Below are positions 1 through 64,000 of a stretch of DNA of 64,000 nt, piece after piece. The stretch covers positions 186,001 to 250,000 of the forward strand of contig NZ_JAMBOL010000001.1 of the NCBI RefSeq assembly GCF_023715605.1. Reading direction: 5' to 3'. Origin of the DNA: Halalkalibacter oceani (GTDB taxonomy: Bacteria; Bacillota; Bacilli; Bacillales; Bacillaceae_D). The notes under the pieces were generated by a model. It was given only the letters and a program-made list of their open reading frames with translations. It did not search any database and was not told where the DNA came from. The first letter of the stretch is position 1, and every line of letters starts with the position of its first letter. The position numbers and the translations under genes are program-made.

Positions 1-1
1 A

Positions 2-700
2 AATTTGTACGATCACGCGCAAAAGACTTTTATTCAGCATGCTTCTCATGAATTAAAAACCCCGATTATGGTCATTAAAAGCTACGCTCATTCGGTAAAA
101 GATGGCATTATGCCGAAGGAAAATATGGAAAAAACGATGGACGTCATAGTTGAAGAAGCGAACCGGATGGAGCGCCGCGTGATTGATATGCTTTATTATA
201 CGAAGCTTGACTCACTCAAGGAAGAAACGCCGAAGCATGAGGATCTTGTCTTTGGCGACCTTGCCTTTCAAATTGAAGAACGCTTCCGCGTCCAGCGAGA
301 GGATGTGAAGATTCTCGTTGAAGGAGCGGATACGCGCTTCAAAGGGGACCGTGAACAACTGGAGGTTTTGCTTGAGAACCTCGTTGAAAATGCGTTACGC
401 TATGCGCAAGATACGATCTGGATTAAAGCCGAAGCAGATGAACAGCGGACGAAAATTATCGTTGAGAATAACGGGGAGCATATCCCGGCCAGCGACTTGC
501 CACAGCTTTTTAATCCATTTTATAAGGGGAACAAAGGGAAGTTTGGTCTTGGGCTGGCGATTGTAAAACGGATTTCAGAGCTGCACAATGGCTATCCGAA
601 AGTCGAAAACAGCGATGTTGGCGTCAGATTTGTCGTGACGATTCCGAAGCAGGAAACTGAGCAGGGCAAGGCGGCGCGCCGGCATAAAAGGAAGGCTTAG
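2..700 (+). CDS. cssS: Sensor histidine kinase, CssS-like (5' end outside window)
   Basis: C-terminal about 230 residues of a membrane sensor kinase; the reading frame is open to the left edge, so the sensor and HAMP parts lie outside the window. The dimerisation box with the phospho-acceptor His reads HASHELKTPIMVIKSYAHS near the start, followed by an HATPase domain with the N box (ENLVENALRYA) and G box (GKFGLGLAIVKR). The His-box region and the KDGIMP segment closely resemble B. subtilis CssS, the kinase that senses misfolded secreted proteins. That fits prsA lying 2 kb downstream, but assignment to CssS rather than another HAMP kinase is inference. Confidence 0.75.
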   Translation, partial: NLYDHAQKTFIQHASHELKTPIMVIKSYAHSVKDGIMPKENMEKTMDVIVEEANRMERRVIDMLYYTKLDSLKEETPKHEDLVFGDLAFQIEERFRVQREDVKILVEGADTRFKGDREQLEVLLENLVENALRYAQDTIWIKAEADEQRTKIIVENNGEHIPASDLPQLFNPFYKGNKGKFGLGLAIVKRISELHNGYPKVENSDVGVRFVVTIPKQETEQGKAARRHKRKA

Positions 701-776
701 ACGCGGCGCTTGTTACTTGAAGATCCGGGACGGGGAGAGCGAGCCTGTCAACTGAATGAGCCTTCTCAAAATCAGG

Positions 777-815
777 GGATGTGTCAAAAGGAAAAACAAC
801 CTTTTGGCACATCCC
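777..815 (+). terminator. Rho-independent terminator after the kinase gene
   Basis: A 15-bp stem with one mismatch (GGATGTG.CAAAAGG against CCTTTTG.CACATCC) encloses an A-rich loop. The T-run is weak. The core CAAAAGG/CCTTTTG and the AACAACC loop edge recur in other terminators of this window. Confidence 0.6.
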
Positions 816-873
816 TCTATGCTATACTTATAGAAAAGAGACGATTAGCGATGAAGGAGAGGTTGATGAATTA

Positions 874-1833
874 ATGGGAAAAGGGATTCGTTTTCAACAG
901 GTCGGCGACCGCGTTGAAACCTATTATTTAATTAAATCGGCGACAAAAGGGATTGCGAGCAACAATAAACCTTTTTTAACGCTCATTCTTTGTGATCATA
1001 CAGGGGAAATTGAAGCGAAGCTGTGGGGCGCTTCCCCTGAAGATGAAGCGACGTTTAAAAGCAGGGTCATCGTACATATCCAAGGGGAAGTAACGGAATA
1101 TAGAGGCCGGCTGCAAATGAAAATTAGCAGTATCCGGCCAACGAGCGCGATCGACCAGGTGAAGGTTGCTGATTTTGTTCGCTCCGCTCCGATGGCTCCT
1201 GCTGAAATGCTGGAGCAAATCACGCAATATATTTTTGAAATGAAGAATGCTAATATTCAACGGATTACCCGCCATCTTCTGAAAAAGCATCAGGAGGCTT
1301 TCCTCGAATCACCGGCAGCGACGAAAAACCACCATGAATTTGCCTCGGGCCTTGCTTATCACGTTGTCTGCATGTTAAATGTCGCCAAAAGCCTTGCTGC
1401 GCTTTATCCGAGCCTTGATACCGACTTGCTCTATGCCGGGGTTATTCTCCATGATTTAGGAAAAGTACGCGAGCTTTCCGGGGCGATTGATACGACGTAT
1501 ACATTAGAGGGAAAGCTGCTTGGTCATATTTCGATTATCGTCAATGAAATTGCCGAAGCCGCAAAGGAGCTTGGAATTGAAGGGGAAGAAGTGTTAATGC
1601 TGCAGCATATCGCTCTGAGCCATCACGGCAAAGGAGAATGGGGCAGTCCAAAGGCGCCTGTGCTGCGTGAAGCGGAAGTTCTCCATATGATTGATAACAT
1701 TGATGCGAAAATGAATATGATGGATCGCGCGCTTGAGCGGGTTCAGCCGGGAGAATTTTCCGAGCGGATCATGCCAATGGAAAACAGAACCTTCTATAAA
1801 CCGAGCTTTCATGAAGCGCCGCTTGATCTTTAA
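874..1833 (+). CDS. yhaM: 3'-5' exoribonuclease YhaM
   Basis: 319-residue homologue of B. subtilis YhaM (314 aa), a 3'-to-5' exonuclease that degrades RNA and some DNA. An N-terminal OB-fold (about 15-90) precedes an HD domain (about 160-290) with metal-binding residues in KNHHEF, the HD of [14 protein letters not shown], and [13 protein letters not shown] chose the ATG at 874 because AAGGAGAGG lies upstream and the family begins M-x-KGI; the frame is open further upstream only through a terminator hairpin. It sits next to yhaL and prsA as in B. subtilis. Confidence 0.95.
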
Positions 1834-1900
1834 TTCTAGTTCTAAACCTCCGGGCTTGTACATAGATATACAGTAGTACAAGCTGCATGGAGGGAAGGAA

Positions 1901-2206
1901 ATGGAAACAAAACAAAAAAACACACGACGGGCATTATGGTTGTTAGCTGTTTTAGTACTCGCATTTCTCTTGACTCAAACAAGACTTGGTATGATCCTTT
2001 TTTCAAGTCCCTGGTGGGTTTATCTTGTCATCATCGGAATTATCGTCAGTGGCTATTTCTCGCTGAAATATACGTTGGAGGACAAACGGTACGAGCAGGA
2101 ATGGATTGAAAGTGAAGGCAAGGTCTACCTTGAGCGGATGGCGGCCGAAAAGGATCGGAGAAATCATATGAAAGAAGCTGTCTCCAAGGCGAAAAACACG
2201 CTCTAA
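1901..2206 (+). CDS. yhaL: Sporulation protein YhaL family
   Basis: A 101-residue membrane protein with two predicted transmembrane segments (about 10-28 and 36-53) and a charged C-terminal tail with the WIE.EG..Y.ERM pattern of the YhaL family. B. subtilis YhaL is shorter (about 70 aa) and belongs to the sporulation programme; its molecular role is not established. The start has a good ribosome binding site (GGAGGGAAGGAA). It lies between yhaM and prsA, the order known from B. subtilis, which supports the call. Confidence 0.8.
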   Translation: METKQKNTRRALWLLAVLVLAFLLTQTRLGMILFSSPWWVYLVIIGIIVSGYFSLKYTLEDKRYEQEWIESEGKVYLERMAAEKDRRNHMKEAVSKAKNTL

Positions 2207-2358
2207 AGACGGATGAAAAAAACGAGAGCGGGTCAAAAGTATTTCACCTACATGACTATCCGAACAAAGGAAAAGAGGGGAAGCCGCCGCTCCTGAAAGC
2301 GTGCCCCCCATCCCGGTAGCGAGGCCGAAGAGCCGGACCCCTGACTACGAAACAAAAA

Positions 2359-2430
2359 GAGCTTGAGACAAAATTAGCTTTGAACCTATTGGCAATGGCT
2401 TTAAAAGATCGTAGGGGTTCCACTCATTGC
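2359..2430 (+). repeat. Dispersed intergenic repeat, short copy (a)
   Basis: Starts with GAGCTTGAGACAAAA, then TAGCTTTGAACCTATTGGCA and ATGGCT, and ends with AAAGATCGT followed by GGTTCCACTCATTG. The same left and right blocks recur at 35337-35459 (with an internal hairpin), 49106-49190 and, inverted, 51886-51998. This copy lacks the inner hairpin, so it looks like a deletion derivative or a core form. It lies just before the yhaL/prsA terminator. Confidence 0.75.
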
Positions 2431-2431
2431 T

Positions 2432-2484
2432 AAGGGGCCGGGAAAAAGGTGAAAAAACAACCTTTTTCCCGGCCCCTTTTTTTA
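2432..2484. terminator. Bidirectional terminator between yhaL and prsA
   Basis: A long GC-rich hairpin (AAGGGGCCGGGAAAAAGGT paired with ACCTTTTTCCCGGCCCCTT) followed by a T-run on the plus strand and, from its own A-tract, one on the minus strand. It separates the converging genes yhaL and prsA. Confidence 0.85.
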
Positions 2485-3393
2485 TTCAGCCGCTGATTCG
2501 CTTGCGTCAGAAGTGAATAAATCAGAAAACTGCTGATCGCGGATATCGATGTCAGATTGCTCAAGCAGTTCATTCATCACTTCTTCCGTTGATTTGGACT
2601 GCTCCTGGATCAAAATTTGTTCAATGTCGGCAGCGAAATCTTCATAGCTTGCCTTTTGCCCCGTTACTTTAATAATATGGAAGCCGTAATCGGACTCAAC
2701 CGGCTCACTGATTTCCCCGACTTCAAGTGAAAAGGCCGCTTCTTCGAAAGGCGCAACCATCCGTCCTTTGCCGAAATAGCCAAGTTCTCCACCGTTTGCC
2801 GCCGATCCATCAATCGAATACTCCTCGGCAAGTGCCGCAAAGTCTTCGCCAGCCTCTAGCTTGTCCAATACTTCCTGTGCGGTTGCTTCATCTTCCACTA
2901 AAATGTGGCTTGCTTCAACCTGCTCTGAAAACTGCTCGCTGTTTTCCTCATAATAAGCCTGCTTAGCTTCTTCCGTCACTTCCACATCGGCTGAAGCCAG
3001 CTGCTGTAAAATGAGAGGAGGGATAATGTATTCCTCAGTAAAAGTATCCAAAGAGTCTGCTTCGATGTTAAATTGTGAACGCAGGACATTGAGCAATTCT
3101 TCATCATCCTGAACGCCCAAATTGGTCCGGAACTTATCAAGCTCTGCCTGGATTTCTTCATCTGTCAACTCAATATTTTCTCCTGCTTTCAGCAGGATAT
3201 CGCGCCGAATCATTTCTTCCAGTGTAGCCTCACCGTAGCGCTGCTTTAATGTATTGACAAATTCACTTTCGGTAATTTCTGTTCCATTCACTACAGCTAC
3301 TGCTGTCTGGTCATCCGCTGCTTCATTATCATTACAGGCAGCTAACAAGGTTATGCAACAGAGGCCGACAGCGGCCAATAAATGCTTTTTCAT
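2482..3393 (-). CDS. prsA: Extracytoplasmic foldase lipoprotein PrsA
   Basis: 303-residue peptidyl-prolyl isomerase lipoprotein that folds secreted proteins on the outer face of the membrane. The signal peptide ends in a lipobox (LLAAC, Cys about 19). A SurA-like N-terminal region precedes a parvulin/PpiC domain at about 150-245 (EASHILV, GGELGYFGKGRM, GFHIIKV). The frame extends three codons upstream to a GTG, but that GTG overlaps the Shine-Dalgarno GAGGAG, so the ATG at 3393 is preferred. Its distance from a CssS-like kinase and the ecs genes suggests a secretion-quality-control neighbourhood. Confidence 0.95.
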   Translation of the reverse strand: MKKHLLAAVGLCCITLLAACNDNEAADDQTAVAVVNGTEITESEFVNTLKQRYGEATLEEMIRRDILLKAGENIELTDEEIQAELDKFRTNLGVQDDEELLNVLRSQFNIEADSLDTFTEEYIIPPLILQQLASADVEVTEEAKQAYYEENSEQFSEQVEASHILVEDEATAQEVLDKLEAGEDFAALAEEYSIDGSAANGGELGYFGKGRMVAPFEEAAFSLEVGEISEPVESDYGFHIIKVTGQKASYEDFAADIEQILIQEQSKSTEEVMNELLEQSDIDIRDQQFSDLFTSDASESAAE

Positions 3394-3582
3394 TCGATTC
3401 ACTCCTCAACTTCTGACGAAACGTAAAAGTCTGTCTCTTCATAAAGATAACTATACCATAGTTCCTTAGTAGAGATAAAGAGGCCAAATAAGTTCCTGTA
3501 AAACGTAATTGGGAAAAAGGCCCAGTACTTATCCTCATGACGTGCATAGAATATTCTAACCAAGTAAGGAGGAGGTGTTACT

Positions 3583-3666
3583 ATGTCTAACGCATACCAA
3601 GGTGGATTTGCGTTGATCGTCGTATTGTTCATCTTATTAGTCATTGTAGGTGCTGCTTGGCTATAA
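3583..3666 (+). CDS. YjcZ-family sporulation microprotein (27 aa), first copy
   Basis: 27-residue hydrophobic peptide MSNAYQGGFALIVVLFILLV and a short tail, with the Gly-rich start, single transmembrane helix and IVGAAWL end typical of the YjcZ/SscA-like family in spore formers. A strong AAGGAGGAGG site precedes the ATG. GCATAGAATA about 40 bases upstream could be part of a mother-cell sigma promoter, which is speculative. A second member follows 68 bases downstream. Confidence 0.85.
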   Translation: MSNAYQGGFALIVVLFILLVIVGAAWL

Positions 3667-3733
3667 ATGAGCAAGGATCCAACGCCTTTGCGGGATAGAG
3701 CAGCTCCACACTAAATCAAGGAGGGAAAGCAAT

Positions 3734-3820
3734 ATGAGTCACGGCTACAATAACAGCTTTGCGCTATTGGTCGTCCTGTTTATCTTGTTAGTGATTATTG
3801 GGGCCTCCTGGTGGTTCTAA
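3734..3820 (+). CDS. YjcZ-family sporulation microprotein (28 aa), second copy
   Basis: 28-residue peptide MSHGYNNSFALLVVLFILLV plus IIGASWWF, clearly paralogous to the preceding gene (same FAL.VVLFILLVI core), with its own AAGGAGGG site. A strong terminator starts 11 bases after the stop, so the two genes probably form one short transcript. Family role: small membrane or spore-envelope protein, not precisely known. Confidence 0.85.
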   Translation: MSHGYNNSFALLVVLFILLVIIGASWWF

Positions 3821-3830
3821 TAGCAAAAGA

Positions 3831-3867
3831 AGTGTCTCAAAAGGCTGAAAAGCCTTTTGAGACACTT
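3831..3867 (+). terminator. Terminator after the YjcZ pair
   Basis: Perfect 16-bp stem AGTGTCTCAAAAGGCT / AGCCTTTTGAGACACT with a GAAA tetraloop. The stem has the CAAAAGG core common in this window; the T-run is short. Confidence 0.75.
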
Positions 3868-3923
3868 CCGACAGCTAAGGACAAGCTGCTTTTCTCTTCT
3901 TTTGGGACCTGCTCACATCCTGC

Positions 3924-4103
3924 CTATGTAAATAAAATTTTAACATATGTAGAAGTAAGTAAAATCGTTATAAGGATATTGATTGTGCGGAAAAGCTTCG
4001 GCTGCTTTTCAATCGGGATCTCGCGCTTGATGCACAGAGCATCTGTCATCGAGTTAATCATGAACAGGATGAAAAGCGCAAATAAAATAATAAAGAAGAC
4101 CAT
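3924..4103 (-). CDS. Small membrane protein, unknown function (59 aa)
   Basis: 59 residues with two hydrophobic segments (MVFFIILFALFILFMINSM and LITILLTSTYVKILF) separated by a basic loop. The frame is open further upstream, but AGGAGG lies seven bases before the ATG at 4103, and the upstream extension would overlap the divergent ypmS-like gene. I do not recognise the family. Confidence 0.6.
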   Translation of the reverse strand: MVFFIILFALFILFMINSMTDALCIKREIPIEKQPKLFRTINILITILLTSTYVKILFT

Positions 4104-4254
4104 GTCTCTGCCTCCTGACGGACAATGATAGTTAAACTTTATCAAAAGTTGACTGAAAAAGATAGGAAAATAGCTTAATTTATCTGGAGTGTTTATAATT
4201 TTGTCATAAGAGGAAAAGAGGGCGATGGAAGACTTCGTTCCGTAGGAGGGAACT

Positions 4255-4854
4255 ATGAAAAAAATGGACAAGGTTAACTGGAAGATCGCGTTTTTCACTT
4301 TGCTTGGCCTGCTTATTTGCCTTGGTCTTGCCTGCATGATCATGATCGTGCGATTCTTTCCTGATGCAGAGGAAGATTATTTTGTTCCAAAAGAGCGTGG
4401 AGCAGAAGAGGCCAGCTTTGTGATCCAAACGGATCGGAGCCGGTTAAATACATACTTGGAAAAGTATTTACAGGAGCAGGAGAGCGAGATGTCTTATTTG
4501 ATTGAACTGACGGATGAAGTTGTGCAATTTCGGTCATCTTTGCCGATCATGGGCCAGAACGTGCCGATTGAAATGAACTTTTTTCCGGCAGTTGCGGAAA
4601 ATGGAGACTTGCTGCTGGAAGTGAGAAGTGTCGCGGTAGGGCTGTTGCAACTTCCCGTGGAACGGGTGCTTCAACTGGTTGATGCCTGGGTGGAGCGCCC
4701 CGATTGGGTGAATATTTATCCGGGGGAGAGGCTGGTCGAGGTTGGCATTACCGAACTCGAAGTTGGCGAAAATGAAGTGTTTTCGTTCCGGATGGTTACC
4801 TTTGATTTGCCGAATGACCGGATTGAGCTTGAAATGATCGCGAATGAAAAATAG
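4255..4854 (+). CDS. YpmS-like (DUF2140) membrane-anchored protein
   Basis: 199 residues with one N-terminal transmembrane segment (about 10-32) and an extracytoplasmic domain. The segments LPIMGQNVPIEMNFFPAV, GDLLLEVRSVAVG, VNIYPGERLVEVG and NDRIELEM match the layout of B. subtilis YpmS. The family has no proven function. A strong GTAGGAGGG site precedes the ATG. It faces the DUF3267 gene across a shared terminator. Confidence 0.75.
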   Translation: MKKMDKVNWKIAFFTLLGLLICLGLACMIMIVRFFPDAEEDYFVPKERGAEEASFVIQTDRSRLNTYLEKYLQEQESEMSYLIELTDEVVQFRSSLPIMGQNVPIEMNFFPAVAENGDLLLEVRSVAVGLLQLPVERVLQLVDAWVERPDWVNIYPGERLVEVGITELEVGENEVFSFRMVTFDLPNDRIELEMIANEK

Positions 4855-4864
4855 CGATAAGAAA

Positions 4865-4903
4865 AGGGTGTCACAAAACGGAATCGTTTGGTCTGACACC
4901 CTC
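4865..4903. terminator. Bidirectional terminator
   Basis: AGGGTGTCA...AAACG paired with CGTTT...TGACACCCT, between the converging ypmS-like and DUF3267 genes. The inner stem has mismatches. Confidence 0.65.
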
Positions 4904-4906
4904 GGG

Positions 4907-5449
4907 CTATGCAGCCTGTTTTACTAAAATATGAAACCCGTCTGCGCGGTTTTCAACATAGCTGTTCTTTGGAGCTTTCATGAGATACGATACGTAAATG
5001 ACGTCGAAAAATGCGAGTCCGAAATGGATCGAGCTCATGATCGAAATATAGGCAATATAAGTGGGAAAAGCAATGGCCGCGACAGCACCGACTGCTGTTA
5101 ACACGATCAGTGGCATCAACAGTGAAATTAAAAATAAATCGCGAGACAGCGGCTTTGCCATTTTAACCGCGAGCGTCGGGATCAGGGAAAGACGTTCTAC
5201 TTTAAGCAGCACTCTTTTCCCGCAGAGCCAGATCGGAATCATATGCAAAACTTTATGGGTCAGGACGAGTACTGGAATACTGAGAATAAATAAGAAAAGA
5301 CTTATATTGGTTAATTGTGATGGTTCGACAAAGGAACTCACAGCTAAATAGTACAACAGGAAAGAAAAAAGCATCGTACATGCTGAATAGAACACGAGGC
5401 GCAGTGCTCCGTAATCTTGTGTAATGCGAATCGTTTTCCAGCAATTCAT
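4907..5449 (-). CDS. DUF3267 family membrane protein (YhaJ-like)
   Basis: 180-residue membrane protein with four hydrophobic segments (about 22-42, 50-70, 104-130, 135-160). DUF3267 proteins resemble zinc metalloproteases and often carry HExxH near the second helix; here the place reads HKVLHMIP, so the catalytic Glu is Lys. It may be a non-catalytic member. The ATG at 5449 is preferred over the GTG at 5461, which overlaps the GAGGAGG site. The place between prsA and hpr matches B. subtilis yhaJ, from memory. Confidence 0.65.
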   Translation of the reverse strand: MNCWKTIRITQDYGALRLVFYSACTMLFSFLLYYLAVSSFVEPSQLTNISLFLFILSIPVLVLTHKVLHMIPIWLCGKRVLLKVERLSLIPTLAVKMAKPLSRDLFLISLLMPLIVLTAVGAVAAIAFPTYIAYISIMSSIHFGLAFFDVIYVSYLMKAPKNSYVENRADGFHILVKQAA

Positions 5450-5563
5450 AGTGGGTGCCACCTCCTCAATCTAATTGCTTAATTTACGCCTGTTTTGCCA
5501 AAAAATCAAGAGGCTGATGAAAAATAAAAGGATTTCGACAATAAAAAACGCTTTCATGGAAAA

Positions 5564-5608
5564 GGAGCTGCTTCAAAAGAGGGGTAGTTTCCCTTTTGAA
5601 GCAGCTCC
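5564..5608 (-). terminator. Terminator downstream of hpr
   Basis: GGAGCTGCTTCAAAAG paired with CTTTTGAAGCAGCTCC, 16 bp without mismatch, just beyond the 3' end of hpr on the minus strand. Confidence 0.75.
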
Positions 5609-5622
5609 AAAGCAGGCAGCTT

Positions 5623-6180
5623 TTATTTCTTTTTCACTAACTTGCCTTCCTGTTCGGTAAATTCTTCATCGAATTTGTGCAAGGTCTCTTCGAACATTTC
5701 AACGAAATCAGGCCCGTAAATATGGCGGACGATACTGATTAATTCTGAGAATTCAGGGAATTTACCGTAAAGATTCCGAATTGGCAAAGCTCCTTCGTAT
5801 ACGCCATAGGTCGTCGGCTCGTACGCTTCAAGCGTTTGCAAAAATAACTCCTGACCTTCCTTCGTCAAGCAGACGTAGGTATTTCGCTTATCGTTTTCTT
5901 TTTTAGAAAAAACGAGCAAGCCTCTTTCTTCCAGCTTTTTCGAGAAGTTGAAGGCAGTCGAGACATGCATCACACCAAATTTCGCAATATCTGAGATAGA
6001 GGCTCCATCCAGATGATAGGCTATCCATAAGATATGATGCTCATTAATATTAAGGTCAAATGGTTTAATCCACGTTTGCCAGTCCTTCTCTACTGATTTC
6101 CACAATGCTTTACTTAGCTGCGCTACCTTATGGCTAAACATAACAGATTGTTTTAAGGAGCAAGGTATTTGGTGATCCAT
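5623..6180 (-). CDS. hpr: MarR-type transition-state regulator Hpr/ScoC
   Basis: 185 residues, near-match to B. subtilis Hpr (203 aa) through the winged-helix core ([50 protein letters not shown]). Hpr represses exoprotease and sporulation genes during the transition state. The C-terminal tail is shorter than in B. subtilis. A GGGGGGAG site precedes the ATG. A sigma-A-like promoter and an 18-bp palindrome lie upstream. Confidence 0.95.
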
Positions 6181-6204
6181 CTTTCTCCCCCCATCGTAAA
6201 GTTG

Positions 6205-6253
6205 ATTATCCCTTTCAATCTGTCCAAGTCAAAAAAACTATTTAAGAATAGTT
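6205..6253 (-). promoter_or_regulatory. hpr promoter and upstream palindrome
   Basis: On the minus strand TTGACT (6232-6227) and GATAAT (6210-6205) are 16 bases apart, a good sigma-A promoter for hpr. Directly upstream, 6236-6253 is an inverted repeat AACTATT-N4-AATAGTT, placed as an operator would be. Whether it binds Hpr itself or another regulator is unknown. Confidence 0.6.
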
Positions 6254-6354
6254 TGTTGCTGTTATTATACAAGAAATGGGCGGTGAATGACTTAGCGTGA
6301 AGCAATGAAAAGCCGTGATTTGAAACGGTGCTTAACGCTCTTTAAAAGGGAAAA

Positions 6355-6400
6355 CCGGAGATGTCTTTAAAGGAAAAGCTTCCCTTTAGACATCTTCCGG
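6355..6400. terminator. Isolated terminator-like hairpin between divergent genes
   Basis: CCGGAGATGTCTTTAAAGG pairs with CCCTTTAGACATCTTCCGG. It lies between the divergent genes hpr and the 62-aa membrane protein, so it ends no visible gene. It could be a leader hairpin of the downstream gene or the relic of a lost gene. Confidence 0.55.
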
Positions 6401-6509
6401 AAATGCTCACATTCATTCGTGCTTTTTCTTCTTGTTTATCACGTAAGAGCGAAAAACGAGTCATCTTTCCTTGCTTTCTTCATATATCTAATAGGCAAGG
6501 AGGGGTTTT

Positions 6510-6698
6510 ATGGAAGCATTTATTTTATTACTGATTTCCGTTTGTTTACTTTCCATATACGGTTTTATATATGTGGCTTACCGGCTGCTTCGGAAAGTGA
6601 AGCAGGAGGAAAAGTCACAATTTAAAAAGACGTTTGTCATCCTGTTGTTCCTCGCCGTATTGAGCGGCTCAAGCGCCACTTGGCTCGTTCTTCCATAA
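6510..6698 (+). CDS. Small two-helix membrane protein, unknown (62 aa)
   Basis: 62 residues with hydrophobic segments at about 3-24 and 44-61 and a basic/acidic loop RLLRKVKQEEKSQFKK between. The start has AAGGAGGGG at good spacing. B. subtilis has yhaH and trpP at about this place, but this is neither. Family not recognised. Confidence 0.65.
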   Translation: MEAFILLLISVCLLSIYGFIYVAYRLLRKVKQEEKSQFKKTFVILLFLAVLSGSSATWLVLP

Positions 6699-6756
6699 GA
6701 ACGATAAGGCGAAAGAACCGGCTTCTTATTATTGTGCAATACCGGATGTCCCCATT

Positions 6757-7833
6757 TTAACGACGATAATTCTTCATATAGTCACTCAGCGCGACACAGG
6801 CTTCCAGCGGAACAGCGTTATAAGTGGAGGCGCGGCAGCCTCCGACGGAACGATGTCCGTTTAGACCGACAAAGCCGAGTTCCTTCGCCTTGGCAAGGAA
6901 GCGTTTATTCTCTTCCTCACTAGGCAGGTTGAACGTTATGTTCATGAGAGAGCGTGATTCTTTTTCGGCATGCCCGCGATAGAATCCGTCGCTTTCGTCG
7001 ATTGCGTCATAGATCAGCTTCGCTTTTTCTTCATTTTTTCTTTCAATCGCGTCAATTCCGCCCTGGTCTTTGACCCATTGCAGCACTTGATTTAGCATAT
7101 AAATCGAGAATGTCGGCGGGGTATGATAAAGGGAATTCGTCTCACTATGCGTCCGGTAGCGTAGCAGTGTCGGCACATGATCAACTTCTTCCTCAAGAAG
7201 ATCCTCACGAATAATAACGATCGTCACTCCGGCAGGACCGAGGTTTTTCTGAGCGCCGGCATAGATCATACCGAACTTTTCAATTTCAATTTTCCGTGAA
7301 AGAATATCACTCGACATGTCAGCAATTAACGGGGCATGCGTGACGGTCGGAAATTCCTTCCATTGCGTTCCAAAAATCGTATTATTGGAAGTAAGGTGAA
7401 CATAAGCGTCATTCTCGTTGTAGGTGATAGCATCGAGCGCCGGAATGGAGCGGTACTGCGTCTCCTTCGTAGAAGCACCGACAGCCGTTTCCCCGAGCAG
7501 CTTTCCTTCTTTTAGCGCTTTCTCGGACCACGAGCCTGTTAACAAATAGTTTCCGATCTTCCCGGGCTTTAAAAATTGCAGCGGGACCATCGCGAATTGG
7601 AGGCTGGCGCCGCCCTGTAGGAAGAGCACCTTATATGAATCGGGAATAGCAAGCAGTTCCTTGAGTAAGGCGATTGCTTCTTCATGAACAGCTTCAAAAT
7701 CTTTGCTGCGGTGACTTAATTCCATCACGGACATGCCAGTACCATTGAAATTTGTTAATTCAGCCTGCGCTTTCTCTAAGACGCTTTTTGGCAAAGCTGA
7801 GGGGCCAGCATTAAAGTTAAAAACATCTTGCAT
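6757..7833 (-). CDS. serC: Phosphoserine aminotransferase
   Basis: 358-residue PLP enzyme of class V that converts 3-phosphohydroxypyruvate and glutamate to phosphoserine in serine synthesis. FNFNAGPSALP at the N-terminus, LFLQGGASLQFAMVP, the PLP lysine in YAGAQKNLGPAG and the C-terminal GLNGHRSVGGCRAS are family signatures. The frame continues to a GTG at 7842, but that codon overlaps the AAAGGAG site, so the ATG at 7833 is chosen. The position between hpr and hit is as in B. subtilis. Confidence 0.95.
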   Translation of the reverse strand: MQDVFNFNAGPSALPKSVLEKAQAELTNFNGTGMSVMELSHRSKDFEAVHEEAIALLKELLAIPDSYKVLFLQGGASLQFAMVPLQFLKPGKIGNYLLTGSWSEKALKEGKLLGETAVGASTKETQYRSIPALDAITYNENDAYVHLTSNNTIFGTQWKEFPTVTHAPLIADMSSDILSRKIEIEKFGMIYAGAQKNLGPAGVTIVIIREDLLEEEVDHVPTLLRYRTHSETNSLYHTPPTFSIYMLNQVLQWVKDQGGIDAIERKNEEKAKLIYDAIDESDGFYRGHAEKESRSLMNITFNLPSEEENKRFLAKAKELGFVGLNGHRSVGGCRASTYNAVPLEACVALSDYMKNYRR

Positions 7834-7951
7834 CTTCTCCACTCCTTTAACTCTTCACCACATTAATAGGTGTTAGATATGATTATCGTACCATAGTTTC
7901 ACCAAAAAATGCTTAGTTTTTTATGTATTTTCAGAATGTTCAAGAGTTAAA

Positions 7952-7994
7952 AAAAGGGTATGCTTTCAAAAGGTGGATAGCTCCCCTTTTTTTA
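7952..7994 (-). terminator. Terminator downstream of hit
   Basis: AAAAAAAGGG and CCCCTTTTTTT form a stem around an unpaired centre, in the gap between the end of hit and the start of serC, both on the minus strand. The rest of the gap (7834-8099) shows nothing recognisable, and I see no leader RNA for serC. Confidence 0.5.
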
Positions 7995-8099
7995 GTCTGA
8001 ACACCGGGTGAAACGGCTGTTTCATGCTGCGTCATGTTCGCTCAACTGATGCTACTGATCGAGCGAGACATCATTATATAATGAAAATAATCTTGGTGC

Positions 8100-8525
8100 T
8101 TATAAATAACTGGAAATCGCTTTCGCCAGCTCCTGCAGCTTTTCACCGTTGTACTGTGAGCTGTGGTCTTTCCAGACGGCGCCAAAGCCGTCACCCTGCC
8201 CGTAACGCGGAATTAAATGGACATGGTAATGAAAGACAGTTTGACCGGCATCTTCGCCATTATTATTAACCATATTCAGACCCTTTGGCTGAAATGCAGC
8301 TTTCAGTCCATTCGCGATTGTAGGAATAACAGAAAACAGCTGACTGGCTTGTTCAGATGGAAGTTCAAACAGATCGCGGTGATGATTTTTTGGAATGACG
8401 AGTGTGTGGCCCTCCGTTACCTGGCTAATATCAAGGAAGGCCAGTACATGCTCGTCTTCGTATATTTTTGCAGCTGGAATGTCGCCTTTCACAATTTTGC
8501 AGAAAATACAGTTTGCTTCAGACAT
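8100..8525 (-). CDS. hit: HIT family nucleotide hydrolase/transferase
   Basis: 141-residue histidine-triad protein with the signature HYHVHLIPRYGQGD near residue 100 and the N-terminal CIFCKIVKGDIPA motif. HinT-type enzymes hydrolyse nucleoside phosphoramidates. In B. subtilis hit stands beside ecsA and divergent from it; here the same arrangement holds except that a lipoprotein gene has come between. ATG preceded by AAAGGATGACGG. Confidence 0.93.
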   Translation of the reverse strand: MSEANCIFCKIVKGDIPAAKIYEDEHVLAFLDISQVTEGHTLVIPKNHHRDLFELPSEQASQLFSVIPTIANGLKAAFQPKGLNMVNNNGEDAGQTVFHYHVHLIPRYGQGDGFGAVWKDHSSQYNGEKLQELAKAISSYL

Positions 8526-8724
8526 CTTCCGTCATCCTTTCTAGAACATGTTTTTAACCACTATAACGAAGGTCGACAATTGTGGCAAGTTGAGAAATAA
8601 GAATCGTGCTTTTTTTGTAGGAAAAGACAAGGAAGCCCGGCCTTTTTTCACAATTTCGTCGTATTTGAGAAGTTTGGAAGAATGCTATAATGAAAGCATC
8701 GACGCATTGTCCGGAGGTGATGAG

Positions 8725-9210
8725 ATGAAGAAAGCCCGATTTGTGCTCGCGGCTGCCACGCTGTTCCTGTTCGGCGGCTGTCAAAGTACAGAAGAGAGCC
8801 ATAGCATACACACAAATGAACTTGGTGATGTGCGGGAAGCAACGGTTTCGCCCGATAGTATGCCTGAGTTTCTCACTCATTATGCAGAGCCGATTGGAGC
8901 TATTTATGCCCGGGTTCCGGACTATCAGAACGTGCTCGAACAGATGCCTTGCTACTGCGGATGCGGGGAATCTGCCGGTCATCGCAGCAGCTATGACTGC
9001 TTTATTTATGAGCATCAGGAGGATGGCGGACTCGTCTGGGATGATCACGGGGCGAGGTGCGGCGTTTGCCTGGAAATCGCTCATTTTTCAATGGAATTAT
9101 ATGATGGCGGAGCGTCTCTTAGCGAAATTCGGCAATTTGTCGATGAGCGTTACGAGGAAGGCTTTGCCAAGCCGACTCCTACGCCACAGCCTGAAGCGGC
9201 TGCCTCTTAA
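8725..9210 (+). CDS. PCYCGC-motif lipoprotein
   Basis: 161 residues. The signal peptide MKKARFVLAAATLFLFGGC ends in a lipobox, so it is a surface lipoprotein. The conserved core is PCYCGCGESAGHRSSYDCF with further Cys in RCGVCLEIA, the hallmark of the PCYCGC lipoprotein family, probably binding a metal or haem (function unproven). The frame is open 59 codons upstream, but the ATG at 8725 has GGAGGTGATGAG and starts the signal peptide. The neighbours hit and ecsA suggest no clear link; ccdA and haem genes lie within 15 kb. Confidence 0.85.
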   Translation: MKKARFVLAAATLFLFGGCQSTEESHSIHTNELGDVREATVSPDSMPEFLTHYAEPIGAIYARVPDYQNVLEQMPCYCGCGESAGHRSSYDCFIYEHQEDGGLVWDDHGARCGVCLEIAHFSMELYDGGASLSEIRQFVDERYEEGFAKPTPTPQPEAAAS

Positions 9211-9511
9211 TTGTGAATTCATGTAGAAGCTGATAAAAAAAACTCGATCAAAAGATACAGCGGGTCCGTTTTGCATAAAATAAGCAGAGATTCACTTTTT
9301 GGTCGTGCAAACTCGCTCGCTGTGTTAAGCCTCGGACAAAAGGAGAAAACGAGCCTTTTATCCGGGGCTCTCTTCTTTTCTTGGACAACTGAGCCTGAAA
9401 CAGGCTGTGACTAAAGCCATGGCTTCGTTCTGTAACCAGGCCGGGTTTTCGCTACGATAGTGGTCGCGGATGACAGTAATTTGATAAGATAAGCTTTGAA
9501 GGAGAGTGGTA
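9211..9511. other. Intergenic stretch before ecsA
   Basis: About 300 bases without a gene. It holds a terminator-like hairpin at 9329-9367 (GCCTCGGACAAAAGG with CCTTTTATCCGGGGC) that probably ends the lipoprotein transcript. I see no convincing promoter, only AT-rich sequence before ecsA. Confidence 0.5.
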
Positions 9512-10258
9512 ATGGTGGCAAACGGAATAAACATAGAAGGGTTAACGGGGGGGTATCACCAGCGGAAGCCCGTTCTCCACGACGTGACGTTTGACGTCAA
9601 TCATAAAGAAATCGTCGGGTTAATCGGCTTAAATGGTGCCGGAAAAAGTACAACGATTAAGCATATTCTTGGACTGCTTCAGCCGCAAAAGGGTGAGGTG
9701 AAAGTCGAGGACATCCGCTTTGAGGATGATGTCAATCAGTATCGCCGTTCCTACGCTTATATACCGGAGACCCCGATTTTATACGACGAACTCACGCTCT
9801 GGGAGCATCTTGAACTGACTGCGCTCGCTTATGGGCTCGATCAATCATTGTTTGCTGAGCGGGCCGAACGTCTGCTTGCTGAATTTAAAATGGAAAAAAT
9901 GAAGCATTGGTATCCGAGTCATTTTTCTAAAGGAATGCGGCAAAAGGTGATGATTATGAGCGCCTTTTTAATCGAGCCACCTGTTTATATCGTGGATGAG
10001 CCGATTGTCGGCCTGGATCCGCTCGGTATTCAATCGTTTCTTAATCTGCTCGTCGACATGCGGGAGCGCGGCGCCGCTGTCCTCATGTCGACTCATATTC
10101 TCGCGACGGCTGAGCGCTATTGTGACCGCTTCGTCATTTTGCATCATGGCCGGGTTGTCATGTCCGGAACGCTGGCGGAGATGAGGGCGCAGCTTGGGCT
10201 GCCACAGGCGACGCTTGATGATATTTATATTGAAATGACGAAGGAAGAAGCGCTATGA
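9512..10258 (+). CDS. ecsA: ABC transporter ATPase EcsA
   Basis: 248 residues (B. subtilis EcsA 247). Walker A GLNGAGKSTT, an atypical signature region SKGMRQK in place of LSGGQ, Walker B VYIVDEP and the switch His in MSTHIL. EcsAB is an ABC complex needed for secretion, competence, sporulation and regulated intramembrane proteolysis by RasP. The start is the ATG at 9512 with AAGGAG seven bases upstream, not the GTG at 9506. First gene of ecsABC. Confidence 0.94.
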   Translation: MVANGINIEGLTGGYHQRKPVLHDVTFDVNHKEIVGLIGLNGAGKSTTIKHILGLLQPQKGEVKVEDIRFEDDVNQYRRSYAYIPETPILYDELTLWEHLELTALAYGLDQSLFAERAERLLAEFKMEKMKHWYPSHFSKGMRQKVMIMSAFLIEPPVYIVDEPIVGLDPLGIQSFLNLLVDMRERGAAVLMSTHILATAERYCDRFVILHHGRVVMSGTLAEMRAQLGLPQATLDDIYIEMTKEEAL

Positions 10259-11463
10259 AGGATGGACTGACGATTTGGCGCGAACGTCTGCAAGCTTATT
10301 GGAACGAGGCGATTCGTTATTTGCGGCTGATCGGCAACAGCGGATTTCTTTTTACCGTTTACGTCTTGATTATTATTGGCAGTTATTATTACAGCGTCTT
10401 CATTGACTGGCTTCCGGCTTCTTTCCCGGTTATTTGGGTCTTTGTCGCCGTCTTTGCCCACTTCCTGACGAGGGGACAGATCCGTACCTTTGTCAAACCG
10501 GCCGATGTTGTTTTTCTCCTCCCTTATGAATCGCAGCTGGGGAGCTATTTTAAAGCGTCAAAGTGGTACTCATTTGCTTTGCAAAGCGGAGTAATCCTGC
10601 TCGTGCTGATTGTTTTCGCTCCGTTGTATCAGGCGAGACTGGATGAAGCCGGAAGTGTAGTTTTGATTTTTGGCTGGCTGCTTGCCGCCAAAGGCTGGAA
10701 TGTCCTGGCAAGCTGGGAGGAGCAGCGTTTCCAAAGCGAGGCAGACAGAAGAAGCCACTTTTTGCTGCGGGGACTGATTAATCTCGTCTTTACATACTTA
10801 CTGTTTGCCGGAGCGAATCGACTGTTTCTTCTAGCTATCCTGGTGCTAATGCTCGTGCTTTATTTGTTCTACTATCGCAAGCTGGCCGGACGGCTGTCGT
10901 TAAAATGGCCGCATTTAATTGAAGTCGAGGAAAGAATGCTGCTTTTCTTTTACCGGATTGCCAATGCTTTTACCGATGTCCCGCAGCTGCGCAATAAAGT
11001 GAAAGAAAGACGGGCTTTCAATTGGCTGATTGGCATATTGATGGATAGTAAGGCGTCGGTGTACCATTATTTATTCGTCCGCTCTTTTTTACGGGCGAAT
11101 GATTATGCTGGAATCTATCTCCGTCTTTTGCTTATAGGCGCAGGGGCTCTCATCGTTCTGCCAACCGGCTGGATTCAGATTCTCGTCCTTGTCCTGTTTA
11201 TGCATCTGATTACGAAACAGCTCTCAACCCTTTGGTATCATTATGATACAACGATGTGGGTCGATTTGTATCCGGTCGAGGACGGACTGAAAGAACAAGC
11301 GATTTCCCAGCTCGCTTTTCGCTTGTTAGCATGTATGACAGCATGCCTGACCGGACTTTTGCTGATCATTTCCACCGGGCCGCTTGCGCTGGCAGCCTTG
11401 GGCGTCGGCGCGCTTTACACGTATCTCGGCAGCCAGATGTTTATTCATCAGCGTAAAAAATAA
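10255..11463 (+). CDS. ecsB: ABC transporter membrane protein EcsB
   Basis: 402-residue polytopic membrane protein, partner of EcsA, with about nine hydrophobic segments from residue 27 on. The ATG overlaps the ecsA stop (ATGA), which indicates translational coupling. Length and gene order agree with B. subtilis EcsB (408 aa). Exported substrate unknown. Confidence 0.92.
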   Translation: MKDGLTIWRERLQAYWNEAIRYLRLIGNSGFLFTVYVLIIIGSYYYSVFIDWLPASFPVIWVFVAVFAHFLTRGQIRTFVKPADVVFLLPYESQLGSYFKASKWYSFALQSGVILLVLIVFAPLYQARLDEAGSVVLIFGWLLAAKGWNVLASWEEQRFQSEADRRSHFLLRGLINLVFTYLLFAGANRLFLLAILVLMLVLYLFYYRKLAGRLSLKWPHLIEVEERMLLFFYRIANAFTDVPQLRNKVKERRAFNWLIGILMDSKASVYHYLFVRSFLRANDYAGIYLRLLLIGAGALIVLPTGWIQILVLVLFMHLITKQLSTLWYHYDTTMWVDLYPVEDGLKEQAISQLAFRLLACMTACLTGLLLIISTGPLALAALGVGALYTYLGSQMFIHQRKK

Positions 11464-11504
11464 ACTGCTGCTCAGGAAAGTGAAAATGGAAGGAGCTGAC
11501 TGCG

Positions 11505-12245
11505 ATGTATGAAGATCAAGCACGCGAAGAGTACGACCGCTGGAAGCGTAAGCTGTTAAAACGGCCATCGATTGCCGGACGCTACACGAAGAGCCTGCAG
11601 GCGAAGATGAATCATCTCATTCCGGAAAAGGTGCATACGATTGTGACGACAAGCATTAAAAATATGGTTCATGCGACCTTGATCGGCTCGGAGTATACAG
11701 CTGCCAAGCAGCCGGAAGAGGGGCTAACGTTACGAGAGCGCGAGCAAATGATCGAGGAGCTGACAAAGAAATATCGGAAGACTGCCGCGCTTGAGGGAGC
11801 AGGTACCGGAGCAGGAGGACTGCTTCTTGGGGCGGCCGATTTTCCGCTGCTACTAAGCATTAAAATGAAATTTTTATTTGATGCTGCTTCTGCCTACGGC
11901 TACGATGTGAAAGACTACCGCGAGCGTTTATTTGTCCTTCTGCTGTTTCAGCTGGCATTCGCCCGGGAGGAGAAGCGGCCGGATCTTTTAAAACGTTTGG
12001 AAAACTGGGAGGAGGAGCGCCTTTCGCTTCCACGAAGGAAAGACTATCTCGACGCTGTTGATTGGAAGGAATTTCAGCTCGATTATCGCGATTTTATTGA
12101 CCTTGTCAAGATGCTGCAGCTGATTCCCGGCTTTGGCGCAGTCGTTGGCGCAGCGGCAAACTATCACTTTCTTGACCTTCTTAGCGAAACGGCGAAAAAC
12201 GGCTATCGAAGCCGCTGGTTTCACGGTGGAGACGAAGAGGGGTAA
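11505..12245 (+). CDS. ecsC: EcsC family protein
   Basis: 246 residues, homologous to the third gene of the B. subtilis ecs operon. The central Gly/Ala-rich hydrophobic segment (EGAGTGAGGLLLGAADFPLL) and the repeated short hydrophobic stretch GFGAVVGAAANYHFL are family features. Function unknown and, in B. subtilis, not needed for the Ecs phenotype. AAGGAG before the ATG; it follows ecsB by 41 bases. Confidence 0.9.
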   Translation: MYEDQAREEYDRWKRKLLKRPSIAGRYTKSLQAKMNHLIPEKVHTIVTTSIKNMVHATLIGSEYTAAKQPEEGLTLREREQMIEELTKKYRKTAALEGAGTGAGGLLLGAADFPLLLSIKMKFLFDAASAYGYDVKDYRERLFVLLLFQLAFAREEKRPDLLKRLENWEEERLSLPRRKDYLDAVDWKEFQLDYRDFIDLVKMLQLIPGFGAVVGAAANYHFLDLLSETAKNGYRSRWFHGGDEEG

Positions 12246-12275
12246 GAGTGGTTTCGACAATAATGGAAAAGAATA

Positions 12276-12321
12276 AGGGGCTGGTCAAAAGGTTGTGTTT
12301 TTACCTCTTGATCAGCCCCTT
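12276..12321. terminator. Bidirectional terminator between ecsC and ccdA
   Basis: AAGGGGCTG.TCAAAAGGT paired with ACCTCTTGATCAGCCCCTT, between converging genes. It belongs to the CAAAAGG-core family. Confidence 0.8.
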
Positions 12322-12342
12322 GCTGTGGATTTGTCCCGATAA

Positions 12343-13059
12343 TTAAAAATACCCCGGAACGAAGCGGGCGAGATAAGCGGAAATGACGCTGAACTGGCCG
12401 GTGAACAGCAGAATGCCCAGCACGATCATAATCCCTCCGCTCACTTTTTGAATCGTCGGCAACCATTTATTGAGTCTCCGCATCTTATTAAGCGAGCGTG
12501 ACCAGAGCAAGGCGACGGCAAGAAATGGCACGCCGAGTCCCATCGAATAAATGAAGAGCATCGAGATTCCCGACCACATCGTTTCAGCGTTTCCGGCAAG
12601 AAGAAGAATCGACGTCAGAACAAGGCCGATACATGGCGACCAGCCAGTCCCGAAAAGAAAGCCGAGCAGAACGGAATTGGCAAAGCTCGTCGTCTTTCTT
12701 GGTTTCGCGTTAAAACGCTTTTCACTCATCAGCATCCGAATGGAAATAATGCCCATCATTTGCAGGCCGAAAACGGCGATGATAATCCCACCGATCTGCT
12801 CCAGCAGCTGCCGGTTGCTCCAAAATGCTTGGCCGATAAAAGTCGAGGAAGCCCCGAGCAATAAGAAAATTGACGTAAAACCGATAATAAAGCCGACGCT
12901 GCGCGAAAGAATCAGCTTCCGGCTTGCGGCCACCTGATTATCGGCAATCGAAGTTCCGGTCAATTGGGCCAGATAGGCGGGAACTAATGGAAAAATACAG
13001 GGCGATAAAAACGAAACAATACCGGCGAAGAAGGCAAGCCATATCGTTACTTCAGCCAA
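12343..13059 (-). CDS. CcdA/DsbD-type thiol-redox membrane protein
   Basis: 238 residues and six to seven transmembrane segments. CcdA proteins pass electrons from cytoplasmic thioredoxin across the membrane for cytochrome c maturation or spore development. The redox Cys pair is visible: SPCIFPLVPAYL near the N-terminus and GWSPCIGLVL near the middle. The TTG at 13059 with GGAGGTGTCACC is preferred; an in-frame ATG at 13089 has no ribosome binding site. A stand-alone gene here, so its partner thiol protein is not visible. Confidence 0.82.
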   Translation of the reverse strand: MAEVTIWLAFFAGIVSFLSPCIFPLVPAYLAQLTGTSIADNQVAASRKLILSRSVGFIIGFTSIFLLLGASSTFIGQAFWSNRQLLEQIGGIIIAVFGLQMMGIISIRMLMSEKRFNAKPRKTTSFANSVLLGFLFGTGWSPCIGLVLTSILLLAGNAETMWSGISMLFIYSMGLGVPFLAVALLWSRSLNKMRRLNKWLPTIQKVSGGIMIVLGILLFTGQFSVISAYLARFVPGYF

Positions 13060-13234
13060 GGTGACACCTCCAAACAAATCTGAAATCATCGGACAATACT
13101 ACAATCTATTCAAACAAACTGAATATGTATGAATCCAATTTTAAAGCTGGTTCTATTATAACGAAATCTTTGCGCCTGCAAAAGCAAGGAGGCTCAACGT
13201 TCACGGAAAGGACATAAGGCTGAGAGAAAGATCA

Positions 13235-13244
13235 GTCTGGAGAC
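13235..13244. promoter_or_regulatory. Candidate LiaR operator dyad
   Basis: GTCT-GG-AGAC dyad about 90 bases before liaI, in the 270-base gap between ccdA and liaI. LiaR controls its operon from a dyad upstream of liaI in B. subtilis. I cannot match this to a known consensus, so it is only a candidate. A clear -10/-35 pair is not evident. Confidence 0.25.
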
Positions 13245-13329
13245 GGAGAGAAAAACCGGCTCCAGAGCGGCGTAAATGATCGCGTTTCCTCCTAAACTGA
13301 AGATAGTTCAATTAAAGGAGGGAAACATA

Positions 13330-13728
13330 ATGAAGCATCCAGGCAAACTATTTGGTGGAATTCTGCTCATGCTGATCGGAGCGAGTATTTTGTTTAGCAT
13401 GATCGGCATCCATATTGGCGGAATTATCGGCCTTGCGATTGGCGCATGGCTCCTTTACTGGGGATATGCGAAGTGGCAGGAGCAGGGGAAATGGTCTTTT
13501 TCGAGCGTTCTTCTGCTAATTGTCGGCGCGCTGATCGCCCTTGGAGGAATCGGCGGCGTGATATCGCTCGCCATCGGAGTAGTGCTCGTTTATTTCGGGT
13601 ACCGGCTTCTGAAGCCGAAGGATCAAGCTGGTGAAGAGTTAGAGGAAGAAGAAGACTTAGCGCCGGTGAAAACAACATATGATGTGATTGACAAGGAATT
13701 TGAAAAATTATTAAACGAGCATAAATAA
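13330..13728 (+). CDS. liaI: LiaI-type small membrane protein
   Basis: 132 residues. Two to four short hydrophobic segments with Gly-rich IGGIIGLAIGAWLLYWGYAKW and its repeat LGGIGGVISLAIGVVLVYFG, then an acidic tail. LiaI anchors LiaH at the membrane under envelope stress. The ATG at 13330 has AAAGGAGGG; the frame extends upstream without another site. First gene of liaIHGFSR. Confidence 0.88.
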   Translation: MKHPGKLFGGILLMLIGASILFSMIGIHIGGIIGLAIGAWLLYWGYAKWQEQGKWSFSSVLLLIVGALIALGGIGGVISLAIGVVLVYFGYRLLKPKDQAGEELEEEEDLAPVKTTYDVIDKEFEKLLNEHK

Positions 13729-13751
13729 ACCAATTTTGGAGGGTGATCAAT

Positions 13752-14396
13752 ATGGTAATGGAGAGATTGAACCGGTTTTGTAAAGCATATCTTCACGAAG
13801 GATTGGAAAAGCTGGAAGACCCGGTTGTCATGGTGAAGCAATATATGCGCGACATGAAGGCTGATATTGGGAAGCAGCAGGCGACAATTGAAAAGCATCT
13901 CCGCCTTGATGAAACGCTAAAAAGAAACTGGCAAACAGCGAAGGAGCTGGTTGAACGCCGCGAGCAGCAGGCGCGTCTGGCGGTGGAAAAGGAAAACGAT
14001 GAGCTGGCGAAAATGGCGCTTAGAAGCAAGAAGGAAGCCTGGGAGCAGATGAATCGCTTCGCAGCCTTGCGGGAAAAGAATGAGCTGCAAATTGAGGCGC
14101 AGAAACAAACGCTCGCCGAGCTTGAGCAGAAGTACAACCAGCTGCGCGACCGCAAGCTTGAGCTTGTGCTGCGCGTGCAAGCTGTAAAAGCGAGCGAACA
14201 AATAAAAGATACGAAGCGGAAATACCGCCAGCAGGAAAGCATCATTGAAAATGAATTTGAGAGAATGGAAGATAAAGTGACTGATCTCGAATGGAAAAGC
14301 GGCGGCAGATCGGCTGTCGTGAGCGATCTTCCTGCTGTGGATGATGAAGAGCTTCAAGCTGAACTGGAGCAGCTGAAACAGAAGGCAAATCAATGA
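13752..14396 (+). CDS. liaH: Phage-shock protein A homologue LiaH
   Basis: 214 residues, almost wholly coiled coil, with the PspA/IM30 N-terminus (RLNRFCKAYLHEGLEKLEDP then VVMVKQYMRDMKADI). LiaH forms large oligomers that protect the membrane after cell-wall antibiotics. The ATG at 13752 lies nine bases after GGAGG; the GTG at 13743 overlaps that site. It follows liaI by 23 bases, and an inverted repeat lies after the stop. Confidence 0.94.
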   Translation: MVMERLNRFCKAYLHEGLEKLEDPVVMVKQYMRDMKADIGKQQATIEKHLRLDETLKRNWQTAKELVERREQQARLAVEKENDELAKMALRSKKEAWEQMNRFAALREKNELQIEAQKQTLAELEQKYNQLRDRKLELVLRVQAVKASEQIKDTKRKYRQQESIIENEFERMEDKVTDLEWKSGGRSAVVSDLPAVDDEELQAELEQLKQKANQ

Positions 14397-14419
14397 ACAG
14401 AGCATTGGGAGCTTGTTCT

Positions 14420-14457
14420 GCGCTCTGCCTCACGATAAGATAAGTAGGACAGAGCGC
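14420..14457 (+). other. Hairpin between liaH and liaG
   Basis: Perfect 8-bp inverted repeat GCGCTCTG / CAGAGCGC with a 22-base loop and no T-run. In B. subtilis the liaIH message is much more abundant than the full operon message. A partial terminator or RNA-stabilising stem here would explain the same effect; that is inference. Confidence 0.5.
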
Positions 14458-14532
14458 GGTCGGACGTTGGAGGCGAAGCATGCTGCCGCTTCGCTTCCAG
14501 TCAATCCCCAGGCAAGCTGAAGGGAGAGAGCA

Positions 14533-15393
14533 ATGAAAAAACTAGCTGGGTTCGCCCTGATTATTACGGGTATCGTCATTTTAATCGCTTCGCTGCCGGC
14601 TGTATTACCTTCCACCTCAGAGGCAGTAGGAGAACAGGGGCAGTTTGATTTGACGCAGGTTGAGGATTTAATTTTGACAAGCACCGCCGTTGATTGGGAA
14701 ATCGAGACATATTCAGGCACGGAGCTGCTTGTCCGCCTCGAGAATCAGAATCGAAGCGTGCAGCTTCAGTCTGCCGAACTACAGTCAAGACTTGAGGTTA
14801 AAGTAGAAGAGGAGCGTTTTCGTTTCTTATCCTTTTCCTTCATGAAAGAGCCGACGAAAGCAGTTGTCCAAATTCCGGCATCCTATCAGGATAAACTGAA
14901 CATAAAATCAGTGTCGGGCGATTTGAATATGAATGGGGAACAGGTGCTGACGAGCCTTGACGTTCGCACGGTTTCAGGAGATGTTGTGGTAGGCCCGGTG
15001 ACTGCGCCTGATGTCAGTGTGGCGACAACGTCCGGTGATATCGAGATTAACGGGTTGGATGGGGCAAGCACAACCTTGAACAGCACGTCCGGCGATATTG
15101 AAGTAAGCCGCTTACATGGGGCGATAAATGCCAAAACCGTTTCAGGTGATATTGAAGTCGACTATGTCGCTGAAAATCAAGCCGCTGAACTTAAGACGAC
15201 CTCCGGTGATGTCGAAGTATGGTTGCCGGACGGTAACGCCGAGATCGAAGCGAAGACGACGTCCGGCGATATTCAGATCAATGCCGAACTGCTTGATTCA
15301 TCTCTTCAATCAAAAGCGATTTCTGGTAAAATAGGCAAGGGAGAGCATCCGTTTTTTATTTCAACTACATCAGGTGATATTGATCTTCATTAA
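14533..15393 (+). CDS. liaG: LiaG, DUF4097 beta-repeat membrane-anchored protein
   Basis: 286 residues. One N-terminal transmembrane segment (about 5-25), then a right-handed beta-helix-like domain with at least eight copies of the motif S-G-D-[IV]-x-[VI] (for example KTVSGDIEVDY, KTTSGDVEVW, TTSGDIQIN) from about residue 125 to the end. Found in lia operons of Bacillus, role unclear. Good GAAGGGAGAG site. Confidence 0.88.
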   Translation: MKKLAGFALIITGIVILIASLPAVLPSTSEAVGEQGQFDLTQVEDLILTSTAVDWEIETYSGTELLVRLENQNRSVQLQSAELQSRLEVKVEEERFRFLSFSFMKEPTKAVVQIPASYQDKLNIKSVSGDLNMNGEQVLTSLDVRTVSGDVVVGPVTAPDVSVATTSGDIEINGLDGASTTLNSTSGDIEVSRLHGAINAKTVSGDIEVDYVAENQAAELKTTSGDVEVWLPDGNAEIEAKTTSGDIQINAELLDSSLQSKAISGKIGKGEHPFFISTTSGDIDLH

Positions 15394-15419
15394 ACCGTAA
15401 CAGGGAAAGGAGCGGAAGC

Positions 15420-16241
15420 ATGAAAAAACAAACCTTATTCGGGTTGGTCATCGTCATCATTGGGTTAAATCTTTTATTTCATGCGCTGCGCATTTCAACG
15501 GCTTCTTTTGTTGCACCGCTCATTTTCTTTGTCCTCGGGATGTTTTTTTACCAGAGAAAGCATACGTTTTTAAGCGTGATTTTTTTCATCATCAGCGTCA
15601 GTATTTTGTTTGATCTCGTGCTTGGCATGAACTTCATGGGGCTGCTTGTTGCAGCCGTGATTTTATATTACGGGGTCAAGCTTGTGAAATCACCAAGCTA
15701 CAAAAAGAAAGAAAAAAGAGAAAAGAAGAAGCGCCGAAAGAGGGAGCAGGAACCAGAACAGCAGGAGCCGGCTGGCTTTCGTGAAAGAAGGGAACCGGCT
15801 GCTGTGCGGGAAGAAAAACAGAGTCCGGCCCCGCTTGCGTCTCAGGAGAAAGCCGGCAAAGAATATTTCACCGCGACCGTGCGCCGCAGCTGGATCGGTG
15901 ACATTCATTATCGAGGGGAAGCATTTGAATTAAGTGATTTGACCATCTGGAACGGAATTGGCGATGTACGGATCGATTTGTCGCGGGCGATTATTCCGGA
16001 AGGGGAAACAGTGATCATCGTTCAGGGCGGCATTTGCCAGGTTGACTTTTATGTACCGAATGATCTTGCTACGAGTATCCAGGCATCGTCCCTCCTCGGT
16101 TCCGTTTCTTTATTTCATGAAAAGCACGAGGGGCTTAATTCCCAGCTTGCGATTGCGACGAAAGGGTATAAAAGCGCCCCGCGGCGGGTGAAGCTTGTGC
16201 TGTCCACCGTGATTGGAGAAGTGAAGGTGAGGGACATATGA
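15420..16241 (+). CDS. liaF: LiaF, inhibitor of the LiaS kinase
   Basis: 273 residues. Four N-terminal hydrophobic segments (about 5-95), a long basic then acidic linker (KKKEKREKKKRRKREQEPEQ), and a C-terminal globular domain from about 155 (RRSWIGDIHYRGEAFELSDL). LiaF keeps the Lia system off without stress. The stop overlaps the liaS ATG (ATGA), so the two are coupled, matching their antagonism. Confidence 0.9.
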   Translation: MKKQTLFGLVIVIIGLNLLFHALRISTASFVAPLIFFVLGMFFYQRKHTFLSVIFFIISVSILFDLVLGMNFMGLLVAAVILYYGVKLVKSPSYKKKEKREKKKRRKREQEPEQQEPAGFRERREPAAVREEKQSPAPLASQEKAGKEYFTATVRRSWIGDIHYRGEAFELSDLTIWNGIGDVRIDLSRAIIPEGETVIIVQGGICQVDFYVPNDLATSIQASSLLGSVSLFHEKHEGLNSQLAIATKGYKSAPRRVKLVLSTVIGEVKVRDI

Positions 16242-17314
16242 GGAAGCGACTGGCCTTATTGCAATGGCAGTTTATTCGTCATAGCGTGATCGTTACTTCG
16301 CTGATCTCCTTCTTTTTTCTGTTTTTTATTACATATGAGGATCAACGCGGTCTGTTGCTTGTGTTTGACCGCCAGCTGGCCGGCTTTCCGATCATCGTCT
16401 GGATGCTTCTGCTGATCATTACGACCGGAATGATCAGCGGCTATTTGCAGGCTGCTCCGCTGCGGCGCCGGATTGATCAGCTCGTGCATGGAGCAACGCG
16501 CTATGAGCGCGGAACCTTCTCTCATCGGGTCGAGGTCGAGGGGGAAGACGAGATTGCGGAACTGGCGGCGAGAATGAATGGGATGGCTGCTCATATTGAA
16601 GAGCAGGTCGCCTCCTTACAGCGCCTCTCCGCAGAGCGTGTGCAGCTGCAGGAATCGGTGAAAAAAGCCGCCGTCACTGAGGAGCGCCAGCGTCTGGCCC
16701 GCGACTTGCATGACGCCGTGAGCCAGCAGCTGTTTGCGATTTCGATGATGACGGCCGCCATTAAAGAGAGCCTGAGTGCCGATGAGGCGGCCGCCCAGCA
16801 AATCGCCTTAGTTGAAAAAATGGCCAACACCGCCCAGGCTGAAATGCGCGCCCTCCTGCTTCACCTGCGCCCCGCGCATCTTGAAGGGAAAAGCTTGCAT
16901 GAAGGAGTGGAAGCGCTGCTTGCCGAGCTTGAGCAAAAATATAAAATCAAGGTGCGGATGGTGATGGATGAGGATGTGCATATGCCGAAGGGGATCGAGG
17001 ATCAACTGTTCCGGATGGTCCAGGAAGCGATCTCCAATGTGCTGCGCCATGCGAAGGCAAGTCGGCTTGACATGCAAATCAGACAGTCGGCGCGTGAGCT
17101 GAAGGTGAAATTAATTGATGATGGGGTCGGCTTTGATCCGAAAACGGTTCAGCAAGGCTCCTACGGTTTGCATACGATGAGGGAAAGAATGAATGAAATT
17201 GGCGGTACGCTTCACATTGTCTCGGTACCAGGAAAGGGCACGCAGGTGGAAGCCAACATTCCGGTTACATGGAAGGAGGGGGTAGACAATGATTCGGGTT
17301 CTGTTAGTGGATGA
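16238..17314 (+). CDS. liaS: Sensor histidine kinase LiaS
   Basis: 358 residues. Two transmembrane segments (about 16-35 and 48-68) with a very short outer loop (intramembrane-sensing type), HAMP about 70-125, and a HisKA_3 domain with the phospho-His in RLARDLHDAVSQQLFAISMM. The HATPase N box is EAISNVLRHAKAS and the G box is GSYGLHTMRERM. Kinase of LiaSR, sensing lipid-II-cycle disruption. Overlaps liaR by 26 bases. Confidence 0.95.
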   Translation: MRKRLALLQWQFIRHSVIVTSLISFFFLFFITYEDQRGLLLVFDRQLAGFPIIVWMLLLIITTGMISGYLQAAPLRRRIDQLVHGATRYERGTFSHRVEVEGEDEIAELAARMNGMAAHIEEQVASLQRLSAERVQLQESVKKAAVTEERQRLARDLHDAVSQQLFAISMMTAAIKESLSADEAAAQQIALVEKMANTAQAEMRALLLHLRPAHLEGKSLHEGVEALLAELEQKYKIKVRMVMDEDVHMPKGIEDQLFRMVQEAISNVLRHAKASRLDMQIRQSARELKVKLIDDGVGFDPKTVQQGSYGLHTMRERMNEIGGTLHIVSVPGKGTQVEANIPVTWKEGVDNDSGSVSG

Positions 17315-17921
17315 TCATGAAATGGTAAGAATGGGGCTCTCAGCTTACTTGTCGACTCAGCCGGACATTGACATCGCCGGGCAGGCAAGCAACGGGCAGG
17401 AAGGGATTGATTTGGCGGTCGAACAAAAGCCGGACGTGATTTTAATGGATCTGGTGATGGAAGGAATGGACGGGATCGCGGCGACAGCGGCGATTACAAA
17501 GAAGCTGCCTGATGTAAAGGTAATCGTGCTGACAAGCTTTATCGATGATGAGAAGGTCTATCCCGTCATTGAAGCAGGGGCATTCAGCTATTTGCTGAAA
17601 ACATCATCGGCTGCCGAGATTGCAAGCGCGATCCGCAGCGCAGCAAAAGGCGAAGCGGTCGTCGAAGCGAAGGTGACGAATAAGATGATGCAGCGGATGA
17701 GAGGCGCGAAGGAAAAGCAGCCTCATGATTCCCTGACCCCGCGCGAGCTTGAAGTTTTGCAATTGATTGGCGAGGGCAAAAGCAATCAGGAGATTGCCGA
17801 TGAACTTTACATCGGGATTAAAACGGTAAAGACGCATGTCAGTCATATTTTGCAGAAGCTTGAGCTTGATGATCGGACGCAAATTGCGGTCTACGCCCAC
17901 CGTTGCGGTCTCGTCAAATAA
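17289..17921 (+). CDS. liaR: Response regulator LiaR
   Basis: 210 residues. Receiver domain 1-120 with acidic pocket DDHE, phospho-Asp in VILMDLVMEGMDG and Lys in LLKTSS; NarL-type LuxR helix-turn-helix 145-205 (LTPRELEVLQLIGEGKSNQE). Activates the lia operon. Last gene of the operon; the start with GGAGGGGG lies inside liaS, so translation is coupled. Confidence 0.96.
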   Translation: MIRVLLVDDHEMVRMGLSAYLSTQPDIDIAGQASNGQEGIDLAVEQKPDVILMDLVMEGMDGIAATAAITKKLPDVKVIVLTSFIDDEKVYPVIEAGAFSYLLKTSSAAEIASAIRSAAKGEAVVEAKVTNKMMQRMRGAKEKQPHDSLTPRELEVLQLIGEGKSNQEIADELYIGIKTVKTHVSHILQKLELDDRTQIAVYAHRCGLVK

Positions 17922-17924
17922 CGG

Positions 17925-18053
17925 AGAGAAGGCATCGGCTTTGTTTTGGGCAGTTTGATCTTCACCCGTCGGATTGTCAGAAACCGGCTCTCCCTGAAAA
18001 ACTTCCTTTTTCAGCAGCTTCCTCACAACGGGCATTAAGAAGATAGCTGAGAG
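17925..18053 (-). pseudogene. Possible remnant of an MFS transporter C-terminus
   Basis: On the minus strand 43 codons read LSAIFLMPVVRKLLKKE, then a hydrophilic tail (VFQGEPVSDNPTGEDQ and more). The first part looks like the end of a last transmembrane helix with a basic stop-transfer, as in MFS drug transporters. The frame is closed by a TGA two codons upstream inside the liaR terminator and runs into liaR at the other end. So it can only be a fragment, or chance. Confidence 0.3.
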
Positions 18054-18094
18054 GCCGGATCAAAAGGGCAAACAACCTTTTGATCCGGCCTTTT
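18052..18094 (+). terminator. lia operon terminator
   Basis: AGGCCGGATCAAAAGG paired with CCTTTTGATCCGGCCT, loop GCAAACAA, then TTTT. Same core and loop edge (AACAACCTTTT) as several other terminators here. It lies 130 bases after liaR. Confidence 0.85.
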
Positions 18095-18310
18095 ACCGTG
18101 TTACAGGAATGACAGCAGCTTTGTCCGGCAGGAAAGACCGTTTTCTGCGTCAAAACAAAAAAAGCCTGACTTAAGAGGGGGAGAAACGAGGCGATTTTAT
18201 TTTTACTAATATAATATGCTACTCTTAAAGCATAAATCGACATTTCCAGACAACCGTGAAACAAAACTGGCATTTTATACGTATAAAGAAGGGAAAGGGG
18301 GTGGCTGCGA

Positions 18311-20458
18311 ATGAAGAAAAAGCTCGTGTTTGGCATTTCTGCTCTGTTGGCAATGGTTCTTCTGGCTCTTATTATTTATCTTATTATTATTCTGGCAGGT
18401 CAGTATGTCGTCAACGACCAAAGTCTCGTCATGAAAACGACGACCTCGCTCGTTGATCAGGAAGGTCATCTGCTGACCCAGCTGTTTATCGAGAACCGTG
18501 AGCTCGTCTCAATCGAAGAGATACCAGAGCAGGTGCAGCAGGCATTCATCGCCATTGAAGACACACGCTTCCGTGAACATCTTGGGATCGACTTCCGTTC
18601 AATCGGCCGCGCTCTTTATCGGGATATACTCGCCGGGGCGAAGGTGGAAGGCGGGAGTACGATTACGCAGCAATTGGCGAAAAATGCTTTTCTGTCAAAC
18701 GACAAAACATGGCTCCGCAAAACGAAAGAAGTGTTAATCGCGATGAACCTCGAGCGGCAGTACAGCAAGGACGAGATTTTGGAAATGTACTTAAACCGCA
18801 TTTACTTCGGGCATGGCGCCTATGGCATTCAGGCTGCCTCGAAGCTTTATTTCAACAAGCCTGTCACTGAGTTGACCGTGGATGAAGGGGCGCTGCTCGC
18901 AGGACTTCCGAAAGCGCCGAACTCGTATTCCCCGCTTGTTGATCCGGAGAGAAGCAAGCAGAGGCGGGACCTCGTCCTGACGGTGATGGAACGGCAGGGC
19001 TATATAAGCGCTGAAGAAGCAGTCCGGCTGCAAGGGCGGACGGTAGCGGTGGATCATAACAGCATTTCTGAAAATGAAGCGTATTTAACGTATATTGATA
19101 TGGTGTTGAATGAAGCTGAAGAGCGCTATCAATTGACGAATGAAGAGGTTCTTGAAGGCGGCTATACGATCGTTGTCCCGATGAACCGCCACGTTCAGGA
19201 AGCCGTTTATCAAAAGATTCGCGAAGACCGTTTTTTCCCGGAAGGAAATGAGGATGCGGAAGCGGCGTTTGTCCTGCTCGACGCAGAGACGGGCGGTGTT
19301 CTTGCCGTTCAGGGAGGACGCGAATATGTCAGAAAAGGATTAAACCGGGTTAATGTGAAGCGGCAGCCCGGCTCGGCCTTAAAGCCTTTATCGGTCTTCG
19401 CGCCGGCATTGGAAACGGGCATTTATCATCCTTATTCCTTACTGAAAGATGAATTACTTGAATATGAAGGTGGTTATACACCGCGCAATTATCAAAATGA
19501 ATATGCGGGAAACCGGACGATGTATGAGTCGTTGACCCATTCTGTCAATGCGCCGGCTGTCTGGCTGTTAAATGAAATCGGCATTGAGCAGGCGTTGCCA
19601 TTGCTAAAGCAATTTGGCCTTGAGCTGCCGGATCGTGGACTGGCGATAGCGCTCGGAGGCTTGCAGGAAGGCGTGACACCGCTCGATCTGGCTGCTGCCT
19701 ACCGTGTGTTTGCCGAGGAAGGAAAACGGGTCGAGCCATATTTTATTCAGGCCATCTATGATCGGAATGGCCATCAAATCGGTGAGGCTCCCGTCGAGGA
19801 AGAAGCGGTCGTTTCTCCGCAAACAGCCTGGTATATGACGAGAATGCTTGAATCCGTCGTGAAGGAAGGCACGGGAACAAATGGTACGGTCAATAGCCCG
19901 CTTGCCGGAAAGACCGGGACGACGACTTACCCGGATGTCGAAGGGGCGACGATGGACGCCTGGTTTGTCGGCTATACGCCGACCGTGGTCGGTGCGGCGT
20001 GGATGGGTTATGATGTCACCTCGACGGATCATTATTTGCATGGTGGCAGCAGCTACCCGACTGTCTTGTTCAAGGAAATTATTAATGAGCTTCCTGGTGA
20101 GATGCGCGACGTTGCTTTCGAGAAGCCAATGGAGGTTCAGGAGCTCGACCCGCCTGTTGATTTGCCGGTGATAAACGATTTGGAGGCGACGATGGCGATG
20201 GGCGGCCGCGGGATGATGAGTGTTCAGCTGCTCTGGTCGGCGCTGGCTGATGAGCGGATCTATTATCAAATTTACGAGGTGGATGGCGGCGAGCGAACCC
20301 GGATCGCTACCGTTGTGAACGAGAATCATTATTTCGTCGGCTCACTCAATCCATTCTCGAAAAAACGCTATCAGGTTGTTCCATATGATTCAACGACGGA
20401 ACAATCCGGGCAGCCGTCCAATGTCGCCGACGTTCATTTTCGTTTCGGCTTTCATTAG
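18311..20458 (+). CDS. pbpF: Class A penicillin-binding protein, PbpF-like
   Basis: 715 residues. N-terminal anchor (about 6-30); GT51 transglycosylase about 55-230 with IEDTRFREHLGID and the GGSTITQQLAKN motif; transpeptidase about 300-600 with active-site Ser in GSALKP, the SxN motif in HSVNAPAVW and KTG in LAGKTGTTT; then a fibronectin-like tail from about 630. It polymerises and cross-links peptidoglycan. B. subtilis pbpF (PBP2c) also stands just before hemEHY, which decides the name. GGGGGTGG before the ATG. Confidence 0.9.
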   Translation: MKKKLVFGISALLAMVLLALIIYLIIILAGQYVVNDQSLVMKTTTSLVDQEGHLLTQLFIENRELVSIEEIPEQVQQAFIAIEDTRFREHLGIDFRSIGRALYRDILAGAKVEGGSTITQQLAKNAFLSNDKTWLRKTKEVLIAMNLERQYSKDEILEMYLNRIYFGHGAYGIQAASKLYFNKPVTELTVDEGALLAGLPKAPNSYSPLVDPERSKQRRDLVLTVMERQGYISAEEAVRLQGRTVAVDHNSISENEAYLTYIDMVLNEAEERYQLTNEEVLEGGYTIVVPMNRHVQEAVYQKIREDRFFPEGNEDAEAAFVLLDAETGGVLAVQGGREYVRKGLNRVNVKRQPGSALKPLSVFAPALETGIYHPYSLLKDELLEYEGGYTPRNYQNEYAGNRTMYESLTHSVNAPAVWLLNEIGIEQALPLLKQFGLELPDRGLAIALGGLQEGVTPLDLAAAYRVFAEEGKRVEPYFIQAIYDRNGHQIGEAPVEEEAVVSPQTAWYMTRMLESVVKEGTGTNGTVNSPLAGKTGTTTYPDVEGATMDAWFVGYTPTVVGAAWMGYDVTSTDHYLHGGSSYPTVLFKEIINELPGEMRDVAFEKPMEVQELDPPVDLPVINDLEATMAMGGRGMMSVQLLWSALADERIYYQIYEVDGGERTRIATVVNENHYFVGSLNPFSKKRYQVVPYDSTTEQSGQPSNVADVHFRFGFH

Positions 20459-20486
20459 CAGCAGGTAAGGTGCCGGGAGAGGAAAG

Positions 20487-20563
20487 AGGAACGTCATTCC
20501 GCGATTAACGGTCAAAAGGGGAATTACCCACTATTTTTTGCCTGGGAACGGAATCACGTTCCT
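20487..20563. repeat. Long-spaced 15-bp inverted repeat after pbpF
   Basis: AGGAACGTCATTCCG (20487-20501) and CGGAATCACGTTCCT (20549-20563) match in 14 of 15 positions as an inverted pair with a 47-base spacer. No T-run follows. Possibly an operator pair, a hairpin of the pbpF 3' region or an element end. The rest of 20459-20740 shows nothing I recognise. Confidence 0.45.
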
Positions 20564-20740
20564 GTACCAAAAACAAAAACCATAAGAAGCTGATCTTACG
20601 CCACATTTGGCAGGATGCGTTGGACGAACGTGAAGGGGCTCGAAACAAATTCCATGCAGGCGATGCTTGGTTTTGCTGTCATGTAGCCGGAAAACCATAC
20701 GAAAAAGCAACTACTGTATTTGCCTGAATGTCGAGCGGAT

Positions 20741-20844
20741 GAAATAGACGAAGACTCCTGCGGGAGAAAAAGCAACGGTGAGACCCCACAGGGCGGTAGC
20801 CCGAGGAGGCTCACCAGCTTCCCGCGGAAAGCGAAGTCTATTTC
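20741..20844. repeat. Bacillaceae-type palindromic interspersed repeat
   Basis: Bounded by GAAATAGAC and GTCTATTTC (terminal inverted repeats). Inside are GACTCCTGCGGGAG, GGTGAGACCCCACAGG, GAGGAGGCTCACC and CCGCGGAAAGCGAAG. I recognise this layout as a non-coding repeat seen in intergenic regions of many Bacillaceae genomes. The 104-bp size and inverted ends would fit a miniature mobile element or a structured RNA. It lies between pbpF and the end of the ykuI-like gene. Confidence 0.8.
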
Positions 20845-20931
20845 AGGAGCGATGGATTTCTCTCTTTTCATTTGTTCGGATCGTCATATAGAAATACGTT
20901 TGACCAGCTTCGATTTTTTGTCTACGGTCTG

Positions 20932-20955
20932 AAGCGGCCTAGTGACAGGCCGCTT
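20932..20955. terminator. Hairpin over the 3' end of the EAL gene
   Basis: Perfect AAGCGGCCT / AGGCCGCTT stem that includes the stop codon of the minus-strand EAL gene. The T-rich tail (TTTGTTTT) is on the plus-strand side, so it would best stop plus-strand transcription coming from pbpF. Confidence 0.55.
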
Positions 20956-22174
20956 TGTTTTCATTGTCTGCCAGAGGGAGGGTAAGGTCGATAAACAGGT
21001 AAGTGTCCTCACAGACGGGATAGGAGAAGGTCTGAATCATCTCGTTTGGATCGTGATCAGTATAAGGCTCAGACAGTATGCCTCTTTGATTCAGCTCCAT
21101 TTGAACGATGTTTTTCAGAAAATAGGGCCGCCAGCTCCAGTTTTTTTGCCGGTAATGATGAAGCACTGTCCAATCGGAGCGGGAGTGGCGCTGGTGATTG
21201 CCGGAAAGCTGATAGCCAAGCCGGTTGCACATATAAGCGCGGAAGCAGTGCTCCGGAAGAGTGGCGCAAATTTCTTGCACATATTGGTCATAATCGGCGG
21301 AGAAAGGGGTGGTCGGCAGCGATTGCTGCAGAAGATGATTCAGCTCTTCCTCAAAAGAATAATGTTTTTTCAGCCGTTCTATCTCCGCCTGAATCATTCG
21401 CTCCAGCTGATCGTGCATGTTCTCAACAGAACGGACGGTTTCAATCAGCGTCGGCTGTGGTTTTGAAAAAAGAAAGCCCTGATAATACTGAGCGCCATTT
21501 TTCCAGGCATTTTCAAGCAAATCAAGCGTTTCAATCCCTTCAAAGAGCAGCTGGGCGCCAAGGCGCTGGGAGAGAATTGAAAGGGCATGAAGAACGTCAC
21601 GGTGCGACTGGCTGTTGGCACTTTTTTTGACGAGATTTAAATCGACCTTCAAAATATGGGGCTGAAGCAGGGCGACTCGTTCAAGGTTGCTGAATCCCTT
21701 TCCTAAATCATCGACGGCGATTCGGCAGCCAAGCTGGCGATATTTTTGTAAACGCTCTAAAAAAGCGGGAACATTCGTAGAAAAATCCGTTTCGGTAATT
21801 TCCAGTACAAACTGCAAAGGCTTGATTACAGGATGAGTATCAAGAAGGGCAGTCAGCTGTTCGTAAAAGAGAGCATCCTCTTCTTCGGTAAAAATATCCG
21901 AATCAAGATTGAAAAAATAAGATTTCTGCAGGCCGGCATGGTGATGAATCGCTTTTAACGCTTTTGTCCGAATGTGACGATCAACGCGCTGCTTTCTTTC
22001 TTTGTCGACCGTTGGCTGATGAAAGAATGGTCCAAGGCTGATGACATTCTTTCCGGCCCGGTAACGGCCCAGTATTTCATAGCCGACAATCGTCCGCTGA
22101 TCGGCTCCGACAATAGGCTGAAAGTAGGGAAGGATATGTTCTTCCTCATATGAATACGTCGCTTCTGTCTTCAT
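20939..22174 (-). CDS. ykuI: EAL-domain protein, YkuI-like
   Basis: 411 residues. EAL domain about 10-250: PYFQPIV, YEILGR in place of the EAL triad, LEITETDFS, AVDDLGKGFSNLERV, KVDLNLVK, FEGIETLDLLENA. The C-terminal PAS-like domain carries NWSWRPYFLKNIVQMELNQR, which matches B. subtilis YkuI. YkuI binds cyclic-di-GMP, but no phosphodiesterase activity is established for it. The ATG at 22174 has AAGGAGGAGAGCG; the TTG upstream overlaps that site. Confidence 0.88.
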   Translation of the reverse strand: MKTEATYSYEEEHILPYFQPIVGADQRTIVGYEILGRYRAGKNVISLGPFFHQPTVDKERKQRVDRHIRTKALKAIHHHAGLQKSYFFNLDSDIFTEEEDALFYEQLTALLDTHPVIKPLQFVLEITETDFSTNVPAFLERLQKYRQLGCRIAVDDLGKGFSNLERVALLQPHILKVDLNLVKKSANSQSHRDVLHALSILSQRLGAQLLFEGIETLDLLENAWKNGAQYYQGFLFSKPQPTLIETVRSVENMHDQLERMIQAEIERLKKHYSFEEELNHLLQQSLPTTPFSADYDQYVQEICATLPEHCFRAYMCNRLGYQLSGNHQRHSRSDWTVLHHYRQKNWSWRPYFLKNIVQMELNQRGILSEPYTDHDPNEMIQTFSYPVCEDTYLFIDLTLPLADNENKAACH

Positions 22175-22462
22175 CGCTCTCCTCCTTGTCAACGTCCGTC
22201 TGTCTATCTAGATACCTTTATTTTATCAGTTTCTGAAAAAGGGAAACGGAACTGTGGAGGATTACCTGACAAGGTTTCCGATCAGATGACATTCATCAAT
22301 TTTATGACAGTTTGCCAAGATGGCTATACAGGGCCAAATTGGGTCATTATAGTAGGAGATGCGATGTAATTTATTAAGAGATTACAGTAAAATAAAGAAG
22401 CAGTGTAGTGGAATGTTTGAAATCTGTCGAGAACGACAGAAATGAAGAGAGGGTGTAACTAC

Positions 22463-23500
22463 GTGGAATTTAATGATCAGTTTTTAAAGGCGTGTCGTGG
22501 AGAGGCTCATAGCCATGTGCCGGTCTGGTATATGAGACAGGCGGGGCGTTCACAGCCGGAATATAGAGAGCTTAAGGAAAAGTATTCATTGTTTGAGATT
22601 ACCCATCAGCCAGAATTATGTGCCTATGTCACAAAGCTTCCGGTCGATCAGTATCAAAATGATGCCGCCATTTTGTATAAGGATATTATGACCCCGCTCC
22701 CGGCGATTGGCATTGATGTCGAGATCAAATCCGGCATTGGTCCCGTCATTGCCGATCCGGTACGCTCGAGGCAGGATGTGGAACGGCTTGGCGACATTAC
22801 CCCGGAAGCCGATGTCCCATATGTGCTGGAAACGATTAAGCTGCTTCGGACTCAATTAACGGTTCCGCTTATTAGCTTTGCCGGCGCGCCATTTACGCTG
22901 GCGAGCTATATTATTGAAGGTGGGCCTTCAAAAAACTACAATAAAACGAAAGCATTTATGTATGCCGAGCCAGAGGCCTGGTATTTATTAATGGATAAAC
23001 TGGCGGAGATGACGATTACATATGTGAAAGCTCAGGTTGCTGCCGGAGCTCAGGCGATTCAAATTTTTGATTCGTGGGTTGGGACGCTGAATGTCGCTGA
23101 TTACCGCACGTTTGTCAAACCGGTGATGAATAAGATTTTTACAGCGCTCAAAGCAGAAAACATTCCGCTTATTATGTTTGGCGTCGGAGCCAGTCATCTG
23201 ATCCATGAATGGAATGACCTCCCGCTTGATGTCATCGGTCTGGATTGGCGTCTGTCAGTGGCTGAAGCGCGCGAGGCCGGAGTGAAGAAGACGGTTCAGG
23301 GAAATCTCGATCCGGCGATTTTGCTTGCTCCATGGGAAGTGATTGAAGATAGAACGAAAGCGATTCTGGATGAGGGAATGAAAAGTCCGAATTTTATTTT
23401 CAACCTTGGTCACGGTGTTTTTCCAGAAGTGCAGCCTGAGACATTAAAGCGGCTGACCGCGTTCGTCCATGATTATTCCGCTAGTAAAATGAAACGTTGA
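22463..23500 (+). CDS. hemE: Uroporphyrinogen decarboxylase
   Basis: 345 residues. Decarboxylates uroporphyrinogen III to coproporphyrinogen III. Signatures are [20 protein letters not shown] at the N-terminus, [11 protein letters not shown], and [12 protein letters not shown] prefer the GTG at 22463 ([14 protein letters not shown] aligns with B. subtilis HemE), preceded by GAGAGGGTG; the ATG at 22442 has no site and lies behind a CTGTCG/CGACAG hairpin. First gene of hemEHY. Confidence 0.95.
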
Positions 23501-23512
23501 GGTGAAAAACAA

Positions 23513-24445
23513 ATGGCAAAGAAAAAAATAGGCCTGTTGATGATGGCCTATGGAACTCCGAGAACGAAGGAAGAAATTGAGCCTTACTATACGCATATTC
23601 GTCATGGGCGCAAGCCGTCGGCGGAAGCGGTGGAGGAGCTGACTGAGCGCTATGAAGCAATCGGCGGCATCAGCCCGCTGGCAAAAATTACTGAAGATCA
23701 GGCGTTAAGCCTGGAGAAGTATTTAAATGAAAGCAATGACGACGTCGAGTTTAAAGCTTATCTCGGCTTGAAGCATATTCACCCGTTTATTGAAGATGCG
23801 GTCGCCGATATGAAAACGGACGGGATTGAGGAGGCGGTCAGCCTTGTTCTCGCTCCTCATTATTCGACGTTCAGTGTCAAGTCCTACAACAGCCGGGCTG
23901 AGCAGGAATCAGAGAGAATCGGCGGGCCTCGAATTCGGACGATTGAAAGCTGGTACAAAGAGCCGCTCTTTATCGAATACTGGGCGACGCAGCTGAAGCA
24001 GACGATGGCGCAAATCGCCGATCAAGAAAAGGCGTGTGTCGTCTTCTCGGCGCACAGCCTGCCGGAAAAAATTCTCGAAATGGGCGATCCATACCCTGAG
24101 CAGCTCCAGGAAACAGCCGATCTGATCGCAAAAGCAGCCGGAATCCGCCATTATACAATCGGCTGGCAAAGTGAAGGCAATACGCCAGACCCGTGGCTCG
24201 GCCCCGACGTTCAGGATCTAACCCGGGAGCTGTACGGCAAACATGGCTATACGTCCATCATTTATTGCCCGGTCGGTTTCGTCGCCGATCATTTAGAAGT
24301 GCTGTATGATAACGACTATGAATGCAAGGTCGTATGTGATGATCTCGGGATCGACTATTTCCGGCCAGAAATGCCGAACGCCAAGCCGGAGTTCATTCGC
24401 TGTCTCGCAGCCGTTGTGCAGAAAAAGCTTGCAGAGAAAGAGTGA
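23513..24445 (+). CDS. hemH: Coproporphyrin III ferrochelatase
   Basis: 310 residues, the length of B. subtilis HemH (CpfC). Inserts iron into coproporphyrin III. The metal-site His is in [12 protein letters not shown] and the conserved Glu in [20 protein letters not shown]-terminal [10 protein letters not shown] is typical. It starts 12 bases after hemE with GAGGTG; six bases separate its stop from the hemY start. Confidence 0.97.
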
Positions 24446-24451
24446 GAGCAG

Positions 24452-25843
24452 ATGTCAAATGCGAAAAAAAGAATTGCTGTCATTGGCGGAGGAATCACAG
24501 GGCTTGCGGCTGCCTACCGGCTCGAGCAGGCAGAAGGGGTGGAGTATCAGCTTTATGAAAAGGCTGACCGCCTCGGCGGCAAAATTCAAACCGAGCTTGT
24601 CGACGGCTTTGTCATTGAGCGTGGCCCGGACTCCTTTCTCGCCCGGAAAGAAAGCATGTCTAGGCTGGCGCGTGAAGTCGGCATGGAGTCCGAGCTGCTT
24701 GCCAATGATACGGGGCAGGCTTATGTATTGAAGGGTGAGCGGCTCTACCCAATTCCAGGGGGCGCTGTGATGGGAATTCCGACAGAAATCAAGCCGTTTC
24801 TCAGCACGTCCCTTTTTTCAACCGCCGGTAAGCTGCGGGCGGCGCGCGATCTTTTCTTATCGCCAACGGTCAAAGGAAATGAGGACATTTCATTGGGCCA
24901 TTTCTTCCGCCGGCGGCTTGGCGATGAAGTTGTGGATCATTTAGTAGAGCCGCTTTTGTCGGGAATTTATGCCGGCGACTTAAACAAGCTGAGCCTGAAG
25001 GCGACCTTTCCGCACTTTCAGCAGCTTGAGCAGAAGTACGGCAGCCTCGTTCGCGGAATAAAAGCGACACGGACGCCGCAGCCAAAGGCGATGGACAAGA
25101 AGTCCAAAGGGATGTTCCTCAGCTTCAGACAAGGGCTGGAGTCATTTGTTCATGCGATTGAACAGCAGCTTGATCCGGCCTCTGTCCGCAAAAATGCCGA
25201 TCTAAGCTTCATTCGCAAAGAAGGGGAGCGCTACCTTATCGGGCTGGCGGATGGAACAAGTGAATCATTCGATCATATTATTATGACGACTCCGCCGCAT
25301 GTGACCGCTCAGCTGCTTTCGGCGTATCCGTACTTTGATTACTTGCGGGAGATGGAAGCGACAACCGTGGCGACGGTGGCGCTCGCTTTTAAGGAAGAAG
25401 CTGTTCACAATCCTTATGAAGGAACGGGCTTCGTCGCTTCGAAAAAAAGCCCGTATACGATCACGGCATGCACATGGACTCATAAGAAGTGGCAGCATTC
25501 CACTCCGCCGGGATACGCGCTTTTGCGTTCGTATGTCGGACGACCGGATGATTCTTCGATTGTGGAGCAAAGCGATGAGGAAATTGTCGAAACCGTGCTT
25601 CATGACCTGAAGCAGATTATGGAGATTGAAGGGCAGCCCGAATTTTTCCGGGTGACGCGCTGGAGACAATCAATGCCGCAATATCATGTCGGTCACACAT
25701 TTAAAATCGCCAAAATCAAAGAAGACGTCGCGCGAAACCTGCCTGGTCTTCATCTTTGCGGAGCTGCTTTTGAAGGGGTTGGCCTGCCGGATTGCATTGA
25801 CCAGGGAGAAGCCGCGGTCGCCCGAATTATCCAAACATCGTAA
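24452..25843 (+). CDS. hemY: Coproporphyrinogen III oxidase (FAD)
   Basis: 463 residues. The FAD-binding motif is AVIGGGITGLAAAYRLE near the N-terminus and the flavin site at the C-terminus is GAAFEGVGLPDCIDQGEAA. Oxidises coproporphyrinogen III to coproporphyrin III in the Gram-positive haem route (CgoX), upstream of HemH. Start ATG with GAGAGCAG. Last gene of hemEHY. Confidence 0.96.
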   Translation: MSNAKKRIAVIGGGITGLAAAYRLEQAEGVEYQLYEKADRLGGKIQTELVDGFVIERGPDSFLARKESMSRLAREVGMESELLANDTGQAYVLKGERLYPIPGGAVMGIPTEIKPFLSTSLFSTAGKLRAARDLFLSPTVKGNEDISLGHFFRRRLGDEVVDHLVEPLLSGIYAGDLNKLSLKATFPHFQQLEQKYGSLVRGIKATRTPQPKAMDKKSKGMFLSFRQGLESFVHAIEQQLDPASVRKNADLSFIRKEGERYLIGLADGTSESFDHIIMTTPPHVTAQLLSAYPYFDYLREMEATTVATVALAFKEEAVHNPYEGTGFVASKKSPYTITACTWTHKKWQHSTPPGYALLRSYVGRPDDSSIVEQSDEEIVETVLHDLKQIMEIEGQPEFFRVTRWRQSMPQYHVGHTFKIAKIKEDVARNLPGLHLCGAAFEGVGLPDCIDQGEAAVARIIQTS

Positions 25844-25944
25844 TGTATGCGAAAAGCAGCAAAATTCTGTGAAAACGGAAGATAGATGAAAATGAAAGAC
25901 GCTTTCATACGGATTGTTATCGCTTTCTTGAAATAATGAAGACT

Positions 25945-25973
25945 TTGCCAAAAGGTCACGTCAGTACGATAAT
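25945..25973 (+). promoter_or_regulatory. Sigma-A promoter of the 28-aa microprotein gene
   Basis: TTGCCA (25945-25950), 17-base spacer, GATAAT (25968-25973). The start codon lies 37 bases further on. Confidence 0.65.
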
Positions 25974-26009
25974 AAAAGTATCTTAAGCAAAGGAAAGAAG
26001 GTTATTTCA

Positions 26010-26096
26010 GTGAAAAAGCTTTTCGCTACAATCAGAGATATTGTAACCGAGTATAACGAGCTGCGTGCCCGCGTCGATAAAATGATGGAAAGATAA
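26010..26096 (+). CDS. 28-residue microprotein, amphipathic, unknown
   Basis: Starts with GTG; the product is MKKLFATIRDIVTEYNELRA followed by RVDKMMER, probably a single amphipathic charged helix without a membrane segment. It has a complete unit: promoter at 25945, AAGGAAAGAAGG upstream of the GTG, and a strong terminator 14 bases after the stop. I do not recognise it. The alternative is a small RNA in which this frame is accidental. Confidence 0.6.
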   Translation: MKKLFATIRDIVTEYNELRARVDKMMER

Positions 26097-26110
26097 TAAC
26101 TTTTCTCAAA

Positions 26111-26148
26111 AGCCCTTCTCTGCCTGATGGTGGAGGAGGGCTTTTTTT
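26111..26148 (+). terminator. Terminator of the microprotein gene
   Basis: AGCCCTTCTC pairs with GAGGAGGGCT (one wobble), then seven T. Also faces the end of the M50-like gene. Confidence 0.85.
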
Positions 26149-26171
26149 ATAACGCAGCAAAGCTGAGAATC

Positions 26172-26651
26172 TTAATCGAGCGGATCGACCTTTTTACCGT
26201 ATTTCAGCAGGTCATAAATCGCCATCGCATCACTTGGATGGTCATCGGAATACCTTGCCGGAAACAGAGAAAAAAAGACAAAGTAAATCGAAAAATAGAC
26301 AAAGTTATAAAAAAAGATATGTGGAGGGAGAACATCGCTGTGAATCAGCCCGTTCACGATACAGATCGAAATAATATTAAAGAGAGACCCGCCAAGAAAA
26401 ATCATAATATGAGAGAAGGTCGTATCCTTTTTCAGCTTTTCATACTGGAAGAAGGAATGCCAAAAATAGATCCGGCGAATTTCAAAGCAGCCAATTTTAC
26501 ATAACCGTTTCCCTGCACCGAGGGAAAACTGTAATTTCCCGCCGAATAGCCAAACAAAAAACACATGACCAGCTTGATGGATTAAGGAGATCAGCGGCAA
26601 AATTACGAGTAGCGAAACAAGAAAAATTGGAATATCCGCAAGTGTAAACAT
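26172..26651 (-). CDS. M50-like membrane protein with degenerate active site
   Basis: 159 residues and four hydrophobic segments. LISLIHQAGHVFFVWLFGGK sits where site-2 proteases have HExxH; here it is HQAGH, so the catalytic Glu is Gln. RYSDDHPSDAMAIYDLLKYG near the C-terminus recalls the second M50 motif with a conserved Asp. It may be an inactive protease or a binding protein. The ATG at 26651 has AAAGGAGG; the longer frame has none. Confidence 0.65.
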   Translation of the reverse strand: MFTLADIPIFLVSLLVILPLISLIHQAGHVFFVWLFGGKLQFSLGAGKRLCKIGCFEIRRIYFWHSFFQYEKLKKDTTFSHIMIFLGGSLFNIISICIVNGLIHSDVLPPHIFFYNFVYFSIYFVFFSLFPARYSDDHPSDAMAIYDLLKYGKKVDPLD

Positions 26652-26762
26652 CTCATTTTCCTCCTTTGCTACAATGAACTGTTTTCTTCTATTGCCAACC
26701 GTATCCAAAAATAATCTTCTTTTTTTATGGAAAGTTGTAAAATTGAATGGGGTAAATGGTGG

Positions 26763-26793
26763 CGGACCGGCATGGAGTGTGCCGGTCCGTTTT
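26763..26793. terminator. Terminator-like hairpin
   Basis: CGGACCGGCA / TGCCGGTCCG stem followed by TTTT on the plus strand. It stands between the M50-like gene and the membrane-gene fragment at 26829. Confidence 0.6.
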
Positions 26794-26828
26794 AAAGTCT
26801 AAAAAATCCGTATTCATCCTAAAGCGAT

Positions 26829-26957
26829 TTATTTATCCAGTGCCAGTTTTAATCGTTTTCGTTTGCTGTAAATAGTGATCAAAAGTAACATCATCGCAAT
26901 CCAGAAAGGGGGCTGATGGAATGTATGCTTGAGGGTTAAAAGTTGGTAGAGAAACAA
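26829..26957 (-). pseudogene. C-terminal fragment of a membrane protein gene
   Basis: 42 codons read LFLYQLLTLKHTFHQPPFWI, then AMMLLLITIYSKRKRLKLAL and a stop. This is a transmembrane helix with a basic cytoplasmic tail, as at the end of a polytopic protein. In frame, a stop codon lies just upstream at 26961-26963 and the DNA turns into the TetR fragment on the other strand. So the rest of the gene has been lost. Original family unknown. Confidence 0.45.
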
Positions 26958-27056
26958 TCCTTAGTAGCAGAAGCTAGAGGAGAACAGATTATAGTAGCAT
27001 CGATTAGGACACTTGCTGATATTGGTTATCCTACTTATGAGAGGTTTAAACCTTAA
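26943..27056 (+). pseudogene. Truncated TetR-family regulator
   Basis: TTG start after TGAGGGTTAAAAG; the 37-codon product begins VEKQSLVAEARGEQIIVASI and continues RTLADIGY, a clear TetR N-terminus (helix 1 before the helix-turn-helix). After IGY it departs from the family (PTYERFKP) and stops, so the DNA-binding helices and ligand domain are gone. It lies 62 bases before the aldo/keto reductase gene, which it probably once regulated. Confidence 0.7.
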
Positions 27057-27060
27057 GATG

Positions 27061-27092
27061 AACGGTAAAAGATGATAACGGTAAAAGATGAT
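27061..27092 (+). repeat. 16-bp tandem duplication
   Basis: AACGGTAAAAGATGAT occurs twice head to tail directly before the ribosome binding site of the aldo/keto reductase gene and just after the TetR truncation. It looks like a repair or slippage scar. Confidence 0.8.
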
Positions 27093-27118
27093 TATGAATG
27101 AAACAGGAGGAGAATGAC

Positions 27119-28105
27119 ATGGATAACATAAAAGCATTACTGACTCAAAAAATAGGACTTGGAACAGCACCACTTGGCAATATGTTTCGTGAAGTGCCGG
27201 AAGAAGAAGCACAAGCGACGATCGAAGCGGCCTGGAATGCCGGGATTCGTTATTATGATACAGCACCATTTTACGGGGCAGGACTGGCCGAGCTTCGCTT
27301 AGGTACATTTCTTTCTAACAAAAACCGTGATGATTATGTTTTAAGTACAAAAGTTGGTCGTGTCATTGAAGATGAAACCGAGGAAAAAGAAGGACTTTTT
27401 GAGTACGGCCGAACCAATAAAGTTACGACAGACTACTCTGCAGAAGCGACCCATGCCTCCATCAACCAAAGCATGGAAAGACTGCAAACCACTCGACTGG
27501 ACTTTGTATTTGTGCACGACCTCTCACCTGATTTTCATGGAGACGAGTGGATCGCCAAATTTGAAGAAGCGCGAACAGGTGCCTTCCTTGTTCTTGATGA
27601 CTTAAAGGAACAAGGCGTCATAAAAGGATGGGGGCTGGGCGTAAACACAACAATTCCAATCGAGCTTGCCCTTCAACTTGAAGAAGTACATCCAACTATT
27701 TGCTTACAAGCAACCCAATACACACTTCTTGATCATGAAGATACTCTTCGCAGAATGATGCCTGAAGTCGAGCAATCAAAATCAGCCATTGTTGTAGGTG
27801 CACCGTATAGCTCGGGAGCCCTGCTTGGCGGAGATCACTATAACTACGGTGAGATCCCACCAGACGTTCAAACGAAAATTAACAAATTAACAGAAGTAGC
27901 AGAGTCTCACGGCGTCAGTCTAAAAGCAGCAGCGCTACAGTTTTCAACAGCGCATCCAGCTGTAGCTGCGGTCATTCCTGGATCAACGAGACCCGATCGC
28001 ATTGAGGAAGACCTCGAAGCCTTGCGAGAGAAAATCCCAGAAGCATTCTGGCAGGAATTAATTGAAAAACAACTCATTTCAGCAGTCGCACCTTTGCCGT
28101 TGTAA
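27119..28105 (+). CDS. Aldo/keto reductase
   Basis: 328 residues, TIM-barrel NADPH-dependent oxidoreductase. Catalytic tetrad visible: Asp and Tyr in YYDTAPFYGAGLAE, Lys in VLSTKVGR, His in FVFVHDLS; the cofactor segment near the C-terminus is AVIPGSTRPDRIEED. Closest in layout to sugar or pyridoxal dehydrogenases of the family, substrate unknown. The ATG at 27119 has AGGAGG. Third positions are more A-rich than in neighbouring genes, and a TetR remnant precedes it, suggesting acquired DNA. Confidence 0.88.
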   Translation: MDNIKALLTQKIGLGTAPLGNMFREVPEEEAQATIEAAWNAGIRYYDTAPFYGAGLAELRLGTFLSNKNRDDYVLSTKVGRVIEDETEEKEGLFEYGRTNKVTTDYSAEATHASINQSMERLQTTRLDFVFVHDLSPDFHGDEWIAKFEEARTGAFLVLDDLKEQGVIKGWGLGVNTTIPIELALQLEEVHPTICLQATQYTLLDHEDTLRRMMPEVEQSKSAIVVGAPYSSGALLGGDHYNYGEIPPDVQTKINKLTEVAESHGVSLKAAALQFSTAHPAVAAVIPGSTRPDRIEEDLEALREKIPEAFWQELIEKQLISAVAPLPL

Positions 28106-28457
28106 AGGAATAAAGTGTACCTTTGTAAAGGACATTTTCATAAAGCCTAAGCTACTTCTAAAAGATGGGCACTGCACGATAGCGTAAAATAGTTTGTGTA
28201 AATGAATAAAAGCGCTTTTCTAGTAGAATAAAGTTAGCGTTAACTAACTCATTAACAGATAAACAAAGAGCTGTGGTTAGATTCTCTATAAAACCAGTTA
28301 CTAAAAAGTACTGTAGGCTGGACTACTAATCCACAGCGTTGCTTTTAGTATAAAAAACGATACTAAAAAAAGCACTAGAGGTAGCGAACCTCTTGTGCTT
28401 AATATACAAGGCTGGACAAAAGGTAATAACAACCTTTTGTTCAGCCTCTTGTCTTTT
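28106..28457. other. Intergenic AT-rich stretch with two hairpins
   Basis: No gene seen. 28370-28401 is an AAGCAC.AGAGG / CCTCT.GTGCTT hairpin. 28408-28448 is AGGCTG.ACAAAAGGT with ACCTTTTGT.CAGCCT, loop AATAACA, between converging genes, a bidirectional terminator. Around 28235-28260 the short dyad GTTAGCGTTAACTAAC could be an operator remnant. Confidence 0.55.
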
Positions 28458-29468
28458 TTATTCTGCTAAAATCTCATCAAGCCGTGATGTGTCGACGAGT
28501 CCGTCTAAGTCAGGGTCCTGATCCATAAATTTTAACTCATAGGATGCGTTTGCCCATTCCTGTAGGGCATCTGGGTACGTTTCGGTCGTCACCTTCATCC
28601 GATTCCACGCTTTTTCAAGCACTGGCTCCGGCAGGCGGTTTTGCGTCAGATCATACAAATGATCGTTAATGGTCGTCAACGTATCAGCGACATCCGCTTC
28701 TGTATAGTCGACCGCTTCCTTATGACCACGGAGAACAGCATCCACCGCTTCCGGATTTTCTTCGAGATATTGCTTTGATGTAACCACGACGACACTAGGC
28801 AATGTTTCGCCTAAGAAAACCTGGTCCCATTCGGCGACGACATTGGCATTATGCTCTTCGACAAGGAATGTTCCCCAAGGCTCAGGAGCAGCAGCGGCGT
28901 CAATTTGTCCTTGTTCAAACATCGCGACCATATTGGCCGGCGCAATACGGGACTGATGCTCGACCGTTCCACCGACGCGGTTTGATTCTAGTCCGATATC
29001 CTTCAGCATAATTTCAAGCTGAACGTTGTGAGTGCAGCCGTTACCAGGGGTACAGAATGATTTGCCGCCAAAGTCCTCCAACGTTTCAATCCCTGAATCT
29101 TCACGTGAGACGATTAATGTCGCCCCGTTGGCCGCAGCGCCGAGAATGACAATATCTCCTCCCGCGAGGAAATAGTTAATTGCCGGACCAGGCCCTACAT
29201 AGCCGATATCCAGATTTCCTGTTTCCAGCGCATCAATAAAATCATTTCCATTAGGAAAATGAGTGTATTCCGCTCCTCTGTCCCCGAGCTGTTGATCAAA
29301 AAAGCCTTTCTCTTTGCCGACAATTGCCGCGGCATGATCGAGATTAGGAAAATAACCGATTCTTACAGGACCGTCTTCCGTAGAGGAACTGCCCGTGCCG
29401 CCGGCTCCGCATGCTGTTATCGTCGCCAGCAGTAAAGCAGCTCCCGTCATTTTTAACCATTTTTTCAT
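28458..29468 (-). CDS. ABC transporter substrate-binding lipoprotein (sulfonate/nitrate/taurine type)
   Basis: 336 residues. Lipobox TITAC at about 16-20 after MKKWLKMTGAALLLA. SsuA/NrtA-like fold: RIGYFPNLDHAAAIVGKEKG, NGDFIDALETG.., DIGYVGPGPAINYF, and DAAAAPEPWGTFL. It captures a small anion such as an aliphatic sulfonate for the permease encoded upstream; the exact ligand cannot be read. Third gene of a minus-strand operon ATPase-permease-binding protein. Confidence 0.88.
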   Translation of the reverse strand: MKKWLKMTGAALLLATITACGAGGTGSSSTEDGPVRIGYFPNLDHAAAIVGKEKGFFDQQLGDRGAEYTHFPNGNDFIDALETGNLDIGYVGPGPAINYFLAGGDIVILGAAANGATLIVSREDSGIETLEDFGGKSFCTPGNGCTHNVQLEIMLKDIGLESNRVGGTVEHQSRIAPANMVAMFEQGQIDAAAAPEPWGTFLVEEHNANVVAEWDQVFLGETLPSVVVVTSKQYLEENPEAVDAVLRGHKEAVDYTEADVADTLTTINDHLYDLTQNRLPEPVLEKAWNRMKVTTETYPDALQEWANASYELKFMDQDPDLDGLVDTSRLDEILAE

Positions 29469-29491
29469 CGTTGTTTCTCCCCTTTATTTTT

Positions 29492-30250
29492 TTATGATTT
29501 GGCATATCCCCAGCGGGTGAGGACCTTTCGTTCAATTGGATTAAAAATAAAATATTCAACAATAAGACCGATGATCGCAATGATGATCATAATCGCAATG
29601 ACAAGCTCCATATTGAAAAAGTCACGTGCATCAAGCAATGTTCTGCCGAGCCCGCCGCGTCCGAGCAATTCCGCCGCCATTAACGCGCGCCAGCCAAAAG
29701 CCCATGAGAGGCGAATCCCTGTAAGCGCGGATGGAATCGAAGCGGGAATCATCACTTTCCAAATTAACTCATAGCCTTTGTAGCCCATCGTCCGCGCGGC
29801 GCGGATCAGGAGCGGCTGGACGTTCTTGATGCCCATCCGGACATTCATCGTCATCGGCCATGTACCACCAAGCACAATCACAAACAGGATCGCCCCGGTT
29901 CCTCCCTGGAACATCACGAGGGCGAGCGGCAGCCAGACGATGCTCGGAACGGACTGTAACGCAACGACGAGCGAGCCTAATGTTTCATCAGCGAGCTTTG
30001 AAGTGGCGAGAATAATGCCTAAAATCGAACCGATGAGGACGGCGAGCAAAAAGCCGAGTCCGATCCGGCCGATGCTTGTCGTCAAGGCGGCCGTTAAGAT
30101 CCCTGTTTCAAAAAATCCTTTATACAGTTGCACAAAGGAAAGAAGAGGAGAGGGAAACATTTCGGTGCCGAAAACGTCAAGTCTATATATGGTCTCCCAT
30201 ATTACGATGAGAGCTGTAAAGAAGAGTAGCCTTCTGACTACGGTAATCAT
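29492..30250 (-). CDS. ABC transporter permease (SsuC/TauC type)
   Basis: 252 residues, six transmembrane segments, with the EAA-like loop RAARTMGYKGYELIWKVMIP and the family ending GLIVEYFIFNPIERKVLTRW. The ATG at 30250 has AAGGAGG; its start lies inside the ATPase gene (68-base overlap), so translation is coupled. Confidence 0.9.
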   Translation of the reverse strand: MITVVRRLLFFTALIVIWETIYRLDVFGTEMFPSPLLSFVQLYKGFFETGILTAALTTSIGRIGLGFLLAVLIGSILGIILATSKLADETLGSLVVALQSVPSIVWLPLALVMFQGGTGAILFVIVLGGTWPMTMNVRMGIKNVQPLLIRAARTMGYKGYELIWKVMIPASIPSALTGIRLSWAFGWRALMAAELLGRGGLGRTLLDARDFFNMELVIAIMIIIAIIGLIVEYFIFNPIERKVLTRWGYAKS

Positions 30251-31028
30251 CACCCATCTCCTCCTTCATGACTTTCTCGATCTCGCCGGCCAATTGCTGG
30301 CTGATCTGTTCTTCCAGCGCGGCAAAGACCGGGTCCGATGATTTGCGCGGCCGGGCCATCGGCACGTCGTAAATGTTGACAATGCCTCCGGGGCGGACTC
30401 CCATTAAGACGATTCTGTCGGAAAGCAGGATCGACTCGCGGATGTTGTGAGTGACAAACAAAATCGTTTTGCCTGTCTGCTCCCAAATATATTGCACTTC
30501 TTTGTGCAGCATCGAGCGCGTCTGTTCATCTAACGCGCCAAACGGTTCGTCCATCAGCAGCACTTCCGGGTCCATCGCCAGAGCGCGCGCAATCGAAACG
30601 CGTTGTTTCATTCCTCCGGAAAGCTCATGAGGATAGGCGTCGACGAATTTGCTGAGATGAACAAGCTTTAAGTATTCGAGTGCTCTCTCCTTTGCTTCCT
30701 GCTTGGAATATTGCTTCTTGATCGCAAAGATTACATTATCGAGAACCGACATCCATGGCATGAGAGCAGCCTCCTGAAACACAACGCCTCGATCCGCTCC
30801 GGGTTCTTTTACTTCGCGGTTCCCGACAAGAACCGTCCCCGTGCTTGCGTTTTCTAAACCTGCGACAATATTAAGTAAAGTCGACTTTCCGCATCCGGAT
30901 GGTCCTAATAAGGAAACGAACTCACCAGACTTTACATGCAAATCTATATGCTCAAAAACAGTGTAGGAGGTGTTTTCCTGCTTGTTTTCAAATGTTTTCC
31001 CAACTTGTTGAATCTGAATGTCAGACAT
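30183..31028 (-). CDS. ABC transporter ATPase (SsuB/TauB type)
   Basis: 281 residues. Walker A LLGPSGCGKSTL, Q loop VFQEAALMPW, signature ELSGGMKQRVSIARA, Walker B LLMDEPFGALDEQT, switch His in FVTHNI. Promoter-proximal gene of the operon with AAGGAGG before the ATG. The C-terminus extends past the usual end and overlaps the permease start. Confidence 0.92.
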   Translation of the reverse strand: MSDIQIQQVGKTFENKQENTSYTVFEHIDLHVKSGEFVSLLGPSGCGKSTLLNIVAGLENASTGTVLVGNREVKEPGADRGVVFQEAALMPWMSVLDNVIFAIKKQYSKQEAKERALEYLKLVHLSKFVDAYPHELSGGMKQRVSIARALAMDPEVLLMDEPFGALDEQTRSMLHKEVQYIWEQTGKTILFVTHNIRESILLSDRIVLMGVRPGGIVNIYDVPMARPRKSSDPVFAALEEQISQQLAGEIEKVMKEEMGDDYRSQKATLLYSSHRNMGDHI

Positions 31029-31343
31029 GTTTGCCAGCCTCCTTCCCTGAAAGAAAATATTTTTATAAATCTTATAAAAATAGTCGGTTATTCATTTTAG
31101 TATATGTAGAGGGGCGGATGCTGTCAATTCTTTTTTCGCAAAACAGCGTGGTATATAGAGGATCAGCATGAAAAGAACAGCGGTCATTCGATAGCAAAAA
31201 GCTCAGTACGCAGGTAAGAATTAAAACGGAAAAAGGGAAATGATGACGGGCAACTTTCTCAAGGGAACAAATATATGGTAAGATAGGCGTTGTAATGCAC
31301 TTGATAGTGGGAAAAGAAATGGGCAAAGACAAGGAGAGCCGAA
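31029..31343. other. Divergent intergenic region before spo0B
   Basis: About 315 AT-rich bases between the ABC operon (minus) and spo0B (plus). No coding frame with a ribosome binding site, no riboswitch fold I recognise and no clear consensus promoter. B. subtilis has rplU-ysxB-rpmA before spo0B; they are absent here, so this is a synteny breakpoint. Confidence 0.6.
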
Positions 31344-31874
31344 ATGACGAATCATTTTGATGTAGTAGAGGCGCTTCGTCATGCACGTCACGACTGGTTG
31401 AATATTATGCAGCTCATTAAAGGAAATCTGGCGTTGAAACGCTATGATCGAATTGCTGATATTATTGACGAGGTGGCGCGCCAGTCGAGTAGTGAAAGTG
31501 AAATTTCAAATATACAAGCCCCGAGTGTGTCCTATTTTTTGTTGACGTTTAATTGGTTCTGCCGCGAGATGAAATTAGAGATGGATGTGGCGGGAGATGT
31601 CTTTTCTTTGGCAAAGCAGGAGCAGGAGCTGTTACGCATCTGCAAGCAAATTATAGAGCGCTTAGCTCGTGAAAGCACATTGGACACAGAAAACCATCTG
31701 CTACTGACTTTTTTATTTACCGATCAGCAGTGTGAGTTAACGTTTGATTATCAGGGAACATTACAGCAAGAAGGGCAGTCTCTCGTTGAGTATGCGGCTC
31801 GGGAGCCGGCTGTCGAACTCGTGGAAGTTAGTAAACAGGAATGTGTCCTACTAACTCGTTTTACAAGAAGCTGA
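31344..31874 (+). CDS. spo0B: Sporulation initiation phosphotransferase Spo0B
   Basis: 176 residues. Passes phosphate from Spo0F to Spo0A in the phosphorelay. The active His is in RHARHDWLNIMQLIKGNLAL (H16, the counterpart of B. subtilis H30 in HDW..). The rest is a degenerate kinase-like domain without an ATP site, as usual. AAGGAGAG before the ATG; 11 bases separate it from obg, the conserved pair. Confidence 0.92.
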   Translation: MTNHFDVVEALRHARHDWLNIMQLIKGNLALKRYDRIADIIDEVARQSSSESEISNIQAPSVSYFLLTFNWFCREMKLEMDVAGDVFSLAKQEQELLRICKQIIERLARESTLDTENHLLLTFLFTDQQCELTFDYQGTLQQEGQSLVEYAAREPAVELVEVSKQECVLLTRFTRS

Positions 31875-31885
31875 GGTGAAGAAAG

Positions 31886-33169
31886 GTGTTTGTCGATAAA
31901 GTCAAGGTTTATGTAAAAGGTGGCGACGGAGGAAATGGAATGGTTGCGTTCCGTCGAGAAAAGTACGTGCCCGATGGGGGCCCGGCCGGCGGTGACGGCG
32001 GAAAAGGCGCAAGCGTCGTCTTTGAAGTGGAGGAAGGTCTGCGAACGTTGATGGACTTTCGTTATAACCGGCATTTTAAAGCGGATCGGGGAGAGCATGG
32101 CCGCCCGAAAGGTCAGCATGGTAAAAATGCGGAGGATATGGTCGTCAAGGTGCCTCCGGGAACGACGGTCGTTGATGAACAAACAGGACAGGTTATCGCT
32201 GATTTAACCGAACATGGTCAGCGCGCTGTTATCGCCAAAGGCGGCCGTGGTGGCCGGGGAAACATCCGCTTTGCGACGCCTGCCAATCCCGCACCCGAAA
32301 TCGCGGAAAATGGCGAGCCGGGAACAGAGCGCGAAGTCGTTCTTGAGCTGAAGGTGCTCGCTGATGTTGGCCTTGTCGGGTTTCCGAGCGTTGGTAAGTC
32401 AACATTGCTCTCGGTCGTCTCGGCGGCCAAGCCGAAAATCGCCGATTATCATTTTACGACGATCACGCCTAACTTGGGCGTCGTCGAAACAGAGGATAAC
32501 AGAAGCTTCGTCATGGCTGATTTGCCTGGATTAATCGAAGGGGCGCATGAAGGAGTCGGCCTCGGTCATCAGTTTTTGCGTCATATCGAGCGGACGCGCG
32601 TCATCGTTCATGTGATTGACATGTCGGCTCTTGAAGGGCGCGACCCTTATGAGGATTATGTGCTGATTAATGATGAATTGAAGCAATACAATTTACGTCT
32701 GTTGGAGAGGCCGCAGTTGATTGTTGCCAATAAAATGGACATGCCCGAGGCGGAAGAAAACCTCAAGCGCTTCAAGGAACAGCTTGAGGACGATCACCCT
32801 GTATTTCCGATTTCAGCGATTACGAGAGAGGGCGTACGGGAGCTGCTCTTAACGATCGCCGATAAAATTGAGCAGACGCCGGAATTTCCGCTTCATGAGG
32901 AAACAGAGGAATCAACCCGGGTTGTCTACAAGCATCAGAAGGAGGAAGCCCGGTTTGTGCTATCGCGTGATGATGATGGCGTCTTTGTCATCTCAGGGCC
33001 GGAAATCGAGCGCCTCTTCAAAATGACCGACTTCTCAAGAGACGAATCGGTCCGCCGCTTCGCCCGCCAAATGCGGCACATGGGAATCGACGAAGCACTC
33101 CGCCAACGCGGCGCCAAAGACGGCGACCTCGTCCGCATCCTGAAGTTCGAATTTGAATTTATAGACTAG
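31886..33169 (+). CDS. obg: Obg/CgtA GTPase
   Basis: 427 residues. Gly-rich Obg fold 1-158; G domain with G1 [10 protein letters not shown]3 DLPGLIEG, G4 NKMD; C-terminal OCT domain from about 345. Ribosome-assembly and stress GTPase, essential for growth and sporulation in B. subtilis. GTG start with AGGTGAAGAAAG. Its 3' end is followed at once by the hairpin that begins the repeat array. Confidence 0.97.
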
Positions 33170-33206
33170 ACAAGAACCCCAGCCCGCCCTTGGCTGGGGT
33201 TCTTGT
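33170..33206 (+). terminator. obg terminator, also first hairpin of the array
   Basis: CAAGAACCCCAGCC pairs with GGCTGGGGTTCTTG, 14 bp. In the later array units the right arm is kept but the left arm's CAAGAACCC is replaced, so only this copy is a full terminator. Confidence 0.75.
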
Positions 33207-33700
33207 CGTAGCGAAGAGCGAAGCCGCTGCAAGGTTTTGAAGTCCGCAAGGAACGGGGTTCTCCTTGCGGACGGGCAACGAGCGAGCCGGAGCAGAGTCA
33301 GCCCGCCCTTGGCTGGGGTTCTTGTCGTAGCGAAGAGCGAAGCCGCTGCAAGGTTTTGAAGTCCGCAAGGAACGGGGTTCTCCTTGAGGACGGGCAGCGA
33401 GCGAGCCGGAGCAGAGTCAGCCCGCCCAAGGCTGGGGGTTCTTGTCGTAGCGAAGAGCGAAGCCGCTGCGGGGTTTTTTGAAGTCCGCAAGGAACGGGTT
33501 TCTCCTTGAGGACGGGCAGCGAGCGAGCCGGAGCAGAGTCAGCCCGCCCAAGGCTGGGGGTTCTTGTCGTAGCGAAGAGCGAAGCCGCTGCGAGGTTTTG
33601 AAGTCCGCAAGGAACGGGTTTCTCCTTGAGGACGGGCAGCGAGCGAGCCGGAGCAGAGTCAGCCTGCCCTTGGCTGGGGGTTCTTGTCGTAGCGAAGAGC
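33175..33700. repeat. Tandem array of about 120 bp, five units, after obg
   Basis: The landmark GTCGTAGCGAAGAGCG starts at 33205, 33324, 33444, 33566 and 33686, giving periods of 119, 120, 122 and 120; the fifth unit is cut short. Each unit has GCCGCTGC, a GGTTTT spacer, a hairpin GTCCGCAAGGA / TCCTTGCGGAC (right arm TCCTTGAGGAC in units 2-4), GAGCGAGCCGGAGCAGAGTC, and the CAGCC...GGCTGGGG stem. Because the period is near a multiple of three, open frames cross it on both strands; they look accidental. Confidence 0.9.
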
Positions 33701-33915
33701 GGGAGCTTTCGTAACTCGAAGAAGAGTAATGGCTCCGCGCGTTGCGCGCCTTGCTTCGAGAAATCCACTCGTAGCAAGGCTTTCAAAATCAGGCAACGGC
33801 TACGCTCATTACGAAAAAGCTGCTGAAAAAGTGTAAATCGTACTTTTTCAGCAGCTTCTTGTCTCTTCGTGGGAGACAGGTTTTCATTAGTAAGGGACAA
33901 ATTTGGGGGATGATG
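33701..33915. other. Intergenic stretch between the array and the pheBA promoter
   Basis: Contains CTCGAAG/CTTCGAG and GCGCG/CGCGC short dyads, then a clear terminator-like hairpin at 33824-33861 (GCTGCTGAAAAAGT paired with ACTTTTTCAGCAGC and a T-containing tail). No gene seen. Confidence 0.6.
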
Positions 33916-33944
33916 TTGTCAAAAGGGGTTGCGAATTCTATAAT
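33916..33944 (+). promoter_or_regulatory. pheB-pheA promoter
   Basis: TTGTCA (33916-33921), 17-base spacer, TATAAT (33939-33944): near-consensus sigma-A promoter 40 bases before pheB. Confidence 0.85.
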
Positions 33945-33983
33945 GGGAAGATAATGATCTACTGAAAGAAGGTGAACCATGCT

Positions 33984-34430
33984 ATGGCTTCGCGTAAATC
34001 ATTTTATCTCGTGCGTGAGGATATGCTTACGGACGCGATGGAAAAAACACTGGAAGCGAAAGAACTGCTGCATTCCGGCAAAGTGAAAAAAATCAATGAG
34101 GCTGTACATAAGGTCGGGTTAAGCCGCAGCGCCTTTTATAAATACAAGGATGGAATTTTTCCTTTTCATACAATGGTAAGAGAAAAAATCATCACACTTT
34201 CGATTATTTTAGTAGATCGGTCTGGTTCATTGTCACAGCTACTCGGGAAGGTTGCTGAAACAGGGGCAAACGTGCTAACGATTAACCAGACGATTCCATT
34301 GCAGGGACGCGCCCATATGACATTAACGATAGACACGGCCCCGATGAAGCTTGAATTTGATGAAGTAATGGAGTGGCTGGAAGGGCTTGAAGTAGTGGAA
34401 AAAGTCGAAATGGTCGGCTCGGGATCTTAG
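33984..34430 (+). CDS. pheB: ACT-domain regulatory protein PheB
   Basis: 148 residues. N-terminal helix-turn-helix-like part ([20 protein letters not shown]) and a C-terminal ACT domain from about 70 ([34 protein letters not shown]). Once annotated as chorismate mutase; now regarded as an amino-acid-responsive regulator. The ATG at 33984 is preferred to the GTG at 33972, which lies in the GAAGGTG site. It precedes pheA by 15 bases. Confidence 0.85.
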
Positions 34431-34445
34431 GGAGGAGAGAGCAGC

Positions 34446-35312
34446 ATGAAAATAAGTTACTTAGGACCAAAAGGAACATTTACAGAAATGGCAGCGAGAG
34501 GGCTGTTTAAAGAGCAGGAGCTTGTTCCTTATCAAACGATTCCTTTCTGTATGGATGCCGTCGCTGCCGGGGAAGTCGATGCAACGATCGTGCCAATTGA
34601 AAATGCAATCGAAGGATCGGTAAATATGACGCTTGATTATTTGATTCATAAACAGCGCCTGCCAATTATTGGCGGCGTCACTGTACCGATCGCCCAGCAT
34701 TTGCTTGTCCATCCGGAAAACAGACAGCAGCCGATTGAGAAAATCGTTTCTCATCCACACGCGATTGCCCAATGTCATGATTTCCTTCAAGCGAAGCTGA
34801 GCGGGGCGGAGTGGGAATATATGAATTCGACCGGAGCGGCGGCTGAATTTGTCGCGAGCCATCCCGAACAGAAAATCGCGGCGATCGCCAATGAACTGGC
34901 CGCTGAAGAATATCAGCTTGTACCGCTGCATGAAAATATCCACGATTATTCCCATAACCGTACAAGCTTTGTCGTTCTGAGCCGGACGCTTGATATGCTG
35001 CACTTGCAAGAGCCGGAGCATATCGCTGATAAAACGAGCTTGATGGTGACATTGCCGTCCGATTTTTCCGGCGCGCTTCATCAGGTGCTGTCCGCCTTTG
35101 CGTGGCGCAAGCTGAATTTAACGAAAATTGAATCGAGACCGACAAAAACCGGCTTAGGCAATTATTTCTTTCTAATTGACGTCGATGGCCTGGCTGATGA
35201 TGTGCTGATTCCAGGGGCAGTTTCAGAGCTGGAAGCGTTAGGCTGTGGGGTCGATATTCTTGGAAGCTATCCGTGCTATCAATTAGTTCCCCAGGCGGAA
35301 AAAATCCGCTGA
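34446..35312 (+). CDS. pheA: Prephenate dehydratase
   Basis: 288 residues. Makes phenylpyruvate in phenylalanine synthesis. Signatures are SYLGPKGTFTEMAA at the N-terminus, IVPIENAIEGSVN, the catalytic NRTSFVVL, and a regulatory ACT domain from about 195 with KIESRPTKTGLGNYFFLID. GGGAGGAGAG before the ATG. Confidence 0.95.
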   Translation: MKISYLGPKGTFTEMAARGLFKEQELVPYQTIPFCMDAVAAGEVDATIVPIENAIEGSVNMTLDYLIHKQRLPIIGGVTVPIAQHLLVHPENRQQPIEKIVSHPHAIAQCHDFLQAKLSGAEWEYMNSTGAAAEFVASHPEQKIAAIANELAAEEYQLVPLHENIHDYSHNRTSFVVLSRTLDMLHLQEPEHIADKTSLMVTLPSDFSGALHQVLSAFAWRKLNLTKIESRPTKTGLGNYFFLIDVDGLADDVLIPGAVSELEALGCGVDILGSYPCYQLVPQAEKIR

Positions 35313-35336
35313 GGACAAAGTGGGAAGCGGATTTCT

Positions 35337-35459
35337 GAGCTTGAGAGGGCGAGACAAAACTAGCTTTGAACCTATTGGCAATGGCTTCATACCCCACAAG
35401 CCCGTTGTGAGACATCTACTCACAACGGGCTTTAACAAATCGTGGCGGTTCCGCTCATA
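35337..35459 (+). repeat. Dispersed intergenic repeat, full copy (b)
   Basis: Left block GAGCTTGAGAGGGCGAGACA then TAGCTTTGAACCTATTGGCA; internal hairpin 35398-35432 with a 14-bp perfect stem AAGCCCGTTGTGAG / CTCACAACGGGCTT; right block AATCGTGGCGGTTCCGCTCAT. Type copy of the family seen also at 2359, 49106 and 51886. It lies between pheA and its terminator. Confidence 0.85.
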
Positions 35460-35510
35460 GCCTCTTTTAGCTGGGCCATTCAAGTGATGGGCCGGCTTCC
35501 CATGTTAGGC

Positions 35511-35556
35511 GGTCTGTCTGGAAGCGGGGGTCTTTCAGACAGACCTGCGCGTTTTT
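35511..35556. terminator. Terminator between pheA and niaR
   Basis: GGTCTGTCTG / CAGACAGACC stem; GTTTTTC follows after a short GC stretch. Serves the converging pheA and niaR. Confidence 0.7.
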
Positions 35557-35557
35557 C

Positions 35558-36094
35558 TTAGTCGTTTAAAATGAAGCCCCGCCGGTCAAGGGCGGCGATG
35601 GCGCTGTCCAGTTGTTCCTCGGTTTGCGCCTCGATTTCATGCAAGTGGACGCCATTTGTCAACTCGGATAATAAGGCCGCTTTTGTCGATTGCAAATGAG
35701 CGCAAAACTGCTCGACATCCTGACGGCTTGAGACCATCAAGGAAGCAGACAGCTCACCGTACAGGGCGTGCTCGACCATCACTTGGCGCACAGTCACGCC
35801 GTGGTCGACGAGGAGAAAAAGCTCTTCCTTCGTCTCGGCGGGCGTATGGCAGCAGGCGATAATCCGGCTCGCTTTTGCCGGCCTTTCTGTCTTGACATAC
35901 ATATAGCCTTGAGCGGTCGCTAAAATTGGATGCTTTTTCGCTTTTAAGATCGATATATCCTGGACGATTACTTGCCGGCTGACATTGGTTCGTTTGGCCA
36001 GCTCATTTCCTGTTAATGGCTTGTCGCTTGTTTGCAGCCAGTCAATCAGTAGATTCCGACGCTCCTCGCCAAGTATTTTCTTGCCATTTGTCAC
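35558..36094 (-). CDS. niaR: NAD-biosynthesis repressor NiaR (YrxA/NadR)
   Basis: 178 residues. Winged helix about 10-60 (LTGNELAKRTNVSRQVIVQD) and a 3H domain from about 75 (DHGVTVRQVMVEHALYGEL, NGVHLHEIEA) that binds nicotinate. Represses nad genes when niacin is present. GTG start three bases after the nifS stop with AAGGGG upstream, so it is co-transcribed with nifS. Confidence 0.92.
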   Translation of the reverse strand: MTNGKKILGEERRNLLIDWLQTSDKPLTGNELAKRTNVSRQVIVQDISILKAKKHPILATAQGYMYVKTERPAKASRIIACCHTPAETKEELFLLVDHGVTVRQVMVEHALYGELSASLMVSSRQDVEQFCAHLQSTKAALLSELTNGVHLHEIEAQTEEQLDSAIAALDRRGFILND

Positions 36095-36096
36095 AT

Positions 36097-37233
36097 CTAT
36101 TCATCCCCTTTATAGGTCAGCAAAATTTCTTTGATTGCCTTAATCAGCTGTGTAACGTCCTGCTTTGTCGTGTGCTTGCCAAACGTAATTCTGACAAGCT
36201 CATGCGCTTCTTCGGCCGAACGGCCAAGGCTGATCAGCGTTCGTGAAGGAGAGCTTTGTCCGGCCCGGCAGGCTGAACCGGTTGAGATGGCGAAGCCTTT
36301 GCGGTTACATTCCAGCATGAGCAGCTGTCCTTCCATTCCTTTCGCCCGCAGCGCGATATGAAAAGGCAGCCGCGCGGTCGGATGGCCTTCAAAGCACACC
36401 TCAGCATGCCCGGCAAATGCCTTTATAAATTCGTCCCGGTAGTCTGCAAGCCGGCTCATTTCTTCGTGTGCATTGGCGCTCATCTCTTCTACCGCCGCAG
36501 CAAACGCCGCGATGGCAGGAACATCGACCGTGCCGGCCCGGAAGCCATTTTCATGAGTCGTCCCGTGGTGAAACGAAGCCCAGCCGACGGCATGCTGCAA
36601 ATAAGCGGCGCCAACTCCTTTTGGTCCGTAGCATTTATGGGCAGAAAAGCTGGCGCTTGTCAGCACGTCGAGCGGAATCGGCAGCTTGCCAAAGGTTTGC
36701 ACGCAATCACTATGAAACAGTATAGCATGATCGGCGAGAATCTTTCCAAGGGCAGCGAGATCCTGTACGGTGCCGATTTCACTGTTCGCGTGGCCGATCG
36801 TCACGAGAACCGTATCCTCATCGATTGCGGAACGCAGCTCCTCTTCCGTTACTTGTCCATATTGATTGACGTCAAGATAACGAATGTGGAACCCCTCGCG
36901 ATCGTGAAGAAAGGCAAGAGCTTGATGGACGGAATGATGCTCTCCTTCTGTCGTCAAAATCGTTTTGCCTTTCGCTTTATGGGCAATGGCCAAACCGGTT
37001 AGCGCTAAAAACGTCGCTTCCGATCCTGAGCCGGTAAAATAAATGTCGTCCGGGCGTGCTGGTGGAAGGCTTGCCGCAATCGTCCGCCGGCTAATGGCCA
37101 GAACATCCTCCGCCTCCTGGCCAAGCGTGTGCAGGCTTTGGCTGTTGGCGTAATACTGCCTCGCGATACGCTGATAGGTGTCTAACGCATAGTCGGACAT
37201 CGGGGTCGTGGCACTGTAATCAAAATAAAGCAT
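36097..37233 (-). CDS. nifS: Cysteine desulfurase for NAD synthesis (NifS/NadF type)
   Basis: 378-residue class V PLP enzyme. PLP-Lys in SFSAHKCYGPKGVGAAYL; the catalytic Cys loop is GSACRAGQSSPSRTL. N-terminal YFDYSATTPM is typical. In B. subtilis this gene stands divergent from nadBCA and supplies sulfur for the NadA iron-sulfur cluster; the arrangement here is the same. Confidence 0.93.
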   Translation of the reverse strand: MLYFDYSATTPMSDYALDTYQRIARQYYANSQSLHTLGQEAEDVLAISRRTIAASLPPARPDDIYFTGSGSEATFLALTGLAIAHKAKGKTILTTEGEHHSVHQALAFLHDREGFHIRYLDVNQYGQVTEEELRSAIDEDTVLVTIGHANSEIGTVQDLAALGKILADHAILFHSDCVQTFGKLPIPLDVLTSASFSAHKCYGPKGVGAAYLQHAVGWASFHHGTTHENGFRAGTVDVPAIAAFAAAVEEMSANAHEEMSRLADYRDEFIKAFAGHAEVCFEGHPTARLPFHIALRAKGMEGQLLMLECNRKGFAISTGSACRAGQSSPSRTLISLGRSAEEAHELVRITFGKHTTKQDVTQLIKAIKEILLTYKGDE

Positions 37234-37280
37234 AATCGGCTCCTTTTCCTACTCAATTTCCGTGCGCTTTCGAAAAATCT

Positions 37281-37320
37281 CTTGTCACAATTCTTATTTT
37301 ATGTAAAGATAGGTGACAAG
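37281..37320. promoter_or_regulatory. Candidate NiaR operator between nifS and nadB
   Basis: Inverted repeat CTTGTCAC (37281-37288) and GTGACAAG (37313-37320) centred in the 116-base divergent region. Position and symmetry suit a repressor acting on both nifS-niaR and nadBCA. The binding protein is inferred from gene context. Confidence 0.55.
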
Positions 37321-37349
37321 ACAACTGTAAATTACATGGAGGAATGATC

Positions 37350-38915
37350 ATGGCTGATAAGGCGGTAGACGTGGTTATTATTGGAAGCGGCATTGCCGGA
37401 TTAATGACGGCCCATCTTTTAGCTGATGACTTGAATGTGATGATTATCACAAAGTCAAATGTGGCACAAAGCAATTCCAGCCTTGCTCAGGGAGGCATGG
37501 CCGCTGCGATCGATCCGCTTGACAGCTGGAGCAGCCATTATGCCGACACGCTTGAGGCGGGCCATCACCATCATCATTTTGATCATCTTGAACTGCTGGT
37601 GAAGCGGGCGCCGCTTATTGTGAAAAAGCTTGAAGAACTCGGGGTGGAGTTTGACCGTGATCAATATGGCAGGCTGAAGCTCGGCATGGAAGGGGCGCAC
37701 AGTCATCGTCGGATTGTCCACGCCGAGGGCGATCAGACAGGCCGGGCGATAACCGCCGCTCTCATTCGGCAAGTGCAGCACCGCGTACAGCTGCTTGAGC
37801 AGACAATGGTGCAAAATCTACTGCTCACCGATGCTGGGGTAGGAGGCGTCGAGACAGATCGCGGCGTGGTCCGTGCCAAGGCGACGATTCTCGCCACAGG
37901 AGGAGCCGGGCAGCTCTTTACACACACCTCCAATGTACCTGAAGCAACCGGCGATGGACTCGCGCTTGCTTATCGGGCGGGAGCGCGGCTGATTGATATG
38001 GAATTTGTCCAATTTCATCCGACATTGCTTGTCCGCGCCGGGCAAACATATGGACTGATCAGCGAGGCCGTTCGCGGTGAAGGAGCGTTTCTTGTCAACC
38101 AAAATGGAGAACGGCTGATGGCCTGGCATCCGTTAAAAGACCTTGCCCCGCGCGACGTCGTCAGCAGATCGATTGAGCAGGCACTGCATCGCGGAGAGCA
38201 AATCTTTCTCGACTGTCGCGTTATCGAAAATTTTGCCCAGTGTTTTCCGGGTTTGATAAAGCGCTGTCAACAGGCGAAAATTGACCAAAATCAGCCTCTG
38301 CTTCCGGTCGCACCGGGTGCTCACTTTATGAGCGGCGGCATTGAAACGAATGCCAACGGCCAAACCTCGCTTCCAGGCTTGTATGCGATTGGGGAAGTTG
38401 CCTGTACCGGCGTTCATGGCGCAAACAGACTGGCGAGCAATTCGCTGCTGGAAGGGCTTGTCTTTGCCGAGCAGGTCGCCACCTATTTGCGTGAGGTTCC
38501 TTTGTTTGACGGGAGGGAGGCGCAGCTCGTCGAGGAGGGACCGCCATTGGTAAGCGGCTGTCCGCCAACGAAAACGGCTATTCAGGCAAACATGACAGCT
38601 TATGTCGGGATGAACCGCGACGAATACGGCTTGCAGGAAATGAAGCGCTGGCTCGAACCGTATATGATGGGAGCGCTTTATCCGGGTGGAAGCACGTCAC
38701 GCGAGGAACTGGAACGAAAGAATATGGTTCTCGTCGCCTGGATGATTACCGAAGCTGCCCTGCTGCGGAAAGAAAGCAGAGGCGGTCATTACCGCAGCGA
38801 TTACCCGGCAAAGGATGAGGAAGGATGGGACGGGGCGACCGTCGCCATTTCACAGACGGATGGGATCATAAAACAAGAAAAAGCAAGTGGGAGAATAATA
38901 CCGCTTCGGCGTTAA
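37350..38915 (+). CDS. nadB: L-aspartate oxidase
   Basis: 521 residues, flavoenzyme that oxidises aspartate to iminoaspartate. FAD motif IIGSGIAGLMTAHLL, SSLAQGGMAAAI, EATGDGLALAYRAGA and the active-site region MSGGIETNANGQTSLPGLYA. The ATG at 37350 lies seven bases after TGGAGG. First gene of nadBCA. Confidence 0.96.
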   Translation: MADKAVDVVIIGSGIAGLMTAHLLADDLNVMIITKSNVAQSNSSLAQGGMAAAIDPLDSWSSHYADTLEAGHHHHHFDHLELLVKRAPLIVKKLEELGVEFDRDQYGRLKLGMEGAHSHRRIVHAEGDQTGRAITAALIRQVQHRVQLLEQTMVQNLLLTDAGVGGVETDRGVVRAKATILATGGAGQLFTHTSNVPEATGDGLALAYRAGARLIDMEFVQFHPTLLVRAGQTYGLISEAVRGEGAFLVNQNGERLMAWHPLKDLAPRDVVSRSIEQALHRGEQIFLDCRVIENFAQCFPGLIKRCQQAKIDQNQPLLPVAPGAHFMSGGIETNANGQTSLPGLYAIGEVACTGVHGANRLASNSLLEGLVFAEQVATYLREVPLFDGREAQLVEEGPPLVSGCPPTKTAIQANMTAYVGMNRDEYGLQEMKRWLEPYMMGALYPGGSTSREELERKNMVLVAWMITEAALLRKESRGGHYRSDYPAKDEEGWDGATVAISQTDGIIKQEKASGRIIPLRR

Positions 38916-38928
38916 GGAGAGGGAGAAT

Positions 38929-39771
38929 ATGAATAAGCTGGCAATTAAGGAACGGCTGCAACTTTTTTTGATGGAGGATATTGGCGAGGGCGATCTGACG
39001 AGTCAAACGGTGATTGCCACTGGCAAAAGAGGGCAAGGAAATATGGTTGCAAAGGAAGCGGGTGTAATGGCCGGCGGGGAAATCGTCCGGCTTGGCTATC
39101 AATGCGTCGATGAAGAGGTGGAGGTTACCATTCACGTCGCTGACGGAGAACCTTTTCAGGCGGGGGACATTTTAGTGAGCATGAAAGGGTCTTATCTTTC
39201 CTTGCTCGCCGGCGAGCGGGTTTTGCTGAATATTTTTCAGCGGATGTGCGGGATTGCGACGATGGCCAGAGATGCGGTTTTACGTCTTGATGACCCATCG
39301 ATCCGCATTTGCGATACGCGGAAAACAACGCCGGGCTTACGTATTTTTGAAAAATATGCCGTTCGCTGCGGAGGGGGATTTAATCACCGGTTTGGATTAA
39401 GTGATGCCATTTTATTAAAGGAAAACCATTTACTGGCCGGAGGCGGAATTACGAAAACACTTCAGGCGGTAAAAGAAAAAGTAGGTCATATGGTCAAGGT
39501 GGAAGTTGAGACGACAAACGAGGAAGAAGTGCTTGAAGCAGTTGAAGCCGGAGCGGATGTGATTATGTTCGATAATGCGACGCCGGAGGAAATCGCGTCA
39601 TATGTCAAGCTCGTCCCTTCCGTGATTAAGACCGAAGCATCCGGCAATATTTCTCTGGAGACGATTGCTTCTTATCGCGGCTGTGGTGTCGATTATCTCT
39701 CACTCGGCTGTTTAACGCATTCCGTCAAAGCCAAAGACATTAGTTTTTTACTCGAAGCGGAGGGAGAATAA
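38929..39771 (+). CDS. nadC: Quinolinate phosphoribosyltransferase
   Basis: 280 residues. Converts quinolinate and PRPP to nicotinate mononucleotide. N-terminal [13 protein letters not shown], catalytic [20 protein letters not shown], and C-terminal [20 protein letters not shown] with the phosphate-binding loop. GGAGAGGGAG before the ATG; one base separates it from nadA. Confidence 0.96.
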
Positions 39772-39772
39772 G

Positions 39773-40876
39773 ATGAGTTTTCTTGAAGAAATTTCAAAAG
39801 TCAAACGTGTACCGGAACAGTACGCAAAAATGACGACAGAAGAAAAACGGGCGCGCATCTGGGAAATTAAGCAGCAGTTTGGCAAGCGTTTATACATTCC
39901 GGGTCATCATTATCAGCGGGACGAGGTCATTGAATTTGCTGATGCAATTGGTGACTCCCTTCAGCTGGCCCAACTGGCGCAGGCTAATCGCGAGGCGGAA
40001 TTCATCGTCTTTTGCGGCGTGCATTTCATGGCGGAAACGGCCGATATGCTGACAAGCGAGGAGCAGCACGTCATTCTTCCTGATTTGAAGGCAGGCTGTT
40101 CAATGGCCGATATGGCGACGATCGCGCAAACCGAATATGCGTGGGGAGAGCTGCAGGAGCTGCTTGGCAATACGATTCTTCCATTAACCTATGTCAACAG
40201 TACAGCGGCGATCAAAGCCTTTTGCGGCCGCAATGGGGGAGCGACGGTGACTTCCTCGAATGCAAAAGCAATGGTCGAGTGGGCCTTCACGCAAAAGGAA
40301 CGGATCTTGTTTTTGCCTGATCAGCATTTAGGAAGAAATACCGCCTATGATCTTGGTGTCCCTTTGGAGAAGATGGCGGTCTGGGATCCGATTGAGCGTC
40401 GCCTTGACTATGAAGGGAACCTCGATGATCTGCAAGTGATTCTTTGGAAAGGACATTGCTCGGTTCATGAAAAATTTACTGTAGCGCAAATTGAGCAGCT
40501 TAGAAAGAATTCTCCTGAAACACGAATCATCGTGCACCCAGAATGCACGTATGAGGTCGTCCAGGCGGCAGACGAAAATGGCTCGACCCATTTTATAATC
40601 GAGACGATTAAAAAGGCAGCTCCGGGTACGAAGTGGGCGGTCGGGACGGAAATGAATTTGGTGAACCGTTTAAGCCAGCAGCATCCTGAGCAGGAGATTA
40701 CATCATTAAATCCGATCATGTGTCCATGTTTAACGATGAACCGGATTGATCTTGATCATTTGCTTTGGTCGCTGGAAGAACTGGAGGCGGGGCAGTTACA
40801 TTTCCCAATAAAAGTGGATCCGTTAACGACCGAAGAAGCGAATTTGGCATTGCAGCGCATGCTGGAACGCGCTTAA
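39773..40876 (+). CDS. nadA: Quinolinate synthase
   Basis: 367 residues. 4Fe-4S enzyme that condenses iminoaspartate with dihydroxyacetone phosphate. Cluster Cys candidates are in [17 protein letters not shown] and [21 protein letters not shown] near the N-terminus is the substrate site. It follows nadC directly with GGAGGGAG. Confidence 0.96.
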
Positions 40877-40888
40877 TCATCGGAAGAG

Positions 40889-40932
40889 AACCGGCTTAGC
40901 AGGAGCATTTCCTGTTAAGCCGGTTTTTTTAA
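40889..40932 (+). terminator. nadBCA terminator
   Basis: AACCGGCTTA.CAGGA / TCCTG.TAAGCCGGTT stem and seven T. Confidence 0.9.
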
Positions 40933-41121
40933 AAGATAAGAAAGGACGCTAGGCGTTTTTCTTAGGCATAAACCTATTTGTTATCTCATAAGATTTGCTG
41001 AGACCCTTTGGGTATTAGGCTTTATCCCATTTTTATCTATTTTGTCAATTTAACGCACCGTGTCAATTCGCCTACAACATCATAAGATGTACGAAAAAGG
41101 TAAAGAGGAGGGAATGAGATC

Positions 41122-42567
41122 GTGAAAATTCACATTGTCCAAAAAGGGGATACGCTCTGGAAGCTCGCCAAAAAATACGGTGTTGATTTTGAACAGTTAA
41201 AAGCCGCTAATACACAACTCGCAAACCCAGATATGATTATGCCCGGTATGAAAATAAAAATTCCAACAGGAAGCGTACCTGTAAAAAAAGAATCTCAGCA
41301 GGCAGCTAATGCCCCAGTGAAGGAACAGCAGAAACTATACCAGAAGGAAGGCCCTGTGCCTCCACCAACGACGACCACGCCTGCAGCTAAAGAAACACCG
41401 CAGCCGGCGCCGCAGCCAAAGCCGGAGGTGCCGAAAGCACCGCCGAAAATGAATCAGCCAATGCCAAAGCCGGAGATGCCGAAAGCACCACCGAAGATGC
41501 ATCAACCACAGCCGAAGCCGGAAATGCCGAAAGCGCCGCCGAAGATGCATCAACCACAGCCGAAGCCGGAAATGCCGAAAGCGCCGCCGAAAATGCATCA
41601 ACCACAGCCGAAGCCGGAAATGCCAAAGGCACCGTCGAAAATGAATCAGCCAATTTTACAAGCACCGACATCACAACCTTCTATGCCTCAGCATAGTCAG
41701 AAATACGATGTGCACTTATACCAGCCACAAACAAAGCCCATGCAGTCGCCGATTCCAAAAGCGCCAAAGCCACCAAAAGCAAATCAGGCTCCGCAAGCGG
41801 CAAATGGGCAGCCAAACCAGCAGGCCCCGCAAATGATGCCACAGAGTCAGCCGAACCAGATGCCGCCGCAAATGATGCCACAGAGTCAGCCGAACCAGAT
41901 GCCGCCGCAAATGATGCCGCAGAGTCAGCCGAATCAAATGCCGCCGCAAATGATGCCACAGAGCCAGCCGAACCAAATGTCGCCGCAAATGATGGCGCAA
42001 AGCCAGCCGAATCAAATGCCACCGCAAATGATGGCGCAAAGCCAGCCGAACCAAATGTCGCCGCAAATGATGGCGCAAAGCCAGCCGAACCAAATGCCGC
42101 CGCAAATGATGCCGCAGAGCCAGCCGAACCAAATGCCGCCGCAAATGATGCCGCAGAGCCAGCCGAACCAGATGCCGCCGCAAATGATGCCGCAGAGCCA
42201 GCCGAACCAGATGTCACCGCAAATGATGCCGCAGCAATTTGAGCAATACGCTCACCATCCGGAGCCGCTGCCAATGATGCAGGGGGCGTTTGACATGCCT
42301 TCTCCATATTTTCAGCCAGTCGGACCGCTTATGACGGGCTACGGTAATGGCTGTGCGCCAATGGGACCTTTAAATGGGCCATTGTATCAGGCGCCACAAA
42401 CGCTGCCTGCTTATATACCGCCAGTGCAAATGGGAAGTGATTGTGTTCAATGCGGTCCCGTGGAACCAATTATGTACGGACCAAATGGGCAAATGATGTC
42501 CGTTAAAGATTTTGAACGGAATGAGCAAATAAATAATTATCAGGAAACGGACGATTACGACGACTAA
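41122..42567 (+). CDS. safA: Spore coat/cortex-interface protein SafA-like, LysM
   Basis: 481 residues. N-terminal LysM domain 1-50 (KIHIVQKGDTLWKLAKKYGV, MIMPGMKIKIPTG) that targets the forespore cortex. Residues about 90-175 have a Pro/Lys-rich 16-residue repeat (MPKAPPKMHQPQPKPE and variants). About 235-370 has ten copies of a 13-residue Gln/Met/Pro repeat (QSQPNQMPPQMMP; the A and S variants are frequent). The tail is Pro/Tyr/Met-rich with Cys. SafA nucleates the inner coat; position after nadA agrees with B. subtilis. GTG start with AGAGGAGGG. Confidence 0.85.
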   Translation: MKIHIVQKGDTLWKLAKKYGVDFEQLKAANTQLANPDMIMPGMKIKIPTGSVPVKKESQQAANAPVKEQQKLYQKEGPVPPPTTTTPAAKETPQPAPQPKPEVPKAPPKMNQPMPKPEMPKAPPKMHQPQPKPEMPKAPPKMHQPQPKPEMPKAPPKMHQPQPKPEMPKAPSKMNQPILQAPTSQPSMPQHSQKYDVHLYQPQTKPMQSPIPKAPKPPKANQAPQAANGQPNQQAPQMMPQSQPNQMPPQMMPQSQPNQMPPQMMPQSQPNQMPPQMMPQSQPNQMSPQMMAQSQPNQMPPQMMAQSQPNQMSPQMMAQSQPNQMPPQMMPQSQPNQMPPQMMPQSQPNQMPPQMMPQSQPNQMSPQMMPQQFEQYAHHPEPLPMMQGAFDMPSPYFQPVGPLMTGYGNGCAPMGPLNGPLYQAPQTLPAYIPPVQMGSDCVQCGPVEPIMYGPNGQMMSVKDFERNEQINNYQETDDYDD

Positions 42568-42621
42568 TAACAACCACTTCAACAGTCCATCGTAAAGCCG
42601 TTACGAAAGAAGCTTTGCTGT

Positions 42622-42667
42622 AAGCGTGGGGAAAAGGTGAAAAAGACCTTTGTCCCGCGCTTTTTTA
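42622..42667 (+). terminator. safA terminator
   Basis: AAGCGTGGG.AAAAGGT / ACCTTT.TCCCGCGCTT and a T-run; AAAAGGT core. Confidence 0.8.
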
Positions 42668-42758
42668 TGTCGGATTCAGGTGGTACAATGCCCAGTAACT
42701 AACAGTGTAAAGAGGCCTCCAATCAGCCACATTAAGTGGTGAAAGGGGGAATTCAAAT

Positions 42759-43631
42759 ATGAAAAAAATTGCGATGTCAATTGCAGCAGCGACAATGCTT
42801 GTTGGTGGATTAGCAGCTTGTGGTGCAGATAATCAGCAGGGAATGGGCGCGAATAACTATCGTCAAACTGGCTTTGAGTCACAGGATATGAGCGGTGCTT
42901 ATACCCACTCACGTTACCGTGGACAAGGTCCTGTCACCGATATGATGACACCTGATTATCGTGGTGGCGGTACTTATGGTCAGCTTGATCGACAACGTAC
43001 GCGTACGCATTTAAATAACTTTCAAACAAACCGTACGCATGGAAACCGTAACGGCTTCGGAGCGACCCAGCGTACTCCGGGCATGGGACGTACCGGCTTG
43101 ACAGGGAATAACCGTCCTGGAATGGTTGATGAAGATGGATTACTGCGTGATAGAACGCGCACCTATCGTCAGCAATTTACCGGTGATCGAGTCGGAAATG
43201 GGCGGATTACCAACCAACAAAGCGGTATTCACCGTTCAAACAGAGCGACTCGTAACCAGTATACCCAACAAAATGTCAACTATCATAAAGATTATGACAG
43301 CAAAACAGCGCAGCATGTTGCCAATCGTGTGCAGCGCATAAACGGAGTCGAGGACTGCCGTGTCATTGTCGATGATAACCACATTGTTGTTGGGGTTGAA
43401 ACGAACCAAAATACAAACCAGGTTAAACAACAAGTAGAACAAGCTGTGCAAAAAATGGCAAAAAATAAGCAAGTCCGCGTTGTGACGGATGAAGATCATG
43501 TTAACCGTATCCGGACGATGGATGACCGCTTGCGGTCAGGAACAGCATTCGATGAAGTCGCAGCAACATTTACCGATATGGTAAATGATTTAGGACGAGC
43601 CGTTCAACGTCCGTTTGAGCGCTCTCGTTAA
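42759..43631 (+). CDS. YhcN/YlaJ-family sporulation lipoprotein (CoxA-like)
   Basis: 290 residues. Lipobox GGLAAC near residue 21. A long Arg/Asn/Gly-rich, low-complexity middle, then the YhcN/YlaJ domain at about 180-250 (HVANRVQRINGVEDCRVIVD, HIVVGVETNQ). B. subtilis CoxA, a spore cortex protein, lies at the same place after safA. Good AAAGGGGGAA site. Confidence 0.82.
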   Translation: MKKIAMSIAAATMLVGGLAACGADNQQGMGANNYRQTGFESQDMSGAYTHSRYRGQGPVTDMMTPDYRGGGTYGQLDRQRTRTHLNNFQTNRTHGNRNGFGATQRTPGMGRTGLTGNNRPGMVDEDGLLRDRTRTYRQQFTGDRVGNGRITNQQSGIHRSNRATRNQYTQQNVNYHKDYDSKTAQHVANRVQRINGVEDCRVIVDDNHIVVGVETNQNTNQVKQQVEQAVQKMAKNKQVRVVTDEDHVNRIRTMDDRLRSGTAFDEVAATFTDMVNDLGRAVQRPFERSR

Positions 43632-43641
43632 TAAATGGAAT

Positions 43642-43680
43642 GGGGCCGGGGCCAAAAGGTTTCCCTTTCGCCGGGCCTTT
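43642..43680 (+). terminator. Terminator of the YhcN-type gene
   Basis: GGGGCCGGG.C..AAAAGG with CCTTT..G.CCGGGCCTTT: GC-rich imperfect hairpin and TTT. Confidence 0.6.
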
Positions 43681-43692
43681 AAACCAGCTGCC

Positions 43693-43726
43693 AAGCCCGT
43701 TGTGAGAGATCTCTCACAACGGGCTT
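43693..43726. repeat. Perfect 34-bp palindrome, hairpin of the dispersed repeat (c)
   Basis: Arms AAGCCCGTTGTGAGAGA and its exact reverse complement meet without a spacer. The outer 14 bp equal the inner hairpin of the repeat at 35337. Flanking sequence retains only GGAACTCATT from the right block, so it is a solitary hairpin copy. Confidence 0.85.
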
Positions 43727-43776
43727 TGGCGTTGTCTGAGGGAACTCATTAAGCGAAAATAATTGGCGGACAATGA

Positions 43777-43818
43777 GCCGCTGAAAAAGGGAAAAACATC
43801 CTTTTTCAGCAGCTTTTG
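43777..43818 (+). terminator. Second terminator before bofC
   Basis: GC.GCTGAAAAAGG / CCTTTTTCAGC.GC with loop GAAAAACAT, then TTTT. Confidence 0.75.
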
Positions 43819-43875
43819 AATCAAATAAGGTTTTTTCGGGCATCCTTAGCGTAGTTGCTTAAATATGGATAAAAT

Positions 43876-44445
43876 ATGGTGGTGATGATGGAGATGAGGG
43901 AACACCAAAAGGTCCCGCAAAAGCATAGTCTTTCCGTTATTGTCGGAATCGGTCTTCTTTTGGCCGCGCTTTTCATTTGCAGTGCGCTCGTTGTTGGTGG
44001 AAAACAGCCTCAAGCGGAAGAGGCGGAGGCCGTTGAGGTCATGCAGCCAAAAACCGTACAGATTACGTTGGAAAGAGTATATTTGGACGGAGAAACAAGC
44101 GAAGAGATCATTGAAGAAACGATTTGGTCGATGGAGGATTTTTGGGCGCAATATGATGGCTGGACTCTGGTGGACCAAAATGAAGACGAAATGGTTTTCC
44201 GGCAATCGGTCAATGATATCTCGCCACTAATGAAAATCAACGGGTACTTTGGCTTAACGGACGAAGGGATTCTGTCCATTTACGAAGGAGAGCCGGATCA
44301 GCAAAAGATCATCCATTCCTTTTTTCAGCTGGATACGAGCAAGCTCGAAAGCAAACAGCATTCGGAGCTTGAAAAAGGGATTCCGGTCAAAGATCGGCAT
44401 CATTATGAAGAAGTATTAGAAGCCTTTCGCCAATATCAAAATTGA
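43876..44445 (+). CDS. bofC: Forespore regulator BofC
   Basis: 189 residues. Transmembrane segment at about 22-42, then an extracytoplasmic domain with TVQITLERVYLDGETSEEII and KINGYFGLTDEGILSIYEGE, as in B. subtilis BofC. BofC acts in the forespore intermembrane space and inhibits SpoIVB, so delaying sigma-K activation. Several in-frame ATGs crowd the start (43876-43894) and none has a strong site, so the exact start is uncertain. Confidence 0.88.
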   Translation: MVVMMEMREHQKVPQKHSLSVIVGIGLLLAALFICSALVVGGKQPQAEEAEAVEVMQPKTVQITLERVYLDGETSEEIIEETIWSMEDFWAQYDGWTLVDQNEDEMVFRQSVNDISPLMKINGYFGLTDEGILSIYEGEPDQQKIIHSFFQLDTSKLESKQHSELEKGIPVKDRHHYEEVLEAFRQYQN

Positions 44446-44456
44446 ATTGATTCTTC

Positions 44457-44514
44457 AAAGCAGCGTGAATCGTGAGGGAAATTCCTTCCGGGCGGATCCA
44501 GCGCTGCTTTTTTT
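44457..44514 (+). terminator. bofC terminator
   Basis: AAAGCAGCG and CGCTGCTTT enclose an irregular stem; a T-run follows. Confidence 0.75.
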
Positions 44515-44604
44515 GCTTTTTGCAGCTGGAAAGAGAAATGACGGAAAGGGGGGCTTATGATAAAATAGAAATAAATGTTCGCATAGAGAGAGGAAGAACG
44601 GGCT

Positions 44605-45204
44605 GTGATTGAATATGTTAAAGGGAAAGTAGTGGAAGTGGAGCTGCAATATGTGGTGGTCGACCATCATGGCTTAGGCTATCAGATTTATTGCCCGAAC
44701 CCGTTTGTTTTTCAGGAAAAGCTTGAAGAAACGGTGCAAATTTATACATACCAGCATGTCAGGGAAGACTTAATTCGTCTGTTCGGCTTCCGTACGAAGC
44801 AGGAGCGGATGCTGTTTGAAAAGCTGTTAAATGTTTCGGGCATCGGGCCGAAGGGGGCGCTCGCCATTTTGGCGTCCGGCCAGCCGGAGAATGTCGTCTA
44901 CGCGATTGAGGAAGAGGATGAAGCCTTTTTAGTGAAATTTCCGGGTGTCGGCAAAAAAACAGCCCGCCAGATCATTCTTGACTTGAAAGGAAAGCTCGAT
45001 GACTTTGTGCCGAATCTGCTGCAACAGGAAAAGGCGACAACAGTTGAGAAAACGCCGGCAAATACAGCGTTGAAAGAAGCGCTTGAAGCTTTACAGGCGT
45101 TGGGCTATGTCGAAAAGGAACTGAAGAAAGTTCGCCCTCTTTTGGAAGAAGAGGAGCTGACGACCGATGGCTATATTAAAAAAGCGTTACAGCTGATGCT
45201 GTAA
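44605..45204 (+). CDS. ruvA: Holliday junction protein RuvA
   Basis: 199 residues. OB-fold 1-62, helix-hairpin-helix pairs in [16 protein letters not shown] and [20 protein letters not shown]-terminal RuvB-binding domain from about 150. Tetramer that holds the four-way junction. GTG start with AGAGAGGAAG. Followed by ruvB. Confidence 0.96.
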
Positions 45205-45247
45205 ATGAATTGCGCGAATGCGGGATGTGGGAAAGAGGTGACAAGGG

Positions 45248-46249
45248 ATGGAAGAACGGATGGTATCGGCGGATATGCAGAGCGCGGATGATTCAATTGA
45301 GCAACGCGTTCGTCCGCAGCAGCTTGCGCAATACATCGGACAGGAAAAAGTAAAGAAAAATCTCGATGTATTTATAGAAGCGGCGAAGATGAGAGAGGAA
45401 TGTCTCGATCATGTTCTTCTTTATGGGCCGCCCGGTCTCGGAAAAACGACGCTTTCCGGGATTATTGCTGCGGAAATGGGTGTGCAGATGCGGACGACAT
45501 CGGGGCCGGCGATTGAACGTCCCGGTGATTTGGCGGCGATTTTGACAGCTCTTGAACCGGGAGATGTGCTGTTTATTGATGAAATCCACAGGCTGAACCG
45601 CGTCGTCGAAGAGGTGCTTTATCCGGCGATGGAGGATTTTTGCATCGATATTGTGATCGGCAAGGGACCGGCTGCGCGTTCCGTACGTCTCGATCTGCCT
45701 CCGTTTACGCTGGTCGGAGCGACGACAAGAGCAGGGATGCTATCGGCCCCGTTGCGCGACCGCTTTGGCGTTCTCGCCAGGCTGGAATATTATACAGAGG
45801 CTGAGCTGGCGTTGATCGTCAAGCGCACGGCTGAGATTTTTGATACCGTGATTGAAGACGCGGCCGCGATTGAAGTCGCACGCCGCTCAAGAGGCACGCC
45901 GCGGATTGCCAATCGCCTGCTCCGCCGCGTGCGCGATTTTGCCCAGGTTAAAGGAGACGGGACGGTTTCACTGGACGTGGCGGTGGATGCGCTTCAGCAA
46001 TTGCAGGTCGACCGTTTAGGACTGGATCATATTGACCATAAATTATTGTATGGGATGATTGAGAATTATCGCGGCGGTCCTGTAGGTCTGGAGACGATTT
46101 CTGCGACGATCGGCGAAGAACCGGAAACGATCGAGGATGTGTATGAACCGTATTTGCTACAGATTGGCTTTATCCAACGAACGCCGCGGGGAAGAGTTGT
46201 AACCCCGGCATGCTATGAGCATTTTCAATTGGAGGGACCAGAGCAGTGA
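45248..46249 (+). CDS. ruvB: Holliday junction helicase RuvB
   Basis: 333 residues. AAA+ motor: Walker [16 protein letters not shown], Walker [11 protein letters not shown], sensor 1 [10 protein letters not shown], Arg finger [10 protein letters not shown]-terminal winged helix from about 255 ([15 protein letters not shown]). Drives branch migration with RuvA. GAGGTG site before the ATG. Confidence 0.97.
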
Positions 46250-46464
46250 ATTCATTTCCAAAGATCTTGATCCTTATCGGCATTGCTTTTATCATCATTG
46301 GCGTCCTCTGGTTCTTTATTGGACGCGTTCTGCCACTTGGGCGCCTGCCAGGTGACATCTTTATTAAACGCGAGAATATGACCGTATATATGCCGATTAT
46401 GACCTGTCTGATTATTAGCGTAGTGCTGTCGCTTATTTTTTTCTTGTTTGGACGTTTTCGCTAA
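46246..46464 (+). CDS. DUF2905 small membrane protein
   Basis: 72 residues, two transmembrane segments (about 6-27 and 48-68) around [20 protein letters not shown], the DUF2905 signature. The GTG overlaps the ruvB stop (GTGA), so it is translated as part of the ruvAB unit. Role unknown. Confidence 0.85.
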
Positions 46465-46539
46465 TCTCTTGCATGGATGAAGCACTTTCGGTATGATGAT
46501 AGGGATATGACAGGAACGGTTATGTGAAAAGGTGACGAC

Positions 46540-48740
<2,201 letters not shown>

Positions 48741-48772
48741 CATGCTTTGAGTAAAGAAAGGGGGGAAAATAG

Positions 48773-49036
48773 ATGGAGCTATTTGGAACATTGCTTCCGT
48801 TAATCTTAATGTTTGCGATCTTCTACTTCCTGTTAATCAGGCCACAGCAGAAGAAGCAAAGAGCCATTCGCGATATGCACAACTCATTACAGCGTGGCGA
48901 TAAAATTATTACGATCGGCGGACTTCACGGTGTTATCGATTCAATCGACGAGGACACAATTGTCATCCTTGTTAATGATAACCGTAAGCTGACGTATGAT
49001 CGCGCTGCCGTAAGAGAAGTTGTCAATCCGGATTAA
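48773..49036 (+). CDS. yajC: Preprotein translocase subunit YajC
   Basis: 87 residues. One N-terminal transmembrane helix (PLILMFAIFYFLLIRPQQKK) and a small cytoplasmic domain with GDKIITIGGLHGVIDSIDED. Accessory to SecDF. AAAGGGGGGAAA before the ATG; followed by a terminator. Confidence 0.95.
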   Translation: MELFGTLLPLILMFAIFYFLLIRPQQKKQRAIRDMHNSLQRGDKIITIGGLHGVIDSIDEDTIVILVNDNRKLTYDRAAVREVVNPD

Positions 49037-49047
49037 CGAGCATACAT

Positions 49048-49093
49048 AAAAAGAGTTGTCCCAACGCGTAGGCTTTGAGACGACTCTTTTTTT
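49048..49093 (+). terminator. yajC terminator
   Basis: AAAAAGAGT.GTC with GACGACTCTTTTTTT: imperfect stem and a T-run. Confidence 0.75.
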
Positions 49094-49105
49094 GGATCTA
49101 TTTAA

Positions 49106-49190
49106 GAGCTTGAGACACAAAAAGAGTGAGCATGGAGTAACAGTGGGTATATTCTCGATGAGCAAGATCGTGGCGGTTCCACTCATTGCT
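49106..49190 (+). repeat. Dispersed intergenic repeat, partial copy (d)
   Basis: Left end GAGCTTGAGACA and right end AAGATCGTGGCGGTTCCACT then CATTG match the repeats at 2359 and 35337; the middle is divergent and has no hairpin. It lies between the yajC terminator and the yrzE-side terminator. Confidence 0.75.
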
Positions 49191-49197
49191 TAAGCTT

Positions 49198-49243
49198 AAG
49201 GGGCTGGGAAAAGGTAAAAAAACAACCTTTGTCCCAGCCCCTT
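49198..49243 (-). terminator. Terminator of the YrzE-like gene
   Basis: AAGGGGCTGGG.AAAGGT / ACCTTT.TCCCAGCCCCTT with loop ending AACA; on the minus strand it follows the YrzE-like gene. Confidence 0.8.
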
Positions 49244-49261
49244 GTTGTGTTTTTCTTTTCT

Positions 49262-49636
49262 TTAATCCCGCGACAAATTAACACCGATCATGCCGCCGAA
49301 TGCAGCGACAAGCATATAGCCACCATGATAAAGGTACTGTTCCTTCGTGAAGCTGCTATCATAGCCTAAATACTGGACGAGAAACGTTAGGAGCGAAAAG
49401 ATGAAAGCCGTCGCCGCCCCGGCCAGCCAGCCCCGGCGGTTCGATTTTGCTCCGGAAATCGTTCCTCCAAGAAACATCGCTAAAAACGCGACGCTCGTAA
49501 TCAGCCATGCGACAGAGCGCTCGGTAAAGGAAGTAAACGATAAGAACAACGAGATGACGAGACTAAATGAAAGAGCAATGACGAGAACAGTCGACAGCCC
49601 AAATAAAACAGCAGGCATAAATCCCCGATTTGCCAT
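49262..49636 (-). CDS. TIGR04086-family membrane protein (YrzE-like)
   Basis: 124 residues, four transmembrane segments; FLGGTISGAKSNRRGWLAGA is the family centre. Function unknown. The ATG at 49636 has AAAGGAGAGG; the frame runs six codons further without a better site. B. subtilis yrzE lies in this neighbourhood. Confidence 0.78.
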   Translation of the reverse strand: MANRGFMPAVLFGLSTVLVIALSFSLVISLFLSFTSFTERSVAWLITSVAFLAMFLGGTISGAKSNRRGWLAGAATAFIFSLLTFLVQYLGYDSSFTKEQYLYHGGYMLVAAFGGMIGVNLSRD

Positions 49637-49831
49637 ATAGACCTCTCCTTTCAAATGGACAAAAATCCTTTACTACAGCTTATTCAGGCTTGTTTTAAAT
49701 AGACGTAAAAATTTCAATCTTCATGCCGGCCCTTCCTTCTTGATGAAATCATGGACAGACTTTTTGGCATTGGACATGTTTCTGAAAAAGAGGACATAGG
49801 ATGTAGTAGTGGGAAGGAGAGGAGTGCAGCT

Positions 49832-51121
49832 ATGGGGGTCCCCTTGGCAATTGTGATTTTTATTTTCAGTTATTTCTTCATTATCACGGAAAAAATGAAC
49901 CGGGCCGTCATTGCCTGTTTTGGCGGCGTTTTAATGCTGATCTTTCACGTTTATGAAATCAATGCTGCTTTTCTCCACCATATTGACTGGCACACGATCA
50001 CCTTATTATTAGCGATGATGATTCTTGTTTCCATTACAAGCCAGAGCGGTTTTTTTGAGTATGTTGCCGTCTCGCTCGCCAAATGGGTAAAGGGGCGTCC
50101 GCTGCCTTTGTTGATTGCGATCTCCTCCTTAACGGCATTTGGCTCGGCTTTTTTAAATAATGTGACAACGGTGCTGCTCATTGTGCCGATTGTCTTTACG
50201 CTGACGTCGCTGTTAAAGCTGCCTGCCGTGCCTTTTCTGCTGTCGATCGTCATGGCTTCAAACATTGGCGGGACGGCGACCTTGATTGGAGATCCGCCTA
50301 ATTTAATGATCGGCCAAGCTGTTGATTATTTAAGCTTTAACGACTTTCTGATTCATTTAAGTCCTGTTGTGCTGCTGATTTTCCTTGTCGTTATGGCTTG
50401 TCTCGTCTTGATTTACAAAAAGCAGCTGATCGTTTCGAAGGAGGATCGGGCAAAATTGCTGGAAATTGTTCCATCCACCTATATTAAAGACCGCAAGCTG
50501 CTGGTGAAGTCGGTTTCCATCCTCTCGCTGACAACGCTCGGTTTTATCGTCCAGCCATTCATCCACACGGAATTGACGAGCATCGCGATGACGGGCGCCC
50601 TGCTGCTGATGCTGCTAACGCATGAGGAACAGGATATGGAAGAAGTGTTTCGTTCGGTCGAATGGGTAACGCTGTTCTTTTTTATTGGGCTGTTTATGCT
50701 CGTCGGCGGCTTAAAGGAAGTCGGCATTATTGATGAAATGGCGAAATCGATTATTTATTATACCGAGGGGGATTTGCCGAAAACAGCTCTTTTTATTCTA
50801 TGGGGCTCCGGTATCTTGTCCGGGTTTGTTGACAATATTCCGTTTGTCGCGGCGATGATTCCCGTTATATTAGAGTTCCAGGAATTTGGAATGCATAATT
50901 TGGAACCGTTATGGTGGGCTTTGGCATTAGGCGCCTGTCTTGGCGGCAATGCGACGATCATCGGTGCTACGGCCAACGTGATTGTCGCTGGTCTGGCTGT
51001 CAAAGCGAAGCAATCATTCAGCTATTTGGAATTTCTAAAAATCGGCCTCCCGGTAGCCTTGATTTCATTTGTCATCTCGACGATTTATTTATATTTGCGT
51101 TATTTGGTTGATTTCATTTAA
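49832..51121 (+). CDS. ArsB/NhaD-family ion transporter
   Basis: 429 residues, about eleven transmembrane segments. The ion transporter family features are FLNNVTTVLLIVPIV and NIGGTATLIGDPPNLMIG, with the mirror repeat GFVDNIPFVAAMIPVI and CLGGNATIIGATANVIVAG. Exports an anion or exchanges Na+ for H+; substrate not decidable. The ATG at 49832 has AAGGAGAGG; the ATG at 49751 has no site. Confidence 0.85.
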   Translation: MGVPLAIVIFIFSYFFIITEKMNRAVIACFGGVLMLIFHVYEINAAFLHHIDWHTITLLLAMMILVSITSQSGFFEYVAVSLAKWVKGRPLPLLIAISSLTAFGSAFLNNVTTVLLIVPIVFTLTSLLKLPAVPFLLSIVMASNIGGTATLIGDPPNLMIGQAVDYLSFNDFLIHLSPVVLLIFLVVMACLVLIYKKQLIVSKEDRAKLLEIVPSTYIKDRKLLVKSVSILSLTTLGFIVQPFIHTELTSIAMTGALLLMLLTHEEQDMEEVFRSVEWVTLFFFIGLFMLVGGLKEVGIIDEMAKSIIYYTEGDLPKTALFILWGSGILSGFVDNIPFVAAMIPVILEFQEFGMHNLEPLWWALALGACLGGNATIIGATANVIVAGLAVKAKQSFSYLEFLKIGLPVALISFVISTIYLYLRYLVDFI

Positions 51122-51131
51122 GACAGCCTCG

Positions 51132-51182
51132 GGCCTGGGACAAAAGGTGATTTTTTCGACCTTTTGCCCGGCCTTTTTTTTA
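51132..51182 (+). terminator. Terminator of the ArsB/NhaD gene
   Basis: GGCC.GGG.CAAAAGGT / ACCTTTTG.CC.GGCC and eight T. Confidence 0.85.
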
Positions 51183-51246
51183 AAAATCATGAGCTGCTGT
51201 TCCCTGGTCATACTAAGAAGAGAAAAAAGGGAATGGGAGGAGCAAG

Positions 51247-51891
51247 ATGGATTATGGCACGATTATCCTGAGGACGATATTTATTTACTTCATCATACTC
51301 TTTGTGCTGCGCTTTATGGGCAAGCGCGAAATCGGGCAGCTTTCGGTGCTGGACTTTGTTGTCTCTATTATGATTGCCGAGCTTGCTGTCATTTCAATTG
51401 AAAATATTCAAGCACCGATGCTTCATACGATTTTGCCGATCGTCATCCTGTCGATCATTCAACTTGTGCTGGCGATCTTTTCCTTAAAAAGTGAACGGAT
51501 TCGGAAGCTCGTCGACGGAAAACCGTCTGTTTTGATCAATGGAGGGGAAATTGATGAGAAAGAAATGCGGAAGCAGCGCTATAATTTCGATGATTTGCTC
51601 ATTCAGTTGAGGCAGCAGAAGGTAAGCAAGCTCTCTGATGTCGAGTTTGCCATTTTAGAGCCGTCCGGAAAGCTGTCGGTCATTGAAAAGAAGCCCGATA
51701 AGGATGAGCCCGTAATGCCGCTGCCCCTCATCCTGGACGGCAAGGTGCAGGAAGACCACCTCAAACAAATTAACCAGACCTCCCTTTGGCTGCGCCAGCA
51801 AATGCGCAAGCTCGGCTATCGCGACATAAAAAAAATATCCTACTGCGCCCTAAAAGACCAAGACACATTCTTCGTCGACCTGAAACAATGA
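51247..51891 (+). CDS. DUF421/YetF-family membrane protein (YrbG-like)
   Basis: 214 residues. Three N-terminal transmembrane helices with the family motif RFMGKREIGQLSVLDFVVSI, then a cytoplasmic domain (GKPSVLINGGEIDEKEMRKQ, LSDVEFAILEPSGKLSVIEK). B. subtilis YrbG stands at this place. Function not firmly known. The last codons and the stop (CAATGA) coincide with the end of the inverted dispersed repeat copy, so the C-terminal residue may derive from the repeat. Confidence 0.85.
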   Translation: MDYGTIILRTIFIYFIILFVLRFMGKREIGQLSVLDFVVSIMIAELAVISIENIQAPMLHTILPIVILSIIQLVLAIFSLKSERIRKLVDGKPSVLINGGEIDEKEMRKQRYNFDDLLIQLRQQKVSKLSDVEFAILEPSGKLSVIEKKPDKDEPVMPLPLILDGKVQEDHLKQINQTSLWLRQQMRKLGYRDIKKISYCALKDQDTFFVDLKQ

Positions 51892-51998
51892 GCGGAACCG
51901 CCACGATCTTTTAAAGTCCGTTGTGAGTGAGTTTCTCACAACGGACTTGTGGCGAGTGGAGCCATTTGCCCCTAGGTCAAAGCGAGTTTTGTCTCAGA
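51886..51998 (-). repeat. Dispersed intergenic repeat, full inverted copy (e)
   Basis: Read on the minus strand: GAGACAAAACTCGCTTTGACC, a divergent stretch, hairpin AAGTCCGTTGTGAG / CTCACAACGGACTT (51914-51948), then TAAAAGATCGTGGCGGTTCC and GCTCATTG. Both arms differ from copy b by one compensatory pair (C-G to T-A). A second, rough partial copy (GAGCGGAACCGTCGC, ACGATCTTTTAAAG) follows to about 52050. Confidence 0.85.
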
Positions 51999-52093
51999 GC
52001 GGAACCGTCGCAATAAAAGGGTGGGGCATCACCTAAACGATCTTTTAAAGCCAGCGGGAAAGGAGGCCGGTGACAGCCTTCCTTGCGGTTTTC

Positions 52094-53665
52094 TTATGCT
52101 CGTGGAAGAAGGAATAGCAGGCTTTTTCCGATAAGCGGGAGGCGAAGCAGCTCCTCGCGTTTAATTAAACCGAGGCGCAGCATCAGCAGTGTATAGAAAA
52201 AAGCAAGAATCGCGATCAACACGAGCGTTTCCGCAATTAGTGGTAATGTGAAAAACGAATGGTTCTTCAGGAAAAGACCAAGCGCGGCTGTCGTCACAAT
52301 CAGAAAAACTGATTTGATGAACATTTTCGTTTCAATCGTAAAGCTGATCGTCTTCACGACAGACGCAAAGTGAAGCAGGGTAACAAGCACCATTCCGATC
52401 ACAACGGCAAGCGCCGCCCCCATAATGCCGAGCGCCGGCTGTGAAGCGAGCACGAAAATCGCAGCTATTTTGATCACGGCTCCGAACAGGCTGTTCATCA
52501 TCGCCGCCTTTGCGAGATTCAGCGCCTGTAAAGTAGCTTGAAGAGGGCCCTGGAAGTAAAGAAAGATGCTGAACGGGGCCATCAGTTTTACATATGTGGC
52601 GACGGTAGGCGCATTGTACATTAAAGACATGATCGGCTCCGCCAGGACATAGAGGACGACGACAGCCATTCCGCCGGACAAAAGGGCAAGCCGCAGTGCC
52701 TGATTGAGCCGGTAGTGAATCGTTTTATAATGCTTGCGGGCCGAAGCTTCACTAATTGCCGGGACGAGCGAAACGGATAATGAATTCGTAATGAATGTTG
52801 GCAGGAGGAGAAGAGGAATGACAAAGCCGGCCAGCTCTCCGTATTGCTTTGTGGCGAGGATCGTCGTAACTCCGGCCAAAGCCAGACTTTGCGCGACGAC
52901 GATAGGCTCAAAGAAAAGGGAAAGCGAGCCGATTAAGCGGCTTCCCGTCGTCGGCAAAGCAATCGACAGCAAGTCGCGCAGCGTATGGCGTCCTTCCTTC
53001 GCATAGTGAAAGAAGCGGCGGCGCACCCGAAAAGACTTATTCCGTTTAAATAAGATGATCATATAAACGAGGGAAGCCAGCTCGCCAAACACAACTGAGA
53101 TCATCGCCCCGGCCGCCGCATACTCCACTCCTAATGGAAGGAAGGCGCTCGTCATGACCGCGACGAGGGTGATGCGGACGACCTGCTCCAGCACTTGAGA
53201 ATACGCGGTTGGCTTCATATTCTGTTTCCCTTGAAAATAGCCGCGCATAATCGAGGATAAAGCGACGATCGGCACAATTGGCGAGATCGCAATCAGTGGG
53301 TAATAGGCTCTTTCATCCGTTAACAGCGTATGGGCGACGAACGGAGCAAAGCCGACCATTGCTATCGTAAAAACAACGCTTAAGACACTCGTAATCGCCA
53401 GCGATACGACTAAAATCCGCTTGATCCGCGTTTGATCATTTTTAGCTTCAGCTTCAGCGACCAGTTTGGAGATCGCCACAGGTAGTCCTAATTGCGTAAT
53501 GGTGATCACAAGAAGGAGAGTCGGCACAGCCATCATATAAAGGCCGACTCCTTCCGCCCCCATGATTCTTGCCACGACGATTCTGTTCACGAAGCCGAGA
53601 AATTTAGTGATCAGCCCTGCTATAATAAGAATCAGCGTTCCTTTCAGGAAGGTTTGCTTCGTCAT
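52094..53665 (-). CDS. spoVB: Stage V sporulation protein B (MurJ-like flippase family)
   Basis: 523 residues, about 14 transmembrane segments, MATE/MOP exporter fold. MTKQTFLKGTLILIIAGLIT and EGVGLYMMAVPTLLL match B. subtilis SpoVB (518 aa), needed for cortex peptidoglycan. The frame is open 60 codons further upstream, but homology starts at the ATG at 53665, with a weak TAGGG site. Confidence 0.93.
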   Translation of the reverse strand: MTKQTFLKGTLILIIAGLITKFLGFVNRIVVARIMGAEGVGLYMMAVPTLLLVITITQLGLPVAISKLVAEAEAKNDQTRIKRILVVSLAITSVLSVVFTIAMVGFAPFVAHTLLTDERAYYPLIAISPIVPIVALSSIMRGYFQGKQNMKPTAYSQVLEQVVRITLVAVMTSAFLPLGVEYAAAGAMISVVFGELASLVYMIILFKRNKSFRVRRRFFHYAKEGRHTLRDLLSIALPTTGSRLIGSLSLFFEPIVVAQSLALAGVTTILATKQYGELAGFVIPLLLLPTFITNSLSVSLVPAISEASARKHYKTIHYRLNQALRLALLSGGMAVVVLYVLAEPIMSLMYNAPTVATYVKLMAPFSIFLYFQGPLQATLQALNLAKAAMMNSLFGAVIKIAAIFVLASQPALGIMGAALAVVIGMVLVTLLHFASVVKTISFTIETKMFIKSVFLIVTTAALGLFLKNHSFFTLPLIAETLVLIAILAFFYTLLMLRLGLIKREELLRLPLIGKSLLFLLPRA

Positions 53666-53771
53666 GAACAGCCCTACTTTCATAAAAAATGATGGATATT
53701 TTCTGTTATTATCTATATGCTTAGTAGTGGGCCAAGCATGACAGAGAATCATAGAGAGAGGGCGAAGAATT

Positions 53772-54257
53772 TTGTCTGATGATATGAGGGAGTTTCTCTT
53801 GCAAACGTTCAGCTTTTTGCCTGCCGAACTCATTGTTTTGCTCATTTCAGCGATGCCGATTTTAGAGCTGCGCGGCGGAATCGTCGTGGCGCACCAGCTT
53901 GGACTCTCTTATTTTGAAGCATTGCTGTATGGTGTCATTGGCAATATCTTGCCGATCATCCCGATTTTGCTGCTGTTTCAACCGGTCAGCACATGGATGC
54001 TGCGCTTTGACGTTTATCAGCGTTTCTATCATTGGCTTTATGACCGGACAATGAAAAAAAGTGACAATGTCGAGAAGTTTGGCGCGCTCGGCTTACTTTT
54101 GTTCACAGCAGTGCCTTTGCCGACAACAGGAGCTTACTCGGCCTGTTTAGCGGCGATTTTATTTTTTATCCCGCTCCAATCTGCTTTTTTGGCCATTTTG
54201 GCAGGGATCGTCATTGCCGGCTTTGGGGTCACGAGTGTGATGTATGCGATTTTCTAA
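53772..54257 (+). CDS. Small multidrug export family membrane protein (COG2426)
   Basis: 161 residues with four to five hydrophobic segments; LISAMPILELRGGIVVAHQL and TAVPLPTTGAYSACLAAILF are the family landmarks. Probably starts with TTG at 53772 (GAGAGGG nine bases before), though the ATG four codons later is possible. Faces spoVB divergently. Substrate unknown. Confidence 0.8.
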   Translation: MSDDMREFLLQTFSFLPAELIVLLISAMPILELRGGIVVAHQLGLSYFEALLYGVIGNILPIIPILLLFQPVSTWMLRFDVYQRFYHWLYDRTMKKSDNVEKFGALGLLLFTAVPLPTTGAYSACLAAILFFIPLQSAFLAILAGIVIAGFGVTSVMYAIF

Positions 54258-54274
54258 AAGGAGGCGGATGATGC

Positions 54275-54556
54275 ATGAAGGAAAAACAGCAATTTGAAGT
54301 ATGGCGCGAAGATGTGGAACCGGCCCTGATCAGCAAGTTAGATGAATTTCATTTTCTCGGGTATGAACGTGTCACCATTGAAGAAATCTGGGAATGCGTG
54401 CTTTATCAGCTCCGTAAGCAAAAGGGATTTCTTCATTTCCATGCGTTTGTCAATCAAGTGATGACGTTGAAGCCGCAAACGTATATGAATTGGCTTACGG
54501 TCAAATCGTATCAGGAGCCTGCTGATTGGTTCGCGGAATTTGAGACGGAAAAATAG
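54275..54556 (+). CDS. comN: Post-transcriptional competence regulator ComN-like
   Basis: 93 residues, acidic and soluble; GYERVTIEEIWECVLYQLRK and MTLKPQTYMNWLTVKSYQ correspond to B. subtilis ComN (YrzD), which acts on comEA mRNA. It lies between spoVB and secD as in B. subtilis. AAAGGAGG before the ATG. Confidence 0.82.
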   Translation: MKEKQQFEVWREDVEPALISKLDEFHFLGYERVTIEEIWECVLYQLRKQKGFLHFHAFVNQVMTLKPQTYMNWLTVKSYQEPADWFAEFETEK

Positions 54557-54584
54557 ACAAATTTTCAAAATGTTAGTGAGAAAA

Positions 54585-54614
54585 TTGACTGGTATTTCAT
54601 TAAAAAGCTATAAT
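54585..54614 (+). promoter_or_regulatory. secD promoter
   Basis: TTGACT (54585-54590), 18-base spacer, TATAAT (54609-54614): sigma-A type. A 119-base leader follows; it contains GCCATTATGATG and GC-rich CCGGCGGCGGGG, but I see no known riboswitch. Confidence 0.75.
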
Positions 54615-54733
54615 GGCTCTATTGTATATTTGATGTTTATTGCCATTATGATGCTTTGCAGTTGGTAAGACCTGCTGCCAGCCGGGCATGAAGGCGGCCG
54701 GCGGCGGGGATATGAAGGAGGCAGAAAAGGAAC

Positions 54734-56041
54734 ATGGTTAAAAAAGGGCGGATTGTCGCTTTTTTTGTGATTGTCGCGATTCTTGCTGGAATTATCGGGC
54801 AAACAGCGATGGGAATTACAAAAGAAATTAAACTGGGACTCGATCTTCAAGGCGGATTTGAGATCCTTTATCAAGTAAAGCCTGCCGAGGATACGGGGGA
54901 AGAGATTACCGATGAAACGTTGCGGGCGACGGTAAGTGCGCTCAATCAACGGGTCAATGTACTCGGGGTATCGGAGCCTAATATTCGTATCGAGGGCGAT
55001 GACCGGATTCGCGTCCAGCTCGCCGGTGTAGAAGATCAGCAAACGGCGCGGGAACTGTTGGCGACGGAAGCGGATTTAACGATTCGTGACGTTCATGATA
55101 ATGTGCTCGTTGATGGAAGCGATTTGCGCCAAAACGGGGCGAGCGCCTCTTTCCGTGCGGATACAAATGAGCCGATTGTTTCCTTAACGCTTGCCGATGC
55201 GAGAAAGATGGAGGAAATTACGCGTGAGATGCTGTCACGTCCGTCCTCAGAAAATCTGCTTGTCATCTGGCTTGATTTTGAAGAGGGTGTCGACTCCTAT
55301 GCAAATGAAGTCGGCAAGCCGGATCCGAAATATTTATCAGCCGCTGTCGTGCAAGAAGTCATTCCTTCAAATACAGCGACGATTTCGGGGAGCTTTACCG
55401 TGGAAGAGACGCAGTTTCTGGCCGAGGTGCTGAATGCTGGTTCGCTTCCGGTGCAGCTTGAAGAGCTTTACAATAATTCCGTCGGTGCATCCTTAGGTGA
55501 GCAGGCGATGGAAAAGACCGTTTTTGCCGGCTTTATCGGTATTGCTTTAATTTTTGTTTACATGCTGTTTTATTACCGCTTTATGGGTATGATCGCCATT
55601 ATCACATTGTCAACCTACATTTATCTCGTTCTGCTTATCTTTAATTGGATGAATGCAGTTTTAACGCTCCCTGGTATTGCCGCGTTAATTCTCGGAGTCG
55701 GGATGGCAGTCGATGCCAATATTATTACGTATGAACGGGTAAAAGAAGAGATCCGAGCCGGGAAGTCGATCATGTCTGCCTTTAAGGCGGGAAGCCGACG
55801 TTCCTTATCGACGATTCTTGATGCCAATATTACAACGATTTTGGCGGCGGCTGTTCTATTCTCTTATGGGACAAGCTCGGTACAGGGCTTTGCCGTTATG
55901 CTGATTGTCAGTATTTTGACAAGCTTTGTTACAGCGGTATATGGCTCAAGGGTGCTGCTCGGTCTATGGGTGAACAGCCGTGCTTTAAATAAAAAGTACC
56001 GCTTGTTTGGTGTAAAGGAAGGTGAAATAAATGAGCTTTAA
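54734..56041 (+). CDS. secD: Protein-export membrane protein SecD
   Basis: 435 residues. N-terminal helix (about 8-28), GLDLQGGFEILYQV (D1), extracytoplasmic domain, five more helices from about 255, with the proton-path region LGVGMAVDANIITYERVKEE. Pulls secreted proteins outward using the proton gradient. B. subtilis has one fused SecDF protein; here SecD ends with its own stop, 11 bases inside secF and out of frame. GAAGGAGG before the ATG. Confidence 0.95.
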   Translation: MVKKGRIVAFFVIVAILAGIIGQTAMGITKEIKLGLDLQGGFEILYQVKPAEDTGEEITDETLRATVSALNQRVNVLGVSEPNIRIEGDDRIRVQLAGVEDQQTARELLATEADLTIRDVHDNVLVDGSDLRQNGASASFRADTNEPIVSLTLADARKMEEITREMLSRPSSENLLVIWLDFEEGVDSYANEVGKPDPKYLSAAVVQEVIPSNTATISGSFTVEETQFLAEVLNAGSLPVQLEELYNNSVGASLGEQAMEKTVFAGFIGIALIFVYMLFYYRFMGMIAIITLSTYIYLVLLIFNWMNAVLTLPGIAALILGVGMAVDANIITYERVKEEIRAGKSIMSAFKAGSRRSLSTILDANITTILAAAVLFSYGTSSVQGFAVMLIVSILTSFVTAVYGSRVLLGLWVNSRALNKKYRLFGVKEGEINEL

Positions 56042-56978
56042 TTTCCAAGAAAAAGACATCGACTTTGTAAAACATCGGAAAAAGTTTTTTATTTTTTCTT
56101 CCGCTTCTACACTTATTGGCTTGATTTTGTTGTTAACAATGGGACTGAATCTTGGAATTGATTTCCTGAGCGGTTCGCGTGTAGAGGTGCCGGTAGCTTC
56201 TCCAGAGACTGTAACAGCAGAGCAGATTACCGAGGAATTTGCCAGTATCGGCGATGGGTATGTACCGGATGACATTACATTTGCCGATAATAATCAGATT
56301 GCCAGTGTCGGGTTTATTGGTGTGCTCGGTCCTGATGAAATTTCAGAGATCCAATCTCATTTTCTGGAAACGACCGGCTCGGAGCCGAGTGTCAGCACCG
56401 TCTCGCCTACGGTTGGACAGGAGCTGGCGCGCAACGCCTTGATCGCGGTGCTTATCGCTTCGGTCGGGATCGTTATTTATGTGACGATTCGCTTTGAATT
56501 GTTGTACGGAATCGCGGCGATTGTTGCCTTGCTGCATGACGCCTTTTTCATTATTGCCATTTTCAGTTTGCTGCAAATCGAGGTAAATGTCCCGTTTATT
56601 GCCGCTGTGCTGACGATTGTCGGTTATTCCATTAACGATACGATTGTTACCTTTGACCGGATTCGGGAAAACATGAAGCTTGCGAAACGGGTGAAAGGAT
56701 TCGATGATTTGGCGGCGATTGTCAACAAAAGCTTAATACAGACGCTGGCCCGGTCAATCAACACCGTTCTTACCGTCGTGTTTGCCGCTGCGGCCATCTT
56801 TATTTTCGGTGGGGAAGCGATTCGCTCGTTTGCGTTGGCGCTATTAATCGGTCTTGTCGCCGGAACCTATTCTTCGATGTTCCTTGCTTCGCAGCTATGG
56901 CTGATTTGGAAATCAAAACAGCTTGCGAAAAAGAAATTTCAAACAGCAAAGCAGCCTGAAAGCGAACCGACTGTGTAA
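56031..56978 (+). CDS. secF: Protein-export membrane protein SecF
   Basis: 315 residues, six transmembrane segments. LNLGIDFLSGSRVEV (the counterpart of D1) and TIVGYSINDTIVTFDRIREN are the family motifs. Partner of SecD. AAGGAAGGTG before the ATG, which lies within secD, so the two are coupled. Confidence 0.95.
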   Translation: MSFNFQEKDIDFVKHRKKFFIFSSASTLIGLILLLTMGLNLGIDFLSGSRVEVPVASPETVTAEQITEEFASIGDGYVPDDITFADNNQIASVGFIGVLGPDEISEIQSHFLETTGSEPSVSTVSPTVGQELARNALIAVLIASVGIVIYVTIRFELLYGIAAIVALLHDAFFIIAIFSLLQIEVNVPFIAAVLTIVGYSINDTIVTFDRIRENMKLAKRVKGFDDLAAIVNKSLIQTLARSINTVLTVVFAAAAIFIFGGEAIRSFALALLIGLVAGTYSSMFLASQLWLIWKSKQLAKKKFQTAKQPESEPTV

Positions 56979-56985
56979 AGCTTGA

Positions 56986-57031
56986 AGGGGTGTGCCAAAG
57001 GAGATGTTTCTCCTTTTGGCACGCCTTTTTT
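56986..57031 (+). terminator. secDF terminator
   Basis: GG.GTGTGCCAAAGGAGA / TCTCCTTTTGGCACGCC, loop TGTT, and a T-run. Confidence 0.85.
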
Positions 57032-57074
57032 GCCGTTTCGTGCATATAAAAAAGGTGAATGACGGGTGTAAATA

Positions 57075-58025
57075 ATGGTAAACTTAAAAGGACAGCATTC
57101 ATCAAATAACAACAAAGTGGGTGTTGAAGTGACGGAAGCAGATGTACGTTATCGAAAGGTCCGTTTTGCCGCCTGGGTCGGGATTGTCGGCAATGTCATT
57201 CTGGCAATCATCAAAGCCGTAGTCGGCATTATGGCAAACAGCCGTGCTTTAATCGCCGATGCTGTTCACTCAGCCTCCGACGTCGTCGGCTCGGTCGTCG
57301 TGCTGATCGGAGTACGGGCAGCGAAATTACCTCCCGATCAGGATCATCCGTACGGACACGGGAAAGCAGAATCTGTTGCTGCAATCATTGTCTCCGTGCT
57401 GCTGTTTTTAGTCGGATTTGAAATTGCTTTAAGCGCGGGACGGTCGTTCTTTGAACCGGTAGAAGTGCCGAAAGTGCTGGCGATTTACGCAGTGCTCTTT
57501 TCTATTTTTGCAAAAGAGCTGATGTTTCGTTATAAATATCATTTGGGTAAAACGTATAAAAGCGATGCGTTAATGACGGATGCCTGGCATCATCGCTCAG
57601 ATGTCTTTTCCTCGATTGCGGCTTTAATCGGTATCGGAGCTGCTTTGCTCGGAGACTATTTGCAAATCTCCTGGCTCGTTTACGGGGATGCGGCAGCGAG
57701 TGCCTTTGTCGCTTTTTTAATTGGAAAGATGGCCTGGAGCCTCGGCAAGCAGTCGATTCATAACGCGCTGGACCATGTGCTTCATGAAGAAGATACGGTC
57801 GAGATGAAGCGTGCCGCCAGCAACGTAGACGGCGTGCTGAATATTGATGAATTTTTCGCGCGGGAGCACGGCCACTACGTCATTATTGATATTAAGGTCG
57901 CTGTAAACCCTGACATCTCGGTCGAAGAAGGTCATACCATCGGCAAGAAAGTGAAAGAGCGTCTGCTTGAGGAAAAGTATGTACAGGATGTCCTTGTTCA
58001 TATTAATCCATATAAAGAGAAATAA
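57075..58025 (+). CDS. Cation diffusion facilitator transporter
   Basis: 316 residues, six transmembrane segments, then a C-terminal metal-binding domain from about 225. The metal site in TM2 is ALIADAVHSASDVVGS and in TM5 TDAWHHRSDVFSS. Exports divalent metals such as Mn, Zn or Fe. No strong site stands before the ATG at 57075; GTG at 57129 is an alternative start. Confidence 0.88.
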   Translation: MVNLKGQHSSNNNKVGVEVTEADVRYRKVRFAAWVGIVGNVILAIIKAVVGIMANSRALIADAVHSASDVVGSVVVLIGVRAAKLPPDQDHPYGHGKAESVAAIIVSVLLFLVGFEIALSAGRSFFEPVEVPKVLAIYAVLFSIFAKELMFRYKYHLGKTYKSDALMTDAWHHRSDVFSSIAALIGIGAALLGDYLQISWLVYGDAAASAFVAFLIGKMAWSLGKQSIHNALDHVLHEEDTVEMKRAASNVDGVLNIDEFFAREHGHYVIIDIKVAVNPDISVEEGHTIGKKVKERLLEEKYVQDVLVHINPYKEK

Positions 58026-58043
58026 GAAGGGAGGAGCAGGTTG

Positions 58044-58397
58044 ATGAAAGGACAAACAGGACTTATTTTTGGGTTGCTTGCTGCTATTATTATTGCGGTG
58101 TTTGCGGTGATTAATGTTGATGGAGTGAGAGTCAATTACTTGTTTGGAACAGCAGAATGGCCGCTCATTCTTGTGATTTTAGGCTCTGTTTTTATGGGGG
58201 CGATTATTGCCGGCGCGTTAGGAATGGTACGGATTTACCGTTTGCAGGCTGAATTGCGCCGCTTGCGGGCAGGGACAGCAAATGAAGCGCTCAGCGAAGA
58301 GCAGACGGACGAGATATCGGCGGCGAAAGAGAAGCATGAGTTTCCGGAAGAAACGCCAAAAACGCGGGCCCAATTCAGAAAAGAATCGAATCAGTAA
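58044..58397 (+). CDS. LapA-domain membrane protein (YrvD-like)
   Basis: 117 residues. Two transmembrane segments (about 6-26 and 40-62) and a coiled, charged tail with MVRIYRLQAELRRLRAG, the LapA/DUF1049 layout. B. subtilis yrvD also precedes recJ. ATG after GGGAGGAGCAGG. Function unknown. Confidence 0.82.
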   Translation: MKGQTGLIFGLLAAIIIAVFAVINVDGVRVNYLFGTAEWPLILVILGSVFMGAIIAGALGMVRIYRLQAELRRLRAGTANEALSEEQTDEISAAKEKHEFPEETPKTRAQFRKESNQ

Positions 58398-58399
58398 AT

Positions 58400-58447
58400 G
58401 TCTCTTGCTGCTGGCGCCCGGCGCCCCGCCAACGCAGCAGCAAGAGA
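58400..58447 (+). terminator. Terminator of the LapA-type gene
   Basis: TCTCTTGCTGC pairs with GCAGCAAGAGA around a GC-rich centre. No long T-run. Confidence 0.65.
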
Positions 58448-58458
58448 TGAGTTTGTGA

Positions 58459-58487
58459 TTGTCACCCCTAGATTGCTCCTGTATAAT
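58459..58487 (+). promoter_or_regulatory. recJ promoter
   Basis: TTGTCA (58459-58464), 17-base spacer, TATAAT (58482-58487), 25 bases before the recJ ATG: near-consensus sigma-A promoter. Confidence 0.85.
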
Positions 58488-58511
58488 GGGAAGGTCGAGG
58501 GGTGTTATTTT

Positions 58512-60860
58512 ATGTTAAAGCCTAAGGCTAGATGGAAAATAAAAGAGCAACATTCAGATCAAATTGATGAGCTCGTCGAACAGTTACACATATCGCCGTT
58601 AGTCGCGACACTATTGGTTCATCGCGGCTTGGAGACGGTTGACACGGCAAAGCGTTTTCTTTTTAAAGAGGAAATGAGCTACCATGATCCTTTTTTGCTT
58701 AATGGGATGGAGCAGGCTGTGACACGGATCAAGGCGGCGATTGCCGATAAAGAGAAAATCCTTATTTTTGGTGACTATGATGCCGATGGTGTGAGCAGCA
58801 CAGCGCTCATGTACAACGCGCTCGTGTCATTGTCAGCGAAGGTCGATTACTACATACCAAATCGCTTCACAGAAGGATATGGTCCTAATGAGCCGGCGAT
58901 CAGACGGGCGAAAGAGGATGGCTACGGGTTGATTGTCACGGTTGATACCGGAATTGCCGCAGTACAGGTGGCTGAGGTCGCCAAGGAAATCGGTCTTGAC
59001 TTCATTATTACCGACCACCATGAAGCGCCTCCCATTCTCCCCGACGCCTATGCGATCGTCAACCCAAAAAAGCCGGGCTGTCCATACCCGTTTAAAGGGC
59101 TGGCCGGAGTCGGTGTCGCCTTTAAGGTTGCCCATGCGCTGCTCGGACGGCTGCCGGCTGAATGGCTTGATATTGCCGTGATCGGCACGATTGCCGACCT
59201 TGTGCCGCTTGTTGATGAAAACCGGCTGCTTGTCATGGAAGGGCTACATGCGTTGCAGGCAACCGATAAGCCGGGATTAGTCGCGTTAAAGAAAAAATGC
59301 AGCATTCAGGACCAGGTTCAGGCTGATCATGTCGGCTTCGGGATCGGTCCGCGGATTAACGCCGCCGGCCGGCTCGAATCCGCTGATCCGGCTGTCGAGC
59401 TGCTTTTGACGGCAAGTGAAGAAGAAGCGGAGCTGTTGGCGACGGAAATCGACGGCTTGAACCGCGAGCGACAGACCGTTGTCGCCTCGATTACAGAGGA
59501 AGCGATTGCCGTCGTTGAACGGCAATTCCCGCCTGAGGATAATGATGTCTTGATCATTGCCGGCGAGGGCTGGAACGCCGGAGTGATCGGCATCGTCGCT
59601 TCCCGGTTGGTCGAGCGCTTTTACCGGCCGACGATCGTCCTCAGCCTTGATTCGGAGAAAGGGCTGGCTAAGGGGTCGGCTCGCAGCATTGTCGGTTTTG
59701 ATATGTTCAAAGAGCTTTCGAAAAGCCGCGACATTTTGCCTCACTTTGGCGGGCATCCAATGGCGGCCGGCTTGACGATGAAAATAGAGGATGTCGATAC
59801 GCTGCGTACCCGCCTTTGCGCCCAAGCGAAAGAGGTGCTCTCGCCGGATGACTTCAAGCCGCTGACGACGATTGATATCGTCGCGGCCATAGAAGACATT
59901 TCCGTCCCGGTCATTCAGCAGCTGGAAAAGCTCGCCCCGTTCGGTGTCGCTAACCCGAAGCCGAAGGTGCTCCTTGAGGATGTGCACATTCAGGAAATGA
60001 GAAGAATCGGCGCCGAGGCGAACCATTTAAAAATCAGCTTTGCCCAGCGTGGCGCTCAGCTGGAAGCAATCGGCTTTCAATGTGGTTACTTGCACGATGA
60101 GATGACCAACCAGGCGAAGGTGTCGGCCGTTGGTACGCTGTCTGTCAATGAGTGGAACGGTCATGTGAAGCCGCAGCTCGTGCTGGAGGATATCGCGATA
60201 AAAGACTGGCAGCTCTTCGATTGGCGCAGTGTTCAGAAGGAGAGACTGGCGGATAAGCTGAAGACACTTCCGGCTGACAGGAGGATTCTTGCGGCGTTTA
60301 AGCGTGACACACCGTCAAAGCTCAGACTGATCGGAGAAGACGTGTATAATGCAATGGACGGTTCCTTGCCTGCTTGCGGCGAGCGCTTTCTCGTCCTGCT
60401 TGACGTCCCGCAAACACCGGAGCAGCTTAGACAGCTGCTTATCCAGCATGGGAAGCCGAGCCGGATTTATACCGTTTTCTTTCAGGACAGTGATTCATTC
60501 TTTACAACCCAGCCGAATCGTGAGCAATTTAAATGGTATTATGCTTTTCTCGCCAAACGGAAAACGTTCGATGTAACGAAGCATAGTCAGGAGCTCGCCG
60601 GCTATAAAGGCTGGTCGAAGCATACGATTGACTTTATGACAAAGGTGTTTACGGAGCTCGGGTTTGTTACGGTAACGGACGGGATTGTTTCTGTCGCAGC
60701 AAATCCGGAGAAGAAAAGTTTGGAAGCATCGGAGACGTTCAGACAGAAGCAGGAAGAGGCCGAGATTGAAAATGAGCTTGTTTATTCTTCCTATGAAGAG
60801 CTGAGACAGTGGTTTTCAGAGGCATTGGCGCAAGTGAAGGAAGAGAGCGTAGTCTTATAA
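58512..60860 (+). CDS. recJ: Single-strand-DNA exonuclease RecJ
   Basis: 782 residues. DHH phosphoesterase motifs: FGDYDADGVSSTAL, TVDTGI, IITDHHEAPP, GLAGVGVAFK; DHHA1 domain with HFGGHPMAAGL; then an OB domain and a long Firmicutes-type C-terminal extension. 5'-3' nuclease of recombination and repair. The ATG at 58512 has GAGGGGTG; the longer frame runs back through a terminator and the promoter. Confidence 0.95.
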   Translation: MLKPKARWKIKEQHSDQIDELVEQLHISPLVATLLVHRGLETVDTAKRFLFKEEMSYHDPFLLNGMEQAVTRIKAAIADKEKILIFGDYDADGVSSTALMYNALVSLSAKVDYYIPNRFTEGYGPNEPAIRRAKEDGYGLIVTVDTGIAAVQVAEVAKEIGLDFIITDHHEAPPILPDAYAIVNPKKPGCPYPFKGLAGVGVAFKVAHALLGRLPAEWLDIAVIGTIADLVPLVDENRLLVMEGLHALQATDKPGLVALKKKCSIQDQVQADHVGFGIGPRINAAGRLESADPAVELLLTASEEEAELLATEIDGLNRERQTVVASITEEAIAVVERQFPPEDNDVLIIAGEGWNAGVIGIVASRLVERFYRPTIVLSLDSEKGLAKGSARSIVGFDMFKELSKSRDILPHFGGHPMAAGLTMKIEDVDTLRTRLCAQAKEVLSPDDFKPLTTIDIVAAIEDISVPVIQQLEKLAPFGVANPKPKVLLEDVHIQEMRRIGAEANHLKISFAQRGAQLEAIGFQCGYLHDEMTNQAKVSAVGTLSVNEWNGHVKPQLVLEDIAIKDWQLFDWRSVQKERLADKLKTLPADRRILAAFKRDTPSKLRLIGEDVYNAMDGSLPACGERFLVLLDVPQTPEQLRQLLIQHGKPSRIYTVFFQDSDSFFTTQPNREQFKWYYAFLAKRKTFDVTKHSQELAGYKGWSKHTIDFMTKVFTELGFVTVTDGIVSVAANPEKKSLEASETFRQKQEEAEIENELVYSSYEELRQWFSEALAQVKEESVVL

Positions 60861-60943
60861 TCGAGCAGAGCGATGAACGGCTTTGAACGAGATACGCAAG
60901 AAGAACTGACCCGAAAAAGAAGAGAAGCAAGGAGACGGTATAG

Positions 60944-61459
60944 ATGGATTTCAAACAACATATTACGATTGTAGAAGATTATCCGAAGGAAGGAATCCGC
61001 TTTAAGGATATTACGACCTTAATGCAAAATGGCCCGGTCTATAAAGCGGCGATTGACGAAATGGCTGCATTTGCCCGCGACAAGCAGGTCGATGTGATCG
61101 TCGGACCCGAAGCGCGCGGCTTTGTCGTCGGCTGTCCCATGGCCGTCGCGCTTGAAGTTGGCTTCGTTCCTGTCCGCAAAGCCGGCAAGCTGCCGCGTGA
61201 TGTAATTTCCGTTGATTACGGACTTGAATACGGCAAAGACCAGTTAACGATTCACGCCGATGCGATTCAAAAAGGACAGCGCGTGCTGATTACCGATGAT
61301 TTGCTGGCAACGGGTGGAACAATTGAAGCGACGATCAACCTTGTTGAACAGCTTGGCGGGATCGTTGTCGGGATTGTCTTTTTGATTGAACTCGGCTATC
61401 TTGATGGAAGACAGCGTCTGGATAAGTACGATGTGTATTCGTTAATGACGTTTCAGTAA
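60944..61459 (+). CDS. apt: Adenine phosphoribosyltransferase
   Basis: 171 residues. Salvages adenine to AMP. PRPP-binding loop [32 protein letters not shown] and [20 protein letters not shown] are signatures. AAGGAG before the ATG. Lies between recJ and relA as in B. subtilis. Confidence 0.97.
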
Positions 61460-61487
61460 GGCCGAAGCAGGAATATAATTTTTTTTC

Positions 61488-61535
61488 AAGGTTGTCTTTC
61501 AAGGTTGCGGTTTAACCTGGCGGGACAGCCTTTTT
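61488..61535 (+). terminator. apt terminator
   Basis: AAGGTTGTC / GACAGCCTT outer stem and an inner AGGTT/AACCT, then a T-run. Confidence 0.65.
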
Positions 61536-61622
61536 CTGATGGCCGGATCAAGATAAACAGACGAGCTTGCTAGAATTTGGCTGAATTAGCATGTCTCTCT
61601 CGACAATTTTCGTTCTTTCCCC

Positions 61623-61651
61623 TTTACATACAGCGAAAACTTACCCATAAT
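61623..61651 (+). promoter_or_regulatory. relA promoter
   Basis: TTTACA (61623-61628), 17-base spacer, CATAAT (61646-61651), 35 bases before the ATG. Confidence 0.6.
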
Positions 61652-61685
61652 ATAAGGAAATATTGAATCGTAAATAGGTGATTCC

Positions 61686-63872
61686 ATGACGATAGATCAA
61701 GTGTTGGAGAAAGCGAGTCTTTACTTAAATGATGAAGATGTCGCTTTTTTACGAAAGGCTTATGAATATGCGGAAAAGGCCCATGAAGGACAATACCGGA
61801 AATCGGGAGAGCCTTATATTTTGCACCCGATCCAGGTGGCGGGCATCATTGTCGGGCTTGAGCTCGATCCGAATACGGTAGCGGCAGCCTTTCTTCATGA
61901 TGTCGTAGAAGATACAGACGTCACGATCGCAGAAATTACAGAGTGCTTTAATGACCAGGTTGCGATGCTCGTTGATGGCGTAACCAAATTGAAGAAGTTT
62001 AAATATAAATCCAAAGAAGAGCAGCAGGCGGAAAATCATCGGAAAATGCTGATTGCGATGGCGAAGGATATCCGCGTCATCCTAATTAAACTGGCGGACA
62101 GACTGCACAATATGAGAACGCTGAAGTTCATGCCGCCTGAAAAACAGCGTGTCACCTCGAATGAAACGCTGGAAATATTCGCACCGCTCGCCCATCGTCT
62201 CGGGATTTCAACGATCAAATGGGAATTGGAGGATATCGCTCTGCGCTATCTTGATCCCCAGCAATATTACCGGATTGTCAATTTAATGAAGCGCAAACGG
62301 GCCGAGCGCGAGGAATATTTATCAGGAGTAATGGAGACGATCTCGAATCATTTGGCAGATGTCCATGTCGAAGCGGAATTGTCCGGGCGTCCGAAGCATA
62401 TTTACAGCATCTATCGGAAAATGGTATTGCAAAACAAGCAGTTTAATGAAATCTATGACCTGCTCGCTGTGCGAATTATCGTCAAAAGCATCAAGGACTG
62501 CTATGCCGTTTTAGGGGTAATTCATACGTGCTGGAAGCCGATGCCTGGCCGGTTTAAAGACTATATTGCGATGCCGAAGGCCAATATGTATCAATCGCTG
62601 CACACGACCGTTGTCGGCCCTCACGGCGATCCGCTTGAGGTACAAATACGGACGGAAGAGATGCACCGCATCGCCGAGTTCGGGGTCGCGGCGCATTGGG
62701 CTTACAAGGAAGGCAAAACGGTATCGCCCAATAAAAACACATTTGAGGACAAGCTGAGCTGGTTTCGCGATGTGATCGAGCAGACCGAGACGAATGATGC
62801 CCAGGAATTTATGGAATCACTCAAGCTCGATCTCTTTTCGGATATGGTTTTCGTCTTTTCCCCAAAAGGGGATGTCGTCGAACTGCCGGCCGGCTCTGTT
62901 CCGCTTGATTTCGCCTACCGCATTCACAGCGAAATCGGCAACCGTTGCATCGGCGCCAAGGTGAACGGAAAAATGGTTCCGCTCGACCATAAGCTGAAGA
63001 CGGGTGATATCGTTGAAATTTTGACATCTAAGCATTCCTACGGACCAAGTCAGGATTGGCTGAAAATTACGAAATCATCGCATGCGAAAAATAAAATAAA
63101 GCAATGGTTTAAAAAAGAACGCAGAGAAGAGAATGTAGAAAAAGGCCGGGAGATGATCGAAAAGGAAATCAAAGCGCTTGATTTTGAGCCGAAGGAGGTG
63201 CTGACCGCCGAAGCGATTCAAGAGGTGGCAAACAAATTCAGCTTTGCCGGCGAGGAAGATATGTTTGCGGCGGTCGGCTACGGCGGCATCAGCGTCAAGC
63301 AAATTGTTAACCGCCTGACGGAGAAGCTCCGCAAGCAGCTTGACCAGGAGCAGGATGACCAGTCGCTGGCCGAAGCATTATCGGATGTGCAAACGACGTA
63401 CCGACCGAAGAAAAAAGTCAACTCGGGCGTCACCGTAAAAGGGGTCGATAATCTTCTGATTCGGCTGTCCCGCTGCTGTACGCCCGTACCCGGTGATGAC
63501 ATTATCGGGTACATTACGAAAGGGCGAGGTGTTTCCATTCATCGCGCTGACTGTCCGAACGTGCAACATGAGGATGTAAAAGGCCGTCTGCTCCCGGTCG
63601 AGTGGGAAGGAACGTCTGAACAAAACAAGTCCTATAATGTGGATATTGAGATTACAGGCTACGACCGTAACGGTCTTTTAAATGAAGTGCTTCACGCAGT
63701 GACGGATTCGCGCACGATTATCAATGCAGTTTCCGGGCGTTCCGATCACCGGCAGAAGCTGGCGATGATTCATATGTCGATATCCATTCGTAATATTGAT
63801 CATCTTCATAAAGTCGTCGAGAAGATTAAGCAGCTTCAGGATATTTATTCCGTACGGCGCGTGATGCATTAA
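61686..63872 (+). CDS. relA: Bifunctional (p)ppGpp synthetase/hydrolase Rel
   Basis: 728 residues. HD hydrolase domain ([27 protein letters not shown]), synthetase domain ([26 protein letters not shown]), TGS domain from about 390, zinc-finger region with [18 protein letters not shown], and a C-terminal ACT domain. Both catalytic halves look intact, so it is the Rel type. The start at 61686 has AGGTG. Confidence 0.97.
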
Positions 63873-63893
63873 TGGAATGAGAGGATTGGTAAG

Positions 63894-64000
63894 ATGAAAG
63901 TTGTGCTGCAACGGACGAAGCAGGCCTCTGTCGAAGTAAACAATGAAGTGGTCGGGAAAATAGAGGCCGGGCTGACTTTGCTCGTTGGGATCACCCACGA
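63894..64000 (+). CDS. dtd: D-aminoacyl-tRNA deacylase (3' end outside window)
   Basis: First 35 codons only: [20 protein letters not shown] and [15 protein letters not shown], the conserved N-terminus of Dtd with the VxQR and LLVG landmarks. Removes D-amino acids from tRNA. It follows relA by 21 bases with GAGGATTGG, the order known from B. subtilis. Confidence 0.92.

Follow-up and report, generated by a model that had tools for sequence, protein, structure and literature searches.

What kind of element stands at position 35337 of this 64,000-nt stretch (hereafter the window), where a dispersed repeat carries an inner hairpin that had been described as showing compensatory change? The original prediction called it mobile or selected and non-coding, perhaps like the bcr repeats. 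A covariance model of the core was built from 42 diverse cores and applied to this genome, of a Halalkalibacter species close to H. oceani, and to genomes of the order; individual sites were compared with the nearest sister genome, H. oceani P106 (G007; H. oceani below).

All five positions proposed earlier (35337, 51886, 2358, 49106 and 43693) were recovered, the last two with weak model scores (Table 1), and the hairpin-less form at 2358 was real. The list was nevertheless incomplete, as the model added a core at 33723-33818 (+) and a four-unit array at 33205-33657 (-). The copies at 35337 and 51886, described as full, are genuine but both lack the terminator hairpin, a part that the earlier description omitted and that the 2358 copy keeps. 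The inner hairpin missing at 2358 seems to have been deleted between two GGCTT microhomologies. The unit at 33707-33858 belongs to a second high-copy subfamily with at least about 22 further copies in the genome among the matches listed (92-98% identity); H. oceani and G003 also carry copies of this type. At 17996-18033 and 43776-43815 lie additional relics of hairpins with TTTTTCAGCAGCTT arms, one of them joined to a CCTCACAACGGGC inner-stem arm.

Table 1. Copies and fragments of the repeat in the window.
Feature	Position	Strand	Covariance model	Parts
Element copy	35337-35467	+	E=1.8e-20	Left end 35337-35371 (AGGGCG insertion inside); core 35375-35467; arms of the inner hairpin at 35398-35411 and 35419-35432; terminator hairpin missing on the right
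Element copy	51879-51998	-	E=3.4e-23	Right terminator lost; inner stem with compensated C-G to T-A change; left end adjoined by 3' half of a second core
Second-subfamily copy	33707-33858	+	E=5.5e-22	Core 33723-33818; terminator-like hairpin 33818-33857
Tandem array, four diverged cores	33166-33700	-	E=8.6e-15 to 2.8e-13	Cores 33205-33296, 33324-33415, 33444-33537 and 33566-33657; truncated terminator arm joined to each; a single complete terminator hairpin, at the end of the array (about 33169-33207)
Short form, 118 nt	2358-2475	+	E=0.0012	Left end, core without inner hairpin, intact right terminator hairpin ending GGCCCC
Degraded copy	49106-49244	+	Weak match, E=0.16	Both ends visibly kept; left end GAGCTTGAGACA; core 3' half 49164-49190; terminator hairpin 49199-49244
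Inner hairpin alone, different loop	43693-43727	+	Weak match, E=0.34	

With relatives included, the full unit measured ~165-175 nt and comprised a left end (GAGCTTGAGACAAAACTAGC), a core of ~93 nt folding as a long nested hairpin, and a bidirectional, terminator-like 3' hairpin ending in GTCCCAGCCTC, the last arm of which forms the right end. Element lengths ranged from about 118 to 181 nt, and no copy carried a transposase of its own. The terminator hairpin joined to identical cores came in two co-ordinated versions, GGCTGGGAC/GTCCCAGCC and GGCTGTGAC/GTCACAGCC, and several unrelated end and terminator sequences were found around one core with the architecture unchanged. That the core is common to units with other ends suggests module exchange. 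Cores of H. okhensis (L125 463-607, L132 3245-3389, L102 849-993 and L081 4471-4616) were enlarged by an insert of ~50 nt in the loop of the inner hairpin; L125 and L132 had almost the same insert. In one H. oceani copy (L076 2963-3055) the inner hairpin was reversed relative to the family.

The genome gave at least 149 matches at E<=0.01, a few of which overlap, corresponding to roughly 140 or more sites in this alkaliphilic soil bacterium. These matches, with the covarying stems described below, are not chance. Among 299 genomes of the order, 15 had matches at 1e-5, mostly in high copy, distributed over 7 of 116 genera and several families; this patchy spread is what would be expected of a mobile element. 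Named loci bearing the element came from Halalkalibacter and close relatives, and tandem arrays occurred in several species. Plasmid records searched with a 170-nt consensus gave no match, and no earlier description of the repeat family in Halalkalibacter was found in the open-licence literature. Descent of a few copies from a recent segmental duplication, which the likeness of the genome copies might have suggested (mostly 86-92% identical to the query copy), is refuted by the unrelated flanks that each match has of its own. Perfect target duplications and presence in other genera and families also speak against it, and we give it practically no credence. Neither of the refuting conditions set at the outset, a lack of further copies or a segmental duplication, came true.

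Two end types were distinguished, and each shows the same behaviour in the miniature repeats as in IS1182-family elements. Target duplications of 8-9 bp go with the GAGGCCACTGAAAAAG end type. The GAGGCTGGGACAAAA end type, which is the window's own, has none and sits between an A-tract and a T-tract. Target-site duplications, proposed at the outset as a check on mobility, were scored in the 104 of 153 distinct copies with matching ends: 15 had perfect 8-bp duplications and 3 more had 7/8, against about 0.3% at 7/8 or better and about 0 perfect in 1210 swapped flanks. All 8-bp duplications were in copies of the GGCCACTGAAAAAG type or of near variants, and none in the window's subfamily, GAGCTTGAGACAAAA...GTCCCAGCCTC, in which 35 copies were inspected. 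Across 44 copies of the window type, A made up 69% of the 6 nt before the element and T made up 54% of the 6 nt after it, falling to about 30% farther out; these tracts resemble those of intrinsic terminators. L071 and L088 were clean nested insertions, with duplications TTTATCAT and TTTTACAT, into another Bacillaceae repeat, of which L044 shows a related uninterrupted example. The target repeat has ends GAGGTTGGGACAAAAGT and body CCCGCAGGAGTC (L088 about 6580-7920, L071 5360-5760, L044 1291-1529) and also occurs in another family of the order (G058).

IS1182 transposases (NF033551) divided into the same two end types as the miniature repeats. The elements L311, L312, L315 and L316 had GAGRCC..TGA.AAA ends and perfect 9-bp duplications in all four; the GAGGCCACTGAAAAAGT end was identical in the miniature repeats and L316. 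The elements L307, L308, L310 and L319 had ends G[AG]GGCTGGG[AC]CAWAA and were flanked by A-rich and T-rich sequence without a duplication. The reverse-complement end of L149/L310, GAGGCTGGGACAAAACTAGCTTT, had 15 consecutive bases in common with the left end of the window element (GACAAAACTAGCTTT), and the window-type left end differed from the nearest insertion sequence end at three positions near the tip. Target habits were matched accordingly: for the GGCTGGGAC type neither partner duplicates and both have A-tract/T-tract flanks, and for the GGCCACTG type both duplicate, at 8 bp in the MITEs versus 9 bp in the insertion sequences, a counter-point to the dependence of the MITEs on IS1182 transposases. 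Another is that the searches of this genome and of H. oceani turned up fragments of IS1182 transposases and no intact copy; intact ones were present in G003, G009 and other relatives. An intact partner in the same genome is not required for past mobility.

Empty sites in relatives were sought in H. oceani. Among the comparable sites, four were shared (L004, L016, L022 and L023), and six lacked the element there (L001, which is window 35337, L011, L013, L028, L029 and L030); a terminator-like hairpin folds at all six. In the L013/L251 pair, a plain H. oceani hairpin, GCCCGGGGCAAAAGGT...ACCTTTTGCCCCGGGC, occupies precisely the place that the element has in this genome. In the L028/L250 pair, this genome keeps the 5' arm (AAAGCCCGTAACG) and loop of the H. 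oceani hairpin, and the element replaces the end of its 3' arm. Judged from these alignments, the direction is clearly insertion here and not loss in H. oceani at L028, and likely so at the other sites. The retained arm was clearly seen only at L028; elsewhere the element could have replaced the terminator by another route. The two flanks were no more complementary to each other than swapped flanks (4.15 vs 4.27) and, A/T richness apart, kept no specific relic of a target hairpin, so that the case for entry into hairpins is made from A/T-tract composition, the sister-species sites and L028.

Other differences from H. oceani were recorded. The 33707-33858 copy is absent from the orthologous site, the tandem array at 33166-33700 is shorter there, and near 51886 one unit here corresponds to several in tandem (at least two to three). 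At L208/L113 the H. oceani element was truncated by an AAGCC microhomology deletion. Window 1-1965 was 99.8% identical to H. oceani (L079) and other stretches about 80-94%, which suggests recent recombination at 1-1965. At 41410-42315, 48-nt and 39-nt in-frame repeats lie within a 481-aa ORF (41122-42567); this region could be aligned with H. oceani only by shifting many copies, which points to a probable change in the number or order of the repeats.

Most copies lay at gene 3' ends, with the upstream gene co-oriented in 20 of 27 classified copies. For these 27, simple ORF logic gave a call for both neighbours: 13 lay in convergent gaps and 1 in a divergent gap; gaps in the window comprised 9 convergent, 6 divergent and 19 tandem. 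Gene calls were mechanical, and six copies were placed 'inside' short ORFs, which are probably spurious.

The compensatory change noted earlier was borne out: the arms AAGCCCGTTGTGAG/CTCACAACGGGCTT at 35398-35432 correspond to AAGTCCGTTGTGAG/CTCACAACGGACTT in the 51886-51998 copy. Over the family, 16 of 23 stem pairs showed changes on both sides, and 95.4% of stem cells were paired, compared with 84.7% after shuffling and 26-49% after sliding. Pair types were counted in the covariance-model alignments over all copies (about 3300 stem cells, which count sequences and not independent events), giving 3185 Watson-Crick, 33 G-U and 60 A-C. Outside this genome the counts were 27 G-U vs 55 A-C (p=0.003), the direction opposite to that for RNA on the modelled strand. 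Stems vary almost only by Watson-Crick pairs, with conservation of the bases in bulges and loops. Single-side changes outnumbered double ones in young copies (22 versus 13), so correction is not immediate. Since selection on RNA of the modelled strand should favour G-U, and G-U did not exceed A-C, the palindrome would seem to be kept as DNA; from these counts we infer a constraint that looks DNA-level and not RNA-level. Mild selection on RNA of the opposite strand is possible.

These counts bear on whether the family is a structured non-coding RNA (an sRNA or a 3'-UTR regulator) that carries its own terminator, has multiplied through duplication and is maintained by selection on RNA folding. 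Strong stem covariation, the terminator-like hairpin at the 3' end and the position of most copies at gene 3' ends in the sense of the upstream gene would all fit such an RNA. The G-U deficit runs the other way, Rfam returned nothing at gathering score and sub-threshold hits only, the inner hairpin is reversed in L076, and target duplications with high, patchy copy number are traits of mobile elements. An RNA of this kind is accordingly improbable, and of the two natures first proposed for the repeat, mobile or selected, it is mobility that stood, in view of the target duplications, nested insertions, species-specific sites and copy number.

The core may instead be a folded-DNA recognition site of a recombinase or host protein, REP/BIME- or attC-like, for which IS1182-type ends are one of several vehicles. 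Such a site would account for one core architecture between different end and terminator sequences, for conserved bulge and loop bases on stems that vary by Watson-Crick exchange, and for tandem arrays in several species. The visible insertion boundaries, however, are the IS1182-type ends and not the core, and a search of the genome for the Y1/RAYT transposase (Y1_Tnp, PF01797), in which positive controls were detected, gave no match, so that RAYT/REP mobilisation was set aside; overall this reading is unlikely. By eye, the conserved bases also do not fit the boxes of integron attC sites.

The best explanation is that the repeats are non-autonomous, IS1182-dependent MITEs with a terminator-site habit and a palindrome kept as DNA, which on present sequence comparisons we consider probable. 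They apparently spread by borrowing the cutting enzyme of IS1182 transposons. The window subfamily would enter terminator hairpins and remove them in part or whole, a habit published for IS1272/TnSha1, and insertion would be tolerated because the element's own 3' hairpin takes over termination in both directions. The tandem arrays, like the short forms, may arise by recombination or slippage between repeated terminator arms, together with microhomology deletion. The nested hairpin would be kept as a palindrome if pairing is needed in single-stranded or cruciform DNA, or alternatively through template switching that corrects one arm by copying the other. A simple MITE history does not explain one core with several unrelated ends. 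Tentatively, the core might be an independent folded-DNA module, compensated almost purely by Watson-Crick pairs, present in several Bacillales families and common to MITEs with two insertion modes; it may be recognised in folded form by a putative protein that aids the spread of the elements or shields the terminator site.

If the MITE reading is correct, an insertion sequence family yields selfish elements that settle on gene terminators and bring a replacement, a way for the 3' ends of bacterial genes to be rewritten throughout a genome with little apparent cost. The family would also be a clean case in which covariation in an intergenic repeat should not count as proof of functional RNA, the G-U test pointing to DNA. 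The sister pair of this genome and H. oceani makes both the terminator-replacement and the DNA-not-RNA claims directly testable.

The known systems closest to the element include IS1182-family MITEs. Those of Methanosarcina acetivorans, partnered with ISMac2, are 160-169 bp in 7-14 copies (PMC3852290); they are similar in size, non-autonomous, and have IS1182-type inverted ends with target duplications present or absent. They differ in being archaeal and in having 25-26 bp inverted repeats, and covarying nested cores or terminator replacement are not noted in the part of that account drawn on here. Likeness to the bcr repeats held loosely. bcr1-bcr18 of the Bacillus cereus group are chromosomal, 100-400 bp long, with up to 130 copies of bcr1 and mobility tied to TTTAT motifs (PMC6542083); the present repeats are likewise chromosomal, short, high-copy and mobile in character, but have IS1182-type ends and, in place of a TTTAT insertion motif, varied 8-mer duplications or terminator sites, which set them apart on the features tested. 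REP/BIME and ERIC-type repeats (PMC3733652, PMC2267715) are similarly intergenic, palindromic and high-copy, whereas the present family has defined transposon ends and target duplications, in a genome with no RAYT/Y1 transposase. IS1272/TnSha1 of staphylococci, also of the IS1182 family, insert into the stems of terminators, which they delete in part, and make no target duplication (PMC4923244). The window subfamily resembles them in its apparent terminator-hairpin stem sites, its lack of target duplication and the apparent partial deletion of the target hairpin; IS1272/TnSha1 carry a transposase, whereas the present element consists only of ends, a palindromic core and its own terminator.
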